This document shows, piece by piece, positions 1 through 64,000 of a stretch of DNA of 64,000 nucleotides. Origin of the DNA: Halorubrum sp. PV6 (lineage in GTDB: Archaea > Halobacteriota > Halobacteria > Halobacteriales > Haloferacaceae). The notes beneath the pieces are model-generated. The model worked only from the letters and a program-made list of their open reading frames with translations, did not search any database and had not been told where the DNA came from. The number at the start of each line of letters is the position of its first letter. Within the stretch, counting starts at the first letter, position 1. Where the stretch lies: contig NZ_CP030064.1 in NCBI RefSeq assembly GCF_003990725.2, forward strand, positions 372,001 through 436,000, written 5' to 3'. Made by a program: the position numbers and the translations under genes.

Positions 1-57
1 GAGCAGATCGGCGGGGCGCCGTCGGAGGGTCGCCGCGGTGGCGGAAACGGCGGCTGA
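1..57 (+). CDS. Possible C-terminal tail of a rightward gene (partial)
   Basis: The first frame reads from base 1 to a TGA at 55-57 and encodes a Gly/Arg-rich tail ending GGGNGG. Its start would lie outside the window. It would be convergent with the MATE gene. The piece is too short to assign a function, and it could be chance in GC-rich DNA. Confidence 0.3.
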   Translation, partial: EQIGGAPSEGRRGGGNGG

Positions 58-115
58 TAGGTCCATGCGCTCGGGTTCGGTCGTCGGATACTTAAAAACG
101 GAGTCGCCGCGTCGA

Positions 116-1576
116 TCACTTCGAGGGGCGGTCCGGCGGCGACTCCGGAGACGCCTCCGTAGACGACGGCGCGTCGTCTCCCGCTGCGTTGGCGTCGCGC
201 TCGCTCGTTCGCTCGGCCATCATCGCGGCGGCGCGGTCGGCCCACCCCGAGTAGCGGAAGCCGGCGGCGACGACGAGCGCCATCCAGACGTACGCGAGGG
301 ACACGCCGACGTAGGCGCCCTGCGGGCCGAATCCGGCCGTTCTCCCGAGGGCCCACGACGCGCCGAGAAAGAGACCGAACATCGCTGACACCCGAGCGAC
401 GAAGGGGATTCTGGTCTCGCTGGCGCCCTGTAACGCCCCGGAGAGCGCCGAAAACGACACGAAGGCGGCGCCGGCGACGCCGTACACCCGAGCGAAGTCG
501 ACCGCGTACGCGATCGTGGGCGCGTCGTCGGTGAACAGCGGTACGAAGCGCGGAGCGAGCGCGACGAGTCCGAGCCCGATGGTCCCGACCGTCACCACGC
601 CCAGGCCCGCGACGGCCCACCCGTTGAACCGGGCTTCTTCGGCGTCGCCCGCGCCGAGCGACTGACCGACAAGCACCGAGGCGGCGACGTTGTACCCCCG
701 CGAGAGGGGAGCCGTCACCTGCTGGTACACCCGCCGGCCGATCTGGAACCCGGCGTTGACCGCCTCGCCGAACCCGAGGAGCAGGGCGTTGAACGGGAAT
801 TCGGCGACCTCCGAGCCGATGCCTTCGAGGACGCGGGGCGCGCTCACCCGGAGGAGCTGGCTCGCGATCGTCGGGTCGCGGGGTCTGGCGAACGAGGCGG
901 CGGTCCACGGCCCCCAGATGGCGAGACACAGGAGCCCCGCCGTGAGCACGTTGGCGCCGGCGGTCGCGAGGCCGACGCCGACGACCTCCAGCCGCGGGAG
1001 GCCGAACAGCCCGAGCCCGAGACAGATCGACCCCGCGATGTTGACCGAGTTGGCGACGACGTTGACGTACATCGGCGTGCGGGTGTCGCCCGTCCCCTGC
1101 AGCGCGCGGGCGGCGATCAACGCGACGTGGCGCGCGGGGGCGGTCGCGAAGACGATCGCGAGGTACGTCGACCCGAGCGCGACGACCGCCGCGGGCGTCC
1201 GCTTGCCGACGAGTCGCCCGAAGAGGTCGATCGCGTGCTCGCCGAACAGGAAGCCGAAGAGCACGAAGGGCGTCCCCGCCAGCGCGCCCACGAGGATCGC
1301 CTGCGTCACCGCCTCGTCGCGCGTGCCGGTCGCGCCCGCCCCCGTGTCCTGCGAGGAGAGCGCGATCGCGCCGCCGCCGAGGCCGAGGCCGATCCGGAGC
1401 GGGAACCGCGCGTAGAGGTCGGCGAGCCCGATCGCGACGACGGCCGCCGGGGAGAACAGCGCGGTGACGAGCACGTCGGTCGTCCGCATCGCGGTGCGGA
1501 ACGTCTGCTCGGCCATCACCGGCCACGCGAGCGAAAAGACCCGCGTCCAGACGCGTCGCAGCCGCGAGAGGTCCAT
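116..1576 (-). CDS. MATE family multidrug/cation efflux transporter
   Basis: A 486-residue polytopic membrane protein with about twelve hydrophobic helices in two similar halves, the usual size for MATE (NorM/DinF-like) antiporters. These export cationic drugs or toxic metabolites using a Na+ or H+ gradient. Family-like features include the QTFRTAMRTTDVLVTALFSP segment near residues 24-43 and the repeat-half segment around the VGQSLGAGD motif, which matches the GQ/GAG signature at the start of the second half. The ATG at 1574-1576 sits about 30 bases downstream of a TATA-like element (1603-1612), which supports this start. The next gene is divergent. The substrate cannot be told from sequence. 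Confidence 0.9.
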   Translation of the reverse strand: MDLSRLRRVWTRVFSLAWPVMAEQTFRTAMRTTDVLVTALFSPAAVVAIGLADLYARFPLRIGLGLGGGAIALSSQDTGAGATGTRDEAVTQAILVGALAGTPFVLFGFLFGEHAIDLFGRLVGKRTPAAVVALGSTYLAIVFATAPARHVALIAARALQGTGDTRTPMYVNVVANSVNIAGSICLGLGLFGLPRLEVVGVGLATAGANVLTAGLLCLAIWGPWTAASFARPRDPTIASQLLRVSAPRVLEGIGSEVAEFPFNALLLGFGEAVNAGFQIGRRVYQQVTAPLSRGYNVAASVLVGQSLGAGDAEEARFNGWAVAGLGVVTVGTIGLGLVALAPRFVPLFTDDAPTIAYAVDFARVYGVAGAAFVSFSALSGALQGASETRIPFVARVSAMFGLFLGASWALGRTAGFGPQGAYVGVSLAYVWMALVVAAGFRYSGWADRAAAMMAERTSERDANAAGDDAPSSTEASPESPPDRPSK

Positions 1577-1602
1577 CTGTCACCACAGAGACGGCCCCTC
1601 CG

Positions 1603-1612
1603 CATTTATATG
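1603..1612 (-). promoter_or_regulatory. TATA box of the MATE gene
   Basis: The top strand reads CATTTATATG, giving an AT-rich TATA element on the minus strand about 30 bases before the MATE ATG. It is conspicuous in GC-rich surroundings. Confidence 0.5.
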
Positions 1613-1732
1613 TCGGAGCCGACGCCGGCCGCGACGGGGCATCACCGCTCCGAGCGCGGCCGTGTACCGACGCCGGTCGCGATCGGGGTTCCGTGCCCGA
1701 ACGTTAAAGCACGCGAACGACTCACACGGGCT

Positions 1733-2173
1733 ATGGACGTGTTCGTGTACGGCACGCTGACCGAACCGGAGCGAGCCGCAGAGGTGCTCGACTCGTACGT
1801 GTACGTCGGCTCGGCGACGCTGTTCGGGCTTCACCTCGTCGAGGGGCGGTACCCGACGCTCGCGCCGGGCGGCGAGACGGGCGGTCGCCTCCTCCGGACC
1901 GACGAGTCGGCCGCGCTCGACGCCTACGAGTCCGTCGAGACGGGGCTGTACCGACGGGTGTCGGTCCCGCTCGACGCGCCGGAGGGGCACCCCGACGAGG
2001 CGGCGGTGTACGTCGGCGACCCGGACCGCCTCGACGCGGACGCGACGTGGCCGGGCGGAGCCGACGGCCCCGGCGCCGGGACCGCCACCGACCTCGGCTT
2101 CGCGGCTCGGGTCGATCGGTACGTCGACCGAGCGGCCGTTCGGGTCGGCCTGAACACCCGCGATCCCGTCTGA
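1733..2173 (+). CDS. Gamma-glutamylcyclotransferase-like (AIG2/GGCT fold) protein
   Basis: A 146-residue protein beginning MDVFVYGTLTEPE. The YGTL motif near the N-terminus is the substrate-binding loop that defines the AIG2/GGCT-like family. An acidic catalytic residue is expected mid-protein, and the DAYESVE segment fits the usual (L)DxyEg position. Family members cyclise gamma-glutamyl amines or remove gamma-glutamyl groups, but the substrate here is unknown. I chose the ATG at 1733 because the homologous region starts at MDVFVYGT and a TATA-like GTTAAAG (1703-1709) lies about 27 bases upstream. The longer upstream open frame is only antisense to the MATE gene. A run of five T at 2231-2235 may end the transcript. 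Confidence 0.85.
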   Translation: MDVFVYGTLTEPERAAEVLDSYVYVGSATLFGLHLVEGRYPTLAPGGETGGRLLRTDESAALDAYESVETGLYRRVSVPLDAPEGHPDEAAVYVGDPDRLDADATWPGGADGPGAGTATDLGFAARVDRYVDRAAVRVGLNTRDPV

Positions 2174-2230
2174 CGGAGCGATGACGGCGCCGCAGTCGTG
2201 CGGTTTCACTTCCACTCCGCTAGCCGCACC

Positions 2231-2235
2231 TTTTT
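2231..2235 (+). terminator. Poly-T stretch after the AIG2-like gene
   Basis: CTTTTTG lies about 58 bases after the stop codon. Archaeal termination is favoured by short T runs. Support is limited to the T run itself. Confidence 0.3.
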
Positions 2236-2394
2236 GTATTCGGCTCATCTTCGTTCACTTGCACGTCACACGCGTGCATTCCCCCTTTCACAGACGGCGA
2301 GCCCGCGGCTCGGTTTCGAGCCGTCCTCGCTTCGTCCAGTCGGACGCCGCCCCGGACCGGAACCGATTAGCGCTCGGCCCGGTCAAAACGGCGT

Positions 2395-3606
2395 ATGATC
2401 AGTCTCTCCGACGTTCGCGAGGCGCGAGAGCGCGTCGACGACGTGGCCCGCCACACCCCGCTAGAGCGGTCGCGGACCTTCTCCGAGATGAGCGGCGCCG
2501 ACGTCCACCTCAAACTGGAGAACTTCCAGCGCACCGGCGCGTTCAAGATCCGCGGCGCGATGAACCGCATCGCCACCCTCTCCGAGTCCGAGCGCGAGGC
2601 CGGCGTGGTCACCGCGAGCGCGGGCAACCACGCGCAGGGGGTCGCGCTCGCGGCCGACCGCGCCGGCGTCGACGCCACCGTCGTGATGCCGAAGTTCGCG
2701 CCCGTCTCGAAGGTGAAGGCCACCCGCGGGTACGGCGCGAGCGTCAGGCTGGAGGGCGTCGACTACGACGAGGCGCAGGCGTACGCCCACGAGCTGGAGC
2801 GCCAGGAGGGCCGGACGTACGTCCACGCGTTCGACGACCCCGTGGTGATGGCGGGACAGGGGACGCTCGGCTTGGAGATCGTCGACGACTGTCCCGACTT
2901 GGACACCGTCGTCGTCCCGATCGGCGGCGGGGGGCTCATCTCCGGCGTCGCGGTCGCGATCAAAGAGCAACTCCCCGACGCGCGGGTCGTGGGCGTCCAA
3001 GCCGAGGGGGCGGCCTCGGCCGCCGCGTCGCTGTCGGCGGGCGAGGTCACCGAGATCGACAGCGTCGACACGATCGCCGACGGGATCGCCACGCGGTCGG
3101 TCGGCGAACAGACCCTCGAAGTCATGGCCGAGTACGTCGACGAGGTCGTCACGGTCGACGACCGCGAGATCGCCTTGGCGCTCACGCTGCTCTTAGAGCG
3201 CTCGAAGACGCTCGTGGAGGGGGCCGGCGCCGTCGCGCTCGCGGCCGTCCTCTCCGAGGCGTTCGCGTACGACGACGACGAGACGGTCGTCGCCGCGCTC
3301 TGTGGCGGCAACATCGATCTCAACCGCCTCGGGACCGTGATCCGGCGCGGCCTCGTCCAGATGGGCCGCTACCTGAAGATCACGATCGATTTAAAAGACC
3401 GCCCCGGCGAACTGGAGCGCGTCTCCAGTATCGTCGCCCGGACCGGCGCGAACGTCTACGCGGTCCACCACGACCGCACCTCGCGGGACGTGGCGGTCAA
3501 CGCCGCCGAACTGGAACTCGAATTGGAGACCGACGACGCCGACCACGCCGCCGACATCGTCGACGCGCTCGAAGCGGACGGGTACGTGGTCGAGATTCTC
3601 TCGTGA
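2395..3606 (+). CDS. ilvA: Threonine ammonia-lyase (threonine dehydratase)
   Basis: A 403-residue PLP-dependent fold-type II enzyme that deaminates threonine (or serine) to 2-oxobutanoate, the entry step of isoleucine synthesis or of threonine breakdown. The PLP lysine is Lys51 in GAFKIRGA, the phosphate-binding loop is the GGGGLI stretch around residues 182-187, and SAGNHAQG is the Ser-Ala-Gly-Asn motif. Residues from about 325 (GRYLKITIDLKDRPGELERV) form one ACT regulatory domain, a length and layout typical of the short form with a single ACT domain. The start ATG follows a TATA-like GATTAG about 28 bases upstream. The enzyme is intact; whether it is biosynthetic or catabolic is not clear. 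Confidence 0.93.
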   Translation: MISLSDVREARERVDDVARHTPLERSRTFSEMSGADVHLKLENFQRTGAFKIRGAMNRIATLSESEREAGVVTASAGNHAQGVALAADRAGVDATVVMPKFAPVSKVKATRGYGASVRLEGVDYDEAQAYAHELERQEGRTYVHAFDDPVVMAGQGTLGLEIVDDCPDLDTVVVPIGGGGLISGVAVAIKEQLPDARVVGVQAEGAASAAASLSAGEVTEIDSVDTIADGIATRSVGEQTLEVMAEYVDEVVTVDDREIALALTLLLERSKTLVEGAGAVALAAVLSEAFAYDDDETVVAALCGGNIDLNRLGTVIRRGLVQMGRYLKITIDLKDRPGELERVSSIVARTGANVYAVHHDRTSRDVAVNAAELELELETDDADHAADIVDALEADGYVVEILS

Positions 3607-3656
3607 TCGAGCCGATCGGATGAATAGCCACGCGGGCGCTCCCGGCGGTACGGCCG

Positions 3657-3794
3657 CTACTCGTCCTCGAAGTCGTCCGTGGCGGCCGCGGTCGTGCAGA
3701 CCGGACACCCCACGTCGAGGATCGTCTCCCGCATCTCGTCGTTGACCTCGATGGTCTGTGCGCAGTCCGAGCAGGTGAATTGAACGGTGGGCAA
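3657..3794 (-). CDS. Tiny zinc-ribbon protein (45 aa)
   Basis: A 45-residue acidic protein with CSDC near residue 8 and CPVC near residue 30, a four-cysteine zinc ribbon. It starts with TTG (3792-3794); no ATG or GTG is available in frame, which is why it is easily missed. A TATA-like TTTATATC lies about 40 bases upstream. It is clearly paralogous to the 51-residue protein at 11708-11863: both share the C-x2-C, IEV-(N/D)-D-x-MR-x-T-(I/L)-L and C-x-V-C pattern. I believe the family is catalogued as a haloarchaeal domain of unknown function (DUF7560), but I am not certain of the number. The role is unknown; nucleic acid or protein binding is plausible. Confidence 0.75.
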   Translation of the reverse strand: MPTVQFTCSDCAQTIEVNDEMRETILDVGCPVCTTAAATDDFEDE

Positions 3795-3884
3795 CGCTTT
3801 CCCTCTCGTTGTCGGGGAGGGTATCAGACGATATAAATGACCGGCTTCCGCGTCGCCGGCGCCGTGTCGGGCGTAAACCCCCCG

Positions 3885-4640
3885 TCAGTCGGTCTGCGGC
3901 ACCGCGTACGCACCGAGCGCCAGGAACGCGACGGCGAGCACCGACAGCACCGCTAGGTCGCCGAGCCACGGGCCGGGTTCGAAGACGATCGCTCGGGTCC
4001 CCCGCGCGAAGTACGTCAGCGGCGAGGCCGCCACCGCCGGCAGGAACCACTCCGGCAGCAGCGCCGGCGAGACGAACGTCTCGGAGAGGAAGAGGAGGGG
4101 GAGCGCGACCGTGTTGCTCGCGGCGATCACCCCGTCCTGTGAGTCCGCGAGCGCGCCGAGCAGCGCGCCGAGCCCGCAGAAGAGCGCGACGGCAACGACC
4201 ACGAAGACGGGCAACACCGCGAGCGCCGGCGAGACGACCGGCTCGGCGTCGGTCACGGCCAGGACGAGCCCCAAGATGAGCAGGCTCGCCGCGCCGATGA
4301 TCGCGATGTTGACGAGGGTGTGCGCGAGCAGCCACTCGGTGCGCGAGAGCGGCGTGGTCGCCAGCTTCTCGAACCGCCCGCCGTCGCGGTGCCTGGCGAT
4401 CTCCGAGCCGACCCGCGACAGCGGCGTGAACAGCACGACGACCGCGAGGTAGCCGGGGATGTAGTAGCCGGCCGGCTCGGCGAACAGCCCGCCGCCGGTC
4501 GGCTGCGTCTGGACCAACGCGCCGAAGATGACCACGAGGATGACGGGGAAAAAGAAGGTGAAGAACACCGCCGTCCGCCGCCGGAGGAACGACCGCGCCG
4601 CCGCGCTCGCCTCGGTCGCGATCCGCCCCGCGCGGGTCAT
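3885..4640 (-). CDS. ABC-2 type transporter permease
   Basis: A 251-residue membrane protein with about six hydrophobic helices and an N-terminal RRRTAVFFTFFFPVILV segment typical of ABC-2 permeases. It would form the membrane channel of the exporter whose ATPase is encoded immediately upstream: the two genes overlap by 4 bases (4637-4640), so they are translationally coupled. ABC-2 systems export drugs, lipids, polysaccharides or peptides; the substrate is not evident. Confidence 0.88.
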   Translation of the reverse strand: MTRAGRIATEASAAARSFLRRRTAVFFTFFFPVILVVIFGALVQTQPTGGGLFAEPAGYYIPGYLAVVVLFTPLSRVGSEIARHRDGGRFEKLATTPLSRTEWLLAHTLVNIAIIGAASLLILGLVLAVTDAEPVVSPALAVLPVFVVVAVALFCGLGALLGALADSQDGVIAASNTVALPLLFLSETFVSPALLPEWFLPAVAASPLTYFARGTRAIVFEPGPWLGDLAVLSVLAVAFLALGAYAVPQTD

Positions 4641-5665
4641 CGGTCGCCCTCCTCCGTCTCGGCTTCGTCGAAGCCCCCCGCCCGCGGCGAGTACTCCTCG
4701 CCCGTGAGTCGGAGGTACACGTCCTCAAGCGACGGCTCGGACCACGCGAGCGACTCGAAGGCGACGCCGGCCGCCTCTAGCGCGTCGACGGCGTCGCCGA
4801 TATCCTCCGGCCTGACGCCGACGATCCGGAGCCCCTTGCGGGTGGACTCGACCGCGGCGCGTCCGGAGAGCGCCGCCGTCACCGCCTCGGCGTCCGCCTC
4901 CGCCGCCGCCTCGCCGAGCGCGACCTCAAGCCGCGGGTCCCCGCCGTGTTCGGCGATGAGGTCGTCGGGGGCGCCGACGGCGACGACCGCGCCGTCGCGG
5001 AGGAGCGCGACCCGGTCGGCCAGCCGCTCGACCTCGTCCATCGCGTGACTCGTGAGGAAGACGGTCGTGCCGTCGTCGGCGAGCCGCTCGATGAGGCGGT
5101 GGATCGACCGCCGCCCGGCCGGGTCGATCCCCGTGGTCGGCTCGTCGAGAAAGAGGAGGTCGGGGTCGTTGACGATGGCGGTGGCGACGCAGGTCCGCCG
5201 CTTTTGCCCGCCAGAGAGCGTCTCGTACCACGCGTCGGCGTCGTCGGCCATCCCCACATCCCGGAGGACGGACCCGGTGTCGCGGGCCGCGTCGTACAGG
5301 CCGCCGTAGTAGTCGACCAGTTCGGTCGCCGTGAGCCGTTCCGGCGGGTCGAACGACTGCGGCAGCAGTCCGACCCGCTGCGGGTCGACCTCGGTCGGCG
5401 GGACGCCGAACACCTCCAGGACGCCCTCGGCGTCGGTCGTGCCCGTCAGCGCGCGGACGAGCGTCGTCTTCCCCGCGCCGTTGGGGCCGATCAGCCCGAA
5501 CACCTCGCCGGGTTCGACCCGGACCTCCACGCCGTCGAGCGCGACGACGTCGCCGTACGACTTGCGGACGCCGTCGCCAACGACGACCGGGTCGGTGCCG
5601 GCAGCGCGGCGATCCGGCCCCTCCGTCTCGGCGTCCGGCGCCGACGCGGCCGCGGTCTCGTTCAT
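4637..5665 (-). CDS. ABC transporter ATP-binding protein (ABC-2 exporter)
   Basis: A 342-residue ATPase with Walker A GPNGAGKTTLVRA near residue 58, signature LSGGQKRR, Walker B LLFLDEPTTG followed by the D-loop, and the switch histidine in TSHAMDE. The C-terminal 110 residues form the accessory region common in drug/CcmA-type ATPases. It is first in a two-gene leftward operon with the permease. The gene is divergent from folC-folP, so 5666-5790 carries both promoters. Confidence 0.93.
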   Translation of the reverse strand: MNETAAASAPDAETEGPDRRAAGTDPVVVGDGVRKSYGDVVALDGVEVRVEPGEVFGLIGPNGAGKTTLVRALTGTTDAEGVLEVFGVPPTEVDPQRVGLLPQSFDPPERLTATELVDYYGGLYDAARDTGSVLRDVGMADDADAWYETLSGGQKRRTCVATAIVNDPDLLFLDEPTTGIDPAGRRSIHRLIERLADDGTTVFLTSHAMDEVERLADRVALLRDGAVVAVGAPDDLIAEHGGDPRLEVALGEAAAEADAEAVTAALSGRAAVESTRKGLRIVGVRPEDIGDAVDALEAAGVAFESLAWSEPSLEDVYLRLTGEEYSPRAGGFDEAETEEGDR

Positions 5666-5790
5666 GCGAACGAATCGGGGTGCCGCGCGCGTAAGGGTTG
5701 CTCTTCGAGCGCGACCCCGACCGCCCGGTCGGCGCCTCGCGTCGCTCCCGGTCCGTTACGCCTAAGCGACGGCGAGCCGACCCAAAGCGT

Positions 5791-8439
5791 ATGCACTACC
5801 ACGAGGCGGCGGCGTTCCTCTTCGACCTCCGCCGCTTCTCGGTGAAGCCGGGGACCGAGCGCGTTGCGGCCCTGCTCGACCGGCTCGGGAACCCGGAGGC
5901 GGACGTGTCGTTCGTGCAGGTCGCGGGCTCGAACGGGAAGGGAAGCACCGCGCGGATGACCGAGTCGATCCTCCGTGAAGCCGGGCTCTCGGTCGGCCTC
6001 TACACCTCTCCGCACCTCTCCGCGCTCGCCGAACGGGTCCGCGTCGACGGGCTGGCCATGACCGAGGCGGCGATCGCCAACTTCGTCGAGCAGGTGAAGC
6101 CGTGGCTCGTCGAGCGCGCGGCCGCCGGCGAGCCCCTCACCTTCTTCGAGGTCGTGACGGCGATGGCGGTCCACGAGTTCGCGCGCCGCGAGGTCGACGT
6201 GGCGGTCCTGGAGGTCGGCCTCGGCGGGGAGTACGACGCCACCAGCGCGGTCGACCCCGTCGCGACCGCGGTCACGAACGTCTCGCTCGAACACACGGCG
6301 GTCCTCGGAGACACGGTCGCGGAAATCGCCCGCACCAAGTCTCGGATCGCGGGCGGGGGTGTCCCCCTCGTCACCGCCTGCGAGGGCGAGGCCCTGTCGG
6401 TCGTGCGCGAGGTCGCCGCCGACGCCGGTGCCCCGGTCGCCACGGTTGCCGGGGCAGGCCAGCGCGATGCGTCCGACGACGCGGCCGACGCAGCCGACGC
6501 GACGACCGACGAACCCGCTCTCTCCGTCGCTTATAAGGGTCGCGTGAGTCCGACAGATGCCGAAGTGGCGTTTTCGGGCGAACTGGACGGGACCTTCCGA
6601 ATTCCGCTGGTCGGCGACCACCAGGCGACGAACGCGGGAATCGCGACCGCGCTCGCTCGCCGCACCGCGACGGCGCTCGACGACGGGGGCGAGTCGACCG
6701 AGGCCGCGGACGCGTCCGACGCGTCGGTCTCCGAGGCCGCCGTCCGCGACGGCCTCGCGCGAGCGACGTGGCCCGGCCGGTTCGAGGTGGTCGAGACCGC
6801 TCCCCTGACGGTCCTCGACGGCGCGCACAACCCGGCGGCCTGCGAGACGCTCGCGGGTACGCTCGCCGAGTACGACTACGACGACCTCCACCTCGTCTAC
6901 GGCGCGATGCACGACAAGGACCACGCGGCCGCCGTGAGCGCGCTCCCGCCGGCGGCCTCGGCGATCACCTGCCGCCCCGACCTCGACAGAGCAGAAGATC
7001 CGGAGGTGTTGGCCGCCGCGCTCCGAACCGCCGGCGTCGACGACGTGACCGCCGGGAGCGACGTGGCCGCCGCGCTCGACGCCGCGGTCGAGCGAGCCGA
7101 CGACGCTGACTGCGTGCTGCTCGTCGGCTCGCTGTTCGCGGTCGCGGAAGCCCGCGCGGCGCGGATGCGGACCGTCACGCCGCGCTCCCCAACCGGCACC
7201 GACCCCACCGCGAGCGCGACTCGCACACTTAAAAGGGGCGGGCTCGCATCCGACGCGGCCGCCGACCGCGCAGACGCGTTCGACCACCGAGTCCTCTCGC
7301 TCCGGCTTCGCGGCGACCGCGCGGAGCGGATCGCCGCCCTCCTCCGCGAGGTCGGCGGCGAGGCGGCGCTCGGCGGTCTCGGCGCCGGCGACGGGCGCGC
7401 CTCCGGTGGCGAGCGCGTCCCCGTCACCCTCGCGGGGACGGTCGCGACGTACCGCGCGCTCTGCGACCGGCTCGCCGAGCGCGAGGCGTTCGCGGGGATC
7501 GCGGCCGACATCGCCGATCGGGTCGGCCTCGACGGGGAGCGGTCGTCTTCACCCGGAGACCGGACGCCTCACGACGCGGCGTACCCCTGGAGCGACGGCA
7601 CCGCGGTCATGGGCGTGCTCAACGTCACGCCCGACTCCTTCCACGACGGCGGGCGACACGCCGCCATGGAGGACGCGGTCGCCGGCGTCGAGCGAATGGT
7701 CGGGGCCGGCGTCGACATCGTGGACGTCGGCGGCGAGTCCACTCGGCCGGGGGCCGACCCCGTTCCGGTCGACGAGGAGATCGACCGGGTCGTCCCGACC
7801 ATCGAGGCGGTCCAGTCGGTGTCGGCCGTCGCCGACGGCGACGTGCTGGTCTCCGTCGACACGCGAAAACCGGAAGTCGCGGCGGCGGCGCTCTCGGCCG
7901 GCGCCGACATCATCAACGACGTGACCGGGCTGGCCGACCCGGCGATGCGCGAGGTCGTCGCCGACGCCGGCTGTCCGGTCGTGGTGATGCACAGCCTCGA
8001 CGCGCCCGTCGACCCGACCAACGACCCCGAGTACGACGACGTCGTCGACGACGTGATCGCGTCGCTGCGCGAGCGACTGGCGCTCGCCGACACGGCCGGC
8101 ATCGACCGCGACAGGGTGATCGTCGATCCGGGGATCGGGTTCGGCACCTCGCCCGGCGAGTCGTTCGACCTGATCGACCGGGTCGGCGAGTTCGCCGCGC
8201 TCGACTGCCCGGTGCTGATCGGCCACTCGCACAAGTCGCTGTTCGCGGCCGTCGACCGCGATCCGGACGACCGCGAACACGCCACGGTCGCCGCGACCGC
8301 GCTCGCCGCCGACCGCGGGGCCGACATCGTCCGGGTCCACGACGTGGCGGAGAACCGCGCCGCCGTCGACGTGGCCGCCGCGGTGAACGGCTCCCAGCGC
8401 GCCGACGCGGAGCCGACCGAGCACGACCCGGCGGAATGA
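5791..8439 (+). CDS. folCP: Bifunctional folylpolyglutamate synthase / dihydropteroate synthase
   Basis: An 882-residue fusion. Residues 1 to about 430 are a FolC (Mur-ligase family) domain with the P-loop AGSNGKGS and the DGAHNPAAC motif; it adds glutamate to folates. Residues from Met607 (MGVLNVTPDSF) are a complete dihydropteroate synthase with GGESTRPG, SVDTRKPEVA and the IGHSHKS motif, joining pterin and p-aminobenzoate. A linker of about 150 residues contains its own conserved-looking segment (FDHRVLSLRLRGDRAERIAA). The FolC-FolP fusion is known in halophilic archaea. I chose the ATG at 5791 because the FolC fold begins at MHYHEAAAFLF and the upstream frame is low complexity. Divergent from the ABC exporter. 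Confidence 0.93.
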   Translation: MHYHEAAAFLFDLRRFSVKPGTERVAALLDRLGNPEADVSFVQVAGSNGKGSTARMTESILREAGLSVGLYTSPHLSALAERVRVDGLAMTEAAIANFVEQVKPWLVERAAAGEPLTFFEVVTAMAVHEFARREVDVAVLEVGLGGEYDATSAVDPVATAVTNVSLEHTAVLGDTVAEIARTKSRIAGGGVPLVTACEGEALSVVREVAADAGAPVATVAGAGQRDASDDAADAADATTDEPALSVAYKGRVSPTDAEVAFSGELDGTFRIPLVGDHQATNAGIATALARRTATALDDGGESTEAADASDASVSEAAVRDGLARATWPGRFEVVETAPLTVLDGAHNPAACETLAGTLAEYDYDDLHLVYGAMHDKDHAAAVSALPPAASAITCRPDLDRAEDPEVLAAALRTAGVDDVTAGSDVAAALDAAVERADDADCVLLVGSLFAVAEARAARMRTVTPRSPTGTDPTASATRTLKRGGLASDAAADRADAFDHRVLSLRLRGDRAERIAALLREVGGEAALGGLGAGDGRASGGERVPVTLAGTVATYRALCDRLAEREAFAGIAADIADRVGLDGERSSSPGDRTPHDAAYPWSDGTAVMGVLNVTPDSFHDGGRHAAMEDAVAGVERMVGAGVDIVDVGGESTRPGADPVPVDEEIDRVVPTIEAVQSVSAVADGDVLVSVDTRKPEVAAAALSAGADIINDVTGLADPAMREVVADAGCPVVVMHSLDAPVDPTNDPEYDDVVDDVIASLRERLALADTAGIDRDRVIVDPGIGFGTSPGESFDLIDRVGEFAALDCPVLIGHSHKSLFAAVDRDPDDREHATVAATALAADRGADIVRVHDVAENRAAVDVAAAVNGSQRADAEPTEHDPAE

Positions 8440-8475
8440 CGGCAGCGTTTTGCGTCGGGATGCCCTCGCGTGGGT

Positions 8476-9912
8476 ATGGCCCGGCGTCTGCTGCTCGGCT
8501 GTAGCGCGGTCGGGAACACCCTCGTCGAGCGCACCCGCCAGTCACACGGCGACCTCGTCGCGGTCACCGACGACACCGGGTGGGTCTCGACCCTGCGCGA
8601 CCGCAACGTCGCCACCGTGGAGGCCGACCCGACCGACCCTGCGACGTACCCCGACAGCGCCGAGGTCGTGTTGATCGCGAGCGACGACGCCGCCCGGAAC
8701 GTCGCCGCCGCGGTCGCCGCGCGCCGCACGTACCCGGACGCCATGATCGTCGCGCACGTCGGCGACGATCCGACCGACGAACAGCAGGCGACGCTCCGCG
8801 AGACCGCCGACCGCCTCGTCGACCCCGTGGAGGCGATCGCCGCCCGCGTCCGCGAGGCGACCGGCGCCGACGCCAACGAGGAGCCGATCCGCCTCGTGTC
8901 CACGCTCCGGACGCTCTCCGGCCCGCTCTTGGTCGTCGCCCACGACAACCCCGACCCCGACGCCATCGCGAGCGCGCTCGGCCTCGCGCGGGCGGCCGAG
9001 TCGGTCGGCGTCCCGGCCGACGCCTGCTACGGGGGCGAGATCGCCCACCAGGAGAACCGCGCGATGATGAACCTCCTCGACCTCTCGCTTCGGACCTTCG
9101 ACGACCTCGACCTCGACGGGTACGGCGGGGTGGCCCTCGTCGACCACTCGCGGGCCGGGATCAACGACAGCCTCCCCGAGGGCCACCCGGTCGACATCGT
9201 CGTCGACCACCACCCGCCGCGCGGTCCCGTCGCCGGCGAGTTCGTCGACATCCGCCCGGACGCCGGCGCGACGAGCACGCTCATCCACGGCTACCTCTCT
9301 CGGCTCGGGATCGAGCCGGACCGCTCGCTCGCGACCGCCCTCCTGTACGGCATCCGGATCGACACGAAGGACTTCACGCGGTCGACGTCGATCCCGGACT
9401 TCGAGGCGGCGGCGTCGCTGTCGGCGCTCGCCGACGAGTCGACGCTCCGGCGCGTCGAGAGCCCGAGCGTGAGTCCCGAGACGCTCCGGGTCCTCGCCCG
9501 CGCCATCAACGGCCGCGACGTTCGCGGCTCGACCGTGGCCTCCTGCGTCGGGGAGATCGGCGACCGCGACACGCTCGCGCAAGCCGCCGAGCGCCTCCTC
9601 GATCTGGACGGCATCGCGGTGACGTTCGTGTTCGGCTACATGGAGGGCGTCATCTACGGCTCCGCGCGCGCTCGCGGCGCCGACCTCGACGTGGGCGAAC
9701 TCCTCCGCGACGCGCTCGACCCGGTCGGCTCCGCCGGCGGGCACGCCACCATGGCCGGCGCGCAGGTCCCCCTCGGGCTCTTAGAGGAGGTGTCCGACGA
9801 CGAGTCGCTCGAAAACGTGGTCCAGGCGTTCGTCGCCGGCCGGTTCTTCGAAGCGATCGATGACGCCCCCTCGCCGCCGACGGGCGGGCTCCCGGAGTAC
9901 CCGACGGACTGA
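8476..9912 (+). CDS. TrkA-N/DHH phosphoesterase fusion protein
   Basis: A 478-residue protein. The first 125 residues form a Rossmann-type TrkA-N-like domain (GCSAVGNTLVERT resembles the nucleotide-binding loop GxGxxG). The following DHH domain carries VAHDNPDPDAIASALG and the VDHHPP motif, with a DHHA1-type C-terminus containing the glycine-rich GSAGGHATMAGAQ. DHH proteins hydrolyse oligoribonucleotides, pAp or cyclic dinucleotides. The fused ligand-binding domain suggests allosteric control by a nucleotide. The ATG at 8476 is preferred to a GTG two codons upstream because the domain starts at MARRLLLG. It follows folCP by 36 bases and may be co-transcribed. Confidence 0.85.
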   Translation: MARRLLLGCSAVGNTLVERTRQSHGDLVAVTDDTGWVSTLRDRNVATVEADPTDPATYPDSAEVVLIASDDAARNVAAAVAARRTYPDAMIVAHVGDDPTDEQQATLRETADRLVDPVEAIAARVREATGADANEEPIRLVSTLRTLSGPLLVVAHDNPDPDAIASALGLARAAESVGVPADACYGGEIAHQENRAMMNLLDLSLRTFDDLDLDGYGGVALVDHSRAGINDSLPEGHPVDIVVDHHPPRGPVAGEFVDIRPDAGATSTLIHGYLSRLGIEPDRSLATALLYGIRIDTKDFTRSTSIPDFEAAASLSALADESTLRRVESPSVSPETLRVLARAINGRDVRGSTVASCVGEIGDRDTLAQAAERLLDLDGIAVTFVFGYMEGVIYGSARARGADLDVGELLRDALDPVGSAGGHATMAGAQVPLGLLEEVSDDESLENVVQAFVAGRFFEAIDDAPSPPTGGLPEYPTD

Positions 9913-10043
9913 GGCGGCTCGGCCGCTCGGAGACGCGTCGCCGGCGGTCGTCGTCGCCGGCGGACCCCCCGAGCGTTCGGCGGTCGTGCAGCGAAGACGC
10001 AACAGTCGCAACCTACATACTTCGCGACGGCGAATCCATATCC

Positions 10044-11114
10044 ATGACTGACGATACTGTCGACCATCGTCGACTGATCATCGCCGGCACCGGTATCGCC
10101 GGCCTCTCGGCCGCCATCTACGCCGCGCGCTCGAACAACGACCCGCTTCTCATCGAGGGCGACGAGCCGGGCGGGCAGCTCACGCTCACCACCGACGTGG
10201 AGAACTACCCCGGCTTCCCCGAGGGTATCTCCGGGCCCGAACTCATCAACAACATGAAAGAGCAGGCGACGAAGTTCGGCGCCGACGCCCGAAACGGGAT
10301 CATCGAGGACGTCTCGAAAGCGCCCGCGGGCCACTTCCGCGTCGAACTCTCGAACGGCGACGTCTACACCGCGGACGCCGTGATCGCCGCCTCCGGCGCG
10401 AGCGCCCGAACGCTCGGCGTCCCCGGCGAAGACGAACTGATGGGATACGGGCTCTCGACGTGTGCGACCTGTGACGGCGCGTTCTTCCGCGGTGAGGACA
10501 TGGTCGTCGTCGGCGGCGGCGACGCCGCGATGGAGGAGGCGAACTTCCTCACGAAGTTCGCGGACACGGTGTACATCGTCCACCGCCGCGAGGAGTTCCG
10601 CGCCGAGGACGTCTGGATCGACCGCACGATGGAGAAGGTCGAGGACGGCGAGATAGAACTCCTCTTAAACACCGAGCTCACCGAGATCCACGGCACGCCG
10701 GAGGACGGCATCGACCGTGTGACGCTCGTCGAGCACCCGGACGGGCACCCGACGGAGAAGCTGGAAGACCCGGCCACCGCCGACGCGGTCGACGAATACG
10801 ACTTCGACGTCGGCGCCGTCTTCTTCGCCATCGGCCACACGCCGAATACGGGCTACTTGGAGGGGCTCGGCGTCGAGACCGACGACGAGGGGTACCTCAT
10901 CACCGAGGGCGGCCGCGGCGGGAACCAGACGGCCACGGGCGTCGCGGGCCTCTTCGGCGCCGGCGACGTGGTGGACTTCCACTACCAGCAGGCGGCCACC
11001 GCCGGCGGCATGGGCGTGAAAGCGGCGCTCGACGCCGACGAGTACCTCACCGAGCGCGAGCGCGCCGGCGAGCTGTACGAACCCGCGGTCGACGCCGCGA
11101 CCGCGGACGACTGA
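10044..11114 (+). CDS. trxB: Thioredoxin reductase (FAD-dependent)
   Basis: A 356-residue flavoprotein disulphide reductase of the low-molecular-weight TrxB type. It has the FAD-binding AGTGIAGLSAA near residue 14, the redox pair Cys140/Cys143 in STCATCDGAFF, the second dinucleotide loop VVGGGDAAMEE, and the C-terminal GAGDVVDFHYQQ motif for FAD. It transfers electrons from NAD(P)H to thioredoxin. The length is slightly above the bacterial enzyme because of an acidic C-terminal extension. Monocistronic, convergent with the next gene. Confidence 0.92.
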   Translation: MTDDTVDHRRLIIAGTGIAGLSAAIYAARSNNDPLLIEGDEPGGQLTLTTDVENYPGFPEGISGPELINNMKEQATKFGADARNGIIEDVSKAPAGHFRVELSNGDVYTADAVIAASGASARTLGVPGEDELMGYGLSTCATCDGAFFRGEDMVVVGGGDAAMEEANFLTKFADTVYIVHRREEFRAEDVWIDRTMEKVEDGEIELLLNTELTEIHGTPEDGIDRVTLVEHPDGHPTEKLEDPATADAVDEYDFDVGAVFFAIGHTPNTGYLEGLGVETDDEGYLITEGGRGGNQTATGVAGLFGAGDVVDFHYQQAATAGGMGVKAALDADEYLTERERAGELYEPAVDAATADD

Positions 11115-11171
11115 TCGCCGTCGGCGGCGCTGACGACTCCTTATAAATCCCGAGAGCAAATCGACCGCTTC

Positions 11172-11636
11172 TCAGTCGTCGCGGTCGACGGTGACCGTCC
11201 GGCCCGTGAGCCGGTCGGGTTCGAACCGATACAGTTCGATGTCGAGTTCGGACTTCCCGTCGGCCCAGATCTCGAACAACGGGCGGCGCGTCTCGCCGTA
11301 CTGCGCGATCGTCTCGGGCGTGAGATCGTCGAGATCGACCTGATACAGGGTGCCGACGCCGACGACGCTGGCGTACTCCTCGTCGTCGCTGTCGGTCCCC
11401 TCCTCGTACACCACGATCCGGGCCTGCGGGTCCGACGCGAGGAACGCTCGCTTCTCGCTGTCGGGGGTCGAAACGAGTCGGAGGAAGGCGTTCCGGGACT
11501 CCTCGTCGAATCCGTACGAGATCGGAATCGCGTACGGGGTCTCATCCTGCGCGAGAGACAACACCCCTGTCTCGTGTCGAGACAGGAGTGCGTCGACCGC
11601 GGCGTCCGACATCTCGACCTCGCTTCTCGTCGCCAT
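11172..11636 (-). CDS. Pyridoxamine 5'-phosphate oxidase-like FMN-binding protein
   Basis: A 154-residue split-barrel protein of the PNPOx-like family. The LLSRHETGVLSLAQDETPYA start and IPISYGFDEE strand match the FMN-binding barrel. Such proteins act as flavin reductases, heme oxygenase-like or deaminating enzymes; the exact reaction is not predictable. The ATG at 11634-11636 lies about 25 bases downstream of a TATA element (TATAAAGGG on the top strand near 11660), which excludes the longer upstream frame. Confidence 0.83.
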   Translation of the reverse strand: MATRSEVEMSDAAVDALLSRHETGVLSLAQDETPYAIPISYGFDEESRNAFLRLVSTPDSEKRAFLASDPQARIVVYEEGTDSDDEEYASVVGVGTLYQVDLDDLTPETIAQYGETRRPLFEIWADGKSELDIELYRFEPDRLTGRTVTVDRDD

Positions 11637-11707
11637 ACCCCATTTCACTGCGTACGCGGGTATAAAGGGCACGAGACCGGACGCGGCAGCGGTTCGCGAA
11701 CCGCTCG

Positions 11708-11863
11708 TTACGCGGTCGGCGAGGCGGCGATGTGCGCCTCGCTGATGGGGGCGCCGCAGACGACACAGCCCGCCTCGAGCAGTGTCGTCCGCATCGCGTC
11801 GTCCACCTCGATCGACCGGCGACACTCCGGGCAGACGAAGGTGTGTGTCTGTGGGCTCGTCAT
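11708..11863 (-). CDS. Tiny zinc-ribbon protein (51 aa)
   Basis: A 51-residue protein with CPEC near residue 11 and CVVC near residue 33, forming a four-cysteine ribbon. It is a paralogue of the 45-residue protein at 3657-3794, sharing the motif IEV-D-D-AMR-T-TLLEAGC. I chose MTSPQTHTF as start because the upstream residues are hydrophobic and not conserved with the paralogue. Probably DUF7560-type; the function is unknown. It lies 81 bases downstream of the HTH_10 regulator on the same strand. Confidence 0.75.
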   Translation of the reverse strand: MTSPQTHTFVCPECRRSIEVDDAMRTTLLEAGCVVCGAPISEAHIAASPTA

Positions 11864-11944
11864 GACTGCAAGTACGACACTACACCACATGAAAGGTGCT
11901 TCGCATTCCGAACCTACAGGAATCCGGTCGGCCGGCCCGGCGGG

Positions 11945-12580
11945 TCAGTCGAGTATCGTCGAGAGAAGCTTCCGTTGGGCCGCCGCGATGTGTTCCGAGA
12001 ACGTCGAGCGGTCGATGTCGAGGGACGCGGCGACTTCGCCGGCGTTGGCGCCTTTCGGATGGTCGAAGTAGCCGGCGTCGTGGGCCGCGGTCAGCACCTC
12101 GCGCTGGCGCTCGGTCAGCTCGCTCCGGTCGACGGTGACCAGGTCCGACTCCTCGGGCGTCGACGACGACTGGAGCAGCCGCAACACCTGCATGTCGGCA
12201 CAACACTCTCGGAACTCGTCGAGGACGGAGCGGAGCGTCGGCAGGTCGGTCGCGTGGAAGGTGACGAGGAGGCGTCCGTCTCGGATCGTGGTCTCCGAGA
12301 CGGGGACGCCGTGTCGGTCGAGTATCGCGAACGGCGACTCCTCGACGCACGGCGCCTCGAACCGATACGCGGCCTTGGCGCCGTAGTCGAACACGACCTC
12401 GACCTCGTCGAGGGCCGGGAGGTCCGCGTCGGCGATGAACTCGAGGACGACCGTCTCCGAGTCGCCGTTCGACGCGCACCGCGCGACGCTGTATATCGGC
12501 GTCGTCCCGTCGATCACCCCGTCGAACGGAGACGGCGCTGCCGCCGAGAGCGACACCTCCGCTCTGATCCCTGGTCCCAT
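11945..12580 (-). CDS. HTH_10 (Bat-type) transcriptional regulator
   Basis: A 211-residue protein. Residues from about 153 (LTERQREVLTAAHDAGYFDH) form the C-terminal helix-turn-helix HTH_10 domain characteristic of the bacterio-opsin activator Bat and its many haloarchaeal relatives. The N-terminal 140 residues form the GAF/Bat-associated type sensor region found in this family. Met at 12578-12580 begins MGPGIRAEVSLS, matching the usual strand-rich start. It is divergent from the winged-helix gene at 12776, and the pair with the downstream kinase forms a regulatory cluster. The signal sensed is unknown. Confidence 0.85.
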   Translation of the reverse strand: MGPGIRAEVSLSAAAPSPFDGVIDGTTPIYSVARCASNGDSETVVLEFIADADLPALDEVEVVFDYGAKAAYRFEAPCVEESPFAILDRHGVPVSETTIRDGRLLVTFHATDLPTLRSVLDEFRECCADMQVLRLLQSSSTPEESDLVTVDRSELTERQREVLTAAHDAGYFDHPKGANAGEVAASLDIDRSTFSEHIAAAQRKLLSTILD

Positions 12581-12775
12581 CTGCGTGCGTTGGTTGCCGC
12601 CGCCGGGCAAAACGTTGACGCCGCGCGCTCGCCGGCACCGGACTCGTCGTTCTCTCGCCGACACCGGACCGTCGTTCTCCTCCCGGTCGCGCGTCGGGTC
12701 ACCGAGCGGTTCCTTATAAAACACCCCACATATACAGGGCCGACGTTTGGGGGGCCCGCGCCCATACCTACATCC

Positions 12776-13165
12776 ATGAAGCGAAAGGCGCCGCAATCGA
12801 CCGGCCCCACGACCGTGACGGATGGCGACGAGACGCTCGACAACACGTTCGACGCGCTTGCCGACCCCGACTGTCGGGCGATCCTCAGCGCCGCCGACAC
12901 CGCCATGACGACGAGCGAACTGGCCGACGCGTGCGATCTCGCGCTCTCGACCGCCTACCGCAAAGTCGAACAGCTGAGCGAGACGCCCCTGCTGGTCGAA
13001 GGCGTCAGGTTCGACCCCGACGGCGACCACGCGGCCGAATACACGCGCGGCGCAACCGACGCCACCGTCGAACTCGGCGACGCCGGCGTCACGCTCACCG
13101 TCGACGGGTCGGCGACCGACCCGCTGTCGGCCGCGTTCGACACGGCCGGCGTCTCGGCCGACTAA
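12776..13165 (+). CDS. Winged-helix (ArsR-like) transcriptional regulator
   Basis: A 129-residue protein with a winged helix at residues 22-85: LADPDCRAILSAADT is the typical first helix and MTTSELADACDLALSTAYRKV the helix-turn-helix. A short C-terminal beta region follows. This architecture is common in haloarchaeal regulators encoded beside histidine kinases. A TATA-like CCTTATAAAAC is near 12711-12721. Located 96 bases upstream of the PAS kinase on the same strand. Confidence 0.8.
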   Translation: MKRKAPQSTGPTTVTDGDETLDNTFDALADPDCRAILSAADTAMTTSELADACDLALSTAYRKVEQLSETPLLVEGVRFDPDGDHAAEYTRGATDATVELGDAGVTLTVDGSATDPLSAAFDTAGVSAD

Positions 13166-13261
13166 CCGCCCGTCTCACGATCCCTTCGGCTTCCCCCGCA
13201 AGATTTCTCGCGTGATAATCAGGCGATCAGGCTTATTACCCGGACCGGGAACCGATAGCAC

Positions 13262-14992
13262 ATGGCCGAGTCGCCGGACCCCGATACCCTCCTCGATCTT
13301 GTCGATAACAAGGTCGCAGTCCTCGACGGAGACGGGATGTTCCGGCACCTCAACGCGACCATCACGGACACGTTGGGATTCCGTCCGGACGAGCTCGTCG
13401 GCACCGACGCCTTCGCCCTCGTCCACCCGGACGACGCGGAGCAGTTGCGAGCGGAGTTCACCCGGATCATCGCCGGAGGACGACCGCCGGACGATCCGAT
13501 GGAGTATCGGTATCGGACCGCCAGCGGCGACTGGGTGTGGCTCCGGACGCGGGTACACCTCCCCGACGAGACGGGTGTCGACGGCTACGTCTTGATCTCG
13601 CGAGACATCACGGCCGAGGTCGAGTCGCAGCGTCGGCTGGAGACCATCGCGTCGGCCTCGTCCGACGTGTTCTGGATGTTCTCCGACGACTGGGAGACGC
13701 TCCTGTTTATCAACGACGCCGTCGCCGACGTCTTCGGTATCGACCCGGACGAACTCAAAGAGCAGCCGAGCCTGTTCCTCGACGCCGTTCACCCCGACGA
13801 CCTCCCGTACGTCGAGCGGGCGATGGAGCGGCTCTCGGACGGCGAAGGGGCGCAGATCGACTACCGGCTCGGCTCCGCCGACGGGGTGACGAAGTGGGTC
13901 CGCGTCTCCGGCGAACCGGTGGTCGAGAACGGCGAGGTCACGGCGGTCACGGGGTTCGCTCGCGACGTCACCGACGAGTACCGCCGCGAGCGACAACTCG
14001 CGGTGATGGACAACCTCCTCCGGCACACGATCCGCAACGACATGAACATCGTCGACGGCACCGCCGAGCAGATCGCGAACCGCGTCGCCGACGCGGAGGC
14101 GCTCGACCCGGAGACGTCCGACGACGAAGCGTTCGACTCGGAGGCGCTTGACCCGACTGCGCTCGCCGAACTCGGCGGCGACCTCCGCGACCACGCCGAG
14201 ACGATCCGCCGCGTCGCCTCCGACCTGCTGACGACCGCCGAGAAGCAGCGCGGCGTGATCGATCTGTTGCGGCAGCGCGGGTCGCCTCGCGCCGTCGAGA
14301 TCGCCCCCGTGGTCGAGGACGCGCTCGGGATGGTCGTCGACGACTGCGCGAGGCCGATCCGCATCTCCTACCGCGAGCCCGACGCCGACGAGGCGACGTC
14401 GCCCGACGAGCGCGACGCGTCGCGCTACGAGAGTTGGATCGCGGGTGACGGGACGGCCGCCGACGCGACGGCGAACGGCGACTCGTCGCGGCCACAGGTG
14501 TCGGTGTCGTATCCGCCGAACGCGCGAGCGTTCACGCACCCGGAACTCGACTACGCCATCGCGGAACTCGTCGAGAACGCCCTCGAACACGCGGAGTCGA
14601 CGCCGCAGATCCGGATCGAGGTGTCCGCGACGACCGACGCGATCGAGGTGTCGATCCGTGACAACTGTCCGCCCATTCCGGTCGAAGAGCGGTACGTCAT
14701 CACCGACCGCTGGGAGATGGACGACCTCCGGCACACCGGCGGCATGGGCCTGTGGCTCGTCTACTGGGTCGCGAACCGCTCTGGGGGTGACCTCACCTTC
14801 GACACGCACGCCGACGGGAACGTCGTGACGCTCTCCGTCCCGAGCGCGAACGCCGACGGGACCGAGGAGCACCAGCGGCACGCGAGCGCCTCGAACCGCC
14901 CCCGGACCGTCACCGTCGGGGAGCCGAACACCCGGATCCGGACCGACGGGTCCTCGCTCTCGGACCCCGAGCCGACGGACGAACGCGACTGA
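13262..14992 (+). CDS. PAS-domain sensor histidine kinase
   Basis: A 576-residue soluble kinase with two PAS domains (about residues 8-120 and 125-240), each ending in the PAC signature (YVLISRDITAEVE, VTGFARDVTDEY). The phospho-acceptor is His255 in LLRHTIRND, the N-box is Asn439 in ELVENALEHA, and the G-box is GGMGLWLV. The G1 box reads IRDNCPPIP rather than DxGxG, a common variant in haloarchaeal kinases. There are no transmembrane segments, so it probably senses a cytoplasmic cue. No response regulator is adjacent. A TATA-like CTTATTAC (13231-13238) is 27 bases before the ATG. Confidence 0.9.
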   Translation: MAESPDPDTLLDLVDNKVAVLDGDGMFRHLNATITDTLGFRPDELVGTDAFALVHPDDAEQLRAEFTRIIAGGRPPDDPMEYRYRTASGDWVWLRTRVHLPDETGVDGYVLISRDITAEVESQRRLETIASASSDVFWMFSDDWETLLFINDAVADVFGIDPDELKEQPSLFLDAVHPDDLPYVERAMERLSDGEGAQIDYRLGSADGVTKWVRVSGEPVVENGEVTAVTGFARDVTDEYRRERQLAVMDNLLRHTIRNDMNIVDGTAEQIANRVADAEALDPETSDDEAFDSEALDPTALAELGGDLRDHAETIRRVASDLLTTAEKQRGVIDLLRQRGSPRAVEIAPVVEDALGMVVDDCARPIRISYREPDADEATSPDERDASRYESWIAGDGTAADATANGDSSRPQVSVSYPPNARAFTHPELDYAIAELVENALEHAESTPQIRIEVSATTDAIEVSIRDNCPPIPVEERYVITDRWEMDDLRHTGGMGLWLVYWVANRSGGDLTFDTHADGNVVTLSVPSANADGTEEHQRHASASNRPRTVTVGEPNTRIRTDGSSLSDPEPTDERD

Positions 14993-15243
14993 CGGCGTCG
15001 CTCGTCTGTGACCCCCCGCCGGCGTCCACGGGCGAACCGGCGACGGCGATCGCCGGCGAACTCGGCGCCACGCCTCCCTACATTCCTCCGGTAGTTACTC
15101 CGCAACTTCGAGCCCAGATCCCCCCGACCATCTTCCTGATCGGCAAGTCAATCCGTGGCAACGCGAACGATCGTTCATTAGTGTTCAGGGTATGAGAACG
15201 GTCCCGCGGATCTTAAGCCGTCGGTGTGAATACTCACGTACCG

Positions 15244-17358
15244 ATGGGAACGCTCAATGAGATGTTCGACCCGGAGCGGGTCGCCGTCGTCGGCGCGACC
15301 GCCCGAGAGGGAGCCGTCGGACGCGCCGTCACGTCGAATTTACTCGACGACTTCGACGGCGAAACGGTTCCCGTCAACCCGAACTACGACGAGGTGCTGG
15401 GGACGCCCTGCGTCGACGAGGTGGCCGAGGCGGCCGCCGACGTCGCCGTGGTCGTCGTGCCGCCGTCGATCGTGTTAGACGCGATCGAGGCGTGCGGCGA
15501 GGCGGGCGTCGAGAACGTCGTCGTCATCACCGCCGGGTTCGGCGAGACGGGAGAGGACGGGGCCGCGAGGGAACGACGCCTCGCGGAGCTAGCCGACGAG
15601 TACGACCTGAACGTCGTCGGCCCCAACAGCCTCGGCATCATGTCGACGCCCTCGGGGATGAACGCGACGTTCGGCCCGGAGAACGCGCTCCCCGGCGGGC
15701 TCTCCTTTATGAGCCAGTCGGGCGCGTTCGTCACCGCGGTCCTCGACTGGGCCAACGACAACGGAATCGGCTTCAAAGACGTCGTCTCGCTCGGGAACAA
15801 GGCGGTCTTAGACGAGACCGACTTCGTCGACCACTGGGGGTCGGACGAGGAGACCGACGTGATAATCGGCTACCTGGAGGGGATCGAGGACGGCCGCGAG
15901 TTCATCGAGACCGCCCGCGAGACGACCCAAGACACGCCGATCGTCGCCGTGAAGTCCGGTCGGACCAGCGCCGGGGCGCAGGCCGCCTCCTCGCACACCG
16001 GCACCCTCGCCGGCTCCGACAAGGCGTACGAGGCCGGCCTCGATCAGGCCGGCGTCATCCGCGCCGAGTCGGTCGACGAGCTGTTCGACTCCGCGGGCAT
16101 CCTCGGGAGCCAGCCGCTCCCCGACACGGACAGCGTCGCTATCGTCACCAACGCCGGCGGTCCCGGCGTGATGGCGACCGACGCGGTCGGGGACGCGTCG
16201 CTCGACATGGCGTCGTTCACCAGCGAGACGAGCGACGCGCTCCGCGAGTCGATGCCCGACGAGGCGAACATCCACAACCCGGTCGACGTGATCGGCGACG
16301 CCGACGTGGAGCGGTTCCGCGAGGCGCTCGAGATCACCGTCGCCGACGACAACGTCGGGGCCGCCCTCGTGCTGGCCGCGCCGACGGCGACGATCGACTT
16401 CGCCGACCTCGCGGACGCCATCGAGGCGGTCAGCGAGGAGATGGACGCGCCCGTCGCGGCCTGTCTGATGGGCGGCGACCGGACCCGCGAGCCGAAACAG
16501 CAGCTGCAGGCGCGGGGGATCCCCTGTTACTTCGACCCCGCCCGCGGCATCGAGAGCCTCGCGACGCTCGCGCGGTACCGCGACATCAAGGAGCGCGAGT
16601 ACGCCGAGCCGATGTCGTTCGACGTCGACCGGGAGCGCGCCCGCGAGATACTCGAGACGGTGCGCGACCGCGACGACAACCGCCTCGGCGTCGAGGCGAT
16701 GGAACTGCTCGACGCGTACGGGATCTCAACGCCGGCCGGCGAGATCGTCGACACGCCCGAACGCGCCGCCGAGGTCGCCGCCGACATCGACGGCGACGTG
16801 GTGATGAAGATCGTCTCGCCGGATATCCTCCACAAGTCCGACATCGGCGGCGTCGCCGTCGGCGTCGGCGACGACGACGTGGCGGACACCTACGAGGACC
16901 TGATCACAAGGGCCCGCAACTACCAGCCCGACGCGACCGTGCTCGGCGTGCAGGTACAGGAGATGGTCGACCTCGACGACGGCGTCGAGACGATCGTCGG
17001 CATGAACCGCGACCCGCAGTTCGGCCCGCTGCTGATGTTCGGGCTCGGCGGCATCTTCGTGGAGGTGATGGAAGATACTACTTTCCGCGTCGCGCCCGTC
17101 TCGGAACCCGAGGCTCGCGAGATGACCGAAGAGATCCAGTCTGCGCCCCTGCTGCGCGGCGCCCGCGGCCGCGACCCGGTCGACGTCGACGCCGTCGTCG
17201 AGACGATCGGCCGCCTCTCGCAGTTAGTCACCGACTTCCCGGCCATCCTCGAACTCGACATCAACCCCCTCGTCGCACTGCCCGACGCCGACGGCGACAC
17301 GAACGCCGCCGCCGTCGACGTGAGACTTACTGTTGACCCGGAGGAACTCGACTCATGA
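15244..17358 (+). CDS. acd: Acetate--CoA ligase (ADP-forming), fused alpha-beta
   Basis: A 704-residue single-chain ADP-forming acyl-CoA synthetase. The alpha half (about 1-450) has a CoA-binding Rossmann domain (VAVVGATAREGAVGR) and a succinyl-CoA synthetase-like region with the catalytic His in the SSHTGTLAG segment. The beta half (from about 470) is an ATP-grasp domain, with GGIFVEVMEDTTFRVAP near the end. It converts acetyl-CoA (or other acyl-CoA) + ADP + Pi to acid + ATP, conserving energy in sugar and amino acid breakdown. I chose the ATG at 15244 over a GTG at 15226 because the CoA-binding domain begins at MGTLNEMFDPE and a TATA-like CTTAAG lies near 15210. It overlaps the next gene by 4 bases. 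Confidence 0.9.
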   Translation: MGTLNEMFDPERVAVVGATAREGAVGRAVTSNLLDDFDGETVPVNPNYDEVLGTPCVDEVAEAAADVAVVVVPPSIVLDAIEACGEAGVENVVVITAGFGETGEDGAARERRLAELADEYDLNVVGPNSLGIMSTPSGMNATFGPENALPGGLSFMSQSGAFVTAVLDWANDNGIGFKDVVSLGNKAVLDETDFVDHWGSDEETDVIIGYLEGIEDGREFIETARETTQDTPIVAVKSGRTSAGAQAASSHTGTLAGSDKAYEAGLDQAGVIRAESVDELFDSAGILGSQPLPDTDSVAIVTNAGGPGVMATDAVGDASLDMASFTSETSDALRESMPDEANIHNPVDVIGDADVERFREALEITVADDNVGAALVLAAPTATIDFADLADAIEAVSEEMDAPVAACLMGGDRTREPKQQLQARGIPCYFDPARGIESLATLARYRDIKEREYAEPMSFDVDRERAREILETVRDRDDNRLGVEAMELLDAYGISTPAGEIVDTPERAAEVAADIDGDVVMKIVSPDILHKSDIGGVAVGVGDDDVADTYEDLITRARNYQPDATVLGVQVQEMVDLDDGVETIVGMNRDPQFGPLLMFGLGGIFVEVMEDTTFRVAPVSEPEAREMTEEIQSAPLLRGARGRDPVDVDAVVETIGRLSQLVTDFPAILELDINPLVALPDADGDTNAAAVDVRLTVDPEELDS

Positions 17359-18416
17359 CAGACACACCCACGACACTCGTCACCGCGACCGGAGACAGCG
17401 CCGGAAAGACCGCGATCACCGTCGCCCTCGCGCGGCTCGCCGCCGAACGCGACCGCAGCGTCGGTTACATGAAGCCGAAGGGGACGCGGCTCCAGTCGAA
17501 CGTCGGGAAGACGCTCGACCAGGACCCGATGCTCGCCCGCGAGGTGCTCGGCTTAGACGCCGAGATGCACCAGATGGAGCCGGTCGTGTACTCGCCGACC
17601 TTCGTCGAGGGGGCGATCCGCGGCACCCAAGACGTCGACGCGCTCCACGCCCGCGTCCGCGAGGAGTTCGACGACCTCGCCGCCGACCACGACCAGATGT
17701 TCGTCGAGGGCGGCGGTCGCTGGACCACCGGCGGCGTCGTCGACCTCACCGACGTCGACGTGGCCGAACTGCTCGACGCGCGGGTCGTCCTCGTCGCCGG
17801 GTACGAGTCGCCGAACGACCTCGACGAGGTGATGGCGGCCGCAGACGCCTTCGGCGACCGGTTCGCCGGCGTCGTGTTCAACAAGGTCTCCGACGACGCG
17901 TTCGAGTCGCTCGATCAGGACGGGATCCCGTTCCTCGAGTCGCGGGGAATCACCGTCTTCGGCGCCATCCCGTCCGAAAAAGAGCTGGCCGGCGTCACCG
18001 TCGGGGAACTCGCCGACGAGCTCGGCGCCGAACTGCTCACCGACGCCCCGACCGACGGCTTCGTCGAGCGCTTCCTCGTCGGGGCGATGGGCGGCGACGA
18101 GGCGCTGCGCTACTTCCGGCGCGCCCGCGACGCGGCCGTCATCACCGGCGGCGACCGCGCCGACGTCCAGACCGCGGCGCTTGAGGCGTCCGGCGTCGCC
18201 TGTCTCGTCCTCACCGGCGGGCATCGCCCCTCCGGCGCCGTCCTCGGAAAGGCGGCCGACGCCGGGACGCCGGTTCTCGCGGTCAACACCGACACGGTCA
18301 CGACCATCGACCGCGCCGAGGGCGTCGTCCGCGGCGGGCGAACCCGCGACGCGCGCACCGTGGACGTGATGGGCGAACTCCTCGAAGCCAACGTCGACGT
18401 CGACGCGCTGGTCTGA
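17355..18416 (+). CDS. Phosphotransacetylase-N-like P-loop protein with DRTGG domain
   Basis: A 353-residue protein. The N-terminal P-loop TATGDSAGKTAIT places residues 1-200 in the BioD/CobQ-like (AAA_26) group; the rest resembles the DRTGG regulatory domain. The same pair of domains forms the N-terminus of long bacterial phosphotransacetylases, but no catalytic Pta domain is present. The 4-base overlap with acd (ATGA) shows one operon and argues for a role in acetyl-CoA/acetate metabolism, perhaps as a nucleotide-dependent regulator. The function is inferred only from context. Confidence 0.82.
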   Translation: MTDTPTTLVTATGDSAGKTAITVALARLAAERDRSVGYMKPKGTRLQSNVGKTLDQDPMLAREVLGLDAEMHQMEPVVYSPTFVEGAIRGTQDVDALHARVREEFDDLAADHDQMFVEGGGRWTTGGVVDLTDVDVAELLDARVVLVAGYESPNDLDEVMAAADAFGDRFAGVVFNKVSDDAFESLDQDGIPFLESRGITVFGAIPSEKELAGVTVGELADELGAELLTDAPTDGFVERFLVGAMGGDEALRYFRRARDAAVITGGDRADVQTAALEASGVACLVLTGGHRPSGAVLGKAADAGTPVLAVNTDTVTTIDRAEGVVRGGRTRDARTVDVMGELLEANVDVDALV

Positions 18417-18508
18417 GCGACGCGCCCACCCCGCCGACCCGCCTTCCGTCCCCCGCCGCGGGCGAACGTCTGACATACTGTTTTCAGGGAGGACGACGTA
18501 GGCCGCAT

Positions 18509-19522
18509 ATGACCAGTCTCTCGGAGGCGTACGGTGGGCGGGGGCGCTCCGAGGTCGACCCGCGTCGATTGTACTTGGGCGTGGGGTCGTTCGTCGCCGG
18601 CACACTCCTGCTTGTCGCCGGAATCGTCGTGGCCGCGGAGGTCGTTCTCCCGAGCGGCTACACCTCCGGCGAGGCGCGACAACTCGGCGGCGTGCTCGGC
18701 GGCGTGGGCGTCCCTCTCGTGTTGCTCGGCGTAATGACCGTCCTGCCGGCGGACCGTAACACCCGCGTCGCCGCCGTCGTCGGGGCGGCCGTGATGTGTC
18801 TCGGCGTCGCCCTGTTCGCGCACGCGTACCCCACGCAGTGGGTCGGCGGGCCGCGACCGGATCTGAGGGACCTGACGCTGCCGACCGCGGGCCTGTACTT
18901 CGTCGGCGCGGCGACGACGCTGTGGAGCGTGTTCGTCGGCGTCGCCAACTTCAAGACCCGGAACAACCCCGGCGGCACCGTCACGATGCAGGTGACGCAC
19001 AAAGGCGAGACGAAGGTGATCGAAGTCGACCGCGCCGAACTCAACCGAGCCGGCGGCGTCGGCCTCCTCGGCGGCACGCCCGACGGCAACGTCGAGACCC
19101 AGACGAACCGACAGGGAACCGATGACTCGGCGGCGTCGACGCCGTCTCGCGCGGCGCCGTCGTCCAGTTCGTCGAACGGGTCGGCTCCTTCGGGGTCGCA
19201 GTCGAGCGACGGCGCGGGGGCGACGGGACCGACCCCGGCCGGCGTGAGCGACGGCGGCTCGACGACGACCGACATCCGGTCCCCGCTCGACGCCGCCGAC
19301 GGGTCGGCTGGGTCGGCCGGGTCCGACGCTCCCGCCGGACCGGGCGGCCCGGTCACCCCCGGCGTCTCGGCCGCCGCGCGCGACGGCCCCGGCGACACGT
19401 ACTGCGGGAACTGCGCGCAGTTCGACTACGTGCGCACGGAACAGGGGATGCAGCCGTACTGCGGTCACCACGACGAACTGATGGACGACATGGACGCGTG
19501 CGACGAGTGGACGCCGCGGTGA
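18509..19522 (+). CDS. Four-helix membrane protein with cytosolic cysteine motif
   Basis: A 337-residue protein of unknown function. Residues 18-160 contain four predicted membrane helices (for example LYLGVGSFVAGTLLLVAGI and AAVVGAAVMCLGVALFAHA). A short beta-like segment (TMQVTHKGETKVIEVDRAEL) follows, then about 100 residues of low-complexity Ser/Gly/Asp. The C-terminus carries a conserved-looking cysteine/histidine patch, CGNCAQF ... YCGHHDE ... DACDEW, which may bind a metal. I believe related haloarchaeal proteins exist as a domain of unknown function but cannot name a role. Confidence 0.75.
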   Translation: MTSLSEAYGGRGRSEVDPRRLYLGVGSFVAGTLLLVAGIVVAAEVVLPSGYTSGEARQLGGVLGGVGVPLVLLGVMTVLPADRNTRVAAVVGAAVMCLGVALFAHAYPTQWVGGPRPDLRDLTLPTAGLYFVGAATTLWSVFVGVANFKTRNNPGGTVTMQVTHKGETKVIEVDRAELNRAGGVGLLGGTPDGNVETQTNRQGTDDSAASTPSRAAPSSSSSNGSAPSGSQSSDGAGATGPTPAGVSDGGSTTTDIRSPLDAADGSAGSAGSDAPAGPGGPVTPGVSAAARDGPGDTYCGNCAQFDYVRTEQGMQPYCGHHDELMDDMDACDEWTPR

Positions 19523-19559
19523 GTCGCTCCCGACGCTGAGCCGCCTCCTTTTTCGCCGA

Positions 19560-20669
19560 TTAGTTCGGGTCCGCCGCCGGAAGCTGTGACTCCGCAACCG
19601 CGAACACGAGCGTGCTCAACACCGCCGTGAGCGTCCCGGCCGCAAGCGCCATCGCGAGGTCGGAGAGCCCGAGCGACGTGACGCCCGGCGCCGCCGGGAG
19701 GAAGAACCCGGAGACCGCGTACAACACGACCGCGATCGAGAGCACGTAAAAGGGCGCGTTGAGGTACCGCCACTGGAATCGCCCGGCGAGGTACTCGTCG
19801 GTGATCTGTCCGAGGCTGGAGGTGACGCCGGCGACCGCGATCCACTGTACGAACCCGTGGACGAACGCCGCGAAGGCGACGCCGGCGGTGACGGCGCCCG
19901 CCTGGACGGCCCTGACCGACTCGACCGTCTCGACCCCTTGAACCCCGCCGACGACGACCAGCGCCAGCGCGACGACGTAGGTGACGAGCGTCACCCGGCC
20001 GGTGTAGAGCACGTTGCGAACGGACGCGGCCGCGCCGTCGACCGTGTCTTCGAGGCCGAGGCCGCGGAACAGCGAGTAGAGGCCGACGATACCGGAGAGC
20101 ACGCCGAGGACGGCGGCGCCCGCAACGTCGAACAGGTTCGCGACGACGACCAGCGGGTAGATGAGGAGGAGGACGCCGAGCGGCACGAGGATCGTCCCCC
20201 GCGTCTCCGGGTCCCCGAGAACCTGCTTGATGGTGTAGTAGAGCGATTCGAGGTCCTGCGCCTGCCGGACGACCACCCGGCGCATCCCGTCGATGGGCAT
20301 CCGCGAGCGGATCACCGGGAGGACCGACTCGTCTTGTGCGCCGTCCGTGATCACGACCGCGGAGACCTCCTCGCCGGTCGATAGTTCCGCGAGCACCCGG
20401 TCGACCTCCTGTCCCACCGCGCGGTTCGCCTTCACGTCGGAGCCGTCGACCCCGGTCACCGCCGCGACCTCGACGGCCTCGCCGCTCGCGGCCAGCTCGT
20501 CGTGGACGTTGACGCCCTGAAATAAGACGTTCACGTCCGAGTCCTCCGGGTCGGCCGTCGCGAGCGCGACCGCGGCCTCGGTGACGTCGTCGGCGCCGAT
20601 GACGGGGGTGGGGATCCCCGTCTTCCGACCGAGGTCGTCATCGAGGTCGACACAGAGGACGAGCAGCAT
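19560..20669 (-). CDS. DUF373 family membrane protein
   Basis: A 369-residue protein. The N-terminal 140 residues look cytosolic and begin MLLVLCVDLDDDLGRKTGI, the start typical of the archaeal DUF373 family. From about residue 155 there are six or more membrane helices. The family is widespread in Euryarchaeota and uncharacterised. Monocistronic and convergent with the preceding gene. Confidence 0.85.
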   Translation of the reverse strand: MLLVLCVDLDDDLGRKTGIPTPVIGADDVTEAAVALATADPEDSDVNVLFQGVNVHDELAASGEAVEVAAVTGVDGSDVKANRAVGQEVDRVLAELSTGEEVSAVVITDGAQDESVLPVIRSRMPIDGMRRVVVRQAQDLESLYYTIKQVLGDPETRGTILVPLGVLLLIYPLVVVANLFDVAGAAVLGVLSGIVGLYSLFRGLGLEDTVDGAAASVRNVLYTGRVTLVTYVVALALVVVGGVQGVETVESVRAVQAGAVTAGVAFAAFVHGFVQWIAVAGVTSSLGQITDEYLAGRFQWRYLNAPFYVLSIAVVLYAVSGFFLPAAPGVTSLGLSDLAMALAAGTLTAVLSTLVFAVAESQLPAADPN

Positions 20670-20797
20670 CGTCCGAGGCTACGCGAGGGGTCGGCATATG
20701 TTTTCGGCTCGGTGTCTGCCCCGGAACTCGTCGACCGCGCCGGCGCTGGCGTCGCGGTCGCGTCGACGGAATCTCATCGCCGGCAATCCGGCCGGCG

Positions 20798-21511
20798 TCA
20801 CGCCTGCTCGTGTTCGATCCCGTTCATCATGGCGCGGACGTTCTCCCCGTCGCCGAACACCGCCGGGTACGCGGCCAGCGGGAGGACGAAGTCGCTGCCG
20901 GCTTCGACCGTCTCCCCGACGTGGAACTCGAGTTCGACGGCCACGCCGGTCCCTTCGATCTCCGCGTCGGCCGTGTACACGACGACCTCGGCGTCGGCGC
21001 CGAGCACCTCCGTGGAGTACTCGGACCCGCGTTCGAGGTCGCTGACGTTCTCGTAGCGGTCGGCGATCAGCTCGGCGCGCTCGTCGGCGTCGAAGTCGGC
21101 GATCGGGTTGAACGCCTCGCCGAGCACCTCGACCTGCGGCGTCGCCACCGCGGCGAAGACGGCTGCCTGATAGCGCTCGTCGAACAGTTCGACGGCCTTG
21201 TCGTACTCCGCGACGGTGTTCGTCACCTCGACCGTGCGCGTCGAGCCGGCCACCTCGAACTCCCGGCTGACGGTCTGGTCCGTGACCTCGTTGAGCTCGT
21301 ACGCCGTCTCGGAGAGGGTCGCGTCGGCGACGGTCGCCGTTCCCGCGCTGAACTCGGCGGGCTCGTCGCCCGTGGCGACGTCGAGCGCGGTACAGCCGGC
21401 GAGGCTGCTCGCCCCGACCGCACCGACCGCCGCGAGCGCCTGCCGGCGGGTCGTCGCGCGTTGTCCGGAACGGTTCTCGGCCGCGGATTCGTCAGACTGT
21501 TCGGTCGTCAT
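20798..21511 (-). CDS. Tat-exported lipoprotein (DUF6517-like)
   Basis: A 237-residue protein with a twin-arginine signal TRRQALAAVGAVGASSLAGC; the lipobox LAGC predicts lipid attachment at Cys about residue 39. Export by Tat is the usual route in haloarchaea. The mature part is acidic and strand-rich (VSREFEVAGSTRTVEVTNTV). I believe it belongs to DUF6517; the function is unknown. MTTEQSDES is chosen as start because it gives a normal-length Tat signal; upstream Met codons would add 27 basic residues. Confidence 0.78.
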   Translation of the reverse strand: MTTEQSDESAAENRSGQRATTRRQALAAVGAVGASSLAGCTALDVATGDEPAEFSAGTATVADATLSETAYELNEVTDQTVSREFEVAGSTRTVEVTNTVAEYDKAVELFDERYQAAVFAAVATPQVEVLGEAFNPIADFDADERAELIADRYENVSDLERGSEYSTEVLGADAEVVVYTADAEIEGTGVAVELEFHVGETVEAGSDFVLPLAAYPAVFGDGENVRAMMNGIEHEQA

Positions 21512-21658
21512 GGCCGTCCGGTCCGAGCGGCCGCGGTACATACTTTGTGTTCGGGCCGCGGTCCGCGGCCGGCTCGAACTCCGGGGCGTCACGCGCCGTG
21601 GCTACCCGTCTCACGGGCGGATCCGCTTCGGACGCTTTTTGAGGCCGCGGCCGATATA

Positions 21659-21665
21659 GGGAGGT
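21659..21665 (+). promoter_or_regulatory. Strong Shine-Dalgarno sequence before the radical SAM gene
   Basis: GGGAGGT ends 2 bases before the ATG at 21668. Most genes in this window look leaderless, so a clear anti-16S complement is unusual, although its spacing is short. An upstream element (CTTTTTGAGG near 21636) could be its promoter. Confidence 0.45.
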
Positions 21666-21667
21666 AG

Positions 21668-22666
21668 ATGATCTCCAAGGGCTGTGAACAGTGCGCTAAA
21701 GGCGGCAAGATGGTGCTTTTCGTCTACGGCTACTGCGATCAGCGAGATTGCTTCTACTGCCCCCTCGGAGAGAACCGGAAGAACGTCACCGACGTGTACG
21801 CGAACGAGCGGAAAGTCGAGTCCGACGAGGACGTGATCGCGGAGGCAAAGCGCATGAGCGCGCTCGGCACCTCCATCACCGGCGGCGAACCGCAGGAGGC
21901 GATGGCGAAGACGTGTCGCTACCTCGAACTGCTGAAAGACGAGTTCGGCGAGGACCACCACACCCACCTCTACACCGGGATCACGGGCGGGCGCGAGAAC
22001 ATGCGCCGCCTCTCTGAGGCCGGCCTCGACGAGATCCGGTTCCACCCGCCACTGGAGATGTGGGGCGATATGCACGGCACCGAGTGGGAGGAGATCCTCC
22101 ACATCGCCCGCGAAGAGGGGCTCACGCCCGCCTTCGAGATCCCCGGCATCCGCGCCGAACCGGAGTTCCTCGAGTTCTTAGACGAGGGCGCCGCGGAGTT
22201 CTGTAACATCAACGAGTTCGAGATGTCCGACGGGAACTACCGCCGGATGCAAGAGGAGGGGTTCGAACTCCAAGAGGGCCACATGTCGGCCGTCGAGGGG
22301 TCGAAAGACGACGCCATCGTCTCCGAGATGGCGAGCCACGAGAAGGTGTACTTCTGTACCTCCGTGTTCAAGGACGCCGCCCAACACCGGAACCGGCTCA
22401 AGCGGATGGCCAAGAACATCCGACGCGAGTTCGACGAGGTGACGGACGACGGAACCTTAGTCTACGGGAAGGCCTTCGCCGACCCCGAGCGCTTCGAGGC
22501 GCTCGGCGTCCCCGACGAGTTCTACGCCGTCAAATCGAACCACGTCGAGGTGGCGTGGTGGCTCCTCGAAGAGATGGTCGAGGACGGCGACCTGACTGAC
22601 GGCGAAATCGTCGAGCAGTACCCGACGGTGAACGGCACCGTCGTCGAGCGGACGCCGGTCGCGTAA
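21668..22666 (+). CDS. Radical SAM protein (COG2108-like)
   Basis: A 332-residue protein. The cluster-binding cysteines are Cys23, Cys28 and Cys31 in YCDQRDCFYC, a C-x4-C-x2-C spacing instead of the usual C-x3-C-x2-C. SITGGEPQEA is the GGE motif that binds SAM, and a second Cys pair (Cys6, Cys9) lies at the N-terminus. The family is related to pyruvate-formate-lyase activating enzymes and is uncharacterised. The reaction is unknown. Monocistronic, with a good Shine-Dalgarno sequence. Confidence 0.85.
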   Translation: MISKGCEQCAKGGKMVLFVYGYCDQRDCFYCPLGENRKNVTDVYANERKVESDEDVIAEAKRMSALGTSITGGEPQEAMAKTCRYLELLKDEFGEDHHTHLYTGITGGRENMRRLSEAGLDEIRFHPPLEMWGDMHGTEWEEILHIAREEGLTPAFEIPGIRAEPEFLEFLDEGAAEFCNINEFEMSDGNYRRMQEEGFELQEGHMSAVEGSKDDAIVSEMASHEKVYFCTSVFKDAAQHRNRLKRMAKNIRREFDEVTDDGTLVYGKAFADPERFEALGVPDEFYAVKSNHVEVAWWLLEEMVEDGDLTDGEIVEQYPTVNGTVVERTPVA

Positions 22667-22773
22667 CTCGGACGTGTTCTCCCCGCCTCCGTGCCGGTCG
22701 GCGGCGACTCCTCGTTTTCGTGTGTTAAGTTCACATACCACTCTTATGGGTTAGCGGCGCGTATCCCCCGCAC

Positions 22774-23070
22774 ATGGACTCTGAAGAGCCCGTATTCATC
22801 GACGTGAGCATCGGCCAGTCCGTCTACGACGAGAACGGCGACCCGCTCGGGACGGTTCGCGGGGTCGACGACGACGGTTTCTACGTCTCGTCGCCGTCCG
22901 GGTCGGAGTCGCTGACGCTTACCGACGCCCGCGACGTGTTCGGCACCGCCTACGTGATGTGGCGCTGCTGGCAGTGCGGCGAGATGGGCGAGATCGGCTC
23001 CGCGCTCCCCGAGAACTGCCCGAGCTGCGACGCGCCTCGCGAGGAACTGTACTACTGGGCGGAGGACTGA
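22774..23070 (+). CDS. Rubredoxin-like small zinc/iron protein
   Basis: A 98-residue acidic protein. Residues 1-60 form a small beta-barrel-like region (PRC-barrel reminiscent, SVYDENGDPLGTVRGVDDDG). The C-terminus has the rubredoxin-like knuckles CWQCGEMG and CPSCDAP, which would bind Fe or Zn. I believe it is a haloarchaeal DUF7130-type protein. A TATA element CTCTTATGGG lies about 28 bases upstream. The role is unknown. Confidence 0.78.
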   Translation: MDSEEPVFIDVSIGQSVYDENGDPLGTVRGVDDDGFYVSSPSGSESLTLTDARDVFGTAYVMWRCWQCGEMGEIGSALPENCPSCDAPREELYYWAED

Positions 23071-23095
23071 GGCGCACGCCGAGCGCATCGTTCAT

Positions 23096-23347
23096 TTATA
23101 ATCCGTCCTCTTCGTCGCGTTCCGCCGGTTCGTCGTCCACCTTCTCGCGGAGCCGTTCGACCTCGGCTTCCAACTCCGCGATGCGGTCGGCGTCCGTCCC
23201 TTCGCCGTCCGAGCGCAGTGTAAACAGCAGGACCGCTCCCGCGATGACGACGAGGGGAACGCCGAAGAGGAGGACGGCGATGAGCAGGATGATCACGAGT
23301 TCGGGCCCGGCGGGGATGCCGCCGAACGCGGGGACCACGGACACCAT
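23096..23347 (-). CDS. Small single-helix membrane protein with coiled coil (TatA-like annotation possible)
   Basis: An 83-residue protein: a hydrophobic stretch (GPELVIILLIAVLLFGVPLV) followed by an acidic coiled-coil tail (DRIAELEAEVERLREKVDDE). The PELVIILLIAVLLFG segment resembles TatA of the twin-arginine translocase, but a second hydrophobic stretch replaces the usual amphipathic helix, so I am not convinced it is a functional TatA. Located directly downstream of nreA on the same strand. Confidence 0.65.
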   Translation of the reverse strand: MVSVVPAFGGIPAGPELVIILLIAVLLFGVPLVVIAGAVLLFTLRSDGEGTDADRIAELEAEVERLREKVDDEPAERDEEDGL

Positions 23348-23411
23348 GCGCTACCCACTCGGCGGTGCGGCAAAAACGCTCGGGGCGAGACCGCTCCGCG
23401 GCGCCCGTCGG

Positions 23412-24734
23412 CTACCCGGCGTCGACGAAGTCGCCGAGGTTCGCCTGCAACCCCGCCGCGAGCGTCGATTTCCGCCGGAGGCGACCCAGAGATATCGGGA
23501 GGTGACCGGCGACGCCGCGGACCGCTTCTCCGAAGGTTTCGGCGGTTCCGAACTCGCCTTCGAAGGCGTTTCGGACCGCCTCGCGGACCTGCCAGACGCC
23601 GACCGGCCCCCAGTAGTCGTCCGAGACGTGACGCACCACGAGCGCCTTCGCCTGCCGGCCGCGGTCGTGGAGGTGTTCCAACACGCCGAGGCGACCCGCG
23701 TAGTAGGCGCCCGCGGTCTCCTCGACGTAGCCGGTGCGCCCCTCTCGCCCCTCGCTGGCGGCCGAGAGGGAGACGCCCGCCTGGGGGTCGGGGTTCCATA
23801 TCGAGCCGGGTGCCTTCATTTCGACGAGCTCGTACTCCCACCGGCCCGGCACCAGTATCACCCAGAAGGCGTTCCCGAGGTACTCGTTGCGGTGGACCTC
23901 GATTCGGTCGACGGTCGGGGCGTCGCGGATCGAGCCGCGGAGGTACTGGCCGACCGTGTCGTCGACGGCCGTGATCGACCAGCGCGTGGGGACGAGTCGG
24001 CGGTCTTCTCCGCGCCCGAGCGCGCCCGCAGAGAGGATCGTGTTGATGTCGTACACGTCGAACCCGCGCCGGTAGAGGTACGTCATCGCTCCCTCGGCTC
24101 GCCAGTCGTCGTCCTCCAGCGTCTTTTTTACCGGCCGCGGGACGTGCGGGTTCTCTCCCAAGTCGGCGGTCCGGGCCGCCGCGCGGGGGCCGGTCGGCGT
24201 CTTGATGTCCTCCGTGCCCACCTCGAAATCGAGGTCCGGCGACCCGTCGAGACCGATCTCGACGTCGACCGGGCGGTCGGCGATCGCGACTTCGCGCTGC
24301 ACCCCGAGCCACCCGTCCCACGCGTCGTGGACGCTCTCGGCCGGGCCGCCCCCGGTGACGGTGGCGTTCCCGGTCGCTCCGGCGTCCGCCACGTCGACGC
24401 CGCGGGTCGAGTTGAGCAGGCTCGTCCGTCGGTCGAACACGTCACCGATGGAGACGCCCTCGTCGTACCAGCCGGCAGAGGTCTCGAAGCTCGCGGCGCG
24501 CTCCTCGCGGCCGACCGGCGAGAGCAGTCCGGTCGAGACGGTCGGGTAGTTCGTGCGGCCGACGAAGATGGAGGGCGCGACGCTGCCGACGACGGCGTCG
24601 TCGGACACGTGCTCCTCGAAGCGTCGCTCGAAGGAGTCGAGGTGATCGAGGATCGCGTAGTCTTTCTCGTTCGCGAGACGTCGGCGCTCGGCGCGCTCGT
24701 TCGCCTCGAACTCGATGAACTCGTCGAGCCGCAT
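23412..24734 (-). CDS. nreA: DNA repair protein NreA
   Basis: A 440-residue archaeal Nre-family protein. The N-terminal third contains the conserved SIFVGRTNYP motif and the region around LNSTRGVDV. The last residues, LQANLGDFVDAG, contain a Q-x2-L-x2-F PCNA-interacting (PIP-like) motif. Nre proteins are known to bind PCNA and act in repair of DNA damage in archaea. There are no Cys-rich N-terminal motifs, which distinguishes it from NreB-type proteins. Next to the tfb gene on the same strand. Confidence 0.88.
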   Translation of the reverse strand: MRLDEFIEFEANERAERRRLANEKDYAILDHLDSFERRFEEHVSDDAVVGSVAPSIFVGRTNYPTVSTGLLSPVGREERAASFETSAGWYDEGVSIGDVFDRRTSLLNSTRGVDVADAGATGNATVTGGGPAESVHDAWDGWLGVQREVAIADRPVDVEIGLDGSPDLDFEVGTEDIKTPTGPRAAARTADLGENPHVPRPVKKTLEDDDWRAEGAMTYLYRRGFDVYDINTILSAGALGRGEDRRLVPTRWSITAVDDTVGQYLRGSIRDAPTVDRIEVHRNEYLGNAFWVILVPGRWEYELVEMKAPGSIWNPDPQAGVSLSAASEGREGRTGYVEETAGAYYAGRLGVLEHLHDRGRQAKALVVRHVSDDYWGPVGVWQVREAVRNAFEGEFGTAETFGEAVRGVAGHLPISLGRLRRKSTLAAGLQANLGDFVDAG

Positions 24735-24801
24735 TCGAAACGGGGTTGGGTCCGTGCCGGCTTGAACTTGCTGGCGGCGAGGAGCCGGCGGTCGTTCGCG
24801 G

Positions 24802-25794
24802 TTACGTGTGGATCCCCATCGCCTCGATCTGCTCTTGATACCGATTCCGGATGGTGACCTCCGTCACCTGCGCCACGTCGGCGACCTCTCGTTGGGTCTT
24901 CTTCTCGTTACAGAGCAGCGAGGCGGCGTAGATCGCCGCCGCGGCGTAGCCGGTCGGGGACTTCCCGGAGAGCAGCCCCTGTTCGGCCGTGGTCTCGATG
25001 ATCTCGTTGGCCTTCGACTGGACCTCCTCGCTCAGTTCGAGCTCCGAGGAGAAGCGCGGGACGTACTTTTTCGGGTCGACCGGCCGCATCTCTAATCCGA
25101 GTTCCTGTGAGATGTAGCGGTACGTGCGACCGATCTCCTTGCGCTCGACCCGCGACACGTCGGATATCTCTTCGAGCGACCGGGGAATCCCCTCCTTCCG
25201 GCAGGCGGCGTAGAGGGCGGCGGTGGAGACGCCCTCGATCGACCGCCCACGGATCAGGTCCTCGTTCAACGCGCGTCGGTAGATGACGGAGGCGACCTCC
25301 CGTACCGACCGGGGGACGCCGAGCGCGCTGGCCATCCGATCGACTTCGGAGAGCGCGAACTGGAGGTTGCGCTCGCCGGCGTCCTTCGTCCGGATGCGCT
25401 CTTGCCACTTCCGCAGCCGGTGCATCTGCGACCGCTTTTTCGACGAGATGGAACGGCCGTAGGCGTCTTTGTCCTTCCAGTCGATGGTCGTCGTCAGCCC
25501 CTTGTCGTGCATCGTCTTCGTCGTCGGGGCGCCGACGCGGGACTTCGACTGGCGCTCCGAGTGGTTGAACGCCCGCCACTCCGGGCCGGGATCGATCTGT
25601 TCCTCCTCGACGATGAGTCCGGTCTCCTCGTGTATCAGCTCCCCGTCGGCCGTCCGGGTGAGTTCTTCCGGGTCGAACTCCTCGGGGTCTAGCTCGTCGG
25701 CGTCGACCCCCTCGGCGTCGGTCTCGGTTTCGTCGGCATCCTCGTCGCGCACACGCTGCCGGTCGTGATCCCGTTGCCGGGTTGGCCGTGTCAT
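24802..25794 (-). CDS. tfb: Transcription initiation factor TFB without zinc-ribbon cysteines
   Basis: A 330-residue TFIIB-type factor that bridges TBP/BRE and RNA polymerase. The B-finger/B-reader region ([23 protein letters not shown]) and both cyclin-like repeats (about 130-215 and 225-320) are complete, including the recognition helix near the C-terminus. The N-terminal zinc ribbon has no cysteines: the expected C-x2-C pairs appear as DPEE/EFDP and HEETG. The ribbon fold normally docks on RNA polymerase. Haloarchaea encode several TFBs and some such variants may be natural. The upstream element CTTTTAAG (about 25825-25832 on the minus strand) gives a near-leaderless transcript. Confidence 0.92.
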
Positions 25795-25961
25795 CGCATT
25801 TATATGCTAATCGAATGTGTCAACTTAAAAGTTCGTGAACGTGGGAAGGTGTCGCACGCCGTCGTCCCCGCGTCCTCACCCCGCCAGCCGAACGATGTGG
25901 TCACCGCGCTCGCCACACGGGACGGACAGCCCTTTGTCCCGCGAGCGCCGACTCCGACCGA

Positions 25962-26558
25962 ATGCCGACGATCGACTGCGATCCGGCGACTGCGCGGGCC
26001 CGTTTGACGGACGCCGGCGTCCGCATCGACGACGGGAACACCGCCCACGAGCGGTGGCGCGCGAAGCGAGACGGCGCCGTCGCCGTCGCGTACGACGACA
26101 AGGTCGTCGTGCAGGGGAGCGACCCCACTCGACTGACGGCCCTCTTGGCCGACGGCGGCGGCCGCGCGCACGTCTACTTCGACGGCGCGTCGCGCGGCAA
26201 CCCTGGCCCGGCAGCGGTCGGGTGGTGTCTGGTCACCGCGGACGGGATCGTCGCCGAGGGCGGCGAGCGAATCGGCCGCGCCACCAACAACCAGGCCGAG
26301 TACGCCGCGCTGATACGCACGCTGGAGGCCGCCGACGAGTACGGTTTCGAGGAAGTCGACGTCCGGGGCGACTCCCAACTGATCGTCAAACAGGTGCGCG
26401 GCGAGTGGGACGCCAACGACCCGGAACTCCGCGAGCGACGGGTCCGGGTCCGCGAACTCCTCGAGCAGTTCGATCGGTGGTCGCTCGGCCACGTTCCGCG
26501 AGAGATAAACGAACGCGCCGACGATCTAGCGAACGAGGCACTCGATGACGCGAACTAA
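25962..26558 (+). CDS. rnhA: Ribonuclease HI (archaeal type)
   Basis: A 198-residue protein with the RNase H fold from about residue 68. The catalytic quartet is Asp74 (VYFDGASRGNPG), Glu113 (NNQAEYAAL), Asp137 (RGDSQLIV) and Asp187 (ERADDLANEAL). The N-terminal 65 residues are an extra domain seen in haloarchaeal RNase HI. It degrades RNA in RNA-DNA hybrids. The last codons overlap the next gene by 14 bases. Confidence 0.93.
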   Translation: MPTIDCDPATARARLTDAGVRIDDGNTAHERWRAKRDGAVAVAYDDKVVVQGSDPTRLTALLADGGGRAHVYFDGASRGNPGPAAVGWCLVTADGIVAEGGERIGRATNNQAEYAALIRTLEAADEYGFEEVDVRGDSQLIVKQVRGEWDANDPELRERRVRVRELLEQFDRWSLGHVPREINERADDLANEALDDAN

Positions 26559-27246
26559 CGACGACGAACCGCCGGAGTGGGCGAAAGAGCGCGCACGAGA
26601 GGTGATGGCCGCGGAGACGACGACCGAGGAACCGGACGACCCGGACGAGTCGACCGACGAGCGGGTTCCAGACGTTCCCGCCGACATCGTCGACGAGGCG
26701 GAGCGACTGACGCGGCTCGCCCGGCAGACCGACGACGACGCGGCCGCCGCGTTCTACCGCGAGCGCCGCGACGAACTCGTCGAAGCCCACGAGTACGTCC
26801 CGCGGCTCCGCGAGGAGGACGACACGCTCGTGTTGTACCCCGCCGAGTGGATGGACGACGGGACGGTCCAACTAGACCGGATCGAGACGACCGACCGGGC
26901 CGTCGAGGTGTCGCTGTCCGGTCCCGGCGACGCGGACCGCTACGAGGCGATCGCCGCGTACAACGAGGCGGTCGCGGACGCGGTCGCGGAGGCTCGCGAC
27001 GCGGTCCACGCCGACACCGCGGAGAGCTTCGCGGCGTTCATGAGCAACCACTACGTGCGCGCGGTCGACGACGCGACGCCCGACATGCGCGAGGAGTTTC
27101 GCACGGAGTACCTCCCCCGAAACGGGTGGCCGAGCGACGACCAACTCGCCGTCCTCGAGGAGTCGCTTTCGGTGATCGAGTCGGTCGCGGCCGACGTGGA
27201 CGGCCCGGCCCCCTCGGAGGCGTCGGATCGACCGAGCAGCCGCTGA
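26545..27246 (+). CDS. rnhA operon protein (DUF7108-like)
   Basis: A 233-residue acidic protein overlapping rnhA by 14 bases, so it is translationally coupled. Conserved-looking parts are IVDEAERLTRLARQTDDDAA and the central LVLYPAEWMDDGTVQLDR. Haloarchaeal homologues are annotated from position as rnhA operon protein; no biochemical role is known to me. It is soluble with no metal motif. The coupling suggests a role connected with R-loop or primer removal, which is inference only. Confidence 0.8.
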   Translation: MTRTNDDEPPEWAKERAREVMAAETTTEEPDDPDESTDERVPDVPADIVDEAERLTRLARQTDDDAAAAFYRERRDELVEAHEYVPRLREEDDTLVLYPAEWMDDGTVQLDRIETTDRAVEVSLSGPGDADRYEAIAAYNEAVADAVAEARDAVHADTAESFAAFMSNHYVRAVDDATPDMREEFRTEYLPRNGWPSDDQLAVLEESLSVIESVAADVDGPAPSEASDRPSSR

Positions 27247-27324
27247 GTGAGCGAAAGCGCGGTTTTCACCGCGCGCGTGTGCCAAAATGGTGCGGTTGTC
27301 GCACGGGACGCCGATACGGTGTCG

Positions 27325-27684
27325 TTACTCGGAGAGCAGGGCGCGTACTTCGTCCGCTCTCGTCTCGTCGGTGACGAACCGGTCGAGGACCCACTCTAAC
27401 TGCTCCAGTACCGCGTCGCTGCCAGCCTCGGTGAGCTCGTACTGGTTGGTTCGCTTGTCGAGTTCGCTCTTCTCGACGAGCCCGTCTTCGACGAGGTCGT
27501 CGAGGTTCGGGTAGAGTCGGCCGTGGTTGACTTCCGAACCGTAGTACGACTCCAGCTCCCGTTTGATTGCGAGCCCGTACATGGCCTCTTCCGAGAGGAT
27601 TGCAAGGATATTCTGCTGGAATGCGGTCAAGTCTGCCGCCGTTCGTGTCTGTGGGTCGTCAGTGACCGATTGTGCCTCTGACAT
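27325..27684 (-). CDS. PadR family transcriptional regulator
   Basis: A 119-residue winged-helix protein; AFQQNILAILSEEAMYGLAI begins the PadR DNA-binding domain, GRLYPNLDDLVEDGLVEK is the wing region and the C-terminal helix mediates dimerisation. Met at 27682-27684 (MSEAQSVTDD) is the start: a TATA box (TTATAAG on the minus strand, about 27707-27713) is 26 bases upstream, excluding the longer upstream frame. A perfect inverted repeat overlaps the promoter and suggests autoregulation. Target genes are not evident nearby. Confidence 0.88.
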   Translation of the reverse strand: MSEAQSVTDDPQTRTAADLTAFQQNILAILSEEAMYGLAIKRELESYYGSEVNHGRLYPNLDDLVEDGLVEKSELDKRTNQYELTEAGSDAVLEQLEWVLDRFVTDETRADEVRALLSE

Positions 27685-27706
27685 GGTAATCTGAAGGGTA
27701 CCCGAA

Positions 27707-27727
27707 CTTATAACCTTTCTCAAGGTT
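27707..27727 (-). promoter_or_regulatory. TATA box plus inverted-repeat operator of the padR gene
   Basis: AACCTTTCTCAAGGTT at 27712-27727 is a perfect 6-4-6 inverted repeat that abuts and overlaps the TATA element at 27707-27713. Its position over the BRE/TATA region is what is expected for a repressor site. Binding by the adjacent PadR is inferred. Confidence 0.5.
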
Positions 27728-28105
27728 CCCAACTATGTTGTTATTCAATCTGCAGTAACCGATAGAATTTGCTTACTCTGGGCGCACTGCGGCCCCTCAG
27801 AGTCGAATTTTTGATCTCGACCGAGATTAGCGATTCACGAACATATTCGATGATTTTCTGACGTATCCTCGGAATATCGGCGGGATCTGCCGGAATGATT
27901 GATCCGGGCTGTCAGCCAACGTTGCCGGAACCGCGCCGGGTCTTCCCCGAGGACGCACCAAATATTATCTGAAGAATCTCGGGGTATTCTCCGAACGCTT
28001 GTCCTCCGACAGCGGCACGTGGACGGACGCATCTGCCTCGCTGCCGGCGAGCGACCGTCGGAAACCCGAAAGGATTTTGCGAGCGATGGACCGAGTAGCT
28101 CCCAC
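27728..28105. other. Gene-free stretch between padR and ppa
   Basis: Of lower GC than the flanks. It contains no frame with a convincing start. A minus-strand open stretch ending near 27760 reads as plausible protein (IRQKIIEYVRESLISVEI) but has no ATG, GTG or TTG, so it may be a gene remnant. The ppa promoter should lie near 28070-28080 (AAAGGATTTTG). I see no tRNA or repeat array. Confidence 0.4.
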
Positions 28106-28639
28106 ATGGTGAACCTCTGGGAAGACCTCGAGACGGGTCCGAACGCGCCCGACGAAATCTACGCCGTCGTGGAGTGTCTCAAGGGCGAGCGGAACAAGTA
28201 CGAGTACGACAAGGACGTTCCCGGCGTCGTCTTAGACCGAGTACTTCACTCGAACGTCCACTACCCGTACGACTACGGCTTTATCCCCCAGTCGTACTAC
28301 GACGACGAGGATCCGTTCGACGTGATGGTGCTCGTCGAAGACCAGACGTTCCCCGGCTGCATCATCGAGGCCCGCCCCGTCGCGCTGATGAAGATGGACG
28401 ACGACGGCGAGCAGGACGACAAGGTGATCGCGGTGCCGACCGAGGACCCGCGCTTCGACCACATCGACGACCTCGCGGACATCCCCGATCAGATCCGCGA
28501 CGAGATTGACGAGTTCTTCTCGACGTACAAGAACCTCGAAGCGGGCAAGGAAGTCGAAACGCTCGGCTGGGAGGACAAGCAGGCCGCGAAAGACGCCATC
28601 GAACACGCACAGGACCTGTACGACGAGGAGTTCCAGTAG
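28106..28639 (+). CDS. ppa: Inorganic pyrophosphatase
   Basis: A 177-residue family I soluble pyrophosphatase. The conserved metal site is visible in YYDDEDPFDVMV, with upstream YPYDYGFIPQ and KVIAVPTEDPRF, the positions that bind pyrophosphate and Mg2+. It drives biosynthetic reactions by hydrolysing PPi. The ATG at 28106 (VNLWEDLETGP follows) matches the family start; the open frame further upstream is non-coding in character. Confidence 0.95.
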   Translation: MVNLWEDLETGPNAPDEIYAVVECLKGERNKYEYDKDVPGVVLDRVLHSNVHYPYDYGFIPQSYYDDEDPFDVMVLVEDQTFPGCIIEARPVALMKMDDDGEQDDKVIAVPTEDPRFDHIDDLADIPDQIRDEIDEFFSTYKNLEAGKEVETLGWEDKQAAKDAIEHAQDLYDEEFQ

Positions 28640-28769
28640 TCGGATCGAAGCGCAACTCGACACCTGTTTCGCCGCGTCGATAACCCTCGAACATGCGCGC
28701 CCGTCTCCGGGATGCGTTATGCCTATGGGTAATTTTTAGAGCGTGTGTCGCTTACGTACAGTCAGAGCC

Positions 28770-28925
28770 ATGAGCGCACACACCGATCCGACCGTCGGTA
28801 TCGACCACCCGACGGTCGTCCCGACCAACTTCAGCGCCGAGGCGGCCGACGCCGGTGACGGCCGCCCCGAGGACAGCAACGCGGACGAGCAGGGCCGCTC
28901 GGCCCCCCGCGGTGCCGAGCAGTAG
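28770..28925 (+). CDS. Small acidic hypothetical protein (51 aa)
   Basis: A 51-residue disordered, acidic protein beginning MSAHTDPTVGIDHPTVV and ending in a charged tail. There are no cysteines or membrane segments. An AT-rich element (TAATTTTTAGA, 28730-28740) about 35 bases upstream could be its promoter. The codon usage is haloarchaeal. I do not recognise it; it may be a real small protein found only in close relatives. Confidence 0.5.
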   Translation: MSAHTDPTVGIDHPTVVPTNFSAEAADAGDGRPEDSNADEQGRSAPRGAEQ

Positions 28926-28930
28926 CCGAC

Positions 28931-29731
28931 TCACGCGCGTTCGACGACCGAAGCGAGGGGGTCGGCCTCCGCGATGAACGAGTCGAGTCTTTCGTCTACC
29001 CAGTCGACGACCGTCCGGTCTGTCGATTCGAGCACGCACCGTGGGTTGTTCCGCCGGTCGTAGGCGGTCACGCAGGCGATGTCGTCGTACCGGAAGACGC
29101 CGTACCGTATCGGCTCCGGCGAGACGTACACCACCGCGTCGTCGTCCTGCAGGGCCCTGTCGGTCGCCGGGCCGAACGTCGATATCGACTCCTCGACGAC
29201 GTCGCGGTCGATGACGAGCGTCACGGACGCCCCGTCGTCGAGCGCGCCCGCCGCGGCCTCGTTGAACTGCTGGATGACGATCGGCGACACCGCGCGGATC
29301 GTCGACCCCGCGCCCTCCCGGAGCAGTTCCGTGAGCCGGTCCACCGCGGCGAGCGGGTTCCTGTCGGTCGTGACGGTCAGCTCTCCGGCGTCGACCGCCT
29401 CGGTCGGGAAGTCGGCGCCGACGCGTTCGAGGTCGGCGGCGAACTGGCCGCGCCGCTCCGCGAGTTCGACCTCGTCGAGTAGGGCCTCGTACGCGTCGTG
29501 GACCCGTTTTCCGGTCGGCGTCACGCGGTAGGCCCCGCCGCGTTTGACGACCCAGTCTCGCTCGCGGAAGCCGGAGAGAATGCGCTGCACCGTCGTTCGC
29601 GTCGCGTCGACCGTGGCCGTGAGCCCCGCCGGACGGCGCGGGTCCTCGCGGAGCGCCCGGAGCATGGCGACCCGGACGGCTGACCCGGCGAGATACTGTG
29701 CGCCGCCGTGTCCGTCCTCGTCGCTTCTCAT
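28931..29731 (-). CDS. Winged-helix transcriptional regulator with C-terminal effector domain
   Basis: A 266-residue protein. The N-terminal winged helix (AVRVAMLRALREDPRRPA ... TRTTVQRILSGFRERDW) is followed by a domain resembling the methanogen/halophile regulator C-domain (DUF1724/FilR1-like) with VTLVIDRDVVEESISTFGP. Such proteins respond to unknown ligands. A TATA-like TATTATTAAG lies about 34 bases upstream. Target unknown. Confidence 0.8.
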   Translation of the reverse strand: MRSDEDGHGGAQYLAGSAVRVAMLRALREDPRRPAGLTATVDATRTTVQRILSGFRERDWVVKRGGAYRVTPTGKRVHDAYEALLDEVELAERRGQFAADLERVGADFPTEAVDAGELTVTTDRNPLAAVDRLTELLREGAGSTIRAVSPIVIQQFNEAAAGALDDGASVTLVIDRDVVEESISTFGPATDRALQDDDAVVYVSPEPIRYGVFRYDDIACVTAYDRRNNPRCVLESTDRTVVDWVDERLDSFIAEADPLASVVERA

Positions 29732-29849
29732 TCAGTATCCGCGTATGAACACCACACGCTTAATAATATCGCGTGACGCCGTCGCCTGGCGTTTTCCTCG
29801 TCGATTTCCGCACTCGCTCGTCCCCACCCGCCCGCCTGCACCGACTCGC

Positions 29850-30213
29850 TCACCCCCGGTGCCGGAACGAGACGACGGTGCCGATCGTGTCCTCCCCGTC
29901 GAGTCCCTCAGTGGTTACGGTCGGGGAGACGACCGCGTCGGCGCCGAGCGCCTCCTCTATCACCGCCGTGAGCGCCTCGGAGTCGGCGCCCTGTTGTAAC
30001 ACCGGTACGCGGACCTGCTGTCGGTTGACGGCGACGTCGCCGAGGTCGTAGTCGGTGTGTTCGAACGCGTCGCGGATCGCCGCTTGGATGTCGGTCGTAC
30101 CGTAGACTCCGTCGGCAGAGCAGAAAAAACGGACGGCCGGTCGGTGGCCCCACGATTTCGACTCCAGACGGCGCTGTCTGTGGGGAATCCCCCCGAAGTC
30201 GCGATCTACACAC
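29850..30213 (-). pseudogene. Broken gene: one-base frameshift in a T6 run
   Basis: From the TGA at 29850-29852 leftwards the minus strand has about 90 codons of clear haloarchaeal coding character (acidic, GC-rich third positions; for example YGTTDIQAAIRDAFEHTDYD and VVSPTVTTEGLDGEDTI), but the frame has no start codon. A GTG at 30211-30213 sits about 20 bases downstream of a TATA-like AATAAATA and opens a second frame. The two frames join if one T is removed from the T6 run (top strand A6, 30124-30129), giving about 120 residues. I do not recognise the protein. It may be a recent frameshift mutation, a slippery site or an assembly error. Confidence 0.55.
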
Positions 30214-30307
30214 CGATATTAATTTACTATTTATTAGTATTCAAATATCCTAGATTAGTTAGCGCAAAACGGGTTAGATGTTATTATCACGCGATTTCTT
30301 GTGTAAT
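30214..30307. promoter_or_regulatory. AT-rich divergent promoter region
   Basis: Strongly AT-rich DNA in an otherwise GC-rich chromosome. Leftward, ATTTATTAG (about 30227-30239) sits about 20 bases from the GTG at 30213. Rightward, GTTATTATC (30280-30288) sits about 24 bases from the ATG at 30308. It separates the broken gene from the small secreted-like protein. Confidence 0.55.
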
Positions 30308-30439
30308 ATGCACGAAAGTGTTGCAGACTACGTGGCAGAGCACCCGAAGATGGCCGGCGTCCTGTTCACCGCGCTCCTCCTGTTGACGCAGGCGGCGCCC
30401 GCGGCGGCGAACGCAGCAGTTGGAAACCCCGGCCCTTAA
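30308..30439 (+). CDS. 43-residue signal-peptide-like protein (DUF7503-type)
   Basis: A 43-residue protein: short polar N-terminus (MHESVADYVAEHPKM), a hydrophobic helix (AGVLFTALLLLTQAAPAAAN) and the tail AAVGNPGP. It resembles a family of tiny haloarchaeal proteins I believe is called DUF7503, which share the YxxxHP(K/R)M start, one helix and a C-terminal Gly-Pro. The AAA/ANA pattern could be cleaved by signal peptidase, leaving a peptide of about seven residues. It has its own TATA box. Its stop codon overlaps by bases the stop of the opposing CHAT protease gene. The function is unknown. Confidence 0.75.
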   Translation: MHESVADYVAEHPKMAGVLFTALLLLTQAAPAAANAAVGNPGP

Positions 30440-32559
30440 TCAATACTTAATCGATCGGTCCAGTGTAGCTGATCGTTCATAAAAACAGGGAGCATTTCTA
30501 GGTCAAAAAATGCAGTTATGTCACCCCTAGGAATGTCCTCAGAGGTTATCTTGGATGGAACGTAATAATCCTCTTCGACTGTCTCTAGATTGAGCGCAGC
30601 GAGGGAGCCAACTCCGTGGTTTCTATTTGGGAATACCTCGGCAGACACCGTCCAACGGTTATCGGCCTGCTTTTGAAGATCGGCGACAACGGCGATGCCG
30701 CTCCTATTCTGGCATATCGTCGTTGCTCCGTCGCCAACCACGATGTACTGATGCCCGGTGATCAGTTCCCGCTTCGCGACGTGAAGTGCGGTTCGGAGGT
30801 TGAACCCGCTGTTCATCAGCCGCGCGATGATGCGGCCGAGTTGGGTCGCCGGCGAGTTCGCCACGTCGGTGAGGGTGACGATGCCGCCGCGAGAGCCGCG
30901 GTGGACGAGCGCCTCGCCCTGGTGGTACGACTGACAGGCGTTGAGGAGGAACGCGCTGACGCCGACCGCGAGGTCCTCGTTCGTCAGGTCGAGGTACTCG
31001 TCGGTACACTGCATCCCGCGGTCGTCGACGTGCCCGATGTAGTGAAGGAAGTCGACGTCGGAGGCGAGCGCCTCGCGCATCTCCTCGCGGGTGAGGTCGT
31101 GGCGCACGTCGATGTCGAACTGGACCATGTCGCGGAGGCCGTAGAGGTCGGCCACTTCCCCCTCCGCGCGCATCTGCTCGTCGTTGCAGACGACGAGGAC
31201 GGAGATGCGCGACTGCTCGACCGCGCCCGCCTCCAACCGGCGGTGGTACGCGTCGAGCGTGGCCTTGTTGGCGTCGAGCGGGACGCCGGCGCCGACCCAC
31301 GCGTGCTCGACCGTGTCGACCGGCTCCGGCTGCACGAACTCGGTGTCGGCCGCCACCGCGCCGCGCTCTCCCGACGCGTCGGCGCCGCGGGTCGGTGTGG
31401 CGGGCGGCGCTTCGGCGGCTCCCCGCACGAACTCGTTCGGCCCGAGCGCCGCCGCCTCGGTCCCCGGTCCGCGGAAGAATCCGAGGCCGTTGTCCGCGCC
31501 GGCCGTCGCGGGCGTGACCGTCTCGGGCGCGCGGACGATCGACAGCTCGCCGGCCACGAACGGGAGCAGTTCGACGTTCTCCGGCTCGGGGCGCACGTCC
31601 GTGGTCAGCGTCCACTGGGGGAGTTCCGACTCGACGCGCTCGAAGGGGACCGCGAGGTACTCGCCCAGCCGCGTCGCGAGCGGGAGGTCGTACAGCCGCC
31701 CCCAGTCGAGGTCAAGCGCGGTGGTCTCGCGCTCGTGGAGGTCGACCGGGTAGAACCCCTCGGTGCGGGCGAGACAGTCGAAGTGAAACGCCTGCCGAAG
31801 CGCCTCGGCCGCCCGCCGCTCGAAGTCGGGTTCGAGCGCGTGCGTCCACCCGTCGCCTTCGATCCGCGGCGGGTCGCCGGGGACCACCTTGGCGGCGAAG
31901 TAGTACGCCAGCGAGACCACCGGGTAGAGGTAGCGGTACTCCGGCGGGACGACGATCCGCACCCCGGAGTCGGTCGGCTCGACTCGGTCGGGCACCCGGA
32001 GCCGCTCGCCCGGTTCGATCAGCGGCGGGTGCCCGCGGAGCGTCGGGAACGACCGCTCCGGGCTCGTCGTCTGGAGCGCGGAGCCGAGCAGCGAGACGGC
32101 GTCCATCAGCGACTCGGGGTCCGTCGGCGTCTCGATCGTTCCCGCCGGAACCTGGTGGAGCGACCGGAACCCGAGCGTCACCTCGGCGGGCGCGTTGAGG
32201 TCGATCCGGGTCGTCCGGTCCGTCGTCGACACGGAGAAGGGGGAACTGAACGAGAGGTACAGCTTCGTCGGGGCGGGGTCGATTCCGACATGGTACTCGC
32301 CCGCCGGCAGCGCGTAGTCGTCGCCGCGAGTGAGCAGCGTCCCGTCGCCGGAGCGGGCCTCGACGACCGCGACGCGCGGGATCTCGATCCCCCCGGTCTC
32401 GACGGTCACGCTCGCGTCGACGGGGAAGTAGTGTGCCGTCTCGGGGGCCGCGGCCGGCTCGACCGGCCGGTCCGTGTACAGCTCGAACTGCGTGTTCTCG
32501 ATGTGGTCCGTGACGGTGAGCCCGGCGGCGTCGGGGAGCGGGTCGATGTCGATGCTCAT
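30436..32559 (-). CDS. CHAT domain (caspase-like) protease
   Basis: A 707-residue protein. Residues from about 470 form a CHAT domain, the caspase-like peptidase also known from bacterial immune and separase-related proteins. The catalytic dyad is visible as His510 in LHYIGHVDDRG and Cys542 in LLNACQSYHQGE, so it is probably active. The first 450 residues are an uncharacterised region, partly beta-rich (RIDLNAPAEVTLGFRSLHQV), presumably for sensing or substrate recruitment. There is no signal peptide or membrane helix. The ATG at 32557-32559 begins MSIDIDPLPDAAGL; the upstream frame is shadow sequence. It overlaps the 43-residue gene tail to tail by 4 bases, suggesting functional linkage. Confidence 0.88.
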   Translation of the reverse strand: MSIDIDPLPDAAGLTVTDHIENTQFELYTDRPVEPAAAPETAHYFPVDASVTVETGGIEIPRVAVVEARSGDGTLLTRGDDYALPAGEYHVGIDPAPTKLYLSFSSPFSVSTTDRTTRIDLNAPAEVTLGFRSLHQVPAGTIETPTDPESLMDAVSLLGSALQTTSPERSFPTLRGHPPLIEPGERLRVPDRVEPTDSGVRIVVPPEYRYLYPVVSLAYYFAAKVVPGDPPRIEGDGWTHALEPDFERRAAEALRQAFHFDCLARTEGFYPVDLHERETTALDLDWGRLYDLPLATRLGEYLAVPFERVESELPQWTLTTDVRPEPENVELLPFVAGELSIVRAPETVTPATAGADNGLGFFRGPGTEAAALGPNEFVRGAAEAPPATPTRGADASGERGAVAADTEFVQPEPVDTVEHAWVGAGVPLDANKATLDAYHRRLEAGAVEQSRISVLVVCNDEQMRAEGEVADLYGLRDMVQFDIDVRHDLTREEMREALASDVDFLHYIGHVDDRGMQCTDEYLDLTNEDLAVGVSAFLLNACQSYHQGEALVHRGSRGGIVTLTDVANSPATQLGRIIARLMNSGFNLRTALHVAKRELITGHQYIVVGDGATTICQNRSGIAVVADLQKQADNRWTVSAEVFPNRNHGVGSLAALNLETVEEDYYVPSKITSEDIPRGDITAFFDLEMLPVFMNDQLHWTDRLSID

Positions 32560-32710
32560 GAGGGGCGACCGCGGCCGGCCGGTGCTGCCTCGGACCGGCG
32601 GGCGACGCGGCCGTGATTGTGCGTACCTGTACCGATGCGGCGATAAACCTTGTGTCGGGGGATCGCCGCGGACCGAACGGATAAAGGGGCGCCCGGCCCA
32701 CATTCGCGTA

Positions 32711-33667
32711 ATGATCACGCTTGGAACGGCCCGCGCCTCGCCGGGCGAGACGGACACGGGCCGTCTCGAAGTCGGCGAGACGCGAGACGGGAGCCCCGTC
32801 CGACTGCCGGTGGCCGTCATCAACGGCGCCGAGGACGGCGAGACGCTGTATCTGCAGGCCGTCAGCGACGGCGACGAACTCAACGGGCTCGGCGTCGTCA
32901 ACCGCGTCGTTCCCCGCCTCGATCCGGCGGAACTGTCGGGCACCGTTCTCGTGGTCGGGGTCGTGAACTACTTCGCGTTTCAGGTCGCCGAACACCGGAA
33001 TCCGGTCGACGACCGGAAGATGAATCGCGGCTACCCCGGCAACGAGGACGGCACGACGAGCGAGCGCATCGCCCACGCGACGTTTCAGGCCGCAAAGCGG
33101 GCGGATTACATCCTCGACCTCCACCAGGGGTCGACGAGCCGGATGATAAACGAGACCCGCGTTCGGTGCGGGATCCGGCACCGACTGCACGGCGAGTGCC
33201 TCGAACTGGCGAAGGTGTTCGGCTGCGGCCACGTGCTCGACATCAAGGGGCCGGACGGCCAGCTCGCCCGTGCCGGCCCGGAACACGGCATCCCGACCAT
33301 CGACCCCGAGCTCGGCGGCTGTGTCGGCTGGGACGAGGAGTCGATCCGCTACGGCGTCGACGGCGTGTTCAACGTCCTCCGACACTACGGCTTCCTCGAC
33401 GGCGACGTCGACCTCGACCGCCAGGTCCGAGCGCGCGGCTTCGACCAGTACGGCGCGCCGGCCGGCGGGCTGGTGCAGTTCGACTGCGAACTCGGCGACC
33501 GCGTCTCGGCCGGCGACGTGCTCTACGAGGTGACCGACGTGTTCGGCGAGCTGAAGGGCCGAGTCACCGCCGACGACGAGGGAATCTTCTGGCGCACGCG
33601 GCGGCTCCCGCAGGTCGCCGCCGGCGAGTACGTCTGCTCCGTCGGCACCAACGTCGACCGGTACTGA
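32711..33667 (+). CDS. Succinylglutamate desuccinylase/aspartoacylase family protein
   Basis: A 318-residue M14-like zinc hydrolase. The usual first metal motif H-x-G-x-E is here SDGDELNG, with Asp in place of His; the second ligand is in LDLHQGS. The C-terminal beta domain (GLVQFDCELGDRVSAGDVLYEV) is typical of the AstE/AspA group. It hydrolyses N-acyl amino acids or related amides; the substrate is unknown. A TATA element GATAAAGGGG (32679-32688) is 27 bases upstream. It overlaps the next gene by one base (TGATG), indicating coupling. Confidence 0.85.
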   Translation: MITLGTARASPGETDTGRLEVGETRDGSPVRLPVAVINGAEDGETLYLQAVSDGDELNGLGVVNRVVPRLDPAELSGTVLVVGVVNYFAFQVAEHRNPVDDRKMNRGYPGNEDGTTSERIAHATFQAAKRADYILDLHQGSTSRMINETRVRCGIRHRLHGECLELAKVFGCGHVLDIKGPDGQLARAGPEHGIPTIDPELGGCVGWDEESIRYGVDGVFNVLRHYGFLDGDVDLDRQVRARGFDQYGAPAGGLVQFDCELGDRVSAGDVLYEVTDVFGELKGRVTADDEGIFWRTRRLPQVAAGEYVCSVGTNVDRY

Positions 33668-34857
33668 TGGCGGCCGCCCCCGGTCGCCCCCGTGCCCTCC
33701 GCTGTCTTGACTGCGGCGCGACCGTCGGCGACCGATGGCGATGCGCGTGCGGCGCCCCGCTGGAGTTCGCCGACCCACCGATCCCGGACGGCGACGCGCC
33801 GACCTTGGTGGCCGCCGACCCCGACGCGGCGGCCGTCAGCAACGCGAGGGACGCTCGCAACGGGCTCTGGGCGTTCGAGTCGCTCCTCGCCGTCGGCGAC
33901 GACCCGGCGGACCGGGTGACGCTCGGCGAGGGACTGACACCGCTCGTCGACGCGGACGCGGGAGCGGCCGGCGACGCGGACGACTGGGACGCGGCTTTTA
34001 AATTGGAGTACGTGTTCCCCACCGGCTCTTTTAAAGACCGCGGGGCGACGACGACGCTCACGCGAGCCCGCGAGCTGGGCGTCGAGCGCGTCGTCGAGGA
34101 CTCCTCCGGCAACGCCGGCGCCGCGATCGCGACGTACGCGGCCCGCGCGGGCATCGACGCCGCGGTGTACGTTCCCGCCGACGCCAAGGCGTCGAAACTC
34201 CGGGCGATCCGCCGAGCCGGCGCCGAGCCCGTCCGGATCGACGGGTCGCGTGCGGACGTGACCGAGGCGTGCGTGGCCGCGCTCGGGGACGGTGACGACG
34301 CCGACTCCGCGTGGTACGCCAGCCACGCCTGGAACCCGGCGTTCTTCGAGGGGACCGCCACGGTCGCCTACGAGATCGCCGCCCAGCGGGAGTGGAACGC
34401 CCCCGACGCGGTCGTGACCCCCCTCGGCCACGGGACCCTGTTCCTCGGGGCGTACCGCGGCTTCCGCCGCCTGCAGCGCGCGGGGTGGATAGACGAGGTC
34501 CCGCGGCTGTACGGCGCGCAGGCGGCCGGCATCGCGCCGGTCGTCCGCGCGCTCCACGGCGCCGACGCCGCCGACCCAGAGGGACAACACAACGCGGCCG
34601 CAGACGGAATCCAGATCGCCGAGCCTGTCCGCATGGGAGAGATTCGCAACGCCATCGCCGACACCGGCGGCGACGCGGTCGCTATCACGGAGGCGGCGAC
34701 CGAGCGCGAACTGGACCGGCTCCACGCCGCGGGCTTTTATACCGAACCGACCTGCGCCGTGGCCCCGGCGGCGCTCCGGAGGCTCCGCGAACGGGGCGAC
34801 GTTGCGCCCGGCGACGACGTCGTGGTCCCCCTGACCGGAAGCGGACTGAAGGGGTGA
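33667..34857 (+). CDS. Threonine synthase-like PLP-dependent enzyme
   Basis: A 396-residue fold-type II PLP enzyme. The N-terminus has a zinc ribbon (CLDCGATVGDRWRCACG) seen in archaeal threonine synthases, PLP Lys123 is in TGSFKDRG and SSGNAGAA is the Ser-Gly-Asn phosphate motif. Threonine synthase converts O-phosphohomoserine to threonine. Several ThrC paralogues exist in haloarchaea, so the substrate may differ. The start is the ATG overlapping the previous stop by one base. Confidence 0.86.
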   Translation: MAAAPGRPRALRCLDCGATVGDRWRCACGAPLEFADPPIPDGDAPTLVAADPDAAAVSNARDARNGLWAFESLLAVGDDPADRVTLGEGLTPLVDADAGAAGDADDWDAAFKLEYVFPTGSFKDRGATTTLTRARELGVERVVEDSSGNAGAAIATYAARAGIDAAVYVPADAKASKLRAIRRAGAEPVRIDGSRADVTEACVAALGDGDDADSAWYASHAWNPAFFEGTATVAYEIAAQREWNAPDAVVTPLGHGTLFLGAYRGFRRLQRAGWIDEVPRLYGAQAAGIAPVVRALHGADAADPEGQHNAAADGIQIAEPVRMGEIRNAIADTGGDAVAITEAATERELDRLHAAGFYTEPTCAVAPAALRRLRERGDVAPGDDVVVPLTGSGLKG

Positions 34858-34875
34858 CCGCCCCGGCCGGGCGTC

Positions 34876-34938
34876 GGCACCACCGGTATCCCTTTCGGCA
34901 CCACCGGTATCCCTTTCGGCACCACCGGTACCCCTTTT
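34876..34938. repeat. Three tandem 21-bp repeats
   Basis: GGCACCACCGGTATCCCTTTC occurs twice exactly (34876-34896, 34897-34917) and a third time with two or three changes (34918-34938). Each unit contains ACCGGT, a palindromic core. The array lies just upstream of the ketopantoate reductase gene and covers most of its promoter region. Confidence 0.85.
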
Positions 34939-34962
34939 GAACACCGGCGCATTCGGTCTCCC

Positions 34963-35892
34963 ATGGACGTCCTCGTCTACGGTGCCGGCGCGCTCGGGAG
35001 CCTCGTCGGCGGGCTGTTGGCACGGACACACGAGGTCACGCTCGTCGGGCGCGACCCGCACATGCGACGGGTTCGGGCGGACGGGCTCCGGATCGACGGG
35101 GCGATCGACGCCCACGTCCACCCGCGAGCGCTCACCGACGGAACCCACCGCTCGGCGGACCTCGCGGTGGTCACGACGAAGGCGTACGACACCGACGCGG
35201 CCGCGGCGGCGCTCGCGACCGGCGAGTACGACGCGGTCTGCTCGCTCCAGAACGGCCTCACCGAGGAGCGACTGGTCGCGGCGCTCGACCCGACCGTCCT
35301 CGCGGGCACCGCGAGCTACGGCGCCCGACTCGTCGAGCCGGGTCGGGTCACCTGTACCGGCGTCGGGGAGGTCGTTCTCGGAGCGCTGTCCGGGGGGCGC
35401 GACCCGGTCGCAGAGCGCGTCGGGGCCGCGTTCGACGAGGCCGGGATCGAGACGACCGTCGCCACCGACATGCCTCGGCGGCGATACGAGAAGCTCGCGG
35501 TCAACGCGGCCATCAACGGCCCGTCGGCGCTCGTCCGGCTCTCGAACGGCGACGCGCTCGCCGGGCCGGGCGGGGAGGCGGCCCGCGAGGCGGCCCGCGA
35601 GGTGGCGCGGGTCGCGCGAGCCGACGGGGTTGCGCTCGGCGAGACGGCGGCCGTCGACGCCGTCGAGCGCGTCGCGGCCGACACCGCCGCCAACCGGTCG
35701 TCGATGTGCGAGGACGTGACCGCGGGGCGGCGCACCGAGGTCGATGCGATCTACGGGGCCGCGCTCGACCGCGCCGACCAGTTCGGCGTGCCCGCGCCGA
35801 CGTGTCGGACGATCGCGTCGCTGATCCGCGGGTGGGAGGTCGGGGCCGGCGTTCGTCCGGCGGCCGATGACGACGGAGCGGCGACTGAGTGA
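34963..35892 (+). CDS. panE: 2-dehydropantoate 2-reductase (ketopantoate reductase family)
   Basis: A 309-residue NAD(P)-binding protein. Residues 1-25 carry the Rossmann motif YGAGALGSLVGG; the VTTKAYDT segment and Lys in RRRYEKLAVNAAINGPSAL match the catalytic region of PanE/ApbA. It reduces ketopantoate to pantoate in coenzyme A synthesis. The tandem repeats lie immediately upstream. The neighbours are not CoA genes, so substrate identity is from family only. Confidence 0.86.
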   Translation: MDVLVYGAGALGSLVGGLLARTHEVTLVGRDPHMRRVRADGLRIDGAIDAHVHPRALTDGTHRSADLAVVTTKAYDTDAAAAALATGEYDAVCSLQNGLTEERLVAALDPTVLAGTASYGARLVEPGRVTCTGVGEVVLGALSGGRDPVAERVGAAFDEAGIETTVATDMPRRRYEKLAVNAAINGPSALVRLSNGDALAGPGGEAAREAAREVARVARADGVALGETAAVDAVERVAADTAANRSSMCEDVTAGRRTEVDAIYGAALDRADQFGVPAPTCRTIASLIRGWEVGAGVRPAADDDGAATE

Positions 35893-35968
35893 GCGTTACA
35901 CTGGCGAGGGGTACTCGCGAAAAACGGAGTTCACCCGCCGAGGACGGGACGACTGGCTTCCGGCCGTG

Positions 35969-36190
35969 TCAACACCACTCCTCAAGGATGGTAGCGTCTG
36001 TCTCGTCGACCGAGACCCACGCGTTCTCCCGAGAGAGGTCTGCGATTACGAGTTCCGATCGCGACGATGAGGAGTCAATCGACGCCATGATGTCCGGCGA
36101 GTCGCCGGCGTCGAGCGTCGGATCCGTTGGCAGCGCCGTCCGACGGTGATCGGGGTCCGGGTCGTCCCATGGAGTGGAACTCCGTGACAT
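35969..36190 (-). CDS. Small hypothetical protein (DUF7556-like)
   Basis: A 73-residue protein; the last 40 residues (MASIDSSSSRSELVIADLSR, then ENAWVSV) look like a small beta domain seen in short haloarchaeal proteins, I believe DUF7556. Met at 36188-36190 is the start because a TATA element (CTTATACG, top strand near 36212-36219) is 26 bases upstream. The role is unknown. Confidence 0.68.
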   Translation of the reverse strand: MSRSSTPWDDPDPDHRRTALPTDPTLDAGDSPDIMASIDSSSSRSELVIADLSRENAWVSVDETDATILEEWC

Positions 36191-36489
36191 GATTGTTAAT
36201 TGTTCACAGTACGTATAAGCGTTCCGGACCACGTACGTCCGCCGTCGGCGAATCCGTGTTTTGAGGGGAATATCAGGGACGTGAGGCCCTGTCAAGCGTC
36301 GATCATCCGGTGATCGACGTATTCGACCGTCGATCCGACGGAATATCAGGTCCGTTGTCATGCGTCGGTTCGAATCGCCACAGAAGCCGACGCACCCACC
36401 GGCTGACCCACGCGAGACGAGGCGCATTCGGCGAGCGCTCGTGGACCACCTTCGCAGTATACAAGAGGTGCCACGGAGTAAGGCGGTGT
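36191..36489. other. Intergenic region with stem-loop and two promoters
   Basis: It contains the leftward TATA for the 73-residue gene (about 36212-36219) and a rightward AGTATACAAG (36457-36466) about 28 bases before the CBS gene. A perfect 9-bp inverted repeat, CGTCGATCA/TGATCGACG, lies at 36297-36319 with a 5-base loop. GAATATCAGG is repeated near 36268 and 36336. It could hold a small RNA or operator; no ORF is supported. Confidence 0.5.
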
Positions 36490-37338
36490 ATGAACGTATC
36501 AGACGCCATGACGCCGCGTTCGGATCTCGTCGTCGTCGAGATCCCAGGGAGCCGGAACGACGTACTGGAGTACATCCAAGAGTACGGCTTCTCCTCGGTG
36601 CCGGTCGTGAAAGACGTCGACGGCGACGAGGTGTACCGCGGTCTCGTCACCCGTGACGACCTCATCGAACAGCCGGACGAGGACCAACTCGCGCTGTTGA
36701 TGCGGGAGGTGCCCACCGTGGGCGCAGAGGAGTCGATAGACGACGCCGCCGCCACAATCGTCGCCGAGGGCTCGCGTCGGCTCCCCGTGGTCGACGGCGA
36801 CGAGCTCGTCGGCATCCTCACCGTCACCGACGTGATTCGGGCCATCGCCCGCGGCGAGATGGCCGGCGACACCGAGGTCGGCGGGCTCGCGACTACCGCG
36901 GTCAACGCGACGCACACGGAGACGCCGCTGCCGGTCGCCGAGCGCGAGATCGGGCTGGCGAACGTCCCCTACGCCGTCGTCCTCGACGACGACGCCGACC
37001 TCGCTGGAATGGTAACCGAAGTCGATATCCTGGCGGTCGCCCGCGTCGTCGAGGGCGAGGCCAGCACGGGCGACTCCATCGCCGAACAGGACTCCGAGTG
37101 GTCCTGGGAGGGCATCAAGGCCACCGGCGCTCGGTACCTCCCGACCCGAAACGTCGAACTGCCCGCCGAGGCGGTCCGTCACTTCATGACCGAGGACCTC
37201 ATCACCGTCAACAGTACCCGAACCGCCAAGGAGGTCGCACAGGAGCTCATCAGCAACGACATCGAGCAGGTGCCGCTGGTCAACGGGACCGACCTCGACG
37301 GCATCGTGCGAGACGTCGACCTGCTGGAGGGCTTATAA
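36490..37338 (+). CDS. CBS-domain protein (four CBS motifs)
   Basis: A 282-residue protein with four CBS motifs arranged as two Bateman modules. Visible repeats are DAMTPRSDLVVVEIPGSRND, SRRLPVVDGDELVGILTVTD, NVPYAVVLDDDADLAGMVTE and HFMTEDLITVNSTRTAKEVA. Such modules bind adenosine nucleotides and regulate partner proteins. No catalytic domain is attached. It abuts glyS with no spacer, which suggests one operon; a regulatory link to aminoacylation is inference only. Confidence 0.87.
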   Translation: MNVSDAMTPRSDLVVVEIPGSRNDVLEYIQEYGFSSVPVVKDVDGDEVYRGLVTRDDLIEQPDEDQLALLMREVPTVGAEESIDDAAATIVAEGSRRLPVVDGDELVGILTVTDVIRAIARGEMAGDTEVGGLATTAVNATHTETPLPVAEREIGLANVPYAVVLDDDADLAGMVTEVDILAVARVVEGEASTGDSIAEQDSEWSWEGIKATGARYLPTRNVELPAEAVRHFMTEDLITVNSTRTAKEVAQELISNDIEQVPLVNGTDLDGIVRDVDLLEGL

Positions 37339-39123
37339 ATGGCGTCGGAGGCGATAGTCGAGTTAGCCAAGCGGCGGGGGTTCTTTTTCGGCTCGAACGG
37401 CGCGTACGGCGGCACCGCCGGCTTCTACACGTTCGGCCCGCAGGGCGCGGCCTTAAAAAAGAACGTTGAGGACGCGTGGCGCGACCGGTTCACCATCCGC
37501 GAGGGGAACCGCGAGATTGAGGCCCCGACGATCATGCCGGAGCCCGTCTTCGAGGCCTCGGGCCACCTCGACACGTTCGACGACATGCTCGTCGAGTGTC
37601 CCGAGTGCGGCGAGTCCCACCGCGCCGACCACCTCGTCGAGGCCGTCACCGATATCGAAGACGCCGAGGCGCTGCCCGGTTCGGACGTGGAAGCCCTCAT
37701 CGCCGACAACGACATCACCTGCCCGTCCTGCGGCACCGCGCTCGCCGGCGTCACGGTCGAGGATTTCAACCTCATGTTCGCGACCGACATCGGCCCCGGC
37801 GACGCCCAGCCCGGCTACCTCCGCCCGGAGACGGCGCAGGGCATCTTCGTGGAGTTCCCGCGGCTGAAAGAGTACGCCCGCGGCAACCTCCCCTTCGGGA
37901 TCACCCAGATCGGTCCGGCGTACCGCAACGAGATCTCGCCGCGCGGCGGGCTGCTCCGCCTCCGCGAGTTCACGCAGGCCGAACTCGAACAGTTCATCGA
38001 CCCCGAGGACGACGAACCGCCGCTGGACCGCGTGCGCGACGTGTCGGTCCGGCTGTACCCGGCCGCAGAACAGCAGGCCGACGACGGCGACTACGTCGAG
38101 ACCACGGTCGGCGAGGCGGTCGACGACGGCACCATCGGCTCCCCGTGGGTCGGCTACTACCTCGGCGTCGCGAAGGAGTGGTACGACCGGATCGGCGTCG
38201 ACCTCGACCGGTTCCGCTTCCGCCAGCATCTCGCCGGCGAGCGCGCCCACTACGCGTCAGACTGCTGGGACGCAGAGAGCGAGGTCGACGGCGACTGGAT
38301 CGAGATCGCGGGCTTCTCGTACCGCGCCGACTACGACCTCTCGAAACACGGCGCTCACGGCGACGATTCGTTCACCGTATTCAAACGGTACGACGAGCCG
38401 AAGTCGGTCGAACGCGCCACCGTCGACCCCGACATGTCCGTCCTCGGGCCCGAGTTCGGCGGGGACGCCGCCGCGGTCGCCGAGGCGCTCGGAACCCTCG
38501 CCGAGCGCGACCCGGACGCGTTCGACGGCGAGAGCGTCTCCGTCGACGTTGCCGGCGAGACGCACGCCGTCGACACCGACGTGGCGAACTTCTCGGTCGA
38601 GACGGTGACCGAGAACGGCGAACACCTCACGCCGCACGTCGTCGAGCCGTCGTTCGGCGTCGGCCGGACGGTCCAGACCCTGCTGGCACACGGCTACAGC
38701 GAAGACGAGGTCGACGGCGAGGCGCGGACGTACCTCTCGCTCGAACCCGAAGTCGCGCCCCAGGACGCGGCCGTCTTCCCGCTCGTGACCAACGACGAGC
38801 GACTCACCGACTTAGCCGACCGCGTCGCCGCCGACCTCCGCGAGGCCGGGCTGGCGGTCGCGTACGACGACTCCGGCTCGATCGGGCGGCGGTACCGCCG
38901 TCAAGACGAGATCGGCACCCCGTTCTGCGTCACGGTCGACCGCGACGGCATCGAGGGCGACGGCCCCGAGACGGTGACCGTCCGCGAGCGCGACTCCGCG
39001 GCCCAGGTCCGCGTTCCGGCCGACGAACTGGCCGCGGAGCTGGCCGCGCTCCGCGCCGGCGGCGAGTTCGACGCGCTCGTCGATCGGTACGAAACGGTCG
39101 CGACCGACGTCGAGACCAACTGA
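37339..39123 (+). CDS. glyS: Glycyl-tRNA synthetase (archaeal/eukaryotic type)
   Basis: A 594-residue class II synthetase. Motif 2 is near QIGPAYRNEISPRGGLLRL, the family motif GFYTFGPQGAALKKN is at the N-terminus, and a zinc-like insertion carries CPECGES and CPSCGTA. The anticodon-binding domain forms the last 110 residues. It charges tRNA-Gly. It begins immediately after the CBS gene and is followed 3 bases later by the dolichol-kinase-like gene, forming a compact operon. Confidence 0.95.
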   Translation: MASEAIVELAKRRGFFFGSNGAYGGTAGFYTFGPQGAALKKNVEDAWRDRFTIREGNREIEAPTIMPEPVFEASGHLDTFDDMLVECPECGESHRADHLVEAVTDIEDAEALPGSDVEALIADNDITCPSCGTALAGVTVEDFNLMFATDIGPGDAQPGYLRPETAQGIFVEFPRLKEYARGNLPFGITQIGPAYRNEISPRGGLLRLREFTQAELEQFIDPEDDEPPLDRVRDVSVRLYPAAEQQADDGDYVETTVGEAVDDGTIGSPWVGYYLGVAKEWYDRIGVDLDRFRFRQHLAGERAHYASDCWDAESEVDGDWIEIAGFSYRADYDLSKHGAHGDDSFTVFKRYDEPKSVERATVDPDMSVLGPEFGGDAAAVAEALGTLAERDPDAFDGESVSVDVAGETHAVDTDVANFSVETVTENGEHLTPHVVEPSFGVGRTVQTLLAHGYSEDEVDGEARTYLSLEPEVAPQDAAVFPLVTNDERLTDLADRVAADLREAGLAVAYDDSGSIGRRYRRQDEIGTPFCVTVDRDGIEGDGPETVTVRERDSAAQVRVPADELAAELAALRAGGEFDALVDRYETVATDVETN

Positions 39124-39126
39124 CCC

Positions 39127-39771
39127 GTGCCCCTTCCCGCGGCGGAGTGGCGAGCCAGCGTGGAGTTCGAGCGGCGGCTGGTCCACGCGAGCGGCACGCT
39201 GTTTCCGGTCCCGTACCTGCTCGGATGGGTCTCGTGGACCGAGACGGCGGCGTTCCTCGCCCTCGGGGTCGCTACCGTCGGACTCCTGGAGTACCTCCGC
39301 CTGGTCGTCGGGCTCGACCACGCCGTCTACCGGCACCTCACCCGCGAGTACGAGTCCGACAGCGTCGCCGGCTACGCGCTGTACATGGTCGGCACCACCG
39401 CGGTCGCGGTCGCCGCCGTCCCCGCGCTCGCGATTCCCGGCATGACCCCGACGCTCGCGGTCCCCGCCATCTGGATGGTGTCGCTCGGCGACCCCGTCAG
39501 CGGCGCGCTCGGCGACAACGCCGCCACCGAGTCGAAACGGCCCACTGCGTGGATCGCGATGTTTCTCGTCAGTCTCGGACTCGCGCTTCTCTTTACCGTC
39601 CCGGCGTTCGGGTCCCGCGTCGGGGTCGCCGTCGCGCTCGCCGGGGCGGTTCCCGCCGCGGTCGCCGACGGGCTCCCGCCGATCGTCCGCGGGGTCGCCG
39701 TCGACGACAACCTCACCATCTCGCCGGCCGCCGCTGTCGGGATGCTCCTCGCCGTTTCCGTGTTGGCGTAA
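39127..39771 (+). CDS. Dolichol kinase-like / CTP-dependent membrane kinase
   Basis: A 214-residue membrane protein with about six helices. It starts with GTG (GTGCCCCTTCCC) 3 bases after glyS. The segments HASGTLFPVPYLLGW, LGDPVSGALGD and SKRPTAWIAMFL resemble the dolichol kinase/SEC59 and phytol kinase family, which phosphorylate polyprenols with CTP. In haloarchaea dolichol phosphate carries N-glycans. The assignment is by family resemblance. Confidence 0.8.
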   Translation: MPLPAAEWRASVEFERRLVHASGTLFPVPYLLGWVSWTETAAFLALGVATVGLLEYLRLVVGLDHAVYRHLTREYESDSVAGYALYMVGTTAVAVAAVPALAIPGMTPTLAVPAIWMVSLGDPVSGALGDNAATESKRPTAWIAMFLVSLGLALLFTVPAFGSRVGVAVALAGAVPAAVADGLPPIVRGVAVDDNLTISPAAAVGMLLAVSVLA

Positions 39772-39795
39772 ATTGCGACCGGGCTCGCGCTCCCG

Positions 39796-39801
39796 TTTTT
39801 T
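39796..39801 (+). terminator. T6 run after the dolichol-kinase-like gene
   Basis: CCGTTTTTTC lies 25 bases after the stop codon and close to the convergent rfcS end. It is a plausible archaeal terminator for the CBS-glyS-kinase operon. Confidence 0.4.
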
Positions 39802-39810
39802 CGAAAGACG

Positions 39811-40794
39811 TTACGAATCGATCGACAGCGACGCGAGCAGCGACTCCAACTGCACCTGCTCGTTTGCCCCCTCGGCGATCCGGTAGTCGGCCTCGCCGAT
39901 CCGCTCCATCAGCGCGACCGCCTCGCGCTCGCTCAGGTCGAACTCCCAGACGGAGCGGTGGAGCTGGTCTATCACGTCGCCGCCCGCCATCCCCGTCTCG
40001 GTGAGGAGCTGATCGAGCGTCGCTCGCGCTCGCGAGAAGTCTCCCTCCAACGCGTTCGTCACCATCGACTCGATCTCCTCCGGCCGGGCGGTCGCCGTGA
40101 TCGCGTAGACGGCCTCCTCGTCGACCACGTCGTCGGTCGTCGCCGCCGCCTGCAGCGAGTTGATCGCGCGGCGCATGTCGCCGTCGGCCGCGTAGACGAG
40201 CGCGTCGACGCCCGCGTCGGTCACCTCGATCCCCTCCGCCGCGGCTATCTCGCGCGTCTGTGCGGCGACCGCCTCGTCCGAGAGCGGCGAGAAGCGGAAG
40301 ACGGCACACCGCGACTGGATCGGGTCGATGATCTTCGACGAGTAGTTACACGAGAGGATGAAGCGCGTGTTGTCGGAGAACTGCTCCATCGTGCGGCGAA
40401 GCGCTGACTGGGCGTCATCCGTGAGGCTGTCGGCCTCATCAAGAAACACGATCCGGAAGTCGCCGCCGAACGACGAGCGCGCGAACCCCTTTATCCGGTC
40501 GCGCACCACGTCGATGCCGCGCTGGTCGGAGGCGTTGAGCTCCAAGAAGTTCCCGCGCCAGTTGTCCTCGCCGTACACCTGACGGGCGATGGCGGTGGCG
40601 GCGGTCGTCTTCCCGACCCCGGCGGGTCCCCCGAAGAGCAGGTGGGGGATGTCGTCCTGCTCGATGTAGGTCTGGAGCCGTTCGATGATGGCTTCCTGTC
40701 CGTGGATGTCGTCGAGCGACTGCGGTCGGTACTTCTCGATCCAGATCTTCCGACCGGTCGCCGTCGCAGCCGTCTGCTCGTCGGCCTCGCTCAT
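39811..40794 (-). CDS. rfcS: Replication factor C small subunit
   Basis: A 327-residue AAA+ clamp-loader subunit. Walker A is [14 protein letters not shown] (about 55-68), Walker [11 protein letters not shown], the SRC motif (arginine finger) is in [10 protein letters not shown], and the C-terminal collar helices follow. With the large subunit it loads the PCNA sliding clamp. Archaeal RFCs may use one or two small subunits; this is an intact one. Confidence 0.94.
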
Positions 40795-40854
40795 GGCGGA
40801 TCGGAGGGCGGGCGGGGTGATAAACGCCCCGAGGACGAGCAGCCCACCCCCGCT

Positions 40855-41778
40855 CTACAGCCGCCGCCGGATCGCCTCGCGGAACGCGCGCGCCGCGTCG
40901 ACGCCCGACTCCGCCGTTCGCAGCCGTTCGCTCGTGGCCGCGTCGATATCCGGCGCGAGGATGAGCGCCGCGGCGCCCGTCGAGACGGTTTCCGTCCGCC
41001 AGTCGACGTATCGCTCGACGAGCCCGCCGGCGCTGTCGGCGCGCAGCACGGCGTTCCGCCACGCGAACTCGCGGCTCCCCCGCAGCCCGACGAGGGCCAC
41101 CCGGTCGTCGAAGGGGTCGAGCAGGCGGTCGATACCGGCGATTCCGACGGCGTCGTACGTCTCGACGAGCACGTCTTGCATCGTCTGGATGAGCCGAGCG
41201 AGGATCGCATTTATCCGCTGGTGGTCGGCGCGCTTCCGGTCGCGGTCCGGGTCGATGCCGATGTCGCCGAGCGTGTACGTGAGGTCGTAGGCGATGTGGG
41301 CGTTGATGCCGAGGAGCGCGTCCTGCGCGACGAGCGTCCGGCCGCGGGCGGCGGCGGCGAAGGCGATCAGCCACGGGCGGGGGACCGACTCGAACGCTCG
41401 CCGCTCGAACGCGACCAGCGCCCGGCGGTAGCGGTCCGCGAAGGCGACGAGGTACGACGCGGCCCACGCCGGATCGAGGAACGCCCCGTCGTCGATCGCA
41501 GTTCCGACCGCCGCCGTCATGCGGCTGTACACCGTGAGAAACACCGCGCGGGGGTCGCCGCGCTCGCGGAGATACGCCTCGGTTCGGGCCAGTCGCTCGG
41601 CCACGTCGGCGACGGACGAAAACGGGGTCGAAACGTGGCCGAGCAGCGTTTCGTCCGGCGCGTCGTCCGCGAGGGCTGTCGCGACGGTCTCGGCGTCGAT
41701 CTCGGCGGATCGGACGATCCCGGTGAGCAGCGCTCTCGCCTCGGTCGCCGTCGGGACGGTCGCGCGTATCGGGATCAT
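40855..41778 (-). CDS. DUF5995 family protein
   Basis: A 307-residue protein, mostly helical and soluble. The central VAQDALLGINAHIAYDLTYT and the DHQRINAILARLIQTMQDV segment match the conserved core of the DUF5995 family (a His/Asn-rich motif, NAHI, that could bind metal). No function is established. Met at 41776-41778 begins MIPIRATVPTATEAR; the upstream frame is antisense to other sequence. It stands alone between rfcS and the ETF genes. Confidence 0.78.
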   Translation of the reverse strand: MIPIRATVPTATEARALLTGIVRSAEIDAETVATALADDAPDETLLGHVSTPFSSVADVAERLARTEAYLRERGDPRAVFLTVYSRMTAAVGTAIDDGAFLDPAWAASYLVAFADRYRRALVAFERRAFESVPRPWLIAFAAAARGRTLVAQDALLGINAHIAYDLTYTLGDIGIDPDRDRKRADHQRINAILARLIQTMQDVLVETYDAVGIAGIDRLLDPFDDRVALVGLRGSREFAWRNAVLRADSAGGLVERYVDWRTETVSTGAAALILAPDIDAATSERLRTAESGVDAARAFREAIRRRL

Positions 41779-41858
41779 CGTGAACGACGGCCGCGGCCGT
41801 CGAGAGGTCCGGTACTCGACCCCCGATAAAGAGCGTTGCGTCGGGTTGGTCGCGCGGC

Positions 41859-42806
41859 TTACGCGAACTCGTCGACGAGCTCGGGGACCACGTCGAACAG
41901 GTCGCCGACGATTCCGTAGTCGGCGATGTCGAAGATCGGCGCGTTCGGGTCGGTGTTGATCGCGACGATCGTGTCCGACCCCTTCATCCCGGCGACGTGC
42001 TGGACCGCGCCCGAGATACCGACGGCGATGTACACGTCTGGCGTCACCACCTTCCCGCTCTGGCCGACCTGGCGGTTTTTCGGCAGCCAGCCGTTGTCGA
42101 CGATCGGTCGCGACGCGGAGAGCGTCGCGCCGAGCGCGTCGGCGAGCTCCTCGACGACCTCCAGGTTCTCCTCCTCGTCGATGCCGCGACCGACGGAGAC
42201 GAGCACGTCGGCGTCGGCGATGTCGACGTCGCCGCCGGCGACCTCCTCGAAGCCCGTGACGCGCGCGCCGGACTCGGGGTGATCGACGTCGACGGCCCCG
42301 ACCGCCGCGTCGCCGACCCCCTCGGCCGGCGCCCACTCGCCGCCGCGGACGGTGAGGACGAAGCGGTCTCCGGTGACGTCGACGGTCGTCTCGACCTTCG
42401 AGCCGTACATCTCGCGGGTGACGGTCATCCCGTCGTCGTACTCGAAGCCGACCGCGTCGGTCACCAGCGGGAGATCGCTCGCCTCGGCGACGGCGGGCGC
42501 GTAGTCCAGCCCGTTGACCGAGTTCGGGATCACCACGGCGCCCGCGTCGGTCTCGCCGAGGAGCCGCTCGACCGAAGCCTGGTAGACGTTGTGGTCGAAC
42601 TCCTCGCCGTTGGCGACCGTGTGGATCGCGTCGACGCCCTTGCGGTTCAGGTCGTCGGCGAACTGCTCGACGTCCCCGCTGACGACCGCGAGGTGGAGGT
42701 CGCCGTCGCGGGCGTCCGCGAGCTCGCGTCCCGCGGTTATCGCCTCGTACGACACGTCTCGGATCTCTCCGCGCCGGTGTTCCGCGACGACGAGCACGTC
42801 ACTCAT
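41859..42806 (-). CDS. etfA: Electron transfer flavoprotein, alpha subunit
   Basis: A 315-residue subunit. The C-terminal FAD-binding domain has AVGISGAVQHVAGM and the INTDPNAPIFDIADYGIVGD motif. It shuttles electrons from acyl-CoA and other dehydrogenases to the quinone pool. The start ATG overlaps the stop of etfB by one base (TGATG); an alternative GTG one codon upstream would extend into etfB. Paired and coupled with etfB. Confidence 0.93.
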   Translation of the reverse strand: MSDVLVVAEHRRGEIRDVSYEAITAGRELADARDGDLHLAVVSGDVEQFADDLNRKGVDAIHTVANGEEFDHNVYQASVERLLGETDAGAVVIPNSVNGLDYAPAVAEASDLPLVTDAVGFEYDDGMTVTREMYGSKVETTVDVTGDRFVLTVRGGEWAPAEGVGDAAVGAVDVDHPESGARVTGFEEVAGGDVDIADADVLVSVGRGIDEEENLEVVEELADALGATLSASRPIVDNGWLPKNRQVGQSGKVVTPDVYIAVGISGAVQHVAGMKGSDTIVAINTDPNAPIFDIADYGIVGDLFDVVPELVDEFA

Positions 42807-43594
42807 CACGCGCTCACCCCCTTGTCGCGGAGGACCTCGGCGAGGCGCGCGGCGCTCTCCCCCGCGTCGCCTTCGAGGATCTCCGCGTCGGACTCGCTTT
42901 CCGGCTCGTACATCGAAGTGATTTCGAGCGCGCTCGCCACGTCGTCGGCGGTCAGCCCGAGGTCGGCGAGATCGGTCGCGTCGATCTCCTTCCGCTGTGC
43001 CTGTCGGATCCCGCGGAGGCTCGCGTACCGCGGCTCGTTCAGTCCGGTCTGGACGGTCAACACGGCCGGCAGGTCGACGTCGGTCAGCTCCTCGACGCCC
43101 CCTTCGAGCTCGCGGTGAACCTGCGCGACGCCCGCGTCCGCGTCGATGTCGAGGTCGTTGACGACGGCGGCGTGCTCGAAGCCGATGCGCTCGGCGAGCG
43201 CCACGCCCGTCGCGCCGAACCCGGTGTCTGCGGCCTGTACGCCGCCGAGGATCAGGTCCGGCTCTTCCGCCTCGACGACCGCCTCAAACGTCGTCACCTT
43301 CGCGGCCACGTCGGCGAACCCCGCCTCGAAGGCGTCGTCCCACACCCGAACGGCGCGGTCGGCGCCCTTTGCGAGCGCCATCCGAATCGTCTCCTCGGAT
43401 CGTTCCGGGCCGATGGTGACGGCGACGACCTCGTCGGCGATCCCAGCCTCGGCGAGCTGTACCGCCGCCTCGACCGCGTAGTCGTCCCACTCGTTGAGAT
43501 CGTATTCGAGGTCGGCTTCGGCGATGTCCGTGCCCTCGATCGCGAAATCGTCGTCGGGCTCAGCGACCTCTTTGACAGTCACCAGAACTTTCAT
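42806..43594 (-). CDS. etfB: Electron transfer flavoprotein, beta subunit
   Basis: A 262-residue subunit with the beta-ETF start MKVLVTVKEVAEPDDDF and the signature RYASLRGIRQAQRKEID near the C-terminus. It binds AMP and pairs with EtfA to carry electrons. I chose the Met at 43592-43594 because it matches the conserved MKVLVTVK start; a longer upstream frame adds unconserved residues. First gene of the etfBA operon. Confidence 0.93.
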   Translation of the reverse strand: MKVLVTVKEVAEPDDDFAIEGTDIAEADLEYDLNEWDDYAVEAAVQLAEAGIADEVVAVTIGPERSEETIRMALAKGADRAVRVWDDAFEAGFADVAAKVTTFEAVVEAEEPDLILGGVQAADTGFGATGVALAERIGFEHAAVVNDLDIDADAGVAQVHRELEGGVEELTDVDLPAVLTVQTGLNEPRYASLRGIRQAQRKEIDATDLADLGLTADDVASALEITSMYEPESESDAEILEGDAGESAARLAEVLRDKGVSA

Positions 43595-43688
43595 GATCGA
43601 TACTCCGTCGCTCGGATTGTAAGAGCTTTCGGAACACCACACCGCACGGCCGGTAGTTTCGTCGCCCCCGGCCGGCGGGCGCCGGCTC

Positions 43689-44990
43689 TCAGCTGTCGCC
43701 GTCGTCTCCGTCGCGCTCGTCGTCTCCGTCGCGCTCGCCGTCGCCGTTTCCGTCGCCGTCGTCCGGGAGCGAAATCAGGTTCTCACGCCCCAGCCGAAGC
43801 TTTTCGACCCGGTTCGAATCGGCCATCGCGGAGAGCAGCTGCGACACCTTCGCGTCCGACCAGCCGGTCTCGGCGACGATGTCGGCCTGCCGCATCCGTC
43901 CGCCGTTGCCGTCGAGGAGGCGTTCGACGCGCTCCTCGTCGGACAGGAGCGAGAGGTCCTCCTCGGGCTCTCCGTCTCCCTCCGGGGCGCCGTCGCCCGC
44001 CGGTTCGTCGCTCGGCGCGCCCGAACCGGCGGTCTCGGATGCGGGCTCGCCGCTGTTCGTCCCCCCGCCGACCCGACCGCCGTCGTCGGCGACGCCCCCC
44101 GCAGCGACGCTCCCGTTCGGCTCGGCCGCGGCGTCGGCGCCCATCCGGCGGTAGCCGACGATGCTCCCGGCGATGAGCATCGCCGCGACGACGATCGCGG
44201 CGGTGAGCATCGTCCACGGCGGGGCGGTCGTCGCCGCCGGCGCGTACACGACCGCGACGCGCTCGTCGTCGCCGAAGGTTCGCGGCCCCTCGACGATCAC
44301 GGCGTTGTCGCTCAGCCGGTCCGTGGCGTCGGAGGTCCCGGTCACGGTGTACCCCTCTGGGGTCGCCACTTCGAGCGTCTGTCCCTCCGCCAACGAGACG
44401 AGCCACGTGCCGCCGTCGGGCGTCCGTAACGCGTCGCCCAAGAGCAGGTTCTCGCCGTCCTGTGCCAGGAAGTCGGTCCACACGAAGGTCAGTCGGAGTT
44501 CGCCGACCGCCGTCGTCTCACCGTCCGCCACGTCGAACGACGACGGGTCCTCGTGAACGACGACCTCGCGGTTCACCTCCTGGATCTGCATCCGACGGTC
44601 GACGTTCCGGCTGGCCTCGCGGGCGAAGCCCTCGAACAGCGTCGCGTCGGGGCCGATCTCGCCGTCGAGGAACCGCTCGCTGGCCGCGTCGAACGCGGCG
44701 CGGTCGGTCTCGCCGGTCAGCGCGTATCGGACCGAGACGGTCCACCGCGCGTCGCGGTCCGGCGTCGGCTCGATCAGGATCCGCGTCGCCGTGGTGGGCT
44801 CGTACGGGTCGTCGATCTGTCGGACGGGGTCGGAATCCGCGGTCGTGGTCTCGGCCGCGACGGTCGCGCGGTCGGCGTCGATGGAGGGCGAGGGCGACGG
44901 CGCGTCTCCCGCGACGGGGGCCACGCCGCTCGCGACGAGCGCGACGACCAGTAACCCGACGAGGAACACGCGGGACGGGGCATTCCGCAT
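43689..44990 (-). CDS. Secreted-domain membrane protein with cytoplasmic winged helix
   Basis: A 433-residue protein. An N-terminal signal (MRNAPSRVFLVGLLVVALVA) is followed by an extracellular domain of about 250 residues, one membrane helix (TMLTAAIVVAAMLIAGSIVG), a disordered acidic linker and a C-terminal winged helix (MRQADIVAETGWSDAKVSQL). The tail is a repetitive Gly/Asp/Arg stretch. The order implies a surface sensor whose DNA-binding domain is tethered inside. I believe this is the DUF7345/DUF7343-type haloarchaeal family. It is divergent from the secreted protein at 45146. Met at 44988-44990 starts the signal peptide. Confidence 0.83.
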   Translation of the reverse strand: MRNAPSRVFLVGLLVVALVASGVAPVAGDAPSPSPSIDADRATVAAETTTADSDPVRQIDDPYEPTTATRILIEPTPDRDARWTVSVRYALTGETDRAAFDAASERFLDGEIGPDATLFEGFAREASRNVDRRMQIQEVNREVVVHEDPSSFDVADGETTAVGELRLTFVWTDFLAQDGENLLLGDALRTPDGGTWLVSLAEGQTLEVATPEGYTVTGTSDATDRLSDNAVIVEGPRTFGDDERVAVVYAPAATTAPPWTMLTAAIVVAAMLIAGSIVGYRRMGADAAAEPNGSVAAGGVADDGGRVGGGTNSGEPASETAGSGAPSDEPAGDGAPEGDGEPEEDLSLLSDEERVERLLDGNGGRMRQADIVAETGWSDAKVSQLLSAMADSNRVEKLRLGRENLISLPDDGDGNGDGERDGDDERDGDDGDS

Positions 44991-45145
44991 ACATTTCAGG
45001 GCACTCAGCCGCCCGGCAAAACGCTTTCCATCGGCCACTTCCGCCGTCAGACGCGCGTCGGCGGGCGACCGCCGGAGTCCGGTCAGCACACTTCGTTCCG
45101 ACTCGTTGAGGTGGCTTTTTTATATTCCGAGGTGAACTTCGGTGT
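44991..45145. promoter_or_regulatory. Shared divergent promoter region of the surface cluster
   Basis: Holds CTTTTTTATATTCC (about 45113-45126) roughly 20-30 bases before the ATG at 45146. The leftward promoter of the membrane-winged-helix gene must be here too. Co-regulation of the two divergent surface genes is plausible. Confidence 0.45.
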
Positions 45146-46492
45146 ATGAGAGCCCTCCCGATCTCCCTTGCCGTGCTGCTGCTGTTCGCGGCGGTCGCCG
45201 GCGCGGTGTCGCCGGCGGTCGCCGCCCCCGCGGCGCCCACCGACTTGGGCGCCGGGAGCGACGCCGCGGTACCGTCCGGTGCCGACTCAACGGCTGCTCC
45301 TACCGTTTCGACGCCCGAGCGCGTGCCCGCCGCGGTCGACGACGCCGACGAGGATCCGGAGCGCTCACAAGTCGACCCGGCGAACCGCACGTTCCGGACG
45401 CTGGGCACGCCGGGCGGCGTCGAGGCCCGCGCCGGCTCGTCCGTCCGCGGTGCGAACTTGGGCTCGTCCATCGGGTTCGCCGTCGACGGCACGGACGCCG
45501 CCATGGAGACCGCGGCGGTCGTCCAGCAGATCGAGGCCGCCGAGAGCGGCGTGGAGCGCCAGCGCCGGATCCTCGCCGCCATCAACCGCGTCGAGCGCGA
45601 CGAACTGACGCTCAACAGCCGCCAGGCGCGCGCGTTCAGCGCGCACGCCTCCGGGAACCTCTCCGACCGGGAGCTCCTCGACGAGCTCGTCCGTATCGCC
45701 GCGACCGCCCGCGAGTACGACGAGCGGCTCGAACGGATCGACACGCTCGCGGCGGAGACGGACGGGTTCAGCTCTCCAACCCGGCTCGACGAGATCCAAG
45801 TCGCGCTCCAGGTGTACGAGGGTCCCGTCCGCGAGTACGCGCTCTCGGCGGCGCGCGGCGAGGTGCCCGCGACCGAGGTGTACGTCGAATCCAGCGAGCG
45901 GTCGATCGTGCTGTCGACCGTCGCCGACGGCGACTACGTCCGCGAAGTGGTCCGGCTCGACCGCTGGGACCGCGGCGGCGGCTCGATCAGCAACGACGAG
46001 GCGATAGACGTGACCGCCGCGAGCTACCCCGAGACGGCCGCGCTCCGTCAGCCCGACGCGTTCGGTGCCGGGTCCGTCCAGCGGATCACCATCCCCCACC
46101 AGTTCGGCACCCTGCGCACGTTCGTCAGCGGGGGCACACAGCAGGTGTTCGTCGAACACCAGCGGGTCGCGCTCGACGCGTTCCCGGACAGCGTGCCCGT
46201 CGCCGAGGCCGGCGACGGCTTCAACATCACCGTCGACCGCAGCTACGCCGGCGGTCCGGTGACCGTGACCGTCCGCGACGCGGAGACCGGCGAGCCCCTC
46301 CCCGACGTCACCGTCACGAAGAGCGTCGGTGACAGCAACAGCCAGGCGATCGGCACCACAAACGCGGACGGCGTCGTCCGGACGCTCTCGCCGGCGGGGT
46401 CGTACCGAGTGACCGTCGTCGACGAGCCGCGAGCGATCTTCCTCGACGACCTCCAGCCGATCCCCACGCCGCGCCCCGTCGACGACGACTGA
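45146..46492 (+). CDS. Secreted coiled-coil protein with carboxypeptidase-regulatory-like domain
   Basis: A 448-residue exported protein. The signal peptide (MRALPISLAVLLLFAAVAGA) ends near an AVAAPA cleavage site. Residues 120-205 are helical, coiled-coil-like (EAAESGVERQRRILAAINRV); the last 90 residues form a CarboxypepD-reg/PEGA-like beta domain (YAGGPVTVTVRDAETGEPLP). I believe it belongs to the haloarchaeal DUF7094/DUF7096 proteins. It has no C-terminal anchor, so it may be released or held by the signal. Divergent from the tethered winged-helix gene. Confidence 0.8.
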   Translation: MRALPISLAVLLLFAAVAGAVSPAVAAPAAPTDLGAGSDAAVPSGADSTAAPTVSTPERVPAAVDDADEDPERSQVDPANRTFRTLGTPGGVEARAGSSVRGANLGSSIGFAVDGTDAAMETAAVVQQIEAAESGVERQRRILAAINRVERDELTLNSRQARAFSAHASGNLSDRELLDELVRIAATAREYDERLERIDTLAAETDGFSSPTRLDEIQVALQVYEGPVREYALSAARGEVPATEVYVESSERSIVLSTVADGDYVREVVRLDRWDRGGGSISNDEAIDVTAASYPETAALRQPDAFGAGSVQRITIPHQFGTLRTFVSGGTQQVFVEHQRVALDAFPDSVPVAEAGDGFNITVDRSYAGGPVTVTVRDAETGEPLPDVTVTKSVGDSNSQAIGTTNADGVVRTLSPAGSYRVTVVDEPRAIFLDDLQPIPTPRPVDDD

Positions 46493-46585
46493 CGCGGCGG
46501 CCGCGCGGAGTTATTTAAACGGCTGCGTCCCCCGCCGTCTGCGCGTCGCCGGCGGGGACCAGACACCCGGCGTCGCCCCCGAACG

Positions 46586-46615
46586 CATTTATTAGATACC
46601 GCGGCAGTCGACGCG
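46586..46615 (+). promoter_or_regulatory. Leaderless promoter of the pilin gene
   Basis: CATTTATTAG begins at 46586, and the GTG start is at 46615, the distance expected for transcription starting at the first codon. This supports the GTG start. Confidence 0.55.
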
Positions 46616-47130
46616 TGTCGACCGAGTTCCTCTCTGTACGTGCGCCGTCTCGAACCGATTCGATCGGGGGCGAGAAGTGTCGCGCGCTCACGCCCGTCGC
46701 CGGGGTCCTGCTGCTCGCTATCACCGTCGTGCTCGCGGCGAGTGTCGTGACCGTGGCGATCGGTGCGCCGCCGGAGCCGGCACCGACCACCGCCCTGTCG
46801 CTGTCGGCGACCGACGACCGGATCACGATCACGAATCAGGCCGGCGACGCGCTCGACGCGGACGAACTGTCGGTCCGGGTGCGCGTCGACGGCGAGCCGC
46901 TGGACCGGCAGCCGCCGGTGCCGTTCTTCTCGGCGAAGGGGTTCCATCCCGGCCCGACGGGAGCGTTCAACGCCGCGACCGCCGGCGACTTCGCCGTCGG
47001 CGAGTCGGCCTCGTTCCGGGTCGCGGCGACGAACGACCCGGCCCTCGAACCCGGTCGGACGGTCGCCGTCACGGTCTCCGCCGACGGGTTGCCGGTCGCG
47101 AGACTCGAAACGGTCGTCGAACCGGCGTGA
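46615..47130 (+). CDS. Type IV pilin-like protein
   Basis: A 171-residue protein starting with GTG. Around residues 22-50 is a class III prepilin-like signal: ALTPVAGVLLLAITVVLAAS with a charged K/R pair in front, the site of PibD cleavage in archaeal pilins. The C-terminal part is a beta-rich head. Such proteins form adhesive pili. The signal is longer than usual (about 25 residues before the helix). Confidence 0.85.
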   Translation: MSTEFLSVRAPSRTDSIGGEKCRALTPVAGVLLLAITVVLAASVVTVAIGAPPEPAPTTALSLSATDDRITITNQAGDALDADELSVRVRVDGEPLDRQPPVPFFSAKGFHPGPTGAFNAATAGDFAVGESASFRVAATNDPALEPGRTVAVTVSADGLPVARLETVVEPA

Positions 47131-47149
47131 CGCGCCGGGTCCCGCGGCG

Positions 47150-47773
47150 TTACTCGTCGGGGACGCGCGCGACCGTCGTTATCGCCCGCGGGCTCCGCGG
47201 CGTCGACCGCTGGATGTGGTGTTCGTACGCCTCGTAGCCGGCCGCTTCGAACATCCGGTCGGCCTCGTCCTCGTCGTAAAAGAGCATGATCGCGTCGGCG
47301 ACGCGCTGGAGGATGCGGTTGTGCGGGTAGTCCGGGCCGACGACGAGCACCTGCCCGCCCGGCTTCGCGACGCGTCGGAGCTCGCGGAGCCCCTCGATCG
47401 GGTTCGGCCAGTACTCGATCGACCCCGACGACCAGACGACGTCGAACGTGTCGTCGCCGAACGGGAGCCGCTCGGCGTCGCCGCGGTAGAAGTTCACCGT
47501 GTCGTGTTTGCCGAACTTCGCGAACGCCTTCTCCATCTGGTGGACGCTCTGATCGAGCCCGTGTACGTCGTCGGCGTGTTCGAGCAGGCCCTCGGTGCCG
47601 AATCCGGTGCCACACCCCACGTCGAGCACTTTCGGGTCGTCGCCGAACTCCAGCCACGAGAGCGCCTCCGAGCGCATCTCCTCGTTCCAGTTGACCCAGT
47701 TGATCGTGTCGTACACCTTCGAGAGGTACTTGTAGAACAACCGGGCGTTCGACTTGTCCTCGAGGATCCCCAT
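47150..47773 (-). CDS. SAM-dependent methyltransferase, class I
   Basis: A 207-residue enzyme with motif I VLDVGCGTGFGT, motif II HGLDQSVHQM, and post-motif GDAERLPFGDDTFDVV. The start MGILEDKSNARLFYKYLSKV plus SSGSIEYWPNPIEGLRELRR resembles the tocopherol/plastoquinone (MPBQ/MSBQ) and menaquinone methyltransferases. In haloarchaea the likely role is methylation of a quinone ring. The substrate remains unproven. Confidence 0.85.
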   Translation of the reverse strand: MGILEDKSNARLFYKYLSKVYDTINWVNWNEEMRSEALSWLEFGDDPKVLDVGCGTGFGTEGLLEHADDVHGLDQSVHQMEKAFAKFGKHDTVNFYRGDAERLPFGDDTFDVVWSSGSIEYWPNPIEGLRELRRVAKPGGQVLVVGPDYPHNRILQRVADAIMLFYDEDEADRMFEAAGYEAYEHHIQRSTPRSPRAITTVARVPDE

Positions 47774-47895
47774 TTACCGCTTGGTAGGGTTGCCGTCCCC
47801 ATAACGACACGGATCCGGTGCGGTCCGTGACCTCCCCGATACGACCCGTTCGTCGGTTCCGACCGGCTTTTCAGCCTGCCGCCCAACCGGATCGT

Positions 47896-48675
47896 ATGGA
47901 ACCGACGACGAGCGGCCGCTTCCGCGTCCACGACCGCCGCCCGCGTCCCGACATCGACGGGACCAACCCGGCAGACCCGCCCGAGGAGTTCGTCCTCGTC
48001 GAGTATCCGGACGACCCCATCGACCCGAGCGCGCCCGACGCCGAGAGCCGGTTCGACCCCCTCTACGCCGCCGCGGACGGGTACGACGGCGCTCTCGCGG
48101 ACCGGCTCGCGTCGCTGGAGCCGGGGTTCGTCGTCGACGCGACGCTGTCGTGGACCGACGGTACGGCCCGCTTCACCACCGCCGAGGTCGTCCGGGAGAG
48201 CCGGTTCCGCTTCGCGGACGACGTGGAGGGGATGTTCGAGGCGGCCGTCGACGCCTGGGACCAGATCCGGGCCGACGGCGAGGCGGTCGGCTCGATCACG
48301 ACGCGGTCGAACGACGGCGAGCCGAACGGCGCGCTGTACCTGTTCGCGGACGCTCCCGGAAGCAGCGCGTTCGAGGACCTCCGTGCCGGTCGGCTCCCGG
48401 TCGAACCGCTCGTCGCGCGCGTCAACGAGTCGCGTGAGGACGACGACCCTCGCGAGGTGTTCGTCCTCCGGCCCGCCGCCCACGAGTTTGTCGCCGTCTA
48501 CGTCGTCTTCGACCGCGACGGGGTGTTGGCCCAGACGGTCCGCGACACCTACGACCTCGGGCTCGGGATCGCGGCGGGGCTCGACGACGGCACGCTCGAT
48601 GCGGCGAAGGCCGACGAGAAGAGCGGCGAGCCGACGGACGACGCGGACGACTTCGACGCGCTCGATCGCTTATAA
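47896..48675 (+). CDS. Hypothetical acidic protein (DUF6663-like)
   Basis: A 259-residue soluble acidic protein, conserved-looking segments FVLVEYPDDPIDPSAPDAES, SRFRFADDVEGMFEAAVDAW and ALYLFADAPGSSAFEDLRAG. I believe it is the haloarchaeal DUF6663 but cannot verify. Met at 47896 follows a haloarchaeal promoter-like spacing; the upstream frame is non-coding in character. No cofactor motif is visible. Confidence 0.7.
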   Translation: MEPTTSGRFRVHDRRPRPDIDGTNPADPPEEFVLVEYPDDPIDPSAPDAESRFDPLYAAADGYDGALADRLASLEPGFVVDATLSWTDGTARFTTAEVVRESRFRFADDVEGMFEAAVDAWDQIRADGEAVGSITTRSNDGEPNGALYLFADAPGSSAFEDLRAGRLPVEPLVARVNESREDDDPREVFVLRPAAHEFVAVYVVFDRDGVLAQTVRDTYDLGLGIAAGLDDGTLDAAKADEKSGEPTDDADDFDALDRL

Positions 48676-48707
48676 ATACGGTCGCACACCGCCTGTTTCC
48701 CTTTTAC

Positions 48708-49682
48708 CTACAGCCAGTCGGCGTCCGGGTCGACTCGGCCGTCCGGCGTCTCGCCGTTGAGCACCGCCGCCACGTCGGCGGCGCCGCTGCGGTTTAAATC
48801 GTCGCGCGATTCCTCGCTGTACCACGCCGCGTGCGGCGTGACGACCGTGTCCTCGCGGCCGACGAGCGGGTCGTCTTCCGGCGGCTCCTCGGCGAGCACG
48901 TCCAACCCGGCGGCCTTGATCGACCCCGATTCGAGCGCGTCGAGGAGCGCGTCGGCGTCGACGACCGGCCCGCGGCTCACGTTGACGACCACCGAGTTCT
49001 CCTGCAGGCGGTCGAGCGCGTCGGCGTCGACCATCCCTCGCGTCGCGTCGGTCAGGGGCGCGTAGACGCCGACGTGGTCGGCCCGGTCGAACAGCTCGTC
49101 GAACGACGCCTTCTCCACGCCGTACGACGCCATCTCGTCGGCGTCGACGAACGGGTCGTAGGCGACGAGGTCGGCGTCGAAGCCGGCGAGCTGCTCCGCC
49201 GCGCGCTGTGCGATCGGGCCGAACGAGACGAACCCGATGGTCGACGCGCTCACGCGGCGGATCGGTCGCCCGGTCTCCCAACTCCACCCGCCGCCGGCGA
49301 CGTGGTCGTCGTACTCCGTCAGCGACCGCAGGCAGGCGAAGAGCAGCGAGACGGAGTGGGTCGCCACCTCGTCGGTGCAGTAGTCGGGGACGCGCGTGAC
49401 GGTCACGCCGTTGTCGGCGGCCGCGGCGACGTCGATGTTGTCCACGCCGACCGCCGACCGGACGACGACGCGGAGGTCCAACTCGTCGAGCACCGCGGCC
49501 GTGACCGGGGTGTTGATGTCGGTCACGACCGCGTCGGCCCCCTCGGCCGCCGCGATCAGGTTCTCGGTCGAGTCCAGTTCGGCGACCTCGATGTCGACGG
49601 GTTCGTCGACGGCCGCCTCGAGTACGTCCCGGTAGGTCTCCGGGTCGATCATCGGAAAGTCAGACAGCACGACTCTGGTCAT
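48708..49682 (-). CDS. D-isomer-specific 2-hydroxyacid dehydrogenase (CtBP-like)
   Basis: A 324-residue NAD-dependent enzyme. The catalytic trio appears as VNVSRGPVVDADAL (Arg region), Glu in EEPPEDDPLV and His in TPHAAWYSEE. The nucleotide loop reads IGFVSFGPIA, with Ser in place of the second Gly of GxGxxG. It resembles phosphoglycerate dehydrogenase/CtBP-type enzymes; the substrate is not known. Start MTRVVLSDFP follows the family. Monocistronic. Confidence 0.84.
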   Translation of the reverse strand: MTRVVLSDFPMIDPETYRDVLEAAVDEPVDIEVAELDSTENLIAAAEGADAVVTDINTPVTAAVLDELDLRVVVRSAVGVDNIDVAAAADNGVTVTRVPDYCTDEVATHSVSLLFACLRSLTEYDDHVAGGGWSWETGRPIRRVSASTIGFVSFGPIAQRAAEQLAGFDADLVAYDPFVDADEMASYGVEKASFDELFDRADHVGVYAPLTDATRGMVDADALDRLQENSVVVNVSRGPVVDADALLDALESGSIKAAGLDVLAEEPPEDDPLVGREDTVVTPHAAWYSEESRDDLNRSGAADVAAVLNGETPDGRVDPDADWL

Positions 49683-49815
49683 ACACGCCCTTGTCGCTCG
49701 TGTTACTTGACGGCTTTCTCGGTTTTTCAGGAGCTGAGACACCCATATTCGATCGTTATCGTCACCGCGTTCGCCCTTTCGATGCCTCTTTGCGCTCGCG
49801 CCGGCTACACAGCCT

Positions 49816-50136
49816 GTGAGCGACGACACTCCGGTCGAGGGATCGACCAAACCGCCGATGCTCGTCCTCTTAGAGTCGCTGGCGTTCTACCGAAACGTCC
49901 GCGTCGGGCTCGTCGCCGGCGCGGGCCTCGCGGTCCTCCTGTACGCGACTCGGACGCTGGAACTGCTCGGGCCGGTCATCGACACGCGGGACTACCCGCT
50001 CTTCGGCCCCGACGTGTGGTTTCTGCTCTTGGCGTTCGTGCTGGCGGCGACGTTCGCGCTGCTCGTCGCGGTCGCGTTAACCATCGCCGAGGCCGTGCGC
50101 GGCGCAAAAGACATTCCGGAGCCGAACGACCGATAG
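49816..50136 (+). CDS. Small membrane protein (106 aa)
   Basis: A 106-residue protein starting with GTG (49816). It has two hydrophobic segments: VGLVAGAGLAVLLYATRTLE and FLLLAFVLAATFALLVAVAL. There are no cysteines or catalytic motifs. I do not recognise it. Convergent with the winged-helix gene on the other strand. Confidence 0.65.
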   Translation: MSDDTPVEGSTKPPMLVLLESLAFYRNVRVGLVAGAGLAVLLYATRTLELLGPVIDTRDYPLFGPDVWFLLLAFVLAATFALLVAVALTIAEAVRGAKDIPEPNDR

Positions 50137-50154
50137 CGACCGCAGTCGTCGCAG

Positions 50155-50436
50155 TCAGTCCGCCGTACAGGAGGCGTCGCGCTCGTCGCTCGTGAACTCC
50201 TGTGCGGGTTCGGTCAACTCGTAGAGGTTCTGTCTGGCGTCCGCGAAGTAGACGTCTTCGTCGACGACGTCGATGCCTTCCAACCGCTCGAGCGCGTAGC
50301 GAACGGTACGGGCCGACAGCATCGACTCCTGGACGATCCCCTTCTGGGTCAACGGGCCGTTGTATTCGAGCACCTTGAAGACGAGTTTGGCGCTCGGCGG
50401 GAGGTCGTCGAGCCCCTCCGTTTGAGTTCCTTCCAT
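50155..50436 (-). CDS. Winged-helix regulator (MarR/TrmB-like, 93 aa)
   Basis: A 93-residue protein with one winged helix: PPSAKLVFKVLEYNGPLTQK, then SMLSARTVRYALERLEGIDV as recognition helix. It ends DASCTAD. TATA ACATTTATC (about 50459-50467) is some 28 bases upstream of the ATG. The repeats further upstream may be its operator. The target is unknown. Confidence 0.78.
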   Translation of the reverse strand: MEGTQTEGLDDLPPSAKLVFKVLEYNGPLTQKGIVQESMLSARTVRYALERLEGIDVVDEDVYFADARQNLYELTEPAQEFTSDERDASCTAD

Positions 50437-50749
50437 CGATGAAACCGAAACTACACATCATGATAAATGTTGATGGGCGACCGGCCTCGATCGGCCTCTC
50501 ACGCGCATTAACCAGCAATTCCAGCCGCTTTCTACCACGCGAACCAGCAACGATTGCTGGTTTCACGGCGGCAGACTGACCAGTCAGTCAGCGCTCTGGC
50601 TCGCGCGCGCTCCGCCCGTCCGGCTCTCGGGGCTGGCCGAAGCCCGGAGAAAACTGGTCGACGGTCGGATAGAGCTCGCCGTCGACCGGACCGAACCGGC
50701 CGACGACCGGAACGAACGGCTTTTCACGGGCGCTCGCGGATCGACTGAT
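50437..50749. other. Gene-free region between two divergent genes
   Basis: Holds the leftward TATA (about 50459-50467), the AACCAGCAA repeats and the CTGACCAGTCAG palindrome (50576-50587). The rightward promoter for the EMC6-like gene should be around 50715-50725. I see no ORF or RNA gene. Confidence 0.5.
50510..50562. promoter_or_regulatory. Candidate operator: AACCAGCAA repeats
   Basis: AACCAGCAA occurs at 50510-50518 and 50542-50550, and its inverse TTGCTGGTT at 50554-50562. The last two form a perfect 9-3-9 inverted repeat. This clustered arrangement upstream of a winged-helix gene is typical of a dimer-binding site. Confidence 0.5.
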
Positions 50750-51058
50750 ATGAGCGACGACTCGGGGATATCGGGCCACACCCGAAGCGTGGTCGTCACG
50801 ACGATCTGCTGTCTCGCGGGGATCGTCGCTGGCGTCGTCTCGGCCGCGTACGTCGGGACGGATCCCGTAGACGCCGAAAGCACTACTATCGTGCTGGTGA
50901 TGGGCGCGTTCGTGCTCGTCCAGTACCCGCTGTACAAACTGATCGGCGTCAGCGACTTCGGCGCGAAGGACAACCTCTACGTGGCGTTTCTGACGTTCAC
51001 GCTGTGGTTCATCACCTACACGGTGCTCGCGACTTCCGGCGTCGAACTGGTGATCTGA
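50750..51058 (+). CDS. EMC6-like membrane protein
   Basis: A 102-residue protein with three hydrophobic helices (VVVTTICCLAGIVAGVVSAA, TTIVLVMGAFVLVQYPLYKL, NLYVAFLTFTLWFITYTVLA), matching the EMC6/Oxa1-associated fold annotated in haloarchaea. It may assist insertion of membrane proteins. The gene ends one base before the ABCE1 start, so it is in one operon with it; the coupling with a ribosome-recycling factor suggests a role at the translation-membrane interface (inference). Confidence 0.75.
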   Translation: MSDDSGISGHTRSVVVTTICCLAGIVAGVVSAAYVGTDPVDAESTTIVLVMGAFVLVQYPLYKLIGVSDFGAKDNLYVAFLTFTLWFITYTVLATSGVELVI

Positions 51059-51059
51059 G

Positions 51060-52880
51060 ATGGCCGACGACAGTATCGCCGTGGTCGACCTCGATCGGTG
51101 TCAACCCGACCGCTGTAACTACGAGTGTGCGAACTACTGCCCCCCGAACCGGACGGGGAAAGAGTGCATCACCGAGCGCGGCGAGGACGCCGTCGAGGGC
51201 GACCCCGACCAGATCCACATCTCCGAAGAGATCTGTCTCGGTGAGACCTGCGGTATCTGCGTCGAGAAGTGCCCGTTCGACGCCATCGAGATCATCAACC
51301 TCCCCTCCGAACTCGACGAGGACCCGGTTCACCGCTACGGCGACAACGCCTTCTCGCTGTACGGGCTGCCGACTCCCGAACCGGGCAACGTCACCGGTAT
51401 CTTAGGGCCGAACGGGATCGGGAAGTCGACCGCGGTTCACGGCCTCGCCGGCGAGATGATTCCGAACCTCGGCGACCACGAAGCGACGGCCGAGTGGGAC
51501 CGCGTGCTGGACCGGTTCCGCGGCACCGGGCTCCAGAACTACCTCAGTTCGCTGAAGGAGGGCGACGTGACGGTCGCCCGCAAGCCCCAGTACGTCGACC
51601 AGATTCCGAACCAGTTCGACGGGAACACCCGCGAACTGCTGGAGCGAACCGACGAGCGCGGCGCGCTCGACGACCTCATCGACCGCCTCAACATCCGGCC
51701 GGTGATGGACCAGAACATCGATTCCATCTCCGGGGGCGAACTCCAGCGCGTCGCCATCGCGGCGTGTCTGGCCCGCGACGCCGACTTCTACTTCCTCGAC
51801 GAGATCACGCCGTACCTCGACATCGGCCAGCGGATGGTCGTCGCCCGACTCATCCGCGAGCTCGCGGACGACGACGCCGCCGACCGTTCGATGCTCGTCG
51901 TCGAACACGACCTCGCCATCCTCGACCTGCTCGCCGACACCCTCCACGTCGCGTACGGTGAGCCGGGCGCGTACGGGGTCATCACCGGCCCCAAGTCGGT
52001 GCGAAACGGGATCAACGAGTACCTGAAAGGGTACCTCGACAACGAGAACATGCGGATCCGCCCCTCGGCTATCACCTTCGAGGAGCACGCGCCGCGCGTC
52101 GCCTCGCGGAGCGAGACGCTGATTGAGTACCCCGACTTATCGAAGTCCTACGGCGACGGCGAGTTCGAGCTCCACGTCGAGGGCGGCGCGATCAACCGTT
52201 CCGAAGTCCTCGGGATCGTCGGGCCGAACGGGATCGGGAAATCGACGCTCGCGAAGCTGTTCGCGGGCTCGCTGGAGCCGGACACGGGATCGCTCGACTT
52301 CGCGCTCGACATCGCCTACAAGCCGCAGTACATCGAGATCGACCAGCCGATGCGCGTCGACGCGTTCCTCGCGTCGATCACCGACGACTTCGGGAGCTCC
52401 TACTGGAACACCGAGATCGCCCAGCCGCTCCAACTCGACCGCGTGATGGAGCAGAACCTCTCGGACCTCTCCGGCGGGGAGCGACAGCGGGTCGCGATCG
52501 CGGCGTGTCTCTCCGAGGACGCCGAGCTGTACTTACTCGACGAGCCCTCCGCGCACCTCGACGTGGAACAGCGGGTGCGCGCGACGACCGCGATCCGGCG
52601 GTACGCGGAGAACCACGACGCGACCGTGATGGTGATCGACCACGACATCTACATGATCGATCTCCTCGCCGACCGCCTGATGGTGTTCGACGGCGAGCCG
52701 GCCGAGCGCGGGCACGCGACCCCGCCCCAGGAGATGCGCGAGGGCATGAACGAGTTCCTCGCCGACTTAGACATCACTTTCCGGCGCGACGAGCGGACCG
52801 GTCGCCCCCGGATCAACAAGCCGGGCTCGCAGCTCGACAGCCAACAGAAGCGCGACGGCGAGTACTACTACTCGACGTAA
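51060..52880 (+). CDS. rli: Ribosome recycling ATPase ABCE1/RLI
   Basis: A 606-residue protein with an N-terminal pair of [4Fe-4S] clusters (CQPDRCNYECANYCPP and CLGETCGICVEKCP) and two ABC domains. Walker A motifs are GPNGIGKSTAVHG and GPNGIGKSTLAKL; the signatures are ISGGELQRVAIA and LSGGERQRVAIA. It splits ribosomes after termination. Found next to the EMC6-like gene. Complete with both hinge regions. Confidence 0.96.
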   Translation: MADDSIAVVDLDRCQPDRCNYECANYCPPNRTGKECITERGEDAVEGDPDQIHISEEICLGETCGICVEKCPFDAIEIINLPSELDEDPVHRYGDNAFSLYGLPTPEPGNVTGILGPNGIGKSTAVHGLAGEMIPNLGDHEATAEWDRVLDRFRGTGLQNYLSSLKEGDVTVARKPQYVDQIPNQFDGNTRELLERTDERGALDDLIDRLNIRPVMDQNIDSISGGELQRVAIAACLARDADFYFLDEITPYLDIGQRMVVARLIRELADDDAADRSMLVVEHDLAILDLLADTLHVAYGEPGAYGVITGPKSVRNGINEYLKGYLDNENMRIRPSAITFEEHAPRVASRSETLIEYPDLSKSYGDGEFELHVEGGAINRSEVLGIVGPNGIGKSTLAKLFAGSLEPDTGSLDFALDIAYKPQYIEIDQPMRVDAFLASITDDFGSSYWNTEIAQPLQLDRVMEQNLSDLSGGERQRVAIAACLSEDAELYLLDEPSAHLDVEQRVRATTAIRRYAENHDATVMVIDHDIYMIDLLADRLMVFDGEPAERGHATPPQEMREGMNEFLADLDITFRRDERTGRPRINKPGSQLDSQQKRDGEYYYST

Positions 52881-52971
52881 CGTCGTTCGCTGGCTGCTCT
52901 CCTGCGTTCTTTGTGTCCCGCCCAATCGTCGGTATCGAAGCGATTAAGCGGGAAGCCGCGAACGACAAGAT

Positions 52972-53238
52972 ATGCAACACCTCATCATTCGCGGCGACCC
53001 CGGAATCCGGCGGGACGCGGTGATCGAGTACGAGGGCGAGGAGCTGGTCTGCTTCGGTATCAACGTGCAGGGCGGCTGGCACGGCCCCGACGAGCCCCAA
53101 CTCTGGTGTACCGTCGGGACCGAATCCGAGCGCGAAGCCTACGACAAACGGACGTACGTCCCCCACTGGCTCGACGTCGACACCGTCGACGCCGAGGAGC
53201 TCGAAGTGCTGAGCGCCAAAGGCGAACTGTCGGTCTGA
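52972..53238 (+). CDS. HAH_0734 family small protein
   Basis: An 88-residue protein of unknown function beginning MQHLIIRGDPGIRRDAVIEY. It has Trp-rich and single Cys motifs (FGINVQGGWHGPDEPQLWCT). It matches the small haloarchaeal HAH_0734-type family. A TATA element CGATTAAGCG is about 30 bases upstream. Confidence 0.78.
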   Translation: MQHLIIRGDPGIRRDAVIEYEGEELVCFGINVQGGWHGPDEPQLWCTVGTESEREAYDKRTYVPHWLDVDTVDAEELEVLSAKGELSV

Positions 53239-53251
53239 CCGCTACGCTCTT

Positions 53252-53857
53252 TTATCCGTCTACCGGCGGGTCGTCCAGCCACGCCTCGATCGCGCCGGCC
53301 ATCGCGCCGCGTCGGTGAATCGTCTTCGCCTCGGGGTCGACGACCGTGCTTTCGGTTCCCGGCGTCTCGCCGTCGTCGACGACGACCGCGACCCCCTCGC
53401 GGATCCGGTCGTCGAGGTCGTCGGGACGGGTGACGCTCCCGCGACCGGAGACGTTCGCGCTCGTCGCGGTGAGCGGCCCGGTCTCCCGGAGCAGTTCGCG
53501 GGCGACGGGGTGGTCGGGCACGCGGATCCCGACCCGGTCGCGGCCGGCCGTGAGCGCGTCCGGGACCGTCGCCGCGCGCTCGACGACGACGGTCACCGGA
53601 CCGGGGAGAAACGCCCGAGCGAACGCGACCGCGAACTCGGTGGGCCGCGTGTGGCGCAACGCGGCGTCCACGCTCGGCACGCCGAGTGAGAGCGGGTTCG
53701 AACGCTCCCGGCCTTTTAAGTCGAACACCCGTTCGACGGCGTCGGCGTCGAGCGCGTCGCCGCCGAGGCCGTACACCGTCTCGGTCGGGTACACCACCAG
53801 GTCGCCGTTCGCGACTGCCGTGGCCGCGCGTCGGAGGGAATCGCTGTCCGTTGTCAC
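53252..53857 (-). CDS. tsaC: L-threonylcarbamoyladenylate synthase (TsaC/Sua5-YrdC family)
   Basis: A 201-residue single-domain enzyme. LRRAATAVANGDLVVYPTET and YGLGGDALDADAVERVFDLK carry the KxR...SxN-type active site, continuing in KGRERSNPLSL and ATSANVSG. It makes TC-AMP for t6A in tRNAs that read ANN codons. GTG at 53855-53857 is the likely start; the upstream in-frame sequence is shadow. It lacks the C-terminal Sua5 domain. Confidence 0.88.
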   Translation of the reverse strand: MTTDSDSLRRAATAVANGDLVVYPTETVYGLGGDALDADAVERVFDLKGRERSNPLSLGVPSVDAALRHTRPTEFAVAFARAFLPGPVTVVVERAATVPDALTAGRDRVGIRVPDHPVARELLRETGPLTATSANVSGRGSVTRPDDLDDRIREGVAVVVDDGETPGTESTVVDPEAKTIHRRGAMAGAIEAWLDDPPVDG

Positions 53858-54036
53858 AGCCGTGTGTTCGTGGCGGCGATACAAATCGGTACCGAGTAGG
53901 GACAACTCGCCGGCGGTAGAACGACCGCGTGCGGACCGGAGCCGACATCGCAATCGACCGGGGGGAGGCCGCATCGCGACCGGGAGCCCGCATCGTGACC
54001 GGTTCGGCTTCCCCGCTCTCAGTCGACCCTGCGCTC

Positions 54037-54546
54037 TCAGTCGACCAGCCGGCCGATCGCGTCGTCTATCGCCTCCGCGTCGGGGAATTCGGGGTGTTCG
54101 CTCGCGACCCACGCGTACTCGACGGTTCGGTCGGCGTCGAGGAGGAACACGGCCGGACGCGCCTCGGTGATGCCCGTCATCCCGTCGATGTCGTGGGCGA
54201 GGCCGTACTCCTCGATCACGCCCGCGCCGGGGTCCGAGAAGATCCGAACGCCGTCCGCGCGCTCGGCCAGCAGTCGCTTGTGGGCGTACGGCGTCGAGAT
54301 GGAGAGGCCGAGCACGTCGACCCGCTGTCCCCAGCCGTGGTCGTCGACGGTGTTGTAGAGGTACGTGCCTTGGAACGCGCCGTCCATCGGGTGGACGAGC
54401 AGCAGCGTCGGTCCGTCGACGACCTCGCTGAGCGCGCGGTCCTCCCAGTACTCGTCGGTGACGAGCGGGCGGGCGAAGTCCGGGGCCGTGTCTCCCTCGG
54501 CGACGTGGTCCGTCTCGGGCAGCGAGACGACGTCGAAATCGACCAT
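54037..54546 (-). CDS. Peroxiredoxin-fold protein without cysteine
   Basis: A 169-residue thioredoxin-fold protein of the AhpC/Prx type (DTAPDFARPLVTDEYWED; VDVLGLSISTPYAHKRLLAE). The peroxidatic Cys motif is absent: the corresponding loop is VHPMDGAFQGTYLYN, and there is no Cys in the whole protein. It cannot be a thiol peroxidase in the usual sense. It is next to and just downstream of the CPFC-containing gene. Met at 54544-54546 chosen as start. Confidence 0.82.
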   Translation of the reverse strand: MVDFDVVSLPETDHVAEGDTAPDFARPLVTDEYWEDRALSEVVDGPTLLLVHPMDGAFQGTYLYNTVDDHGWGQRVDVLGLSISTPYAHKRLLAERADGVRIFSDPGAGVIEEYGLAHDIDGMTGITEARPAVFLLDADRTVEYAWVASEHPEFPDAEAIDDAIGRLVD

Positions 54547-54547
54547 C

Positions 54548-54808
54548 TCAGGCCCCTCCCTCGCCGTAGGTCCCACGCAGGTACTCGACGATGTTCGCGC
54601 TCTCGGACATCGTGACGCCCGTGTCGCGGTCGACTATCGCCGGGACGCTGCGCGCGCCGGAGACGCGCTTGACGACGTTGCGCTCGGAGTGCATCGGCTC
54701 GACGTACCGCGACCGGTACGCCACGTCGAGTTCGGTCAGCGTCCGGGCGACGCGCTCGCAGAACGGACAGGCCTGCAGTCGGTACAGGGTGATCGGCGGT
54801 TCGCTCAT
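54548..54808 (-). CDS. Glutaredoxin/GST-N-like thiol protein
   Basis: An 86-residue protein with redox motif ACPFCERV at residues 13-20 and a glutaredoxin/glutathione S-transferase N-domain fold: GARSVPAIVDRD holds the cis-Pro. Immediately upstream of the Cys-less peroxiredoxin-fold gene with 1-base spacing, so the two are probably translated together. Met at 54806-54808 (MSEPPITLYRL) is the family-like start. Confidence 0.84.
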   Translation of the reverse strand: MSEPPITLYRLQACPFCERVARTLTELDVAYRSRYVEPMHSERNVVKRVSGARSVPAIVDRDTGVTMSESANIVEYLRGTYGEGGA

Positions 54809-54988
54809 GCTCCGGCGTTCGGCGGCGAGACGGGTAATCGTGTCGGCGGCGGCGCGTTGTGCGGTAGCCGGGCCGGCGACGCCGCCCGACGACGCGTCGG
54901 CGATCGGCCGAGTGCGCCGGCGATTGCCTCGCCCGTCGGGTGTCCGAAGGGAACGCTTTAATCGCGCGGCGACAGAACACAAGTGAAT

Positions 54989-56401
54989 ATGGGTTTGTGG
55001 TCTAGCGTGTCGATGGCCGATGTCCTCCAACTACCGATGCCCGGCGACAGCGTCGTCACCATCCTCGGCGTCGCCGCAATTCTCGTGTTGGTCGGCCTCT
55101 CGGCGTTCTTCTCTTCGTCGGAGATCGCGATGTTCTCGCTGCCGCAACACCGCGTCGACAGCCTCGTCGACGAGGGAGTGAAAGGCGCGGAGACGATCCG
55201 CGACATGAAACAGAACCCCCACCGGCTGTTGGTGACCATCCTCGTCGGCAACAACATCGTCAACGTGGCGATGACCTCCATCGCGACCGCGCTGTTCGCG
55301 ATCTACCTCTCGCGGGGCGAGGCCGTCTTGGCGACGACGTTCGGTATCACGACGCTCGTGCTGATATTCGGCGAGAGCGCGCCGAAGTCGTACGCCGTCG
55401 AGCACACTGAGTCGTGGGCGCTCCGGATCGCCCGCCCGCTGAAGCTCTCCGAGTACGCGCTTTACCCCCTCGTCGTCCTCTTCGATTACATCGTCAAAGG
55501 GGTCAACAAGGTGATCGGCGGCTCGGCCGCCATCGAGTCGACGTACGTCACCCGCGACGAGATCCAAGACATCATCGAGACGGGCGAGCGCGAGGGCGTC
55601 ATCGAAGAAGAAGAGCGGGAGATGCTCGACCGCATCTTCCGGTTCAACAACACCATCGCCAAGGAGGTGATGACGCCCCGCCTCGACGTCACCGCGGTCG
55701 CGAAGGAGTCGAGCGTCGAGGAGGCGATCGAGACGTGCATCCAGGCGGACCACGAGCGCGTCCCCGTCTACGAGGGGAACCTCGACAACATCATCGGCGT
55801 CGTGACCGTCCGCGATCTGGTCCGCGAACTGCGCTACTCCGAGGGGAAACCCTCGCTGGAGCGCGTGGTGAAACCGACGCTCCACGTCCCCGAGTCGAAG
55901 AACGCGGACGAACTGCTCGCGGAGATGCAGGACAACCGCCTCCAGATGGTCACCGTCATCGACGAGTTCGGCACCACGGAGGGGATCATCACCCTCGAAG
56001 ACATGGTCGAAGAGATCGTCGGCGAGATCCTCGAAGGCGACGAGGAGGCGCCCGTGGAGTTCCTCGCGGACAACGTCGCCGTCGTGCAGGGTGAGGTGAA
56101 CATCGACGAGGTCAACGAGATTCTCGACATCGACCTCCCCGAGGGCGAGGAGTTCGAGACGCTCGCCGGCTTCGTGTTCAACCGCGCCGGTCGGCTCGTC
56201 GAGGAGGGCGAAGAGATCGAGTTCGACGGGGTCCGGATCCGGATCGAGCGCGTGGACAACACCCGCATCATGTCCGCGCGCGTCACCGTCCTCGACGACG
56301 AGTCGACGCCGGAGGGGGCCGAGTCGGCCGAGTCGCCCGACGAGGCGGGCGTGGTCGGCTCCGGCGCGGACGCCGGCGCGACGACGAACGACGTCGACTG
56401 A
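54989..56401 (+). CDS. CNNM/CorC-type hemolysin family protein
   Basis: A 470-residue membrane protein: DUF21 domain with about four helices (residues 10-200), two CBS motifs (VMTPRLDVTAVAKESSVEEA; PTLHVPESKNADELLAEMQD), then a CorC/HlyC C-terminal domain (EFETLAGFVFNRAGRLVEEG). It belongs to the magnesium/cobalt CNNM group. Start ATG at 54989 is supported by CTTTAATC about 30 bases upstream; GTG at 54983 is possible. Confidence 0.9.
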   Translation: MGLWSSVSMADVLQLPMPGDSVVTILGVAAILVLVGLSAFFSSSEIAMFSLPQHRVDSLVDEGVKGAETIRDMKQNPHRLLVTILVGNNIVNVAMTSIATALFAIYLSRGEAVLATTFGITTLVLIFGESAPKSYAVEHTESWALRIARPLKLSEYALYPLVVLFDYIVKGVNKVIGGSAAIESTYVTRDEIQDIIETGEREGVIEEEEREMLDRIFRFNNTIAKEVMTPRLDVTAVAKESSVEEAIETCIQADHERVPVYEGNLDNIIGVVTVRDLVRELRYSEGKPSLERVVKPTLHVPESKNADELLAEMQDNRLQMVTVIDEFGTTEGIITLEDMVEEIVGEILEGDEEAPVEFLADNVAVVQGEVNIDEVNEILDIDLPEGEEFETLAGFVFNRAGRLVEEGEEIEFDGVRIRIERVDNTRIMSARVTVLDDESTPEGAESAESPDEAGVVGSGADAGATTNDVD

Positions 56402-56440
56402 GTCGGCACGGAGCGGGGCGCTGCGCGGAACTTCTGATAC

Positions 56441-57172
56441 TTAAATAGCGTAGGCCCGAGCGGCGTCGACGAGCGCCTTCCGGTAGTCGCTCTCCGAGGG
56501 GTCCGGACCGAGCGCGAGGAACCGACTTTTGAACTCGTCGACGTCGACGGCGTCGGTGTCGCTGGCGGCCGCCCGCGCCAGGTCGTAGATGCGGTGGTCG
56601 GGGCCGGCGATGTCGTGGCGCTCGACCAACGCGAGCGCGAACGCGGCGTTGACCGCCGTTATCTCCGGGTCCGCGCCGCCCGTCACCGGCGGTGTCCCGT
56701 CACGCGAGACCTGGGGCCGGTCGGCGACCGCCGCCGCGAGCGTCGACTCGAGGAAGCCGAGGAGCTTGTCCGCGGGCGCGACGGAGAGCGTGATGTCGTC
56801 GGCGTAGATGTCTTTCATGTGGTTCGCGATCTGGTAGCAGTGTGCGAGTTTGCGGCGTTCCACCTGTTCGCCCGTAAGTCCCAGGTACAGCGCCTCTTCG
56901 GTCGACTGCACGTGCGAGGCGTGCCCCTCCTCGTATCGGGCCATGTGCGACAGTTCGTGGACCGCGAGTTCGCGGGCCATCGCGCTGGTGGCGGCGCGCT
57001 TCGAGACGTTCAACACGTGGTAGCCGTCGTAGTGGCCGGCCCAGGTTCGTTCGTCGGGGTCTTCGCGCACCTTCACGTGGACGGGGTCGGCGAGCGAGCA
57101 CTCGGTCTCGAATAAGTCTGCGGCACCGAGAAACGGGTCGGGGGGAACGTCACCCTGTACGCGGAGATCCAT
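56441..57172 (-). CDS. DUF5781-type protein with HExxH motif
   Basis: A 243-residue protein with HELSHM near residue 72, an HExxH zinc-metallopeptidase motif, followed by Glu/His-rich RYEEGHASH. I believe it is the archaeal DUF5781 family. No signal peptide is present. A role in proteolysis is inferred from the motif; the substrate is unknown. It shares no operon with its neighbours. Confidence 0.78.
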   Translation of the reverse strand: MDLRVQGDVPPDPFLGAADLFETECSLADPVHVKVREDPDERTWAGHYDGYHVLNVSKRAATSAMARELAVHELSHMARYEEGHASHVQSTEEALYLGLTGEQVERRKLAHCYQIANHMKDIYADDITLSVAPADKLLGFLESTLAAAVADRPQVSRDGTPPVTGGADPEITAVNAAFALALVERHDIAGPDHRIYDLARAAASDTDAVDVDEFKSRFLALGPDPSESDYRKALVDAARAYAI

Positions 57173-57225
57173 GCGTACAGTTCACACGGACGCGGCAGAT
57201 AAGTCTCTTGCGCCGCTCGCGGCGT

Positions 57226-57948
57226 CTACTCGCGGACCGCGCCCACGACGAGGTAGACGATCGGCGTGTCGAGGACGGCGATCGCGAGTTTGAGCAGGTA
57301 CTGGCCGAGTCCGAGCGCGAGCAGCACTCCCGGCTGGAGCGGGTCGCCGGAGCCGAGGACGAGCGGGGCCGCGTAGAAGGCGACGCCGACGAAGATGGCG
57401 GTGTCGATGGCCTGACTCGTCGCCGTCGAGGCAATGTTGCGCAGCCACAGCATGCCGCGGCCGGTGCGGTCGCGGATCGCGTGGAAGACGAACACGTCCC
57501 AGTTCTGGCTCACGACGTACGCGAGCAGGCTCCCGGCGACGACGTTGCCGGCGGGACCGAGGGCCGTCTGGAAGGCGGCCGAGACCTCGGGGTTCACGCC
57601 CGGCGCGGCGAGCGTCGACCAGACCAAGGCGAGCACGAGAAAGTTCGCGAGGAAGGCGACGTTGACGACCACCTGCGTCGCGCGCCGGCCGTACAGCTCG
57701 GCGTAGCAGTCGGACGCGAGGAACGTGAGCGCGTACGCGAGCGCGGCGCCCGGCAGAATGACCTCGGCGCCGACGACCGGGAGACTAAACGGGAGGGGGA
57801 GCGCGAGGACCTTCGAGGCGGTGAGCTGTGCCGTCGCGAGCGCGACGACGAACAGGGTGATGAGCCCCACCACCGCCACCGCAGAGCGGTCGAGCGGGTC
57901 GGCCGCGAACGGACCGTCCGTCTCGCCGCGCCCGGTTCGGCTACTCAT
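57226..57948 (-). CDS. Queuosine precursor transporter-type (VUT/YhhQ) membrane protein
   Basis: A 240-residue protein with about six to seven membrane helices, including AVAVVGLITLFVVALATAQL and the conserved ASDCYAELYGRR loop of the VUT family. Bacterial YhhQ imports queuosine precursors such as preQ0. Archaea use preQ0 for archaeosine. Its start overlaps the stop of the ribbon-helix-helix gene by 8 bases, so both may be one unit. Confidence 0.88.
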   Translation of the reverse strand: MSSRTGRGETDGPFAADPLDRSAVAVVGLITLFVVALATAQLTASKVLALPLPFSLPVVGAEVILPGAALAYALTFLASDCYAELYGRRATQVVVNVAFLANFLVLALVWSTLAAPGVNPEVSAAFQTALGPAGNVVAGSLLAYVVSQNWDVFVFHAIRDRTGRGMLWLRNIASTATSQAIDTAIFVGVAFYAAPLVLGSGDPLQPGVLLALGLGQYLLKLAIAVLDTPIVYLVVGAVRE

Positions 57949-58132
57949 CGGGCCCCTCGTCGTCGGCGTCGAGCCGGTCGTGGCGCGCGTCGATCTCGTC
58001 GAGCACGTCGAGCGTCTTGCGAATGGACGCTCGAACGGCGTCGCTGCGGTTCACGAACTTGCCGTCGTCGCCGACGTGTTCGTCGAGGTCGTCGAGCAGT
58101 TCGCCCGGAATCTCGACGCTTATCTTGGGCAT
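57941..58132 (-). CDS. Ribbon-helix-helix (CopG) regulator
   Basis: A 63-residue protein: MPKISVEIPGELLDDLDEHV forms the beta strand and first helix, and VNRSDAVRASIRKTLDVL the second. Such dimers bind palindromic operators. The gene overlaps the transporter gene by 8 bases. A TATA-like TTATAAATAC (about 58148-58157) is 20-25 bases upstream. Confidence 0.85.
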   Translation of the reverse strand: MPKISVEIPGELLDDLDEHVGDDGKFVNRSDAVRASIRKTLDVLDEIDARHDRLDADDEGPDE

Positions 58133-58145
58133 ACCGACTCGTCGT

Positions 58146-58192
58146 CGTCGTATTTATAAGAGTATTCTTATTCGGAGATTCTCTGAAGAATA
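58146..58192 (-). promoter_or_regulatory. Promoter and inverted repeat of the CopG gene
   Basis: Contains the TATA element and the 7-bp inverted pair TATTCTT (58163-58169) and AAGAATA (58186-58192). The arrangement is what an autoregulated ribbon-helix-helix gene would have. Confidence 0.45.
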
Positions 58193-58238
58193 TCGAACAC
58201 GACCCCGGCCGATCCGAGTCAACAACGAAAGCCGACTC

Positions 58239-58499
58239 TCAGGCGCTCGCGGCGCCGGCGCTGCCGGAACCGCCGTTCTGGTACCGGTCCCACAGGAACA
58301 GCGCGGGCGGGAGCGCGACCACCGAGAGGACGAACGAGTACACGACGCTCAACGCGATCAGCAGCCCGAAGTCACCGAGGACGGGCGTGATAGCCAGCGC
58401 CAGCGCGCCCGTCCCGAGCGCCGTCGTGAGCATACTGCCGGCGAGCGCGCCGCCGGTGCCGGACAGCGTCGTGCGGAGCGACCCGGCGACGACGAAGTG
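58239..58499 (-). pseudogene. C-terminal fragment of an RND/MMPL-type exporter
   Basis: The minus strand reads SLRTTLSGTGGALAGSMLTT, then ALGTGALALAITPVLGDFGL and a hydrophobic region ending ALFLWDRYQNGGSGSAGAAS. This is the last membrane part of a predicted RND-superfamily exporter (about 85 residues). The 5' part is missing: upstream sequence turns into a different gene remnant at about 58490-58500. Confidence 0.65.
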
Positions 58500-58634
58500 A
58501 ATAGCTCGCCCACCGCTGAAGCTGAGGAGTCCGACGACTCCGGCTCTGAAGACGGAACGCCCGGCTTCGGTGCCATCGTCGCACTCGTCGCCCTCATCGC
58601 GGCTGCGCTCCTCGCTACGCGGCGTAACGAGTAA
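58491..58634 (+). pseudogene. C-terminal fragment of a PGF-CTERM surface protein
   Basis: The plus strand encodes an acidic linker (AEESDDSGSEDG) and then PGFGAIVALVALIAAALLAT followed by basic RRNE: this is the PGF-CTERM sorting signal of haloarchaeal secreted glycoproteins. Only about 45 residues remain. The N-terminus is missing, cut at the junction with the RND fragment. Confidence 0.68.
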
Positions 58635-59017
58635 CGCAGCAGCGATAGGTCACTAATCAACCATCGGCCCTCGCGGGCCGACTCCTTCGCGGCTTTCTTT
58701 ATCAGACCCAACTCACCTAGCGACAGCCGTCGCGGTCGGCCGTGACTATCTGTCCGACACACTCTGCGTCGCTCTTCTCGACACTGTCGAACGCTACGCG
58801 AAGCGAGACCCTGGCCACACCGCGCTCTGTCACGCACACGCACACGAACGCCGTAGCGAAGCGGTTAAGGGCGAACCACAGGTACATTCGATAACTCGCT
58901 GGTGCGGACACAGCGGGCACTCGCCGCCGAGACCAGGGTCACCGTTGATCTCGCGTCTCGGGACGAGACGACATGTGGCCGCCTCGCGGCTGAATCGCAA
59001 CCGTCCGCGGACAACAT
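58635..59017. other. Gene-free region upstream of rpl15e
   Basis: Includes the hairpin CGGCCCTCGCGGGCCG (about 58662-58680) followed by T-rich DNA, which could end either fragment. An AT-poor GGTTAAGGGC near 58861 is the only promoter-like element, which would leave a long 5' leader for L15e. I see no ORF or RNA gene with support. Confidence 0.4.
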
Positions 59018-59608
59018 ATGGCACGAAGCTTCTACTCGCACATCAAGGAGGCGTGGCGGTCCCCCAAGGAGGGGAAACTGGCAGAGCTACAGTGGCAGCG
59101 CAAACAGGAGTGGCGCGACGAGGGCGCCATCGAGCGCATCGAGCGCCCCACCCGGCTGGACAAGGCCCGCGAGCTTGGCTACAAGGCCAAGCAGGGCGTC
59201 ATCGTCGCTCGCGTGAGCGTCCGCAAGGGCGGCTCGCGCAAGCAGCGCCATAAGGCCGGTCGGCGCTCGAAGCGACAGGGTGTCAACCGCCTCTCGCGGC
59301 GCAAGTCGATCCAGCGCATCTCCGAGGAGCGCGCCTCGCGCAAGTACCGGAACCTCCGCGTGCTCAACTCCTACTGGGTCGGTGAGGACGGCTCCCAGAA
59401 GTGGCACGAAGTGATTCTCGTTGATCCCGCTCACCCCGCGATCGAGAACGACGACGATCTCGGGTGGATCACCTCGGACGACCACCGCGGGCGCGCCTTC
59501 CGCGGGCTCACCTCGGCCGGCACGAAGGGCCGCGGTCAGCGCACGCGTGGCAAGGGCACCGAGAAGACTCGCCCGAGCGTCACCGGCAACGACCGACAGG
59601 GCAAGTAA
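59018..59608 (+). CDS. rpl15e: Ribosomal protein eL15
   Basis: A 196-residue basic protein, matching eL15 throughout: MARSFYSHIKEAWRSPKEGK, RVSVRKGGSRKQRHKAGRRS and WITSDDHRGRAFRGLTSAGT. It belongs to the large subunit. The extension and acidic patches are typical of haloarchaea. Followed by an AT-rich untranslated region (59609-59810) with CTGTTTAAAAATAAAAC around 59721, likely transcript ends. Confidence 0.96.
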   Translation: MARSFYSHIKEAWRSPKEGKLAELQWQRKQEWRDEGAIERIERPTRLDKARELGYKAKQGVIVARVSVRKGGSRKQRHKAGRRSKRQGVNRLSRRKSIQRISEERASRKYRNLRVLNSYWVGEDGSQKWHEVILVDPAHPAIENDDDLGWITSDDHRGRAFRGLTSAGTKGRGQRTRGKGTEKTRPSVTGNDRQGK

Positions 59609-59810
59609 GCCGACTGCGGTCGCGACCGACTTCTTTCATTTATTAACCGCCGAGCAGCGGCGCTCTCGTTGTACTGGTCTCTGAGTACCCGAGCGATTAC
59701 CCTCGCGGCTCTCAGGAGTACTGTTTAAAAATAAAACCGGGGGAACGCGAGCGTGCGTGTTCGACTGCAGTACGGCGTGCGGTGGGAGTGAGTTGTGACC
59801 TAACCGAAGC

Positions 59811-61469
59811 TCACATCGCACCGCCCATACCGCCCATGCCACCCATGCCGCCGGCGGGGGCGCCGCCCTCGTCGCCGTCGCCGCTGGTCGACAGGTCGCC
59901 CGCGGAGATGATGTCGTCGATTTTCAACACGAGGTTCGCGGCCTCGGCGGCGGACGCGATGGCCTGCTCTTTCGCGTGAGCCGTCTCGACGACGCCGGCT
60001 TCGGTCGTGTTCTCGACTTCGCCGGAGAAGACGTTGAGTCCGGCCTCGGTGTCGCCGGCTTCGTGAGCCGCGCGGAGGTCGACGAGCAGGTCGATGGCGT
60101 CGAGCCCGGCGTTCTCGGCGAGCACGCGGGGGATGAGTTCGAGCGAGTCGGCGAACGCCTCGACGGCGAGCTGCTCGCGACCCGAGACGGAGTCGGCGTA
60201 GTCGCGCAGTCGGCTGGCGAGTTCGACCTCGATTGCGCCGCCGCCGGGGAGCGTCCGACCGTCGGAGGCGGTCGTCGAGACCACGTCGATGGCGTCTTCG
60301 ATGCCGCGTTCGAGCTCGTCGACGACGTGCTCGGTGGTGCCGTAGATGAGGAGGGTGACGCCGTGGGCGTCCTCGCCCTCGACGTGGAACAGCTCCGCCT
60401 CGGCGTCGCGGGAGACCGTCCCGACCGCGAGGTCGTCGGCCGTGAGCGAGTCGAGGTCGCTGACGATGGGCGCGCCGAGGACGTTCTTGAGGAAGCTCAG
60501 GTCGGACTTCTTCGTCCGGCGGACCGCGAGGATGCCCTCCTTCGCGAGGTAGTGCTGGGCGAGGTCGTCGATGCCTTTCTGACAGAAGACGACGTCGGCG
60601 CCGCTCTCGACGATCTGGTCGACCTTGTCGCGAAGCTGCTTTTCTTCCTGGTCGAGGAACTTCTGGAGCTGATCGGGCGAGTCGACGTTGACGGCCGTGT
60701 CCACGTCGGCCTCTTCGACCTCGATCGGGTCGTTGAGGAGGAGGACGTTCGCGTCCTCGAAGTCGGTCGGCATGTCGTCGTGGACCGGGTCCTTGTCGAT
60801 GACGGCGCCCGAGAGGAGCTCGGACTCACCGGCCGCGCGACCGGTGCGCGTCTCGATGTTGAGGTTCGCCAGATCGACGACGTGCGAGCCGTCGTCGGCC
60901 TCGACCGTGACGCCCTGAACCGCGCGGACGACGAGGTCGGCGAGGGTGTCCTTGTCGAGTTCCGCGCCCTTCCCCGTCATCGACGTCTCGGCGACGCTTT
61001 TCAGGGTCTCCGTGTCGTCGGGGTCGACGGCGGTGGCGACCTCGTCGATCTGATCGCGGGCGTACTCGCTCGCGAGGTTGAAGCCCTTGATGACGGCTGT
61101 CGGGTGAATGTCCTGCTCCAGAAGGTCCTCGGCGTTTTTGAGGAGTTCGCCGGCAATCGCGACCGCGCTCGTCGTGCCGTCGCCGGCCTCGTCCTCTTGG
61201 GTCTCGGCGACTTCGACGATCATCTCAGCGGTCGGGTTGTCGATGTCCATCGTCTGCAGGATGGTGACCCCGTCGTTGGTGATGGTGACGTCGCCCATCG
61301 AATCGACGAGCATCTTGTCCATCCCTTTCGGCCCGAGCGTCGAGCGTACGGATTCGGCGACGCCGCGTGCCGCGGAGATGTTGTACTCCTGTGCGTCCTT
61401 GTCCTTGACGCGCTGGGCGTCGTCGCCCATAATGATCATCGGCTGACCCTGCTGCATTCGCTGGCTCAT
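59811..61469 (-). CDS. Thermosome subunit (group II chaperonin)
   Basis: A 552-residue chaperonin. Typical elements: [20 protein letters not shown] near the N-terminus, GDGTTSAV as ATPase motif, the apical domain in the middle, and a C-terminal GGM-rich tail ([13 protein letters not shown]). It forms a double-ring complex that folds proteins. Met at 61467-61469 ([11 protein letters not shown]) is chosen; the TATA element at 61491-61500 fits a leaderless transcript. Which of the haloarchaeal paralogues (cct1-3) it is cannot be told. Confidence 0.94.
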
Positions 61470-61485
61470 ACACTGGTTGATTGAT

Positions 61486-61501
61486 TGTGATTCTATATAA
61501 A
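61486..61501 (-). promoter_or_regulatory. TATA box of the thermosome gene
   Basis: CTATATAAATG on the plus strand gives CATTTATATAG on the minus strand, about 25 bases before the ATG. A transcript would start at or near the A of ATG. Confidence 0.6.
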
Positions 61502-61775
61502 TGCGTCGTTGAATGGCGTCCTCACGCCGCCGTCTCACACCGCCAAACCGCCGTCGAAACCGCAGTACGTAGCGCCCTCTGACCGAAATTTGTGCGGATT
61601 GTTAGCATGGGTCTTCGTCAGACGTGAACACCGGGAATGTGGTCATTTATATACTGAACGAACCGCACGCCGCTCCTGCCGTCGGAGAGCGCCGTCACTA
61701 CCGAACGGACTCTGGACGGGAACGCGTCTCCGCGTCAGAACGAATCGAACGGCAAAAGCGAGCGTCGTCGCCGAC
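61502..61775. other. Region upstream of the thermosome gene
   Basis: No ORF is supported. A second element TCATTTATATACTG near 61648-61660 resembles a TATA box and may be an alternative promoter, possibly heat-responsive. It is also downstream of the 63-residue gene on the minus strand. Confidence 0.4.
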
Positions 61776-61967
61776 TCACTGACCGAACTCGTCGGCGTCG
61801 AGACGGTACTCCGGTTCCGTTTCGGTGAGGTACTCCGAGTCGGCCGCCGTGGCCGCCGGCTCCGGCGGTTCGTCGGCAGCGTTGAGTTCGCGGCGATTCA
61901 GGTGGCTCTCTAACTGCCGGCGCTTGTTCCGCCCCTTCCGCTCGCGGCCCGCTTTCGTGTCTGGCAT
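61776..61967 (-). CDS. Small basic-acidic hypothetical protein (63 aa)
   Basis: A 63-residue protein: a basic N-terminus (MPDTKAGRERKGRNKRRQLE) and an acidic C-terminus (YLTETEPEYRLDADEFGQ). I chose MPDTKAG as start; a longer upstream frame adds hydrophobic residues unlikely to be real. It probably binds nucleic acid, as the basic stretch suggests; I do not recognise it. Confidence 0.65.
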   Translation of the reverse strand: MPDTKAGRERKGRNKRRQLESHLNRRELNAADEPPEPAATAADSEYLTETEPEYRLDADEFGQ

Positions 61968-62148
61968 CGGTATCCGTGCTAACACTACCCACACATATGA
62001 GTGTTGCGGCGGCTCGTACGTTCACTCGTGTGCGAACCGGTCGCTGCGCCGCTTTTCGGTGTGGGTGTTTGGATAAGGCGTACCGACAAGGGCGTCGAGC
62101 CCCCGCTCGCTTCGCTATCGCTCCTCGTTCGTTGTGTACTAACGAAAA

Positions 62149-62230
62149 CGCCAGGAGAGGGATTTGAACCCCCGATCCCGGAAGGGAACACGCTTTCCAG
62201 GCGTGCGCCTTACCACTCGGCCATCCTGGC
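62149..62230 (-). tRNA. tRNA-Ser (GGA)
   Basis: Acceptor stem GCCAGGA pairs with TCCTGGC, discriminator G; the D-arm is GGCCGAGTGGTAAGGC; the anticodon loop CTGGAAA gives anticodon GGA (serine); there is a long variable arm and T-loop GGTTCAAATCC. CCA is not encoded. The gene is uninterrupted, with no intron visible. Confidence 0.95.
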
Positions 62231-62257
62231 TCGGTCTGAGGTAATCCGGTGGGACTG

Positions 62258-62539
62258 TTAAGTCCTTCTTTTCGCGTGGAGTCGATGCTCCGTCGCGTAG
62301 GTGATCCCGCCGGACGCGACGGCGATCGTTCCCGCGAGCGCGAACAGGCCGCCGTAGCCGACGGGAAGCGACCCCTCGACGAGCCGATACCCCTGCGCGA
62401 CGACGAGGAACGCGAACCCCCCGACGAGTCCCCACAGGGCTGCAGATTGTGCCCGCGACGCGGCCGACGGCACCTCGGGCGAGGTCGGTTCGCGATCGCC
62501 GACGTGCGCGCTCTCGCCGTCCCCGTTGCCGTCGGCCAT
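62258..62539 (-). CDS. Two-helix membrane protein (93 aa)
   Basis: A 93-residue protein with two hydrophobic segments: SAALWGLVGGFAFLVVAQGY and GYGGLFALAGTIAVASGGIT. The C-terminus is basic (EHRLHAKRRT). It has no known family that I recognise. Its start abuts the stop of ridA on the same strand, suggesting co-transcription. Confidence 0.7.
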   Translation of the reverse strand: MADGNGDGESAHVGDREPTSPEVPSAASRAQSAALWGLVGGFAFLVVAQGYRLVEGSLPVGYGGLFALAGTIAVASGGITYATEHRLHAKRRT

Positions 62540-62920
62540 CTACTCGACGACGGCGACCGCCTCGATCTCGACGCCGGCGCCCTTCGGCAACGCGCCGGCC
62601 TGCACGGCCGACCGGGCGGGCGGCGACTCGTCGAAGTACCTCGCGTACGTCTCGTTCATCTCGTCGAAGTCGTCGATGTCCGCGAGGAAGACGGTCGTCT
62701 TGAGCACGTCGCTCGGCTCGGCGCCGGCCGCTTCGAGGACCGCCACGAGGTTGTCGAGGGCCTGCTCGGTCTGTGCCGCGATCGACGCCTCATCGAGGAG
62801 GTCGCCCTCCGGCGTCAGGGGGATCTGCCCGGCCGTGAACACGAGGTCGCCGTTCGTCGTCGCCTGGCTGTACGCGCCGACCGCGGCGGGAGCCGCGTCC
62901 GTGTGAACCGTCTCTTTCAT
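62540..62920 (-). CDS. ridA: RidA family enamine/imine deaminase
   Basis: A 126-residue protein: VGAYSQATTNGDLVFTAGQI near the start and the catalytic Arg motif SPPARSAVQAGALPKGAGVE near the end. RidA hydrolyses reactive 2-aminoacrylate and related enamines formed by PLP enzymes such as threonine dehydratase. Met at 62918-62920 (MKETVHTDAAPA). Its stop codon is next to the start of the two-helix protein. Confidence 0.93.
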   Translation of the reverse strand: MKETVHTDAAPAAVGAYSQATTNGDLVFTAGQIPLTPEGDLLDEASIAAQTEQALDNLVAVLEAAGAEPSDVLKTTVFLADIDDFDEMNETYARYFDESPPARSAVQAGALPKGAGVEIEAVAVVE

Positions 62921-63045
62921 GCGTCCCCTTCGGCGGGGGCTCCTAAGAGTCCCTGGGAACGCGGTCGGTCGCCGGGCGACGATCCGCCCCGCCGCGCGCG
63001 ACCCCACCGTTGCACATATATCTGTCGAGTGCTAACTATTCACGT

Positions 63046-63381
63046 ATGACTGGGGTGGAAATCGGTCCGCTCGTCGCGATCATCGGCGCGGTGACGCTCG
63101 TCAACCTCGGGTTCGCGTGGCTGTTCGCGCGGAGCGACCGGAACCCGGCCGACGTTTTCGGGTCGGCGGGAGGCCCCGCGGAGCAGGCGCCGGCCGGCTC
63201 CGAGCGCACGACCGCCGACCCGCCGCCGCTCGACGTCGACGGTGAGACCGTCGTCTGCCGTCACTGCGGCGCGGCGAACCGGCCGACGTACCGGTACTGC
63301 CGCTGGTGCGTTCGCTCCGGCTTCGCCGACGACGCCGCGGGCGGCCCCGCCGACGGCCCGATGGTGAACCGCTCGCTTTGA
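63046..63381 (+). CDS. Membrane-anchored zinc-ribbon protein (DUF7577-type)
   Basis: A 111-residue protein with one N-terminal helix (GPLVAIIGAVTLVNLGFAWL) and a C-terminal zinc ribbon CRHCGAANRPTYRYCRWC. A disordered linker joins them. I believe it is DUF7577. A TATA element CATATATCTG (63014-63022) is about 26 bases upstream, supporting ATG 63046. Confidence 0.78.
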   Translation: MTGVEIGPLVAIIGAVTLVNLGFAWLFARSDRNPADVFGSAGGPAEQAPAGSERTTADPPPLDVDGETVVCRHCGAANRPTYRYCRWCVRSGFADDAAGGPADGPMVNRSL

Positions 63382-63400
63382 TGCGCCCGCCGGGACGCCC

Positions 63401-64000
63401 TCAGTCGCCGTCGACGCGACAGCCGCCCGAGTAGTCGATCCCCGCTATCGTCTCGATGCCGTCCGCTCCACAGACCGGACAGTCGGGATTGCGCCGATAC
63501 GGGACGGTCTCGAACGTCATGTCCATCGCGTCATAAAAGAGGACGCGCCCCTCCAAGATATCCCCGGCGTCGAGGAGCAGTTTGATTGCTTCGGTCGCCT
63601 GAATGCAGCCGACCGTACCGGGCAGGACGCCGAGCACGCCGGTCGTCGCGCAGTCGGGGACCGTCCCCGGCTCCGGGGCCTCGGGGAACAGACACCGGTA
63701 GCACGGGCCCTCTGGGACGAGCGTCGTCGCCTGGCCTTCGAACTTATAAATGGCGCCGTGGACGACGGGCATCCCCTCGATCCGGGCCACGTCGTTGACG
63801 ACGTACCGCGTCCGGAAGTTGTCCGCACAGTCGACGACGATGTCGTACTCGCCGAGCAGGTCGCGGGCGTTCCCCTCGTCGAGGCGCGTCTCGTGGGCGT
63901 TCACGTCGACGTCGGGGTTGAGCCGCTCGACGTAGCGGGCCGCCGACTCGACTTTAGGCTCACCCACGTCGGCGTCGGCGTGGATCACCTGTCGCTGGAG
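63401..64000 (-). CDS. ubaA: UbaA/MoeB/ThiF-type E1-like enzyme (partial)
   Basis: The window ends inside this gene. About 200 residues of the C-terminal part are visible: LQRQVIH continues off the right edge, then VVDCADNFRTRYVVNDVA, CYRCLFPEAPEPGTVPDCAT, and the zinc-binding CPVCGADG. E1-like enzymes adenylate ubiquitin-like SAMPs or sulphur carriers (MoaD/ThiS-like). In haloarchaea UbaA serves both SAMPylation and tRNA/Moco sulphuration. Confidence 0.9.
   Translation of the reverse strand, partial: LQRQVIHADADVGEPKVESAARYVERLNPDVDVNAHETRLDEGNARDLLGEYDIVVDCADNFRTRYVVNDVARIEGMPVVHGAIYKFEGQATTLVPEGPCYRCLFPEAPEPGTVPDCATTGVLGVLPGTVGCIQATEAIKLLLDAGDILEGRVLFYDAMDMTFETVPYRRNPDCPVCGADGIETIAGIDYSGGCRVDGD

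Follow-up and report, generated by a model that had tools for sequence, protein, structure and literature searches.

The window analysed here, a stretch of 64,000 nucleotides from Halorubrum sp. PV6, includes a gene for a predicted CHAT-family protease that meets, tail to tail, a gene for a protein of only 43 residues, which raises the question of whether the two products form a dedicated pair and what the smaller may do for the larger. The two genes share 4 nt at their stops (30436-30439), where the overlap described in the earlier note is indeed seen. The larger gene is made up as follows.

30436..32559, minus strand: CHAT-family cysteine protease, 707-codon ORF (707 amino acids), stop codon included
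31540..32559, minus strand: N-terminal region, residues 1-340, folded (mostly pLDDT >80)
31264..31539, minus strand: linker, residues 341-432, disordered and variable (pLDDT <50)
30724..31263, minus strand: catalytic domain, residues 433-612 (Foldseek matches; pN 0.054)
31030..31032, minus strand: codon of His510 of the catalytic dyad, invariant in 57 sequences
30934..30936, minus strand: codon of Cys542 of the catalytic dyad, invariant in 57 sequences
30439..30723, minus strand: hypervariable C-terminal domain (CTD), residues 613-707, delimited by a step in pN, pS and GC3; proposed tail-recognition domain

The assignment of this protein cannot be made on the basis of its Pfam score, as PF12770 (CHAT) matches it with 19.1 bits, under the curated cut-off of 24, and is matched at E<0.01 by 13 of 57 homologues. 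Foldseek comparison of the predicted model against the PDB, by contrast, returned SAVED-CHAT, gingipain, separase and Craspase (7zoq) structures as top matches, with procaspase-3 lower down; the strongest (8tl0, SAVED-CHAT; E 1.4e-6) extends over approximately 200 residues and thus covers part of the protein only. His510 and Cys542 are both retained in 57/57 homologues, which, together with the fold matches, bears out the earlier description of a 707-residue CHAT protein with an intact dyad. On the basis of fold and dyad the protein is classified as a divergent member of the CHAT, or clan CD caspase-like, proteases, and proteolytic activity is predicted. The catalytic domain is the best-conserved segment (pN 0.054). 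No relative of residues 1-340 was found in Pfam and PDB searches, none of the 57 members carries a Pfam domain besides CHAT (TPR or other known N-terminal domain), the linker is variable (entropy of ~1.06 bits over residues 341-420) and a signal peptide is not recognisable. The CTD is modelled as an intact, small mixed domain (pLDDT 82) of near-constant length with conserved residues P644, G651, P668, E688, P691 and W700, with no PDB match at E <0.4.

The smaller gene and its upstream region comprise the following features.

30263..30307, plus strand: putative promoter-like element, with a BRE-like GCGCAAAAC and a TATA-like TTATTAT ~27 nt before the leaderless ATG (a pattern recurring genus-wide)
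30308..30439, plus strand: DUF7503 small protein, 43-codon ORF, stop codon included (PF24335, E 6.7e-20)
30308..30409, plus strand: leader, codons 1-34, with HPK, hydrophobic core, TQ and A-x-A; signal-peptide-like, predicted N-in by charge
30410..30436, plus strand: nine-residue tail NAAVGNPGP, predicted to be exposed or released, with six hypervariable residues followed by an invariant Gly-Pro

The 43-residue protein is a clear member of PF24335 (DUF7503; 70.9 bits against a curated cut-off of 27), a family for which no function is stated and which the earlier note, in describing a signal- or membrane-like product, had not named. A survey of 391 genomes of the haloarchaeal class, in which each genome lacking a CHAT relative was checked against the DUF7503 list, identified CHAT relatives in 365 genomes and DUF7503 in 335. 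All of the latter are among the CHAT-bearing genomes (335/365 versus 0/26; Fisher p 2.5e-25), with a CHAT relative and no DUF7503 in the remaining 30. The adjacent CHAT/DUF7503 pairs in the fetched loci are convergent in 172/172 cases, counted before de-duplication of genomes fetched twice; the genes overlap by 4 nt in 53 of these pairs and abut exactly (gap 0) in 26. The notion of a dedicated small partner, and the expectation that homologues of the two genes would regularly occur together, are therefore well founded. At one locus (L127:7070-9737) an apparent insertion separates the DUF7503 gene from the CHAT stop by 2.7 kb, while at two others (L069 and L075) the whole module is duplicated in tandem, 4.3-4.6 kb apart, with a tail of its own in each copy. 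No comparable short tail-to-tail partner was found beside four distant CHAT homologues (L260-L263) that belong to a single family of the phylum outside the haloarchaea. One of these four has lost the dyad, and a 170-residue convergent frame at L262 ends in Gly-Pro by happenstance.

The most constant feature of the small protein is its last two residues. Among 101 distinct complete CHAT/DUF7503 pairs, 100 end in Gly-Pro, compared to 69 of 7838 other long ORFs, and yet 96 different tails are found when the last nine residues are considered, a hypervariability which had been overlooked in the earlier note. These pairs use every one of the four codons for Gly and for Pro, and the Gly-Pro persists where the genes are separated by gaps of up to ~150 nt, so that the ending can be explained neither as a by-product of gene overlap nor as an RNA element. 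Outside the tail the family is conserved, incorporating [HN]P[RK], a hydrophobic core and [TS]Q, with an A-x-A-like site eight to nine residues from the C-terminal end in most members. All of the 98 distinct leaders carry Lys or Arg before the hydrophobic core and nearly no charge after it, a pattern which predicts an N-in leader with the tail exposed or released.

The AT-rich flank, read previously as a divergent promoter, is real (GC of 0.52-0.55 at positions 30000-30750 versus ~0.70 around it). It is, however, not promoter alone, as it spans CHAT codons 613-707 and the last eight codons of the small gene, and includes one further feature.

30413..30723, no strand assigned: exchangeable specificity cassette, formed by codons 613-707 of the CHAT gene and codons 36-43 of the small gene (steps in pS and GC3, DNA identity)

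Comparison of 40 Halorubrum-group pairs distinguished this block from its surroundings on both sides, with pS and GC3 changing abruptly around codon 613 of the CHAT gene and codon 36 of the small gene. Codons 1-612 of the CHAT gene have a pS of 0.32-0.43 and a GC3 of ~0.94, while for codons 613-707 these values are 0.78 and 0.47, with a pN of 0.38. Similarly, pS and GC3 are 0.12-0.31 and 0.83-0.97 for small-gene codons 9-35, but 0.75 and 0.51 for codons 36-41 (pN 0.41), whereas the Gly-Pro codons show a pN of 0 at a pS of 0.71. The same trend is seen over 100 pairs, where mean GC3 falls from 0.88 (core) to 0.56 (CTD) on the CHAT side and from 0.85 (leader) to 0.58 (tail) in the small gene. Orthologues whose cores differ by 4-6 % mostly have CTDs that are 50-60 % different, while their flanking DNA is mostly 95-100 % identical; this hypervariability of the CTD, too, had gone unnoticed in the earlier note. 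Such excess CTD divergence also occurs outside Halorubrum (for example, 6 % in the core and 40 % in the CTD). In DNA alignments of close orthologues, identity is mostly 85-100 % up to the edge, drops to ~50 % over ~300 nt and rises again to 90-100 % within the small-gene leader. This dissimilar block of ~300-310 bp between flanks of high identity represents allele replacement rather than gradual drift. No second copy of the cassette was found in the genome of this strain, and the donors are thus presumably other strains; a diversity-generating retroelement would require the variable region to recur elsewhere in the genome as a template, and diversification by a retroelement or from silent cassettes was rejected because the cassette is single-copy. 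Positive selection cannot be claimed on the basis of dN/dS, since the synonymous sites within the block are saturated.

The alternative that the hypervariability arises simply because gene ends are weakly constrained or mutate with an AT bias is very improbable. Third positions are indeed AT-rich in the block (GC3 ~0.5), as this explanation would have it, but the block has sharp edges with DNA identity recovering on the far side, the CTD keeps its six conserved residues and near-constant length, and the Gly-Pro does not vary at the amino acid level where its synonymous sites do.

The two variable ends also appear to change together. Given the core distance, CTD and tail distances are correlated (partial Mantel r 0.289, p 2e-4, n=40), as they are when the most uniform clade is left out (r 0.199, p 0.0024) and across 100 loci (r 0.176, p 5e-4), and tails resemble those of the CTD-nearest rather than the core-nearest relatives (nearest-neighbour test, p 0.002). 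The effect is modest (partial r 0.2-0.3) and partial Mantel tests can be anti-conservative; with these provisos the alignments indicate co-variation of CTD and tail over and above that due to phylogeny. Mutual information calculated site by site for the two was high, but is confounded by genus and was set aside. A natural control is provided by Haloplanus-type loci with a near-constant tail, where the CTD is neither hypervariable (distances of 0.14-0.27 versus 0.06-0.20 in the core) nor AT-rich.

In contrast to the cassette, the locus itself does not appear to move. In ~40 Halorubrum-group loci the pair occupies a fixed place between AspA/ThrC-like genes and regulator/pyrophosphatase genes, the AspA/ThrC neighbours are also kept in Haloprofundus, Halogranum, Halobium and Halegenticoccus, and those neighbours of the CHAT gene that could be identified in the window are housekeeping genes. 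Synteny of this kind argues for vertical inheritance and against a mobile island. Mobile anti-phage modules are recognised by defence homology, patchy occurrence and island context, while here PADLOC gave no match, CHAT relatives occur in 365/391 genomes and the position is fixed; no relative was found in phage and viral-contig searches, while relatives are present on 25 plasmids. The mobile and defence part of the module proposed in the earlier note was accordingly abandoned, exchange being confined to the ~310-bp cassette. Elsewhere in the window, three near-perfect 21-bp tandem repeats directly follow the ThrC-like gene (34874-34937), and an ordinary Rfam eL15 ribosomal-protein leader (RF03144) occurs at 58950-59001.

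CHAT genes without a DUF7503 match often face another convergent ORF with a Gly-Pro ending. In four Haloplanus-type genomes (L063-L066) and a Haloplanus MAG (L147) this is a leaderless polyprotein of 13, 10, 7, 5 and 2 tandem tail copies, with units such as YTADGNSGGISGP; the array ends in Gly-Pro and shares 4 nt with the CHAT gene at its stop. Most DNA differences between the units are synonymous, the same type of array occurs in two more genomes of this genus, and GNSGAISGP is the ending of the DUF7503 protein in this genus. Partners in other genera have different hydrophobic leaders, or are leaderless ORFs of 29 residues ending in LDGSSSPYTGP; leaderless forms were seen in the Haloplanus-type loci, in G238 and G265, and in a Halococcus. 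The genomes G123 and G345 (L213-L225), which belong to one genus, have 14-16 CHAT-protein matches each, and most of the CHAT genes examined in them face an ORF ending in xGP plus 0-7 residues. Identical tails were found in 0/14 within-genome pairs of multi-copy genomes. Some CHAT genes stand alone. A second CHAT paralogue in the genome of this strain (L002; C1:967900-968955) has lost both catalytic residues, and no Gly-Pro partner was found within the 492 nt available downstream; the dyad is likewise lost in L222, for which no such partner was found. Such lone, dyad-less paralogues are in keeping with a coupling of catalysis to the partner, although several intact CHAT clades are also without a Gly-Pro partner found (L132/L133, L152, L186, L191-L195 and L218). 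In Haladaptatus (L132, L133), two intact CHAT genes lie in tandem upstream of a dihydropteroate synthase-like gene, with no clear Gly-Pro partner.

A lock-and-key pair, in which the CTD recognises its cognate tail and recognition gates the protease, is considered the probable explanation. It builds on the pairing, the invariant Gly-Pro, the hypervariable ends, the cassette replacement, the co-variation and the conserved dyad, while binding, gating and the export of the tail or its insertion into the membrane are inferred. The small protein would present a short C-terminal tail of six variable residues and Gly-Pro, the variable CTD would recognise the tail of its own allele only, and binding would control the protease. 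As the genes converge, placing lock and key sequences side by side, both could be replaced jointly through homologous recombination in the conserved flanking coding DNA, switching specificity in one step. A slight preference is given to a tail that acts as a ligand, activating or inhibiting, over one that is a mere cleavage substrate. Against the lock-and-key reading, the leader predicts an outward-facing tail, yet the CHAT protein has no recognisable signal peptide, some partners are leaderless, and there are the intact CHAT clades for which no Gly-Pro partner was found.

An outward-facing tail would suit a secreted pheromone or kin signal, whereby signal peptidase frees the 8-9-residue tail, cells of the same type import it and the CHAT protein senses it, the alleles representing pherotypes. 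The charge distribution of the 98 leaders and the A-x-A-type site, whose distance from the end hardly varies, are in agreement with this, as is a hypervariable peptide adjoining a hypervariable partner domain with which it co-varies (partial Mantel p 2e-4) and is exchanged. However, the leaderless partners, the residues beyond Gly-Pro in some partners and the lack of a linked exporter or importer make this a possible but somewhat unlikely reading. The same predicted orientation counts against a membrane anchor, scaffold or inhibitor, in which a cytosolic tail tethers the CHAT protein to the membrane or to a tandem scaffold, inactive or clustered, and variability serves to insulate paralogues or escape viral mimics. 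This proposal covers both the membrane and the leaderless tandem forms, and tails do differ within multi-copy genomes; it is conceivable, if somewhat doubtful.

Alternatively, the active protease may cut its partner in the tail region, and the hydrophobic leader so released would act on the membrane in the manner of a mini gasdermin or a Csx30-like substrate. Dedicated linked substrates are known for CHAT proteases elsewhere (Csx29/Csx30, PMC10028731), the dyad is invariant in the paired proteins and the tandem units could serve as repeated cleavage sites. This is nevertheless rather unlikely, considering that the key motif lies at the extreme C terminus, with two residues downstream only, that leaderless partners have no membrane segment, and that hypervariability resides in the CTD, not the catalytic domain. 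A conflict pair resembling toxin-immunity or toxin-antitoxin systems, where one member is harmful without its cognate partner, appears distinctly unlikely, given the fixed chromosomal synteny, the absence of a PADLOC match and the 30 genomes with a CHAT relative but no DUF7503. Polymorphic conflict systems typically exchange cognate cassettes, and this, along with the two genomes rich in CHAT matches, most of those examined having a Gly-Pro-type partner, speaks in its favour. Class-wide self-recognition or peptide signalling, with an exported 8-9-residue, Gly-Pro-ended peptide read by the hypervariable domain of a caspase-like protease, and with species and strains changing type by swapping the ~310-bp cassette that holds lock and key together, is entertained only tentatively, as rather improbable.

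Should the lock-and-key reading hold, most haloarchaea would possess a self/non-self or signalling code composed of a caspase-like protease and a tiny peptide, none of which was found described for archaea, and DUF7503 would gain a role. Many natural lock-and-key pairs would be available for testing in laboratory haloarchaea, and the convergent layout would illustrate how two co-adapted gene ends are passed on and exchanged as one unit. No paper on DUF7503, or on CHAT domains together with Halobacteria or Haloferax, was found in the open-licence literature. The link of DUF7503 to CHAT proteases and its hypervariable Gly-Pro tail thus appear to be undescribed, which suggests a recognition system not described before. 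Partnered CHAT proteases and co-varying peptide-receptor cassettes are known separately, and their combination was not found described in that literature.

Among the former, Csx29/Csx30 of the type III-E CRISPR effector Craspase (PMC10028731), a TPR-CHAT system, shares with the haloarchaeal pair the CHAT His/Cys dyad, a dedicated linked partner and the fold match to 7zoq. Unlike Craspase, the haloarchaeal CHAT protein has no Pfam-detectable TPR or Csx30-like domain, its partner is a short hypervariable peptide, and no CRISPR effector was seen among the neighbours identified in the window. The SAVED-CHAT protease filaments provide the top fold match (8tl0), but this match is partial and the haloarchaeal N-terminal region has no recognised relative. 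In its working, the pair resembles the ComQXPA pherotypes of Bacillus, where a short variable peptide is likewise encoded beside a variable partner and incompatible groups result (PMC4408185, PMC4008528). There is no homology between the two, and here the proposed receptor is an archaeal caspase-like protease, the genes are convergent and secretion is only predicted. Finally, caspase-type activity has been reported in Haloferax volcanii despite a lack of gene homologues (PMC3615174); DUF7503 is present in the H. volcanii genome, and the CHAT protein would, if the lock-and-key reading is right, be a candidate source of this unexplained activity.

Follow-up and report, generated by a model that had tools for sequence, protein, structure and literature searches.

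At positions 30308..30439 (+) of the window, which is the whole 64,000-nucleotide stretch of Halorubrum sp. PV6 DNA analysed here, a reading frame encodes a protein of only 43 residues. The question raised by this locus is what so short a protein does. The initial annotation regarded it as the precursor of a secreted peptide: cleavage after an Ala-rich segment would release about seven residues. The protease gene that converges on the small gene, and the hypervariable block that the two genes share, were absent from that annotation. These features point to a protease partner, instead of or besides a diffusible pheromone.

The small protein and its convergent protease

Reading from the ATG at 30308 through the TAA at 30437-30439 gives MHESVADYVAEHPKMAGVLFTALLLLTQAAPAAANAAVGNPGP, a protein of 43 residues. 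This protein matched the Pfam family DUF7503 (PF24335) with an E value of 6.7e-20 and 70.9 bits against a cut-off of 27, and the match covered model positions 1-42 of 42. Judged by this match, the reading frame is a real gene for a full-length DUF7503 member. Pfam gives no function for the family, and our literature search for DUF7503 found no paper that names it. In a family profile search, DUF7503 was present in 337 of 391 sampled haloarchaeal genomes (334 above the cut-off) and in 74 of 86 genera; among 14 control genomes, it was found in one, that of Haloferax volcanii.

A longer reading frame could begin in frame at 30278. We prefer the start at 30308 because of the family alignment and because of a TATA-like peak at -35..-32, which is a group property of 60 homologous genes. 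All 60 of these fetched genes start with ATG, and a Shine-Dalgarno-like string was found in two of them. From these features we infer that the DUF7503 gene probably has its own promoter and produces a nearly leaderless mRNA.

DUF7503 proteins share a common layout: after a short polar start comes the sequence [HN]P[KR]MxGxLFTxLLLLSQAG, then an Ala-rich segment, a stretch that varies and Gly-Pro at the C-terminus. In the window protein, codon 13 (30344..30346, +) encodes the conserved Pro of the [HN]P[KR] motif ahead of the hydrophobic helix. Family conservation delimits a signal-peptide-like part at codons 14-35 (30347..30412, +), which comprises Lys14, the hydrophobic helix and the Ala-rich segment. 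Codons 36-43 and the stop (30413..30439, +) encode the variable tail AAVGN followed by the conserved PGP, as delimited by pS and GP conservation.

Several elements of the initial annotation were borne out when 183 distinct members were compared. At the HP(K/R)M start, the type of residue is conserved: the residue following the Pro is Arg in 107, Lys in 66 and Gln in one (nine do not match the pattern), that is, a basic residue at one fixed place before the helix in 173, and Met comes next in 157. The signal-peptide-like build (polar start, hydrophobic helix, Ala-rich end) also holds, with a signal-peptidase-like -3/-1 pattern of Ala or Val at P[KR]+18 in 177 members and Ala at +20 in 172. The terminal Gly-Pro is present in 174, and its codons use synonymous variants freely. 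The nine members without it include a group that ends NGGxI(R/S) or similar and occurs in multi-copy genomes. Between the Ala segment and (P)GP, the sequence varies strongly, and the last ten residues carry no charge in 159 members. The helix sequence itself is conserved far above our expectation for an ordinary signal peptide.

On the opposite strand, a putative CHAT-type (clan CD) protease of 707 residues is encoded at 30436..32559 (-), and its stop codon overlaps that of the DUF7503 gene. The fold and the His and Cys motifs are like those of clan CD peptidases, although the Pfam CHAT score lies below the curated cut-off of 24, both for the whole protein (E 0.001, 19 bits) and for its C-terminal part (E 0.00013, 21.9 bits). 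The AF2 model of the protease had a pLDDT of 83 and a pTM of 0.81, and Foldseek matched this predicted structure to separase (E 6.6e-07). Predicted residues 315-617 were aligned with gingipain RgpB (Z 19.6, 239 aligned residues, 2.9 A), separase (Z 16.8, 226 residues, 3.8 A) and Craspase (Z 14.2, 217 residues, 3.8 A). According to these models, the neighbour protein has a clan CD peptidase fold; its proteolytic activity is putative. The H[YF]xGH (His) and LN[AGS]C (Cys) motifs are both present in all 159 homologues longer than 600 residues. In the window protease, they delimit the catalytic region, residues 506-542, from HYIGH to LNAC (30934..31044, -).

Other parts of the protease gave less distinct results. 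The N-terminal part had no clear structural match, which by itself says little. The C-terminal domain was modelled with 112 residues at a pLDDT of 80; its best Z was 4.7, and Foldseek gave no match at E <=0.001, a result that is not informative on the novelty of the fold. A sequence search of solved structures with the protease gave no match at E up to 10, and neither protein matched NCBIfam at E up to 1. A 19-residue stretch above 1.6 on the Kyte-Doolittle scale was found in 22 of the 159 homologues, so that most have no clear membrane segment, and we saw no export signal.

The closest named relatives of the window protease belong to Halorubrum species, with 85% identity at best. When distant paralogs are counted, CHAT relatives occur in 365 of 391 genomes of the class at E 1e-20. 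Outside the class, distant relatives were found in four of 196 genomes of the phylum searched, and all four belong to one other family. These four loci (L269-L272, in genomes G451, G460, G442 and G433) have no clear small or GP-ending partner; a helix-less GP-ending ORF beside the CHAT relative at L271 probably stands there by chance. The genome of the window itself carries a distant second CHAT paralog (L220, G000:C1:967906-968958), which has lost both catalytic residues and is without a convergent GP-ending partner. Another locus, L273:71-7310, has three consecutive CHAT genes on one strand, with about 90 nt between their matched stretches and without a detectable small partner.

Pairing of the two genes across haloarchaea

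We hand-picked 60 loci from the match lists, all with DUF7503, so that 48 genera were represented. A protease homologue was convergent (tail-to-tail) with the DUF7503 gene at all 60 of these chosen loci. The 3' ends of the pair were -38 to +152 nt apart at 59 loci and 992 nt apart at one. In a larger set of loci, the median gap between the two 3' ends was 1 nt, and they overlapped in 60 of 190 cases. At L112, the protease match was limited to the C-terminal part, and the same place (L227) shows a gene split over two frames. In eight multi-copy genomes, each of the 29 loci fetched, of 38 matches listed, had its own convergent CHAT copy, and the DUF7503 tails differ among the copies of one genome.

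The pairing was also observed when the search started from the protease. In a scan of named genomes, the best 78 loci of 522 candidates were taken, and a convergent DUF7503 gene (E 1e-3) was present at 70 of the 78; 69 of these 70 end in GP. Haloferax elongans and H. larsenii are among the species in which the two genes adjoin. Among the remaining eight, L189 and L195 have helix-less GP-ending partners and L166, L171, L172 and L194 have no partner. L185 has a flank of just 2 nt, and L161 was missed here, yet is not partnerless in the census described below. DUF7503 was lacking in 54 genomes. For the 20 of them that were listed, 11 had no CHAT match at E 1e-20, three had a distant match (E 1e-61 to 1e-148) and six had a strong match; all six carry a helix-less repeat form of the partner.

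In a census of 241 distinct CHAT genes with 3' flank, 191 had a DUF7503 gene (182 GP-ending and nine not), 21 had another convergent GP-ending ORF and 29 had neither. The figure of 191 in 241 is no prevalence because the census mixes loci fetched via DUF7503 with loci fetched via the protease; the sample of 78 loci is fairer. Both catalytic residues are kept in 25 of the 29 partnerless genes and lost in four, including L220.

Our literature search found no description of a DUF7503/CHAT pair. Neither protein matched a PADLOC defence model at E up to 1, which leaves room for an unlisted system. A mobile or viral origin was rejected, given that no phage record matched and that searches of viral contigs with the alignment of each protein confirmed no relative. 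Plasmid records gave 13 matches, all haloarchaeal.

The hypervariable block at the junction

A contiguous hypervariable block extends over both genes at 30413..30720, as delimited by pS, GC3, co-variation and trees. It is AT-rich, comprises the tail of the small protein and the C-terminal domain of the protease, and was seen in two genera. In 34 Halorubrum-type pairs, the pS of the protease was 0.27-0.46 over the first 600 codons and 0.64-0.84 in the last hundred, and GC3 dropped from 0.90-0.95 to 0.48-0.64 in the same last hundred codons. The boundary is sharp and falls within residues 613-624 of the window protease: from residues 604-613 to residues 624-633, pS changes from 0.43 to 0.77 and GC3 from 0.89 to 0.48. 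By this rise and drop, the hypervariable C-terminal domain is placed at about residues 614-707 (30436..30720, -).

On the other side of the junction, the pS of the small gene was 0.68-0.80 in the last eight codons as against 0.22-0.28 in codons 1-35 (29 genomes). For close pairs of the small gene (34 genes), pN was 0.43 at codons 36-40 as against 0.025 at codons 1-35. The GP codons in the Halorubrum-type set had a pS of 0.69 and not one amino-acid change. Conservation of the last six to eight residues, which the initial annotation proposed as a check, is split: GP is fixed, whereas there is almost no constraint on the residues ahead of (P)GP, and by that check this counts against the secreted-peptide reading. 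Its emphasis on a tail of about eight residues as the important part is supported, with GP conserved and the Ala motif rightly placed.

The same block pattern was observed in 20 pairs of g34, another genus from another family, where aligned values were used for the small gene in place of per-position values, which are distorted by a tail indel. No such change was seen in six neighbouring genes, which were covered in 26-33 of 33 loci. The largest rises at their 3' ends were those of ppa (pS 0.28 to 0.43, with GC3 still at 0.89) and of a regulator gene (pN 0.14 to 0.25, with flat pS). A seventh neighbour, TFB, fell outside the loci compared. The labels ppa, AstE, thrC, panE, CBS and TFB are our own reading of the translations. 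The regulator (28931-29731, -), which lies upstream of the pair, has an HVO_A0261 N-terminal domain and a FilR1 middle domain, and is complete in 28 of the 33 Halorubrum-type loci. Elsewhere in the window, a short tandem repeat at 34860-34940 encodes VPKGIPV repeatedly on the minus strand; it lies between two ORFs that we take to be threonine synthase-like and ketopantoate-reductase-like from their translations.

Positive selection on the tail was not supported by dN/dS, the close-pair ratio being 0.27 at codons 36-39. Over codons 36-40 this measure is unreadable because synonymous sites are near saturation (pS 0.74-0.79). Since synonymous and nonsynonymous change are both raised in the tail, the variability of the block points to import of old alleles or to balancing selection; a locally higher mutation rate might also produce it.

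The tail and the C-terminal domain vary together. Among the 16 pairs with the closest protease cores (1.5-3.0% different in Halorubrum and 1.0-3.0% in g34), the C-terminal domain differs by at least 50% in 13 and 10 pairs, respectively. Among the 16 pairs with the closest C-terminal domains, 15 in Halorubrum and 16 in g34 differ at two or fewer of six tail positions; the mean tail difference over all pairs is 0.56. The partial Mantel correlation between tail and C-terminal domain given the core was 0.28 in Halorubrum and 0.48 in g34 (0 of 9,999 permutations each), which is no proof of binding because adjacency or linkage alone would make the two co-vary. At the nucleotide level, the values were 0.42 (0 of 9,999) and 0.43 (1 of 9,999). 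The control correlation, tail with core given the N-terminal half, was not significant (8,331 and 1,149 of 9,999). An argument that would go beyond linkage is that both ends are hypervariable, that the block is limited to these two ends and that GP is fixed inside it.

Trees were compared at two levels of support. In Halorubrum at support 0.9, the C-terminal and core trees have no split in common, and the C-terminal tree contradicts five of seven core splits; neither N-terminal part is at odds with the core at any split, and these two parts disagree with each other at one. At support 0.7, all parts conflict: between N-terminal and core trees the conflicts number 9 of 19 and 13 of 26 splits, and between core and C-terminal trees 17 of 19. 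In g34 at support 0.9, C-terminal and core trees conflict at none of five splits, and one of seven splits of the protein's first quarter conflicts with the C-terminal tree, so that the trees are weak evidence in this genus.

Possible roles of the tail and the protease

Seven Haloplanus-type loci lack the hydrophobic helix and carry 2-13 copies of the tail. Six genomes of genus g18 have 13, 7, 4, 5, 10 and 7 units of 13 residues, for example YTADGNSGGISGP, and a tandem-repeat program reported 13 copies of 39 bp at L200. The units are in frame, and are near-uniform inside one genome and different across genomes. These g18 forms retain the upstream sequence, the start and the overlap with the CHAT stop codon. 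L189, from a named Haloplanus metagenome-assembled genome, has a two-unit form, and among named proteases the one encoded there is closest to that of L200 (77% identity). The usual form with a helix is found in sister genomes of g18, where the tails read GNSGAISGP or SNGAATSGP, and Halococcus thailandensis (L195) has a helix-less partner with a single tail. Together with the helix, the tandem forms lack the [HN]P[KR] site, and they have no visible export signal; internal GP recurs in them without a stop codon. Ahead of the first repeat, L205 has no Lys or Arg and L203 has one, at position 4, and the CHAT partners of both are full length. Thus, the helix is dispensable in some lineages.

GP-ending partners also occur outside DUF7503. 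A GP-ending convergent ORF was found beside 21 of 50 CHAT genes without DUF7503, as against 10 of 1,030 control gene ends. Several partners of divergent CHAT paralogs are single-helix proteins with tails of up to about 45 residues, which share with DUF7503 only the GP end and, in most of them, a basic residue ahead of the helix. Other divergent paralogs have helix-less partners (L216, L217 and L277), and at L264 and L265 the GP of the partner is followed by xNP. Genome G160, of the same family, has 12 CHAT-model matches (L214, L218, L221, L224 and L262-L268 among the loci) and several convergent single-helix partners that end in GP, GPxNP or REP.

The shared block, the co-variation, the loss of the helix with repetition of the tail and the GP-ending partners outside DUF7503 argue that the tail is the functional unit of the small protein and most likely the cognate ligand of the protease. 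We consider it rather probable that the DUF7503 gene and its convergent CHAT gene form one two-gene module, in which the GP-ending tail is the peptide ligand and the variable C-terminal protease domain its receptor.

Four other explanations were weighed against this ligand and receptor pair. The one that survives best is a pheromone, close to the initial proposal: the small protein would be cut after the Ala-rich segment, and a GP-ending peptide of 8-9 residues would be exported, re-imported and sensed by the C-terminal domain of a cytosolic CHAT protein. The conserved -3/-1 pattern and the mostly uncharged last ten residues agree with such a secreted precursor, and a hypervariable ligand/receptor cassette resembles the allotypes of known pheromones. 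In Haloferax volcanii, the density signal resists proteinase K and is termed a small molecule and not a large peptide (PMC12240190), although a short peptide might still escape the enzyme. The degree of helix conservation is not that of an ordinary signal peptide, and the helix-less tandem arrays, having no visible export signal, argue further against export. Pheromone secretion is possible, but we regard it as unlikely.

Gingipain and separase cleave after basic residues, and some bacterial proteases activate gasdermins. The CHAT protease might similarly cut the small protein, for example after the Lys or Arg before the helix, and free a membrane-active peptide; a basic residue at one place in nearly all members and best fold matches to just these two proteases fit this idea. 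However, the Haloplanus-type forms have neither the helix nor [HN]P[KR] although the CHAT partners at L205 and L203 are full length, and hypervariability lies in the tail and not at the basic site. This substrate role is rather less likely still than a pheromone, and cleavage after Lys/Arg as the main function is disfavoured. Because the site vanishes along with the helix, the basic residue more likely sets the orientation in the membrane.

SecM-like leader peptides cause translational arrest, and a conserved GP-stop with free codon choice could reflect ribosome arrest or slow termination at Gly-Pro-stop, the gene being a regulatory leader. This is very improbable and was rejected as the main reading: the adjoining gene is convergent at all 60 loci and not downstream on the same strand, internal GP is repeated without a stop in the tandem forms, and partners with much longer tails retain GP. 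Mere antisense or 3'-end regulation of the convergent genes, with the tail constrained as RNA and not as protein, would suit the many overlapping or abutting stops, but synonymous variation in the GP codons and pairs intact across gaps of up to 152 nt and one of 992 nt make it equally improbable.

Returning to the ligand and receptor pair, the following mechanism can be proposed. The tail ending in Gly-Pro would be matched to the C-terminal domain of the protease and would bind it directly. Because the matched ends adjoin where the two genes meet tail to tail, a single recombination event of about 300 bp could swap the ligand and receptor ends together and preserve the match. The conserved helix may hold and cluster tails at the membrane, where they would dock the protease via its C-terminal domain. 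In Haloplanus-type genomes, a tandem array would replace the helix in clustering the tails. Clustering is a usual way of switching caspases on, and it may control the activity of this protease through induced proximity, in whichever direction. Clustering of the protease fits because helix and tandem array can be read as alternative ways of presenting tails; we put forward this detail only tentatively. The substrate of the protease and the cellular output are conjectural parts of the model.

The membrane may separate ligand from receptor, because the Ala-x-Ala pattern suggests cleavage and an extracytoplasmic tail, and the protease has no clear membrane segment in most homologues and no export signal that we saw. 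As far as sequence patterns indicate, the protease and the partners without a helix look like cytosolic proteins, whereas the signal-peptide-like pattern would place the tail outside. A secreted peptide that is re-imported reconciles this pattern with a cytosolic receptor, but not with the helix-less forms.

Haloarchaea mate by cell fusion, and therefore an archaeal identity system is conceivable. Recombining alleles, kept diverse by selection, would set which tail controls which caspase-like protease and distinguish kin from non-kin. Recognition would rely on a peptide passed between cells or follow cell fusion, and the protease would execute the response, possibly cell death. We regard this as a speculative extension of the model, with the odds against it.

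Related arrangements are known. In agr and comQXP of Firmicutes, adjoining sequences encode the ligand and receptor ends, and these change together as a single block. The present locus likewise has a contiguous hypervariable block over both ends, in two genera and with flat neighbours, the ligand and receptor roles here being putative. Unlike in agr and comQXP, the receptor would have a protease fold, the genes are convergent, the ligand would be linear with a fixed GP end, and no kinase or modification enzyme was seen paired with it. The nearest archaeal idea that we found in the literature is that of the VARTIG modules of Thermococcales, which have a recombining hypervariable C-terminal domain and for which self/non-self recognition is among the proposals (PMC8416519). 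The DUF7503/CHAT pair is like them an archaeal locus with a recombining hypervariable C-terminal domain; unlike it, VARTIG centres on large, predicted secreted Ig-domain proteins, and the authors report no closely resembling modules in other archaea (PMC8416519). In a multicellular bacterium, a hypervariable target that carries a CHAT domain has been described (PMC10907252). For DUF7503/CHAT, the joint variation of the tail and the last protease domain between species suggests a previously undescribed pair in which a short tail is matched to a protease.

In Haloferax volcanii, caspase-type hydrolysis has been detected and, in the accessible part of the report, no gene is assigned to it (PMC3615174). 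That activity is haloarchaeal like the pair described here, and the CHAT protein is a candidate source. A caspase-fold protease with a co-varying mini-protein in most haloarchaea would be a concrete candidate gene for archaeal caspase-like activities that are still unassigned. The pairing also supplies a context for a Pfam family without a function, and the pair would be a tractable place for studying the co-evolution of ligand and receptor specificity. If the identity reading is true, most haloarchaea would possess a peptide-controlled, caspase-type switch with allotypes.
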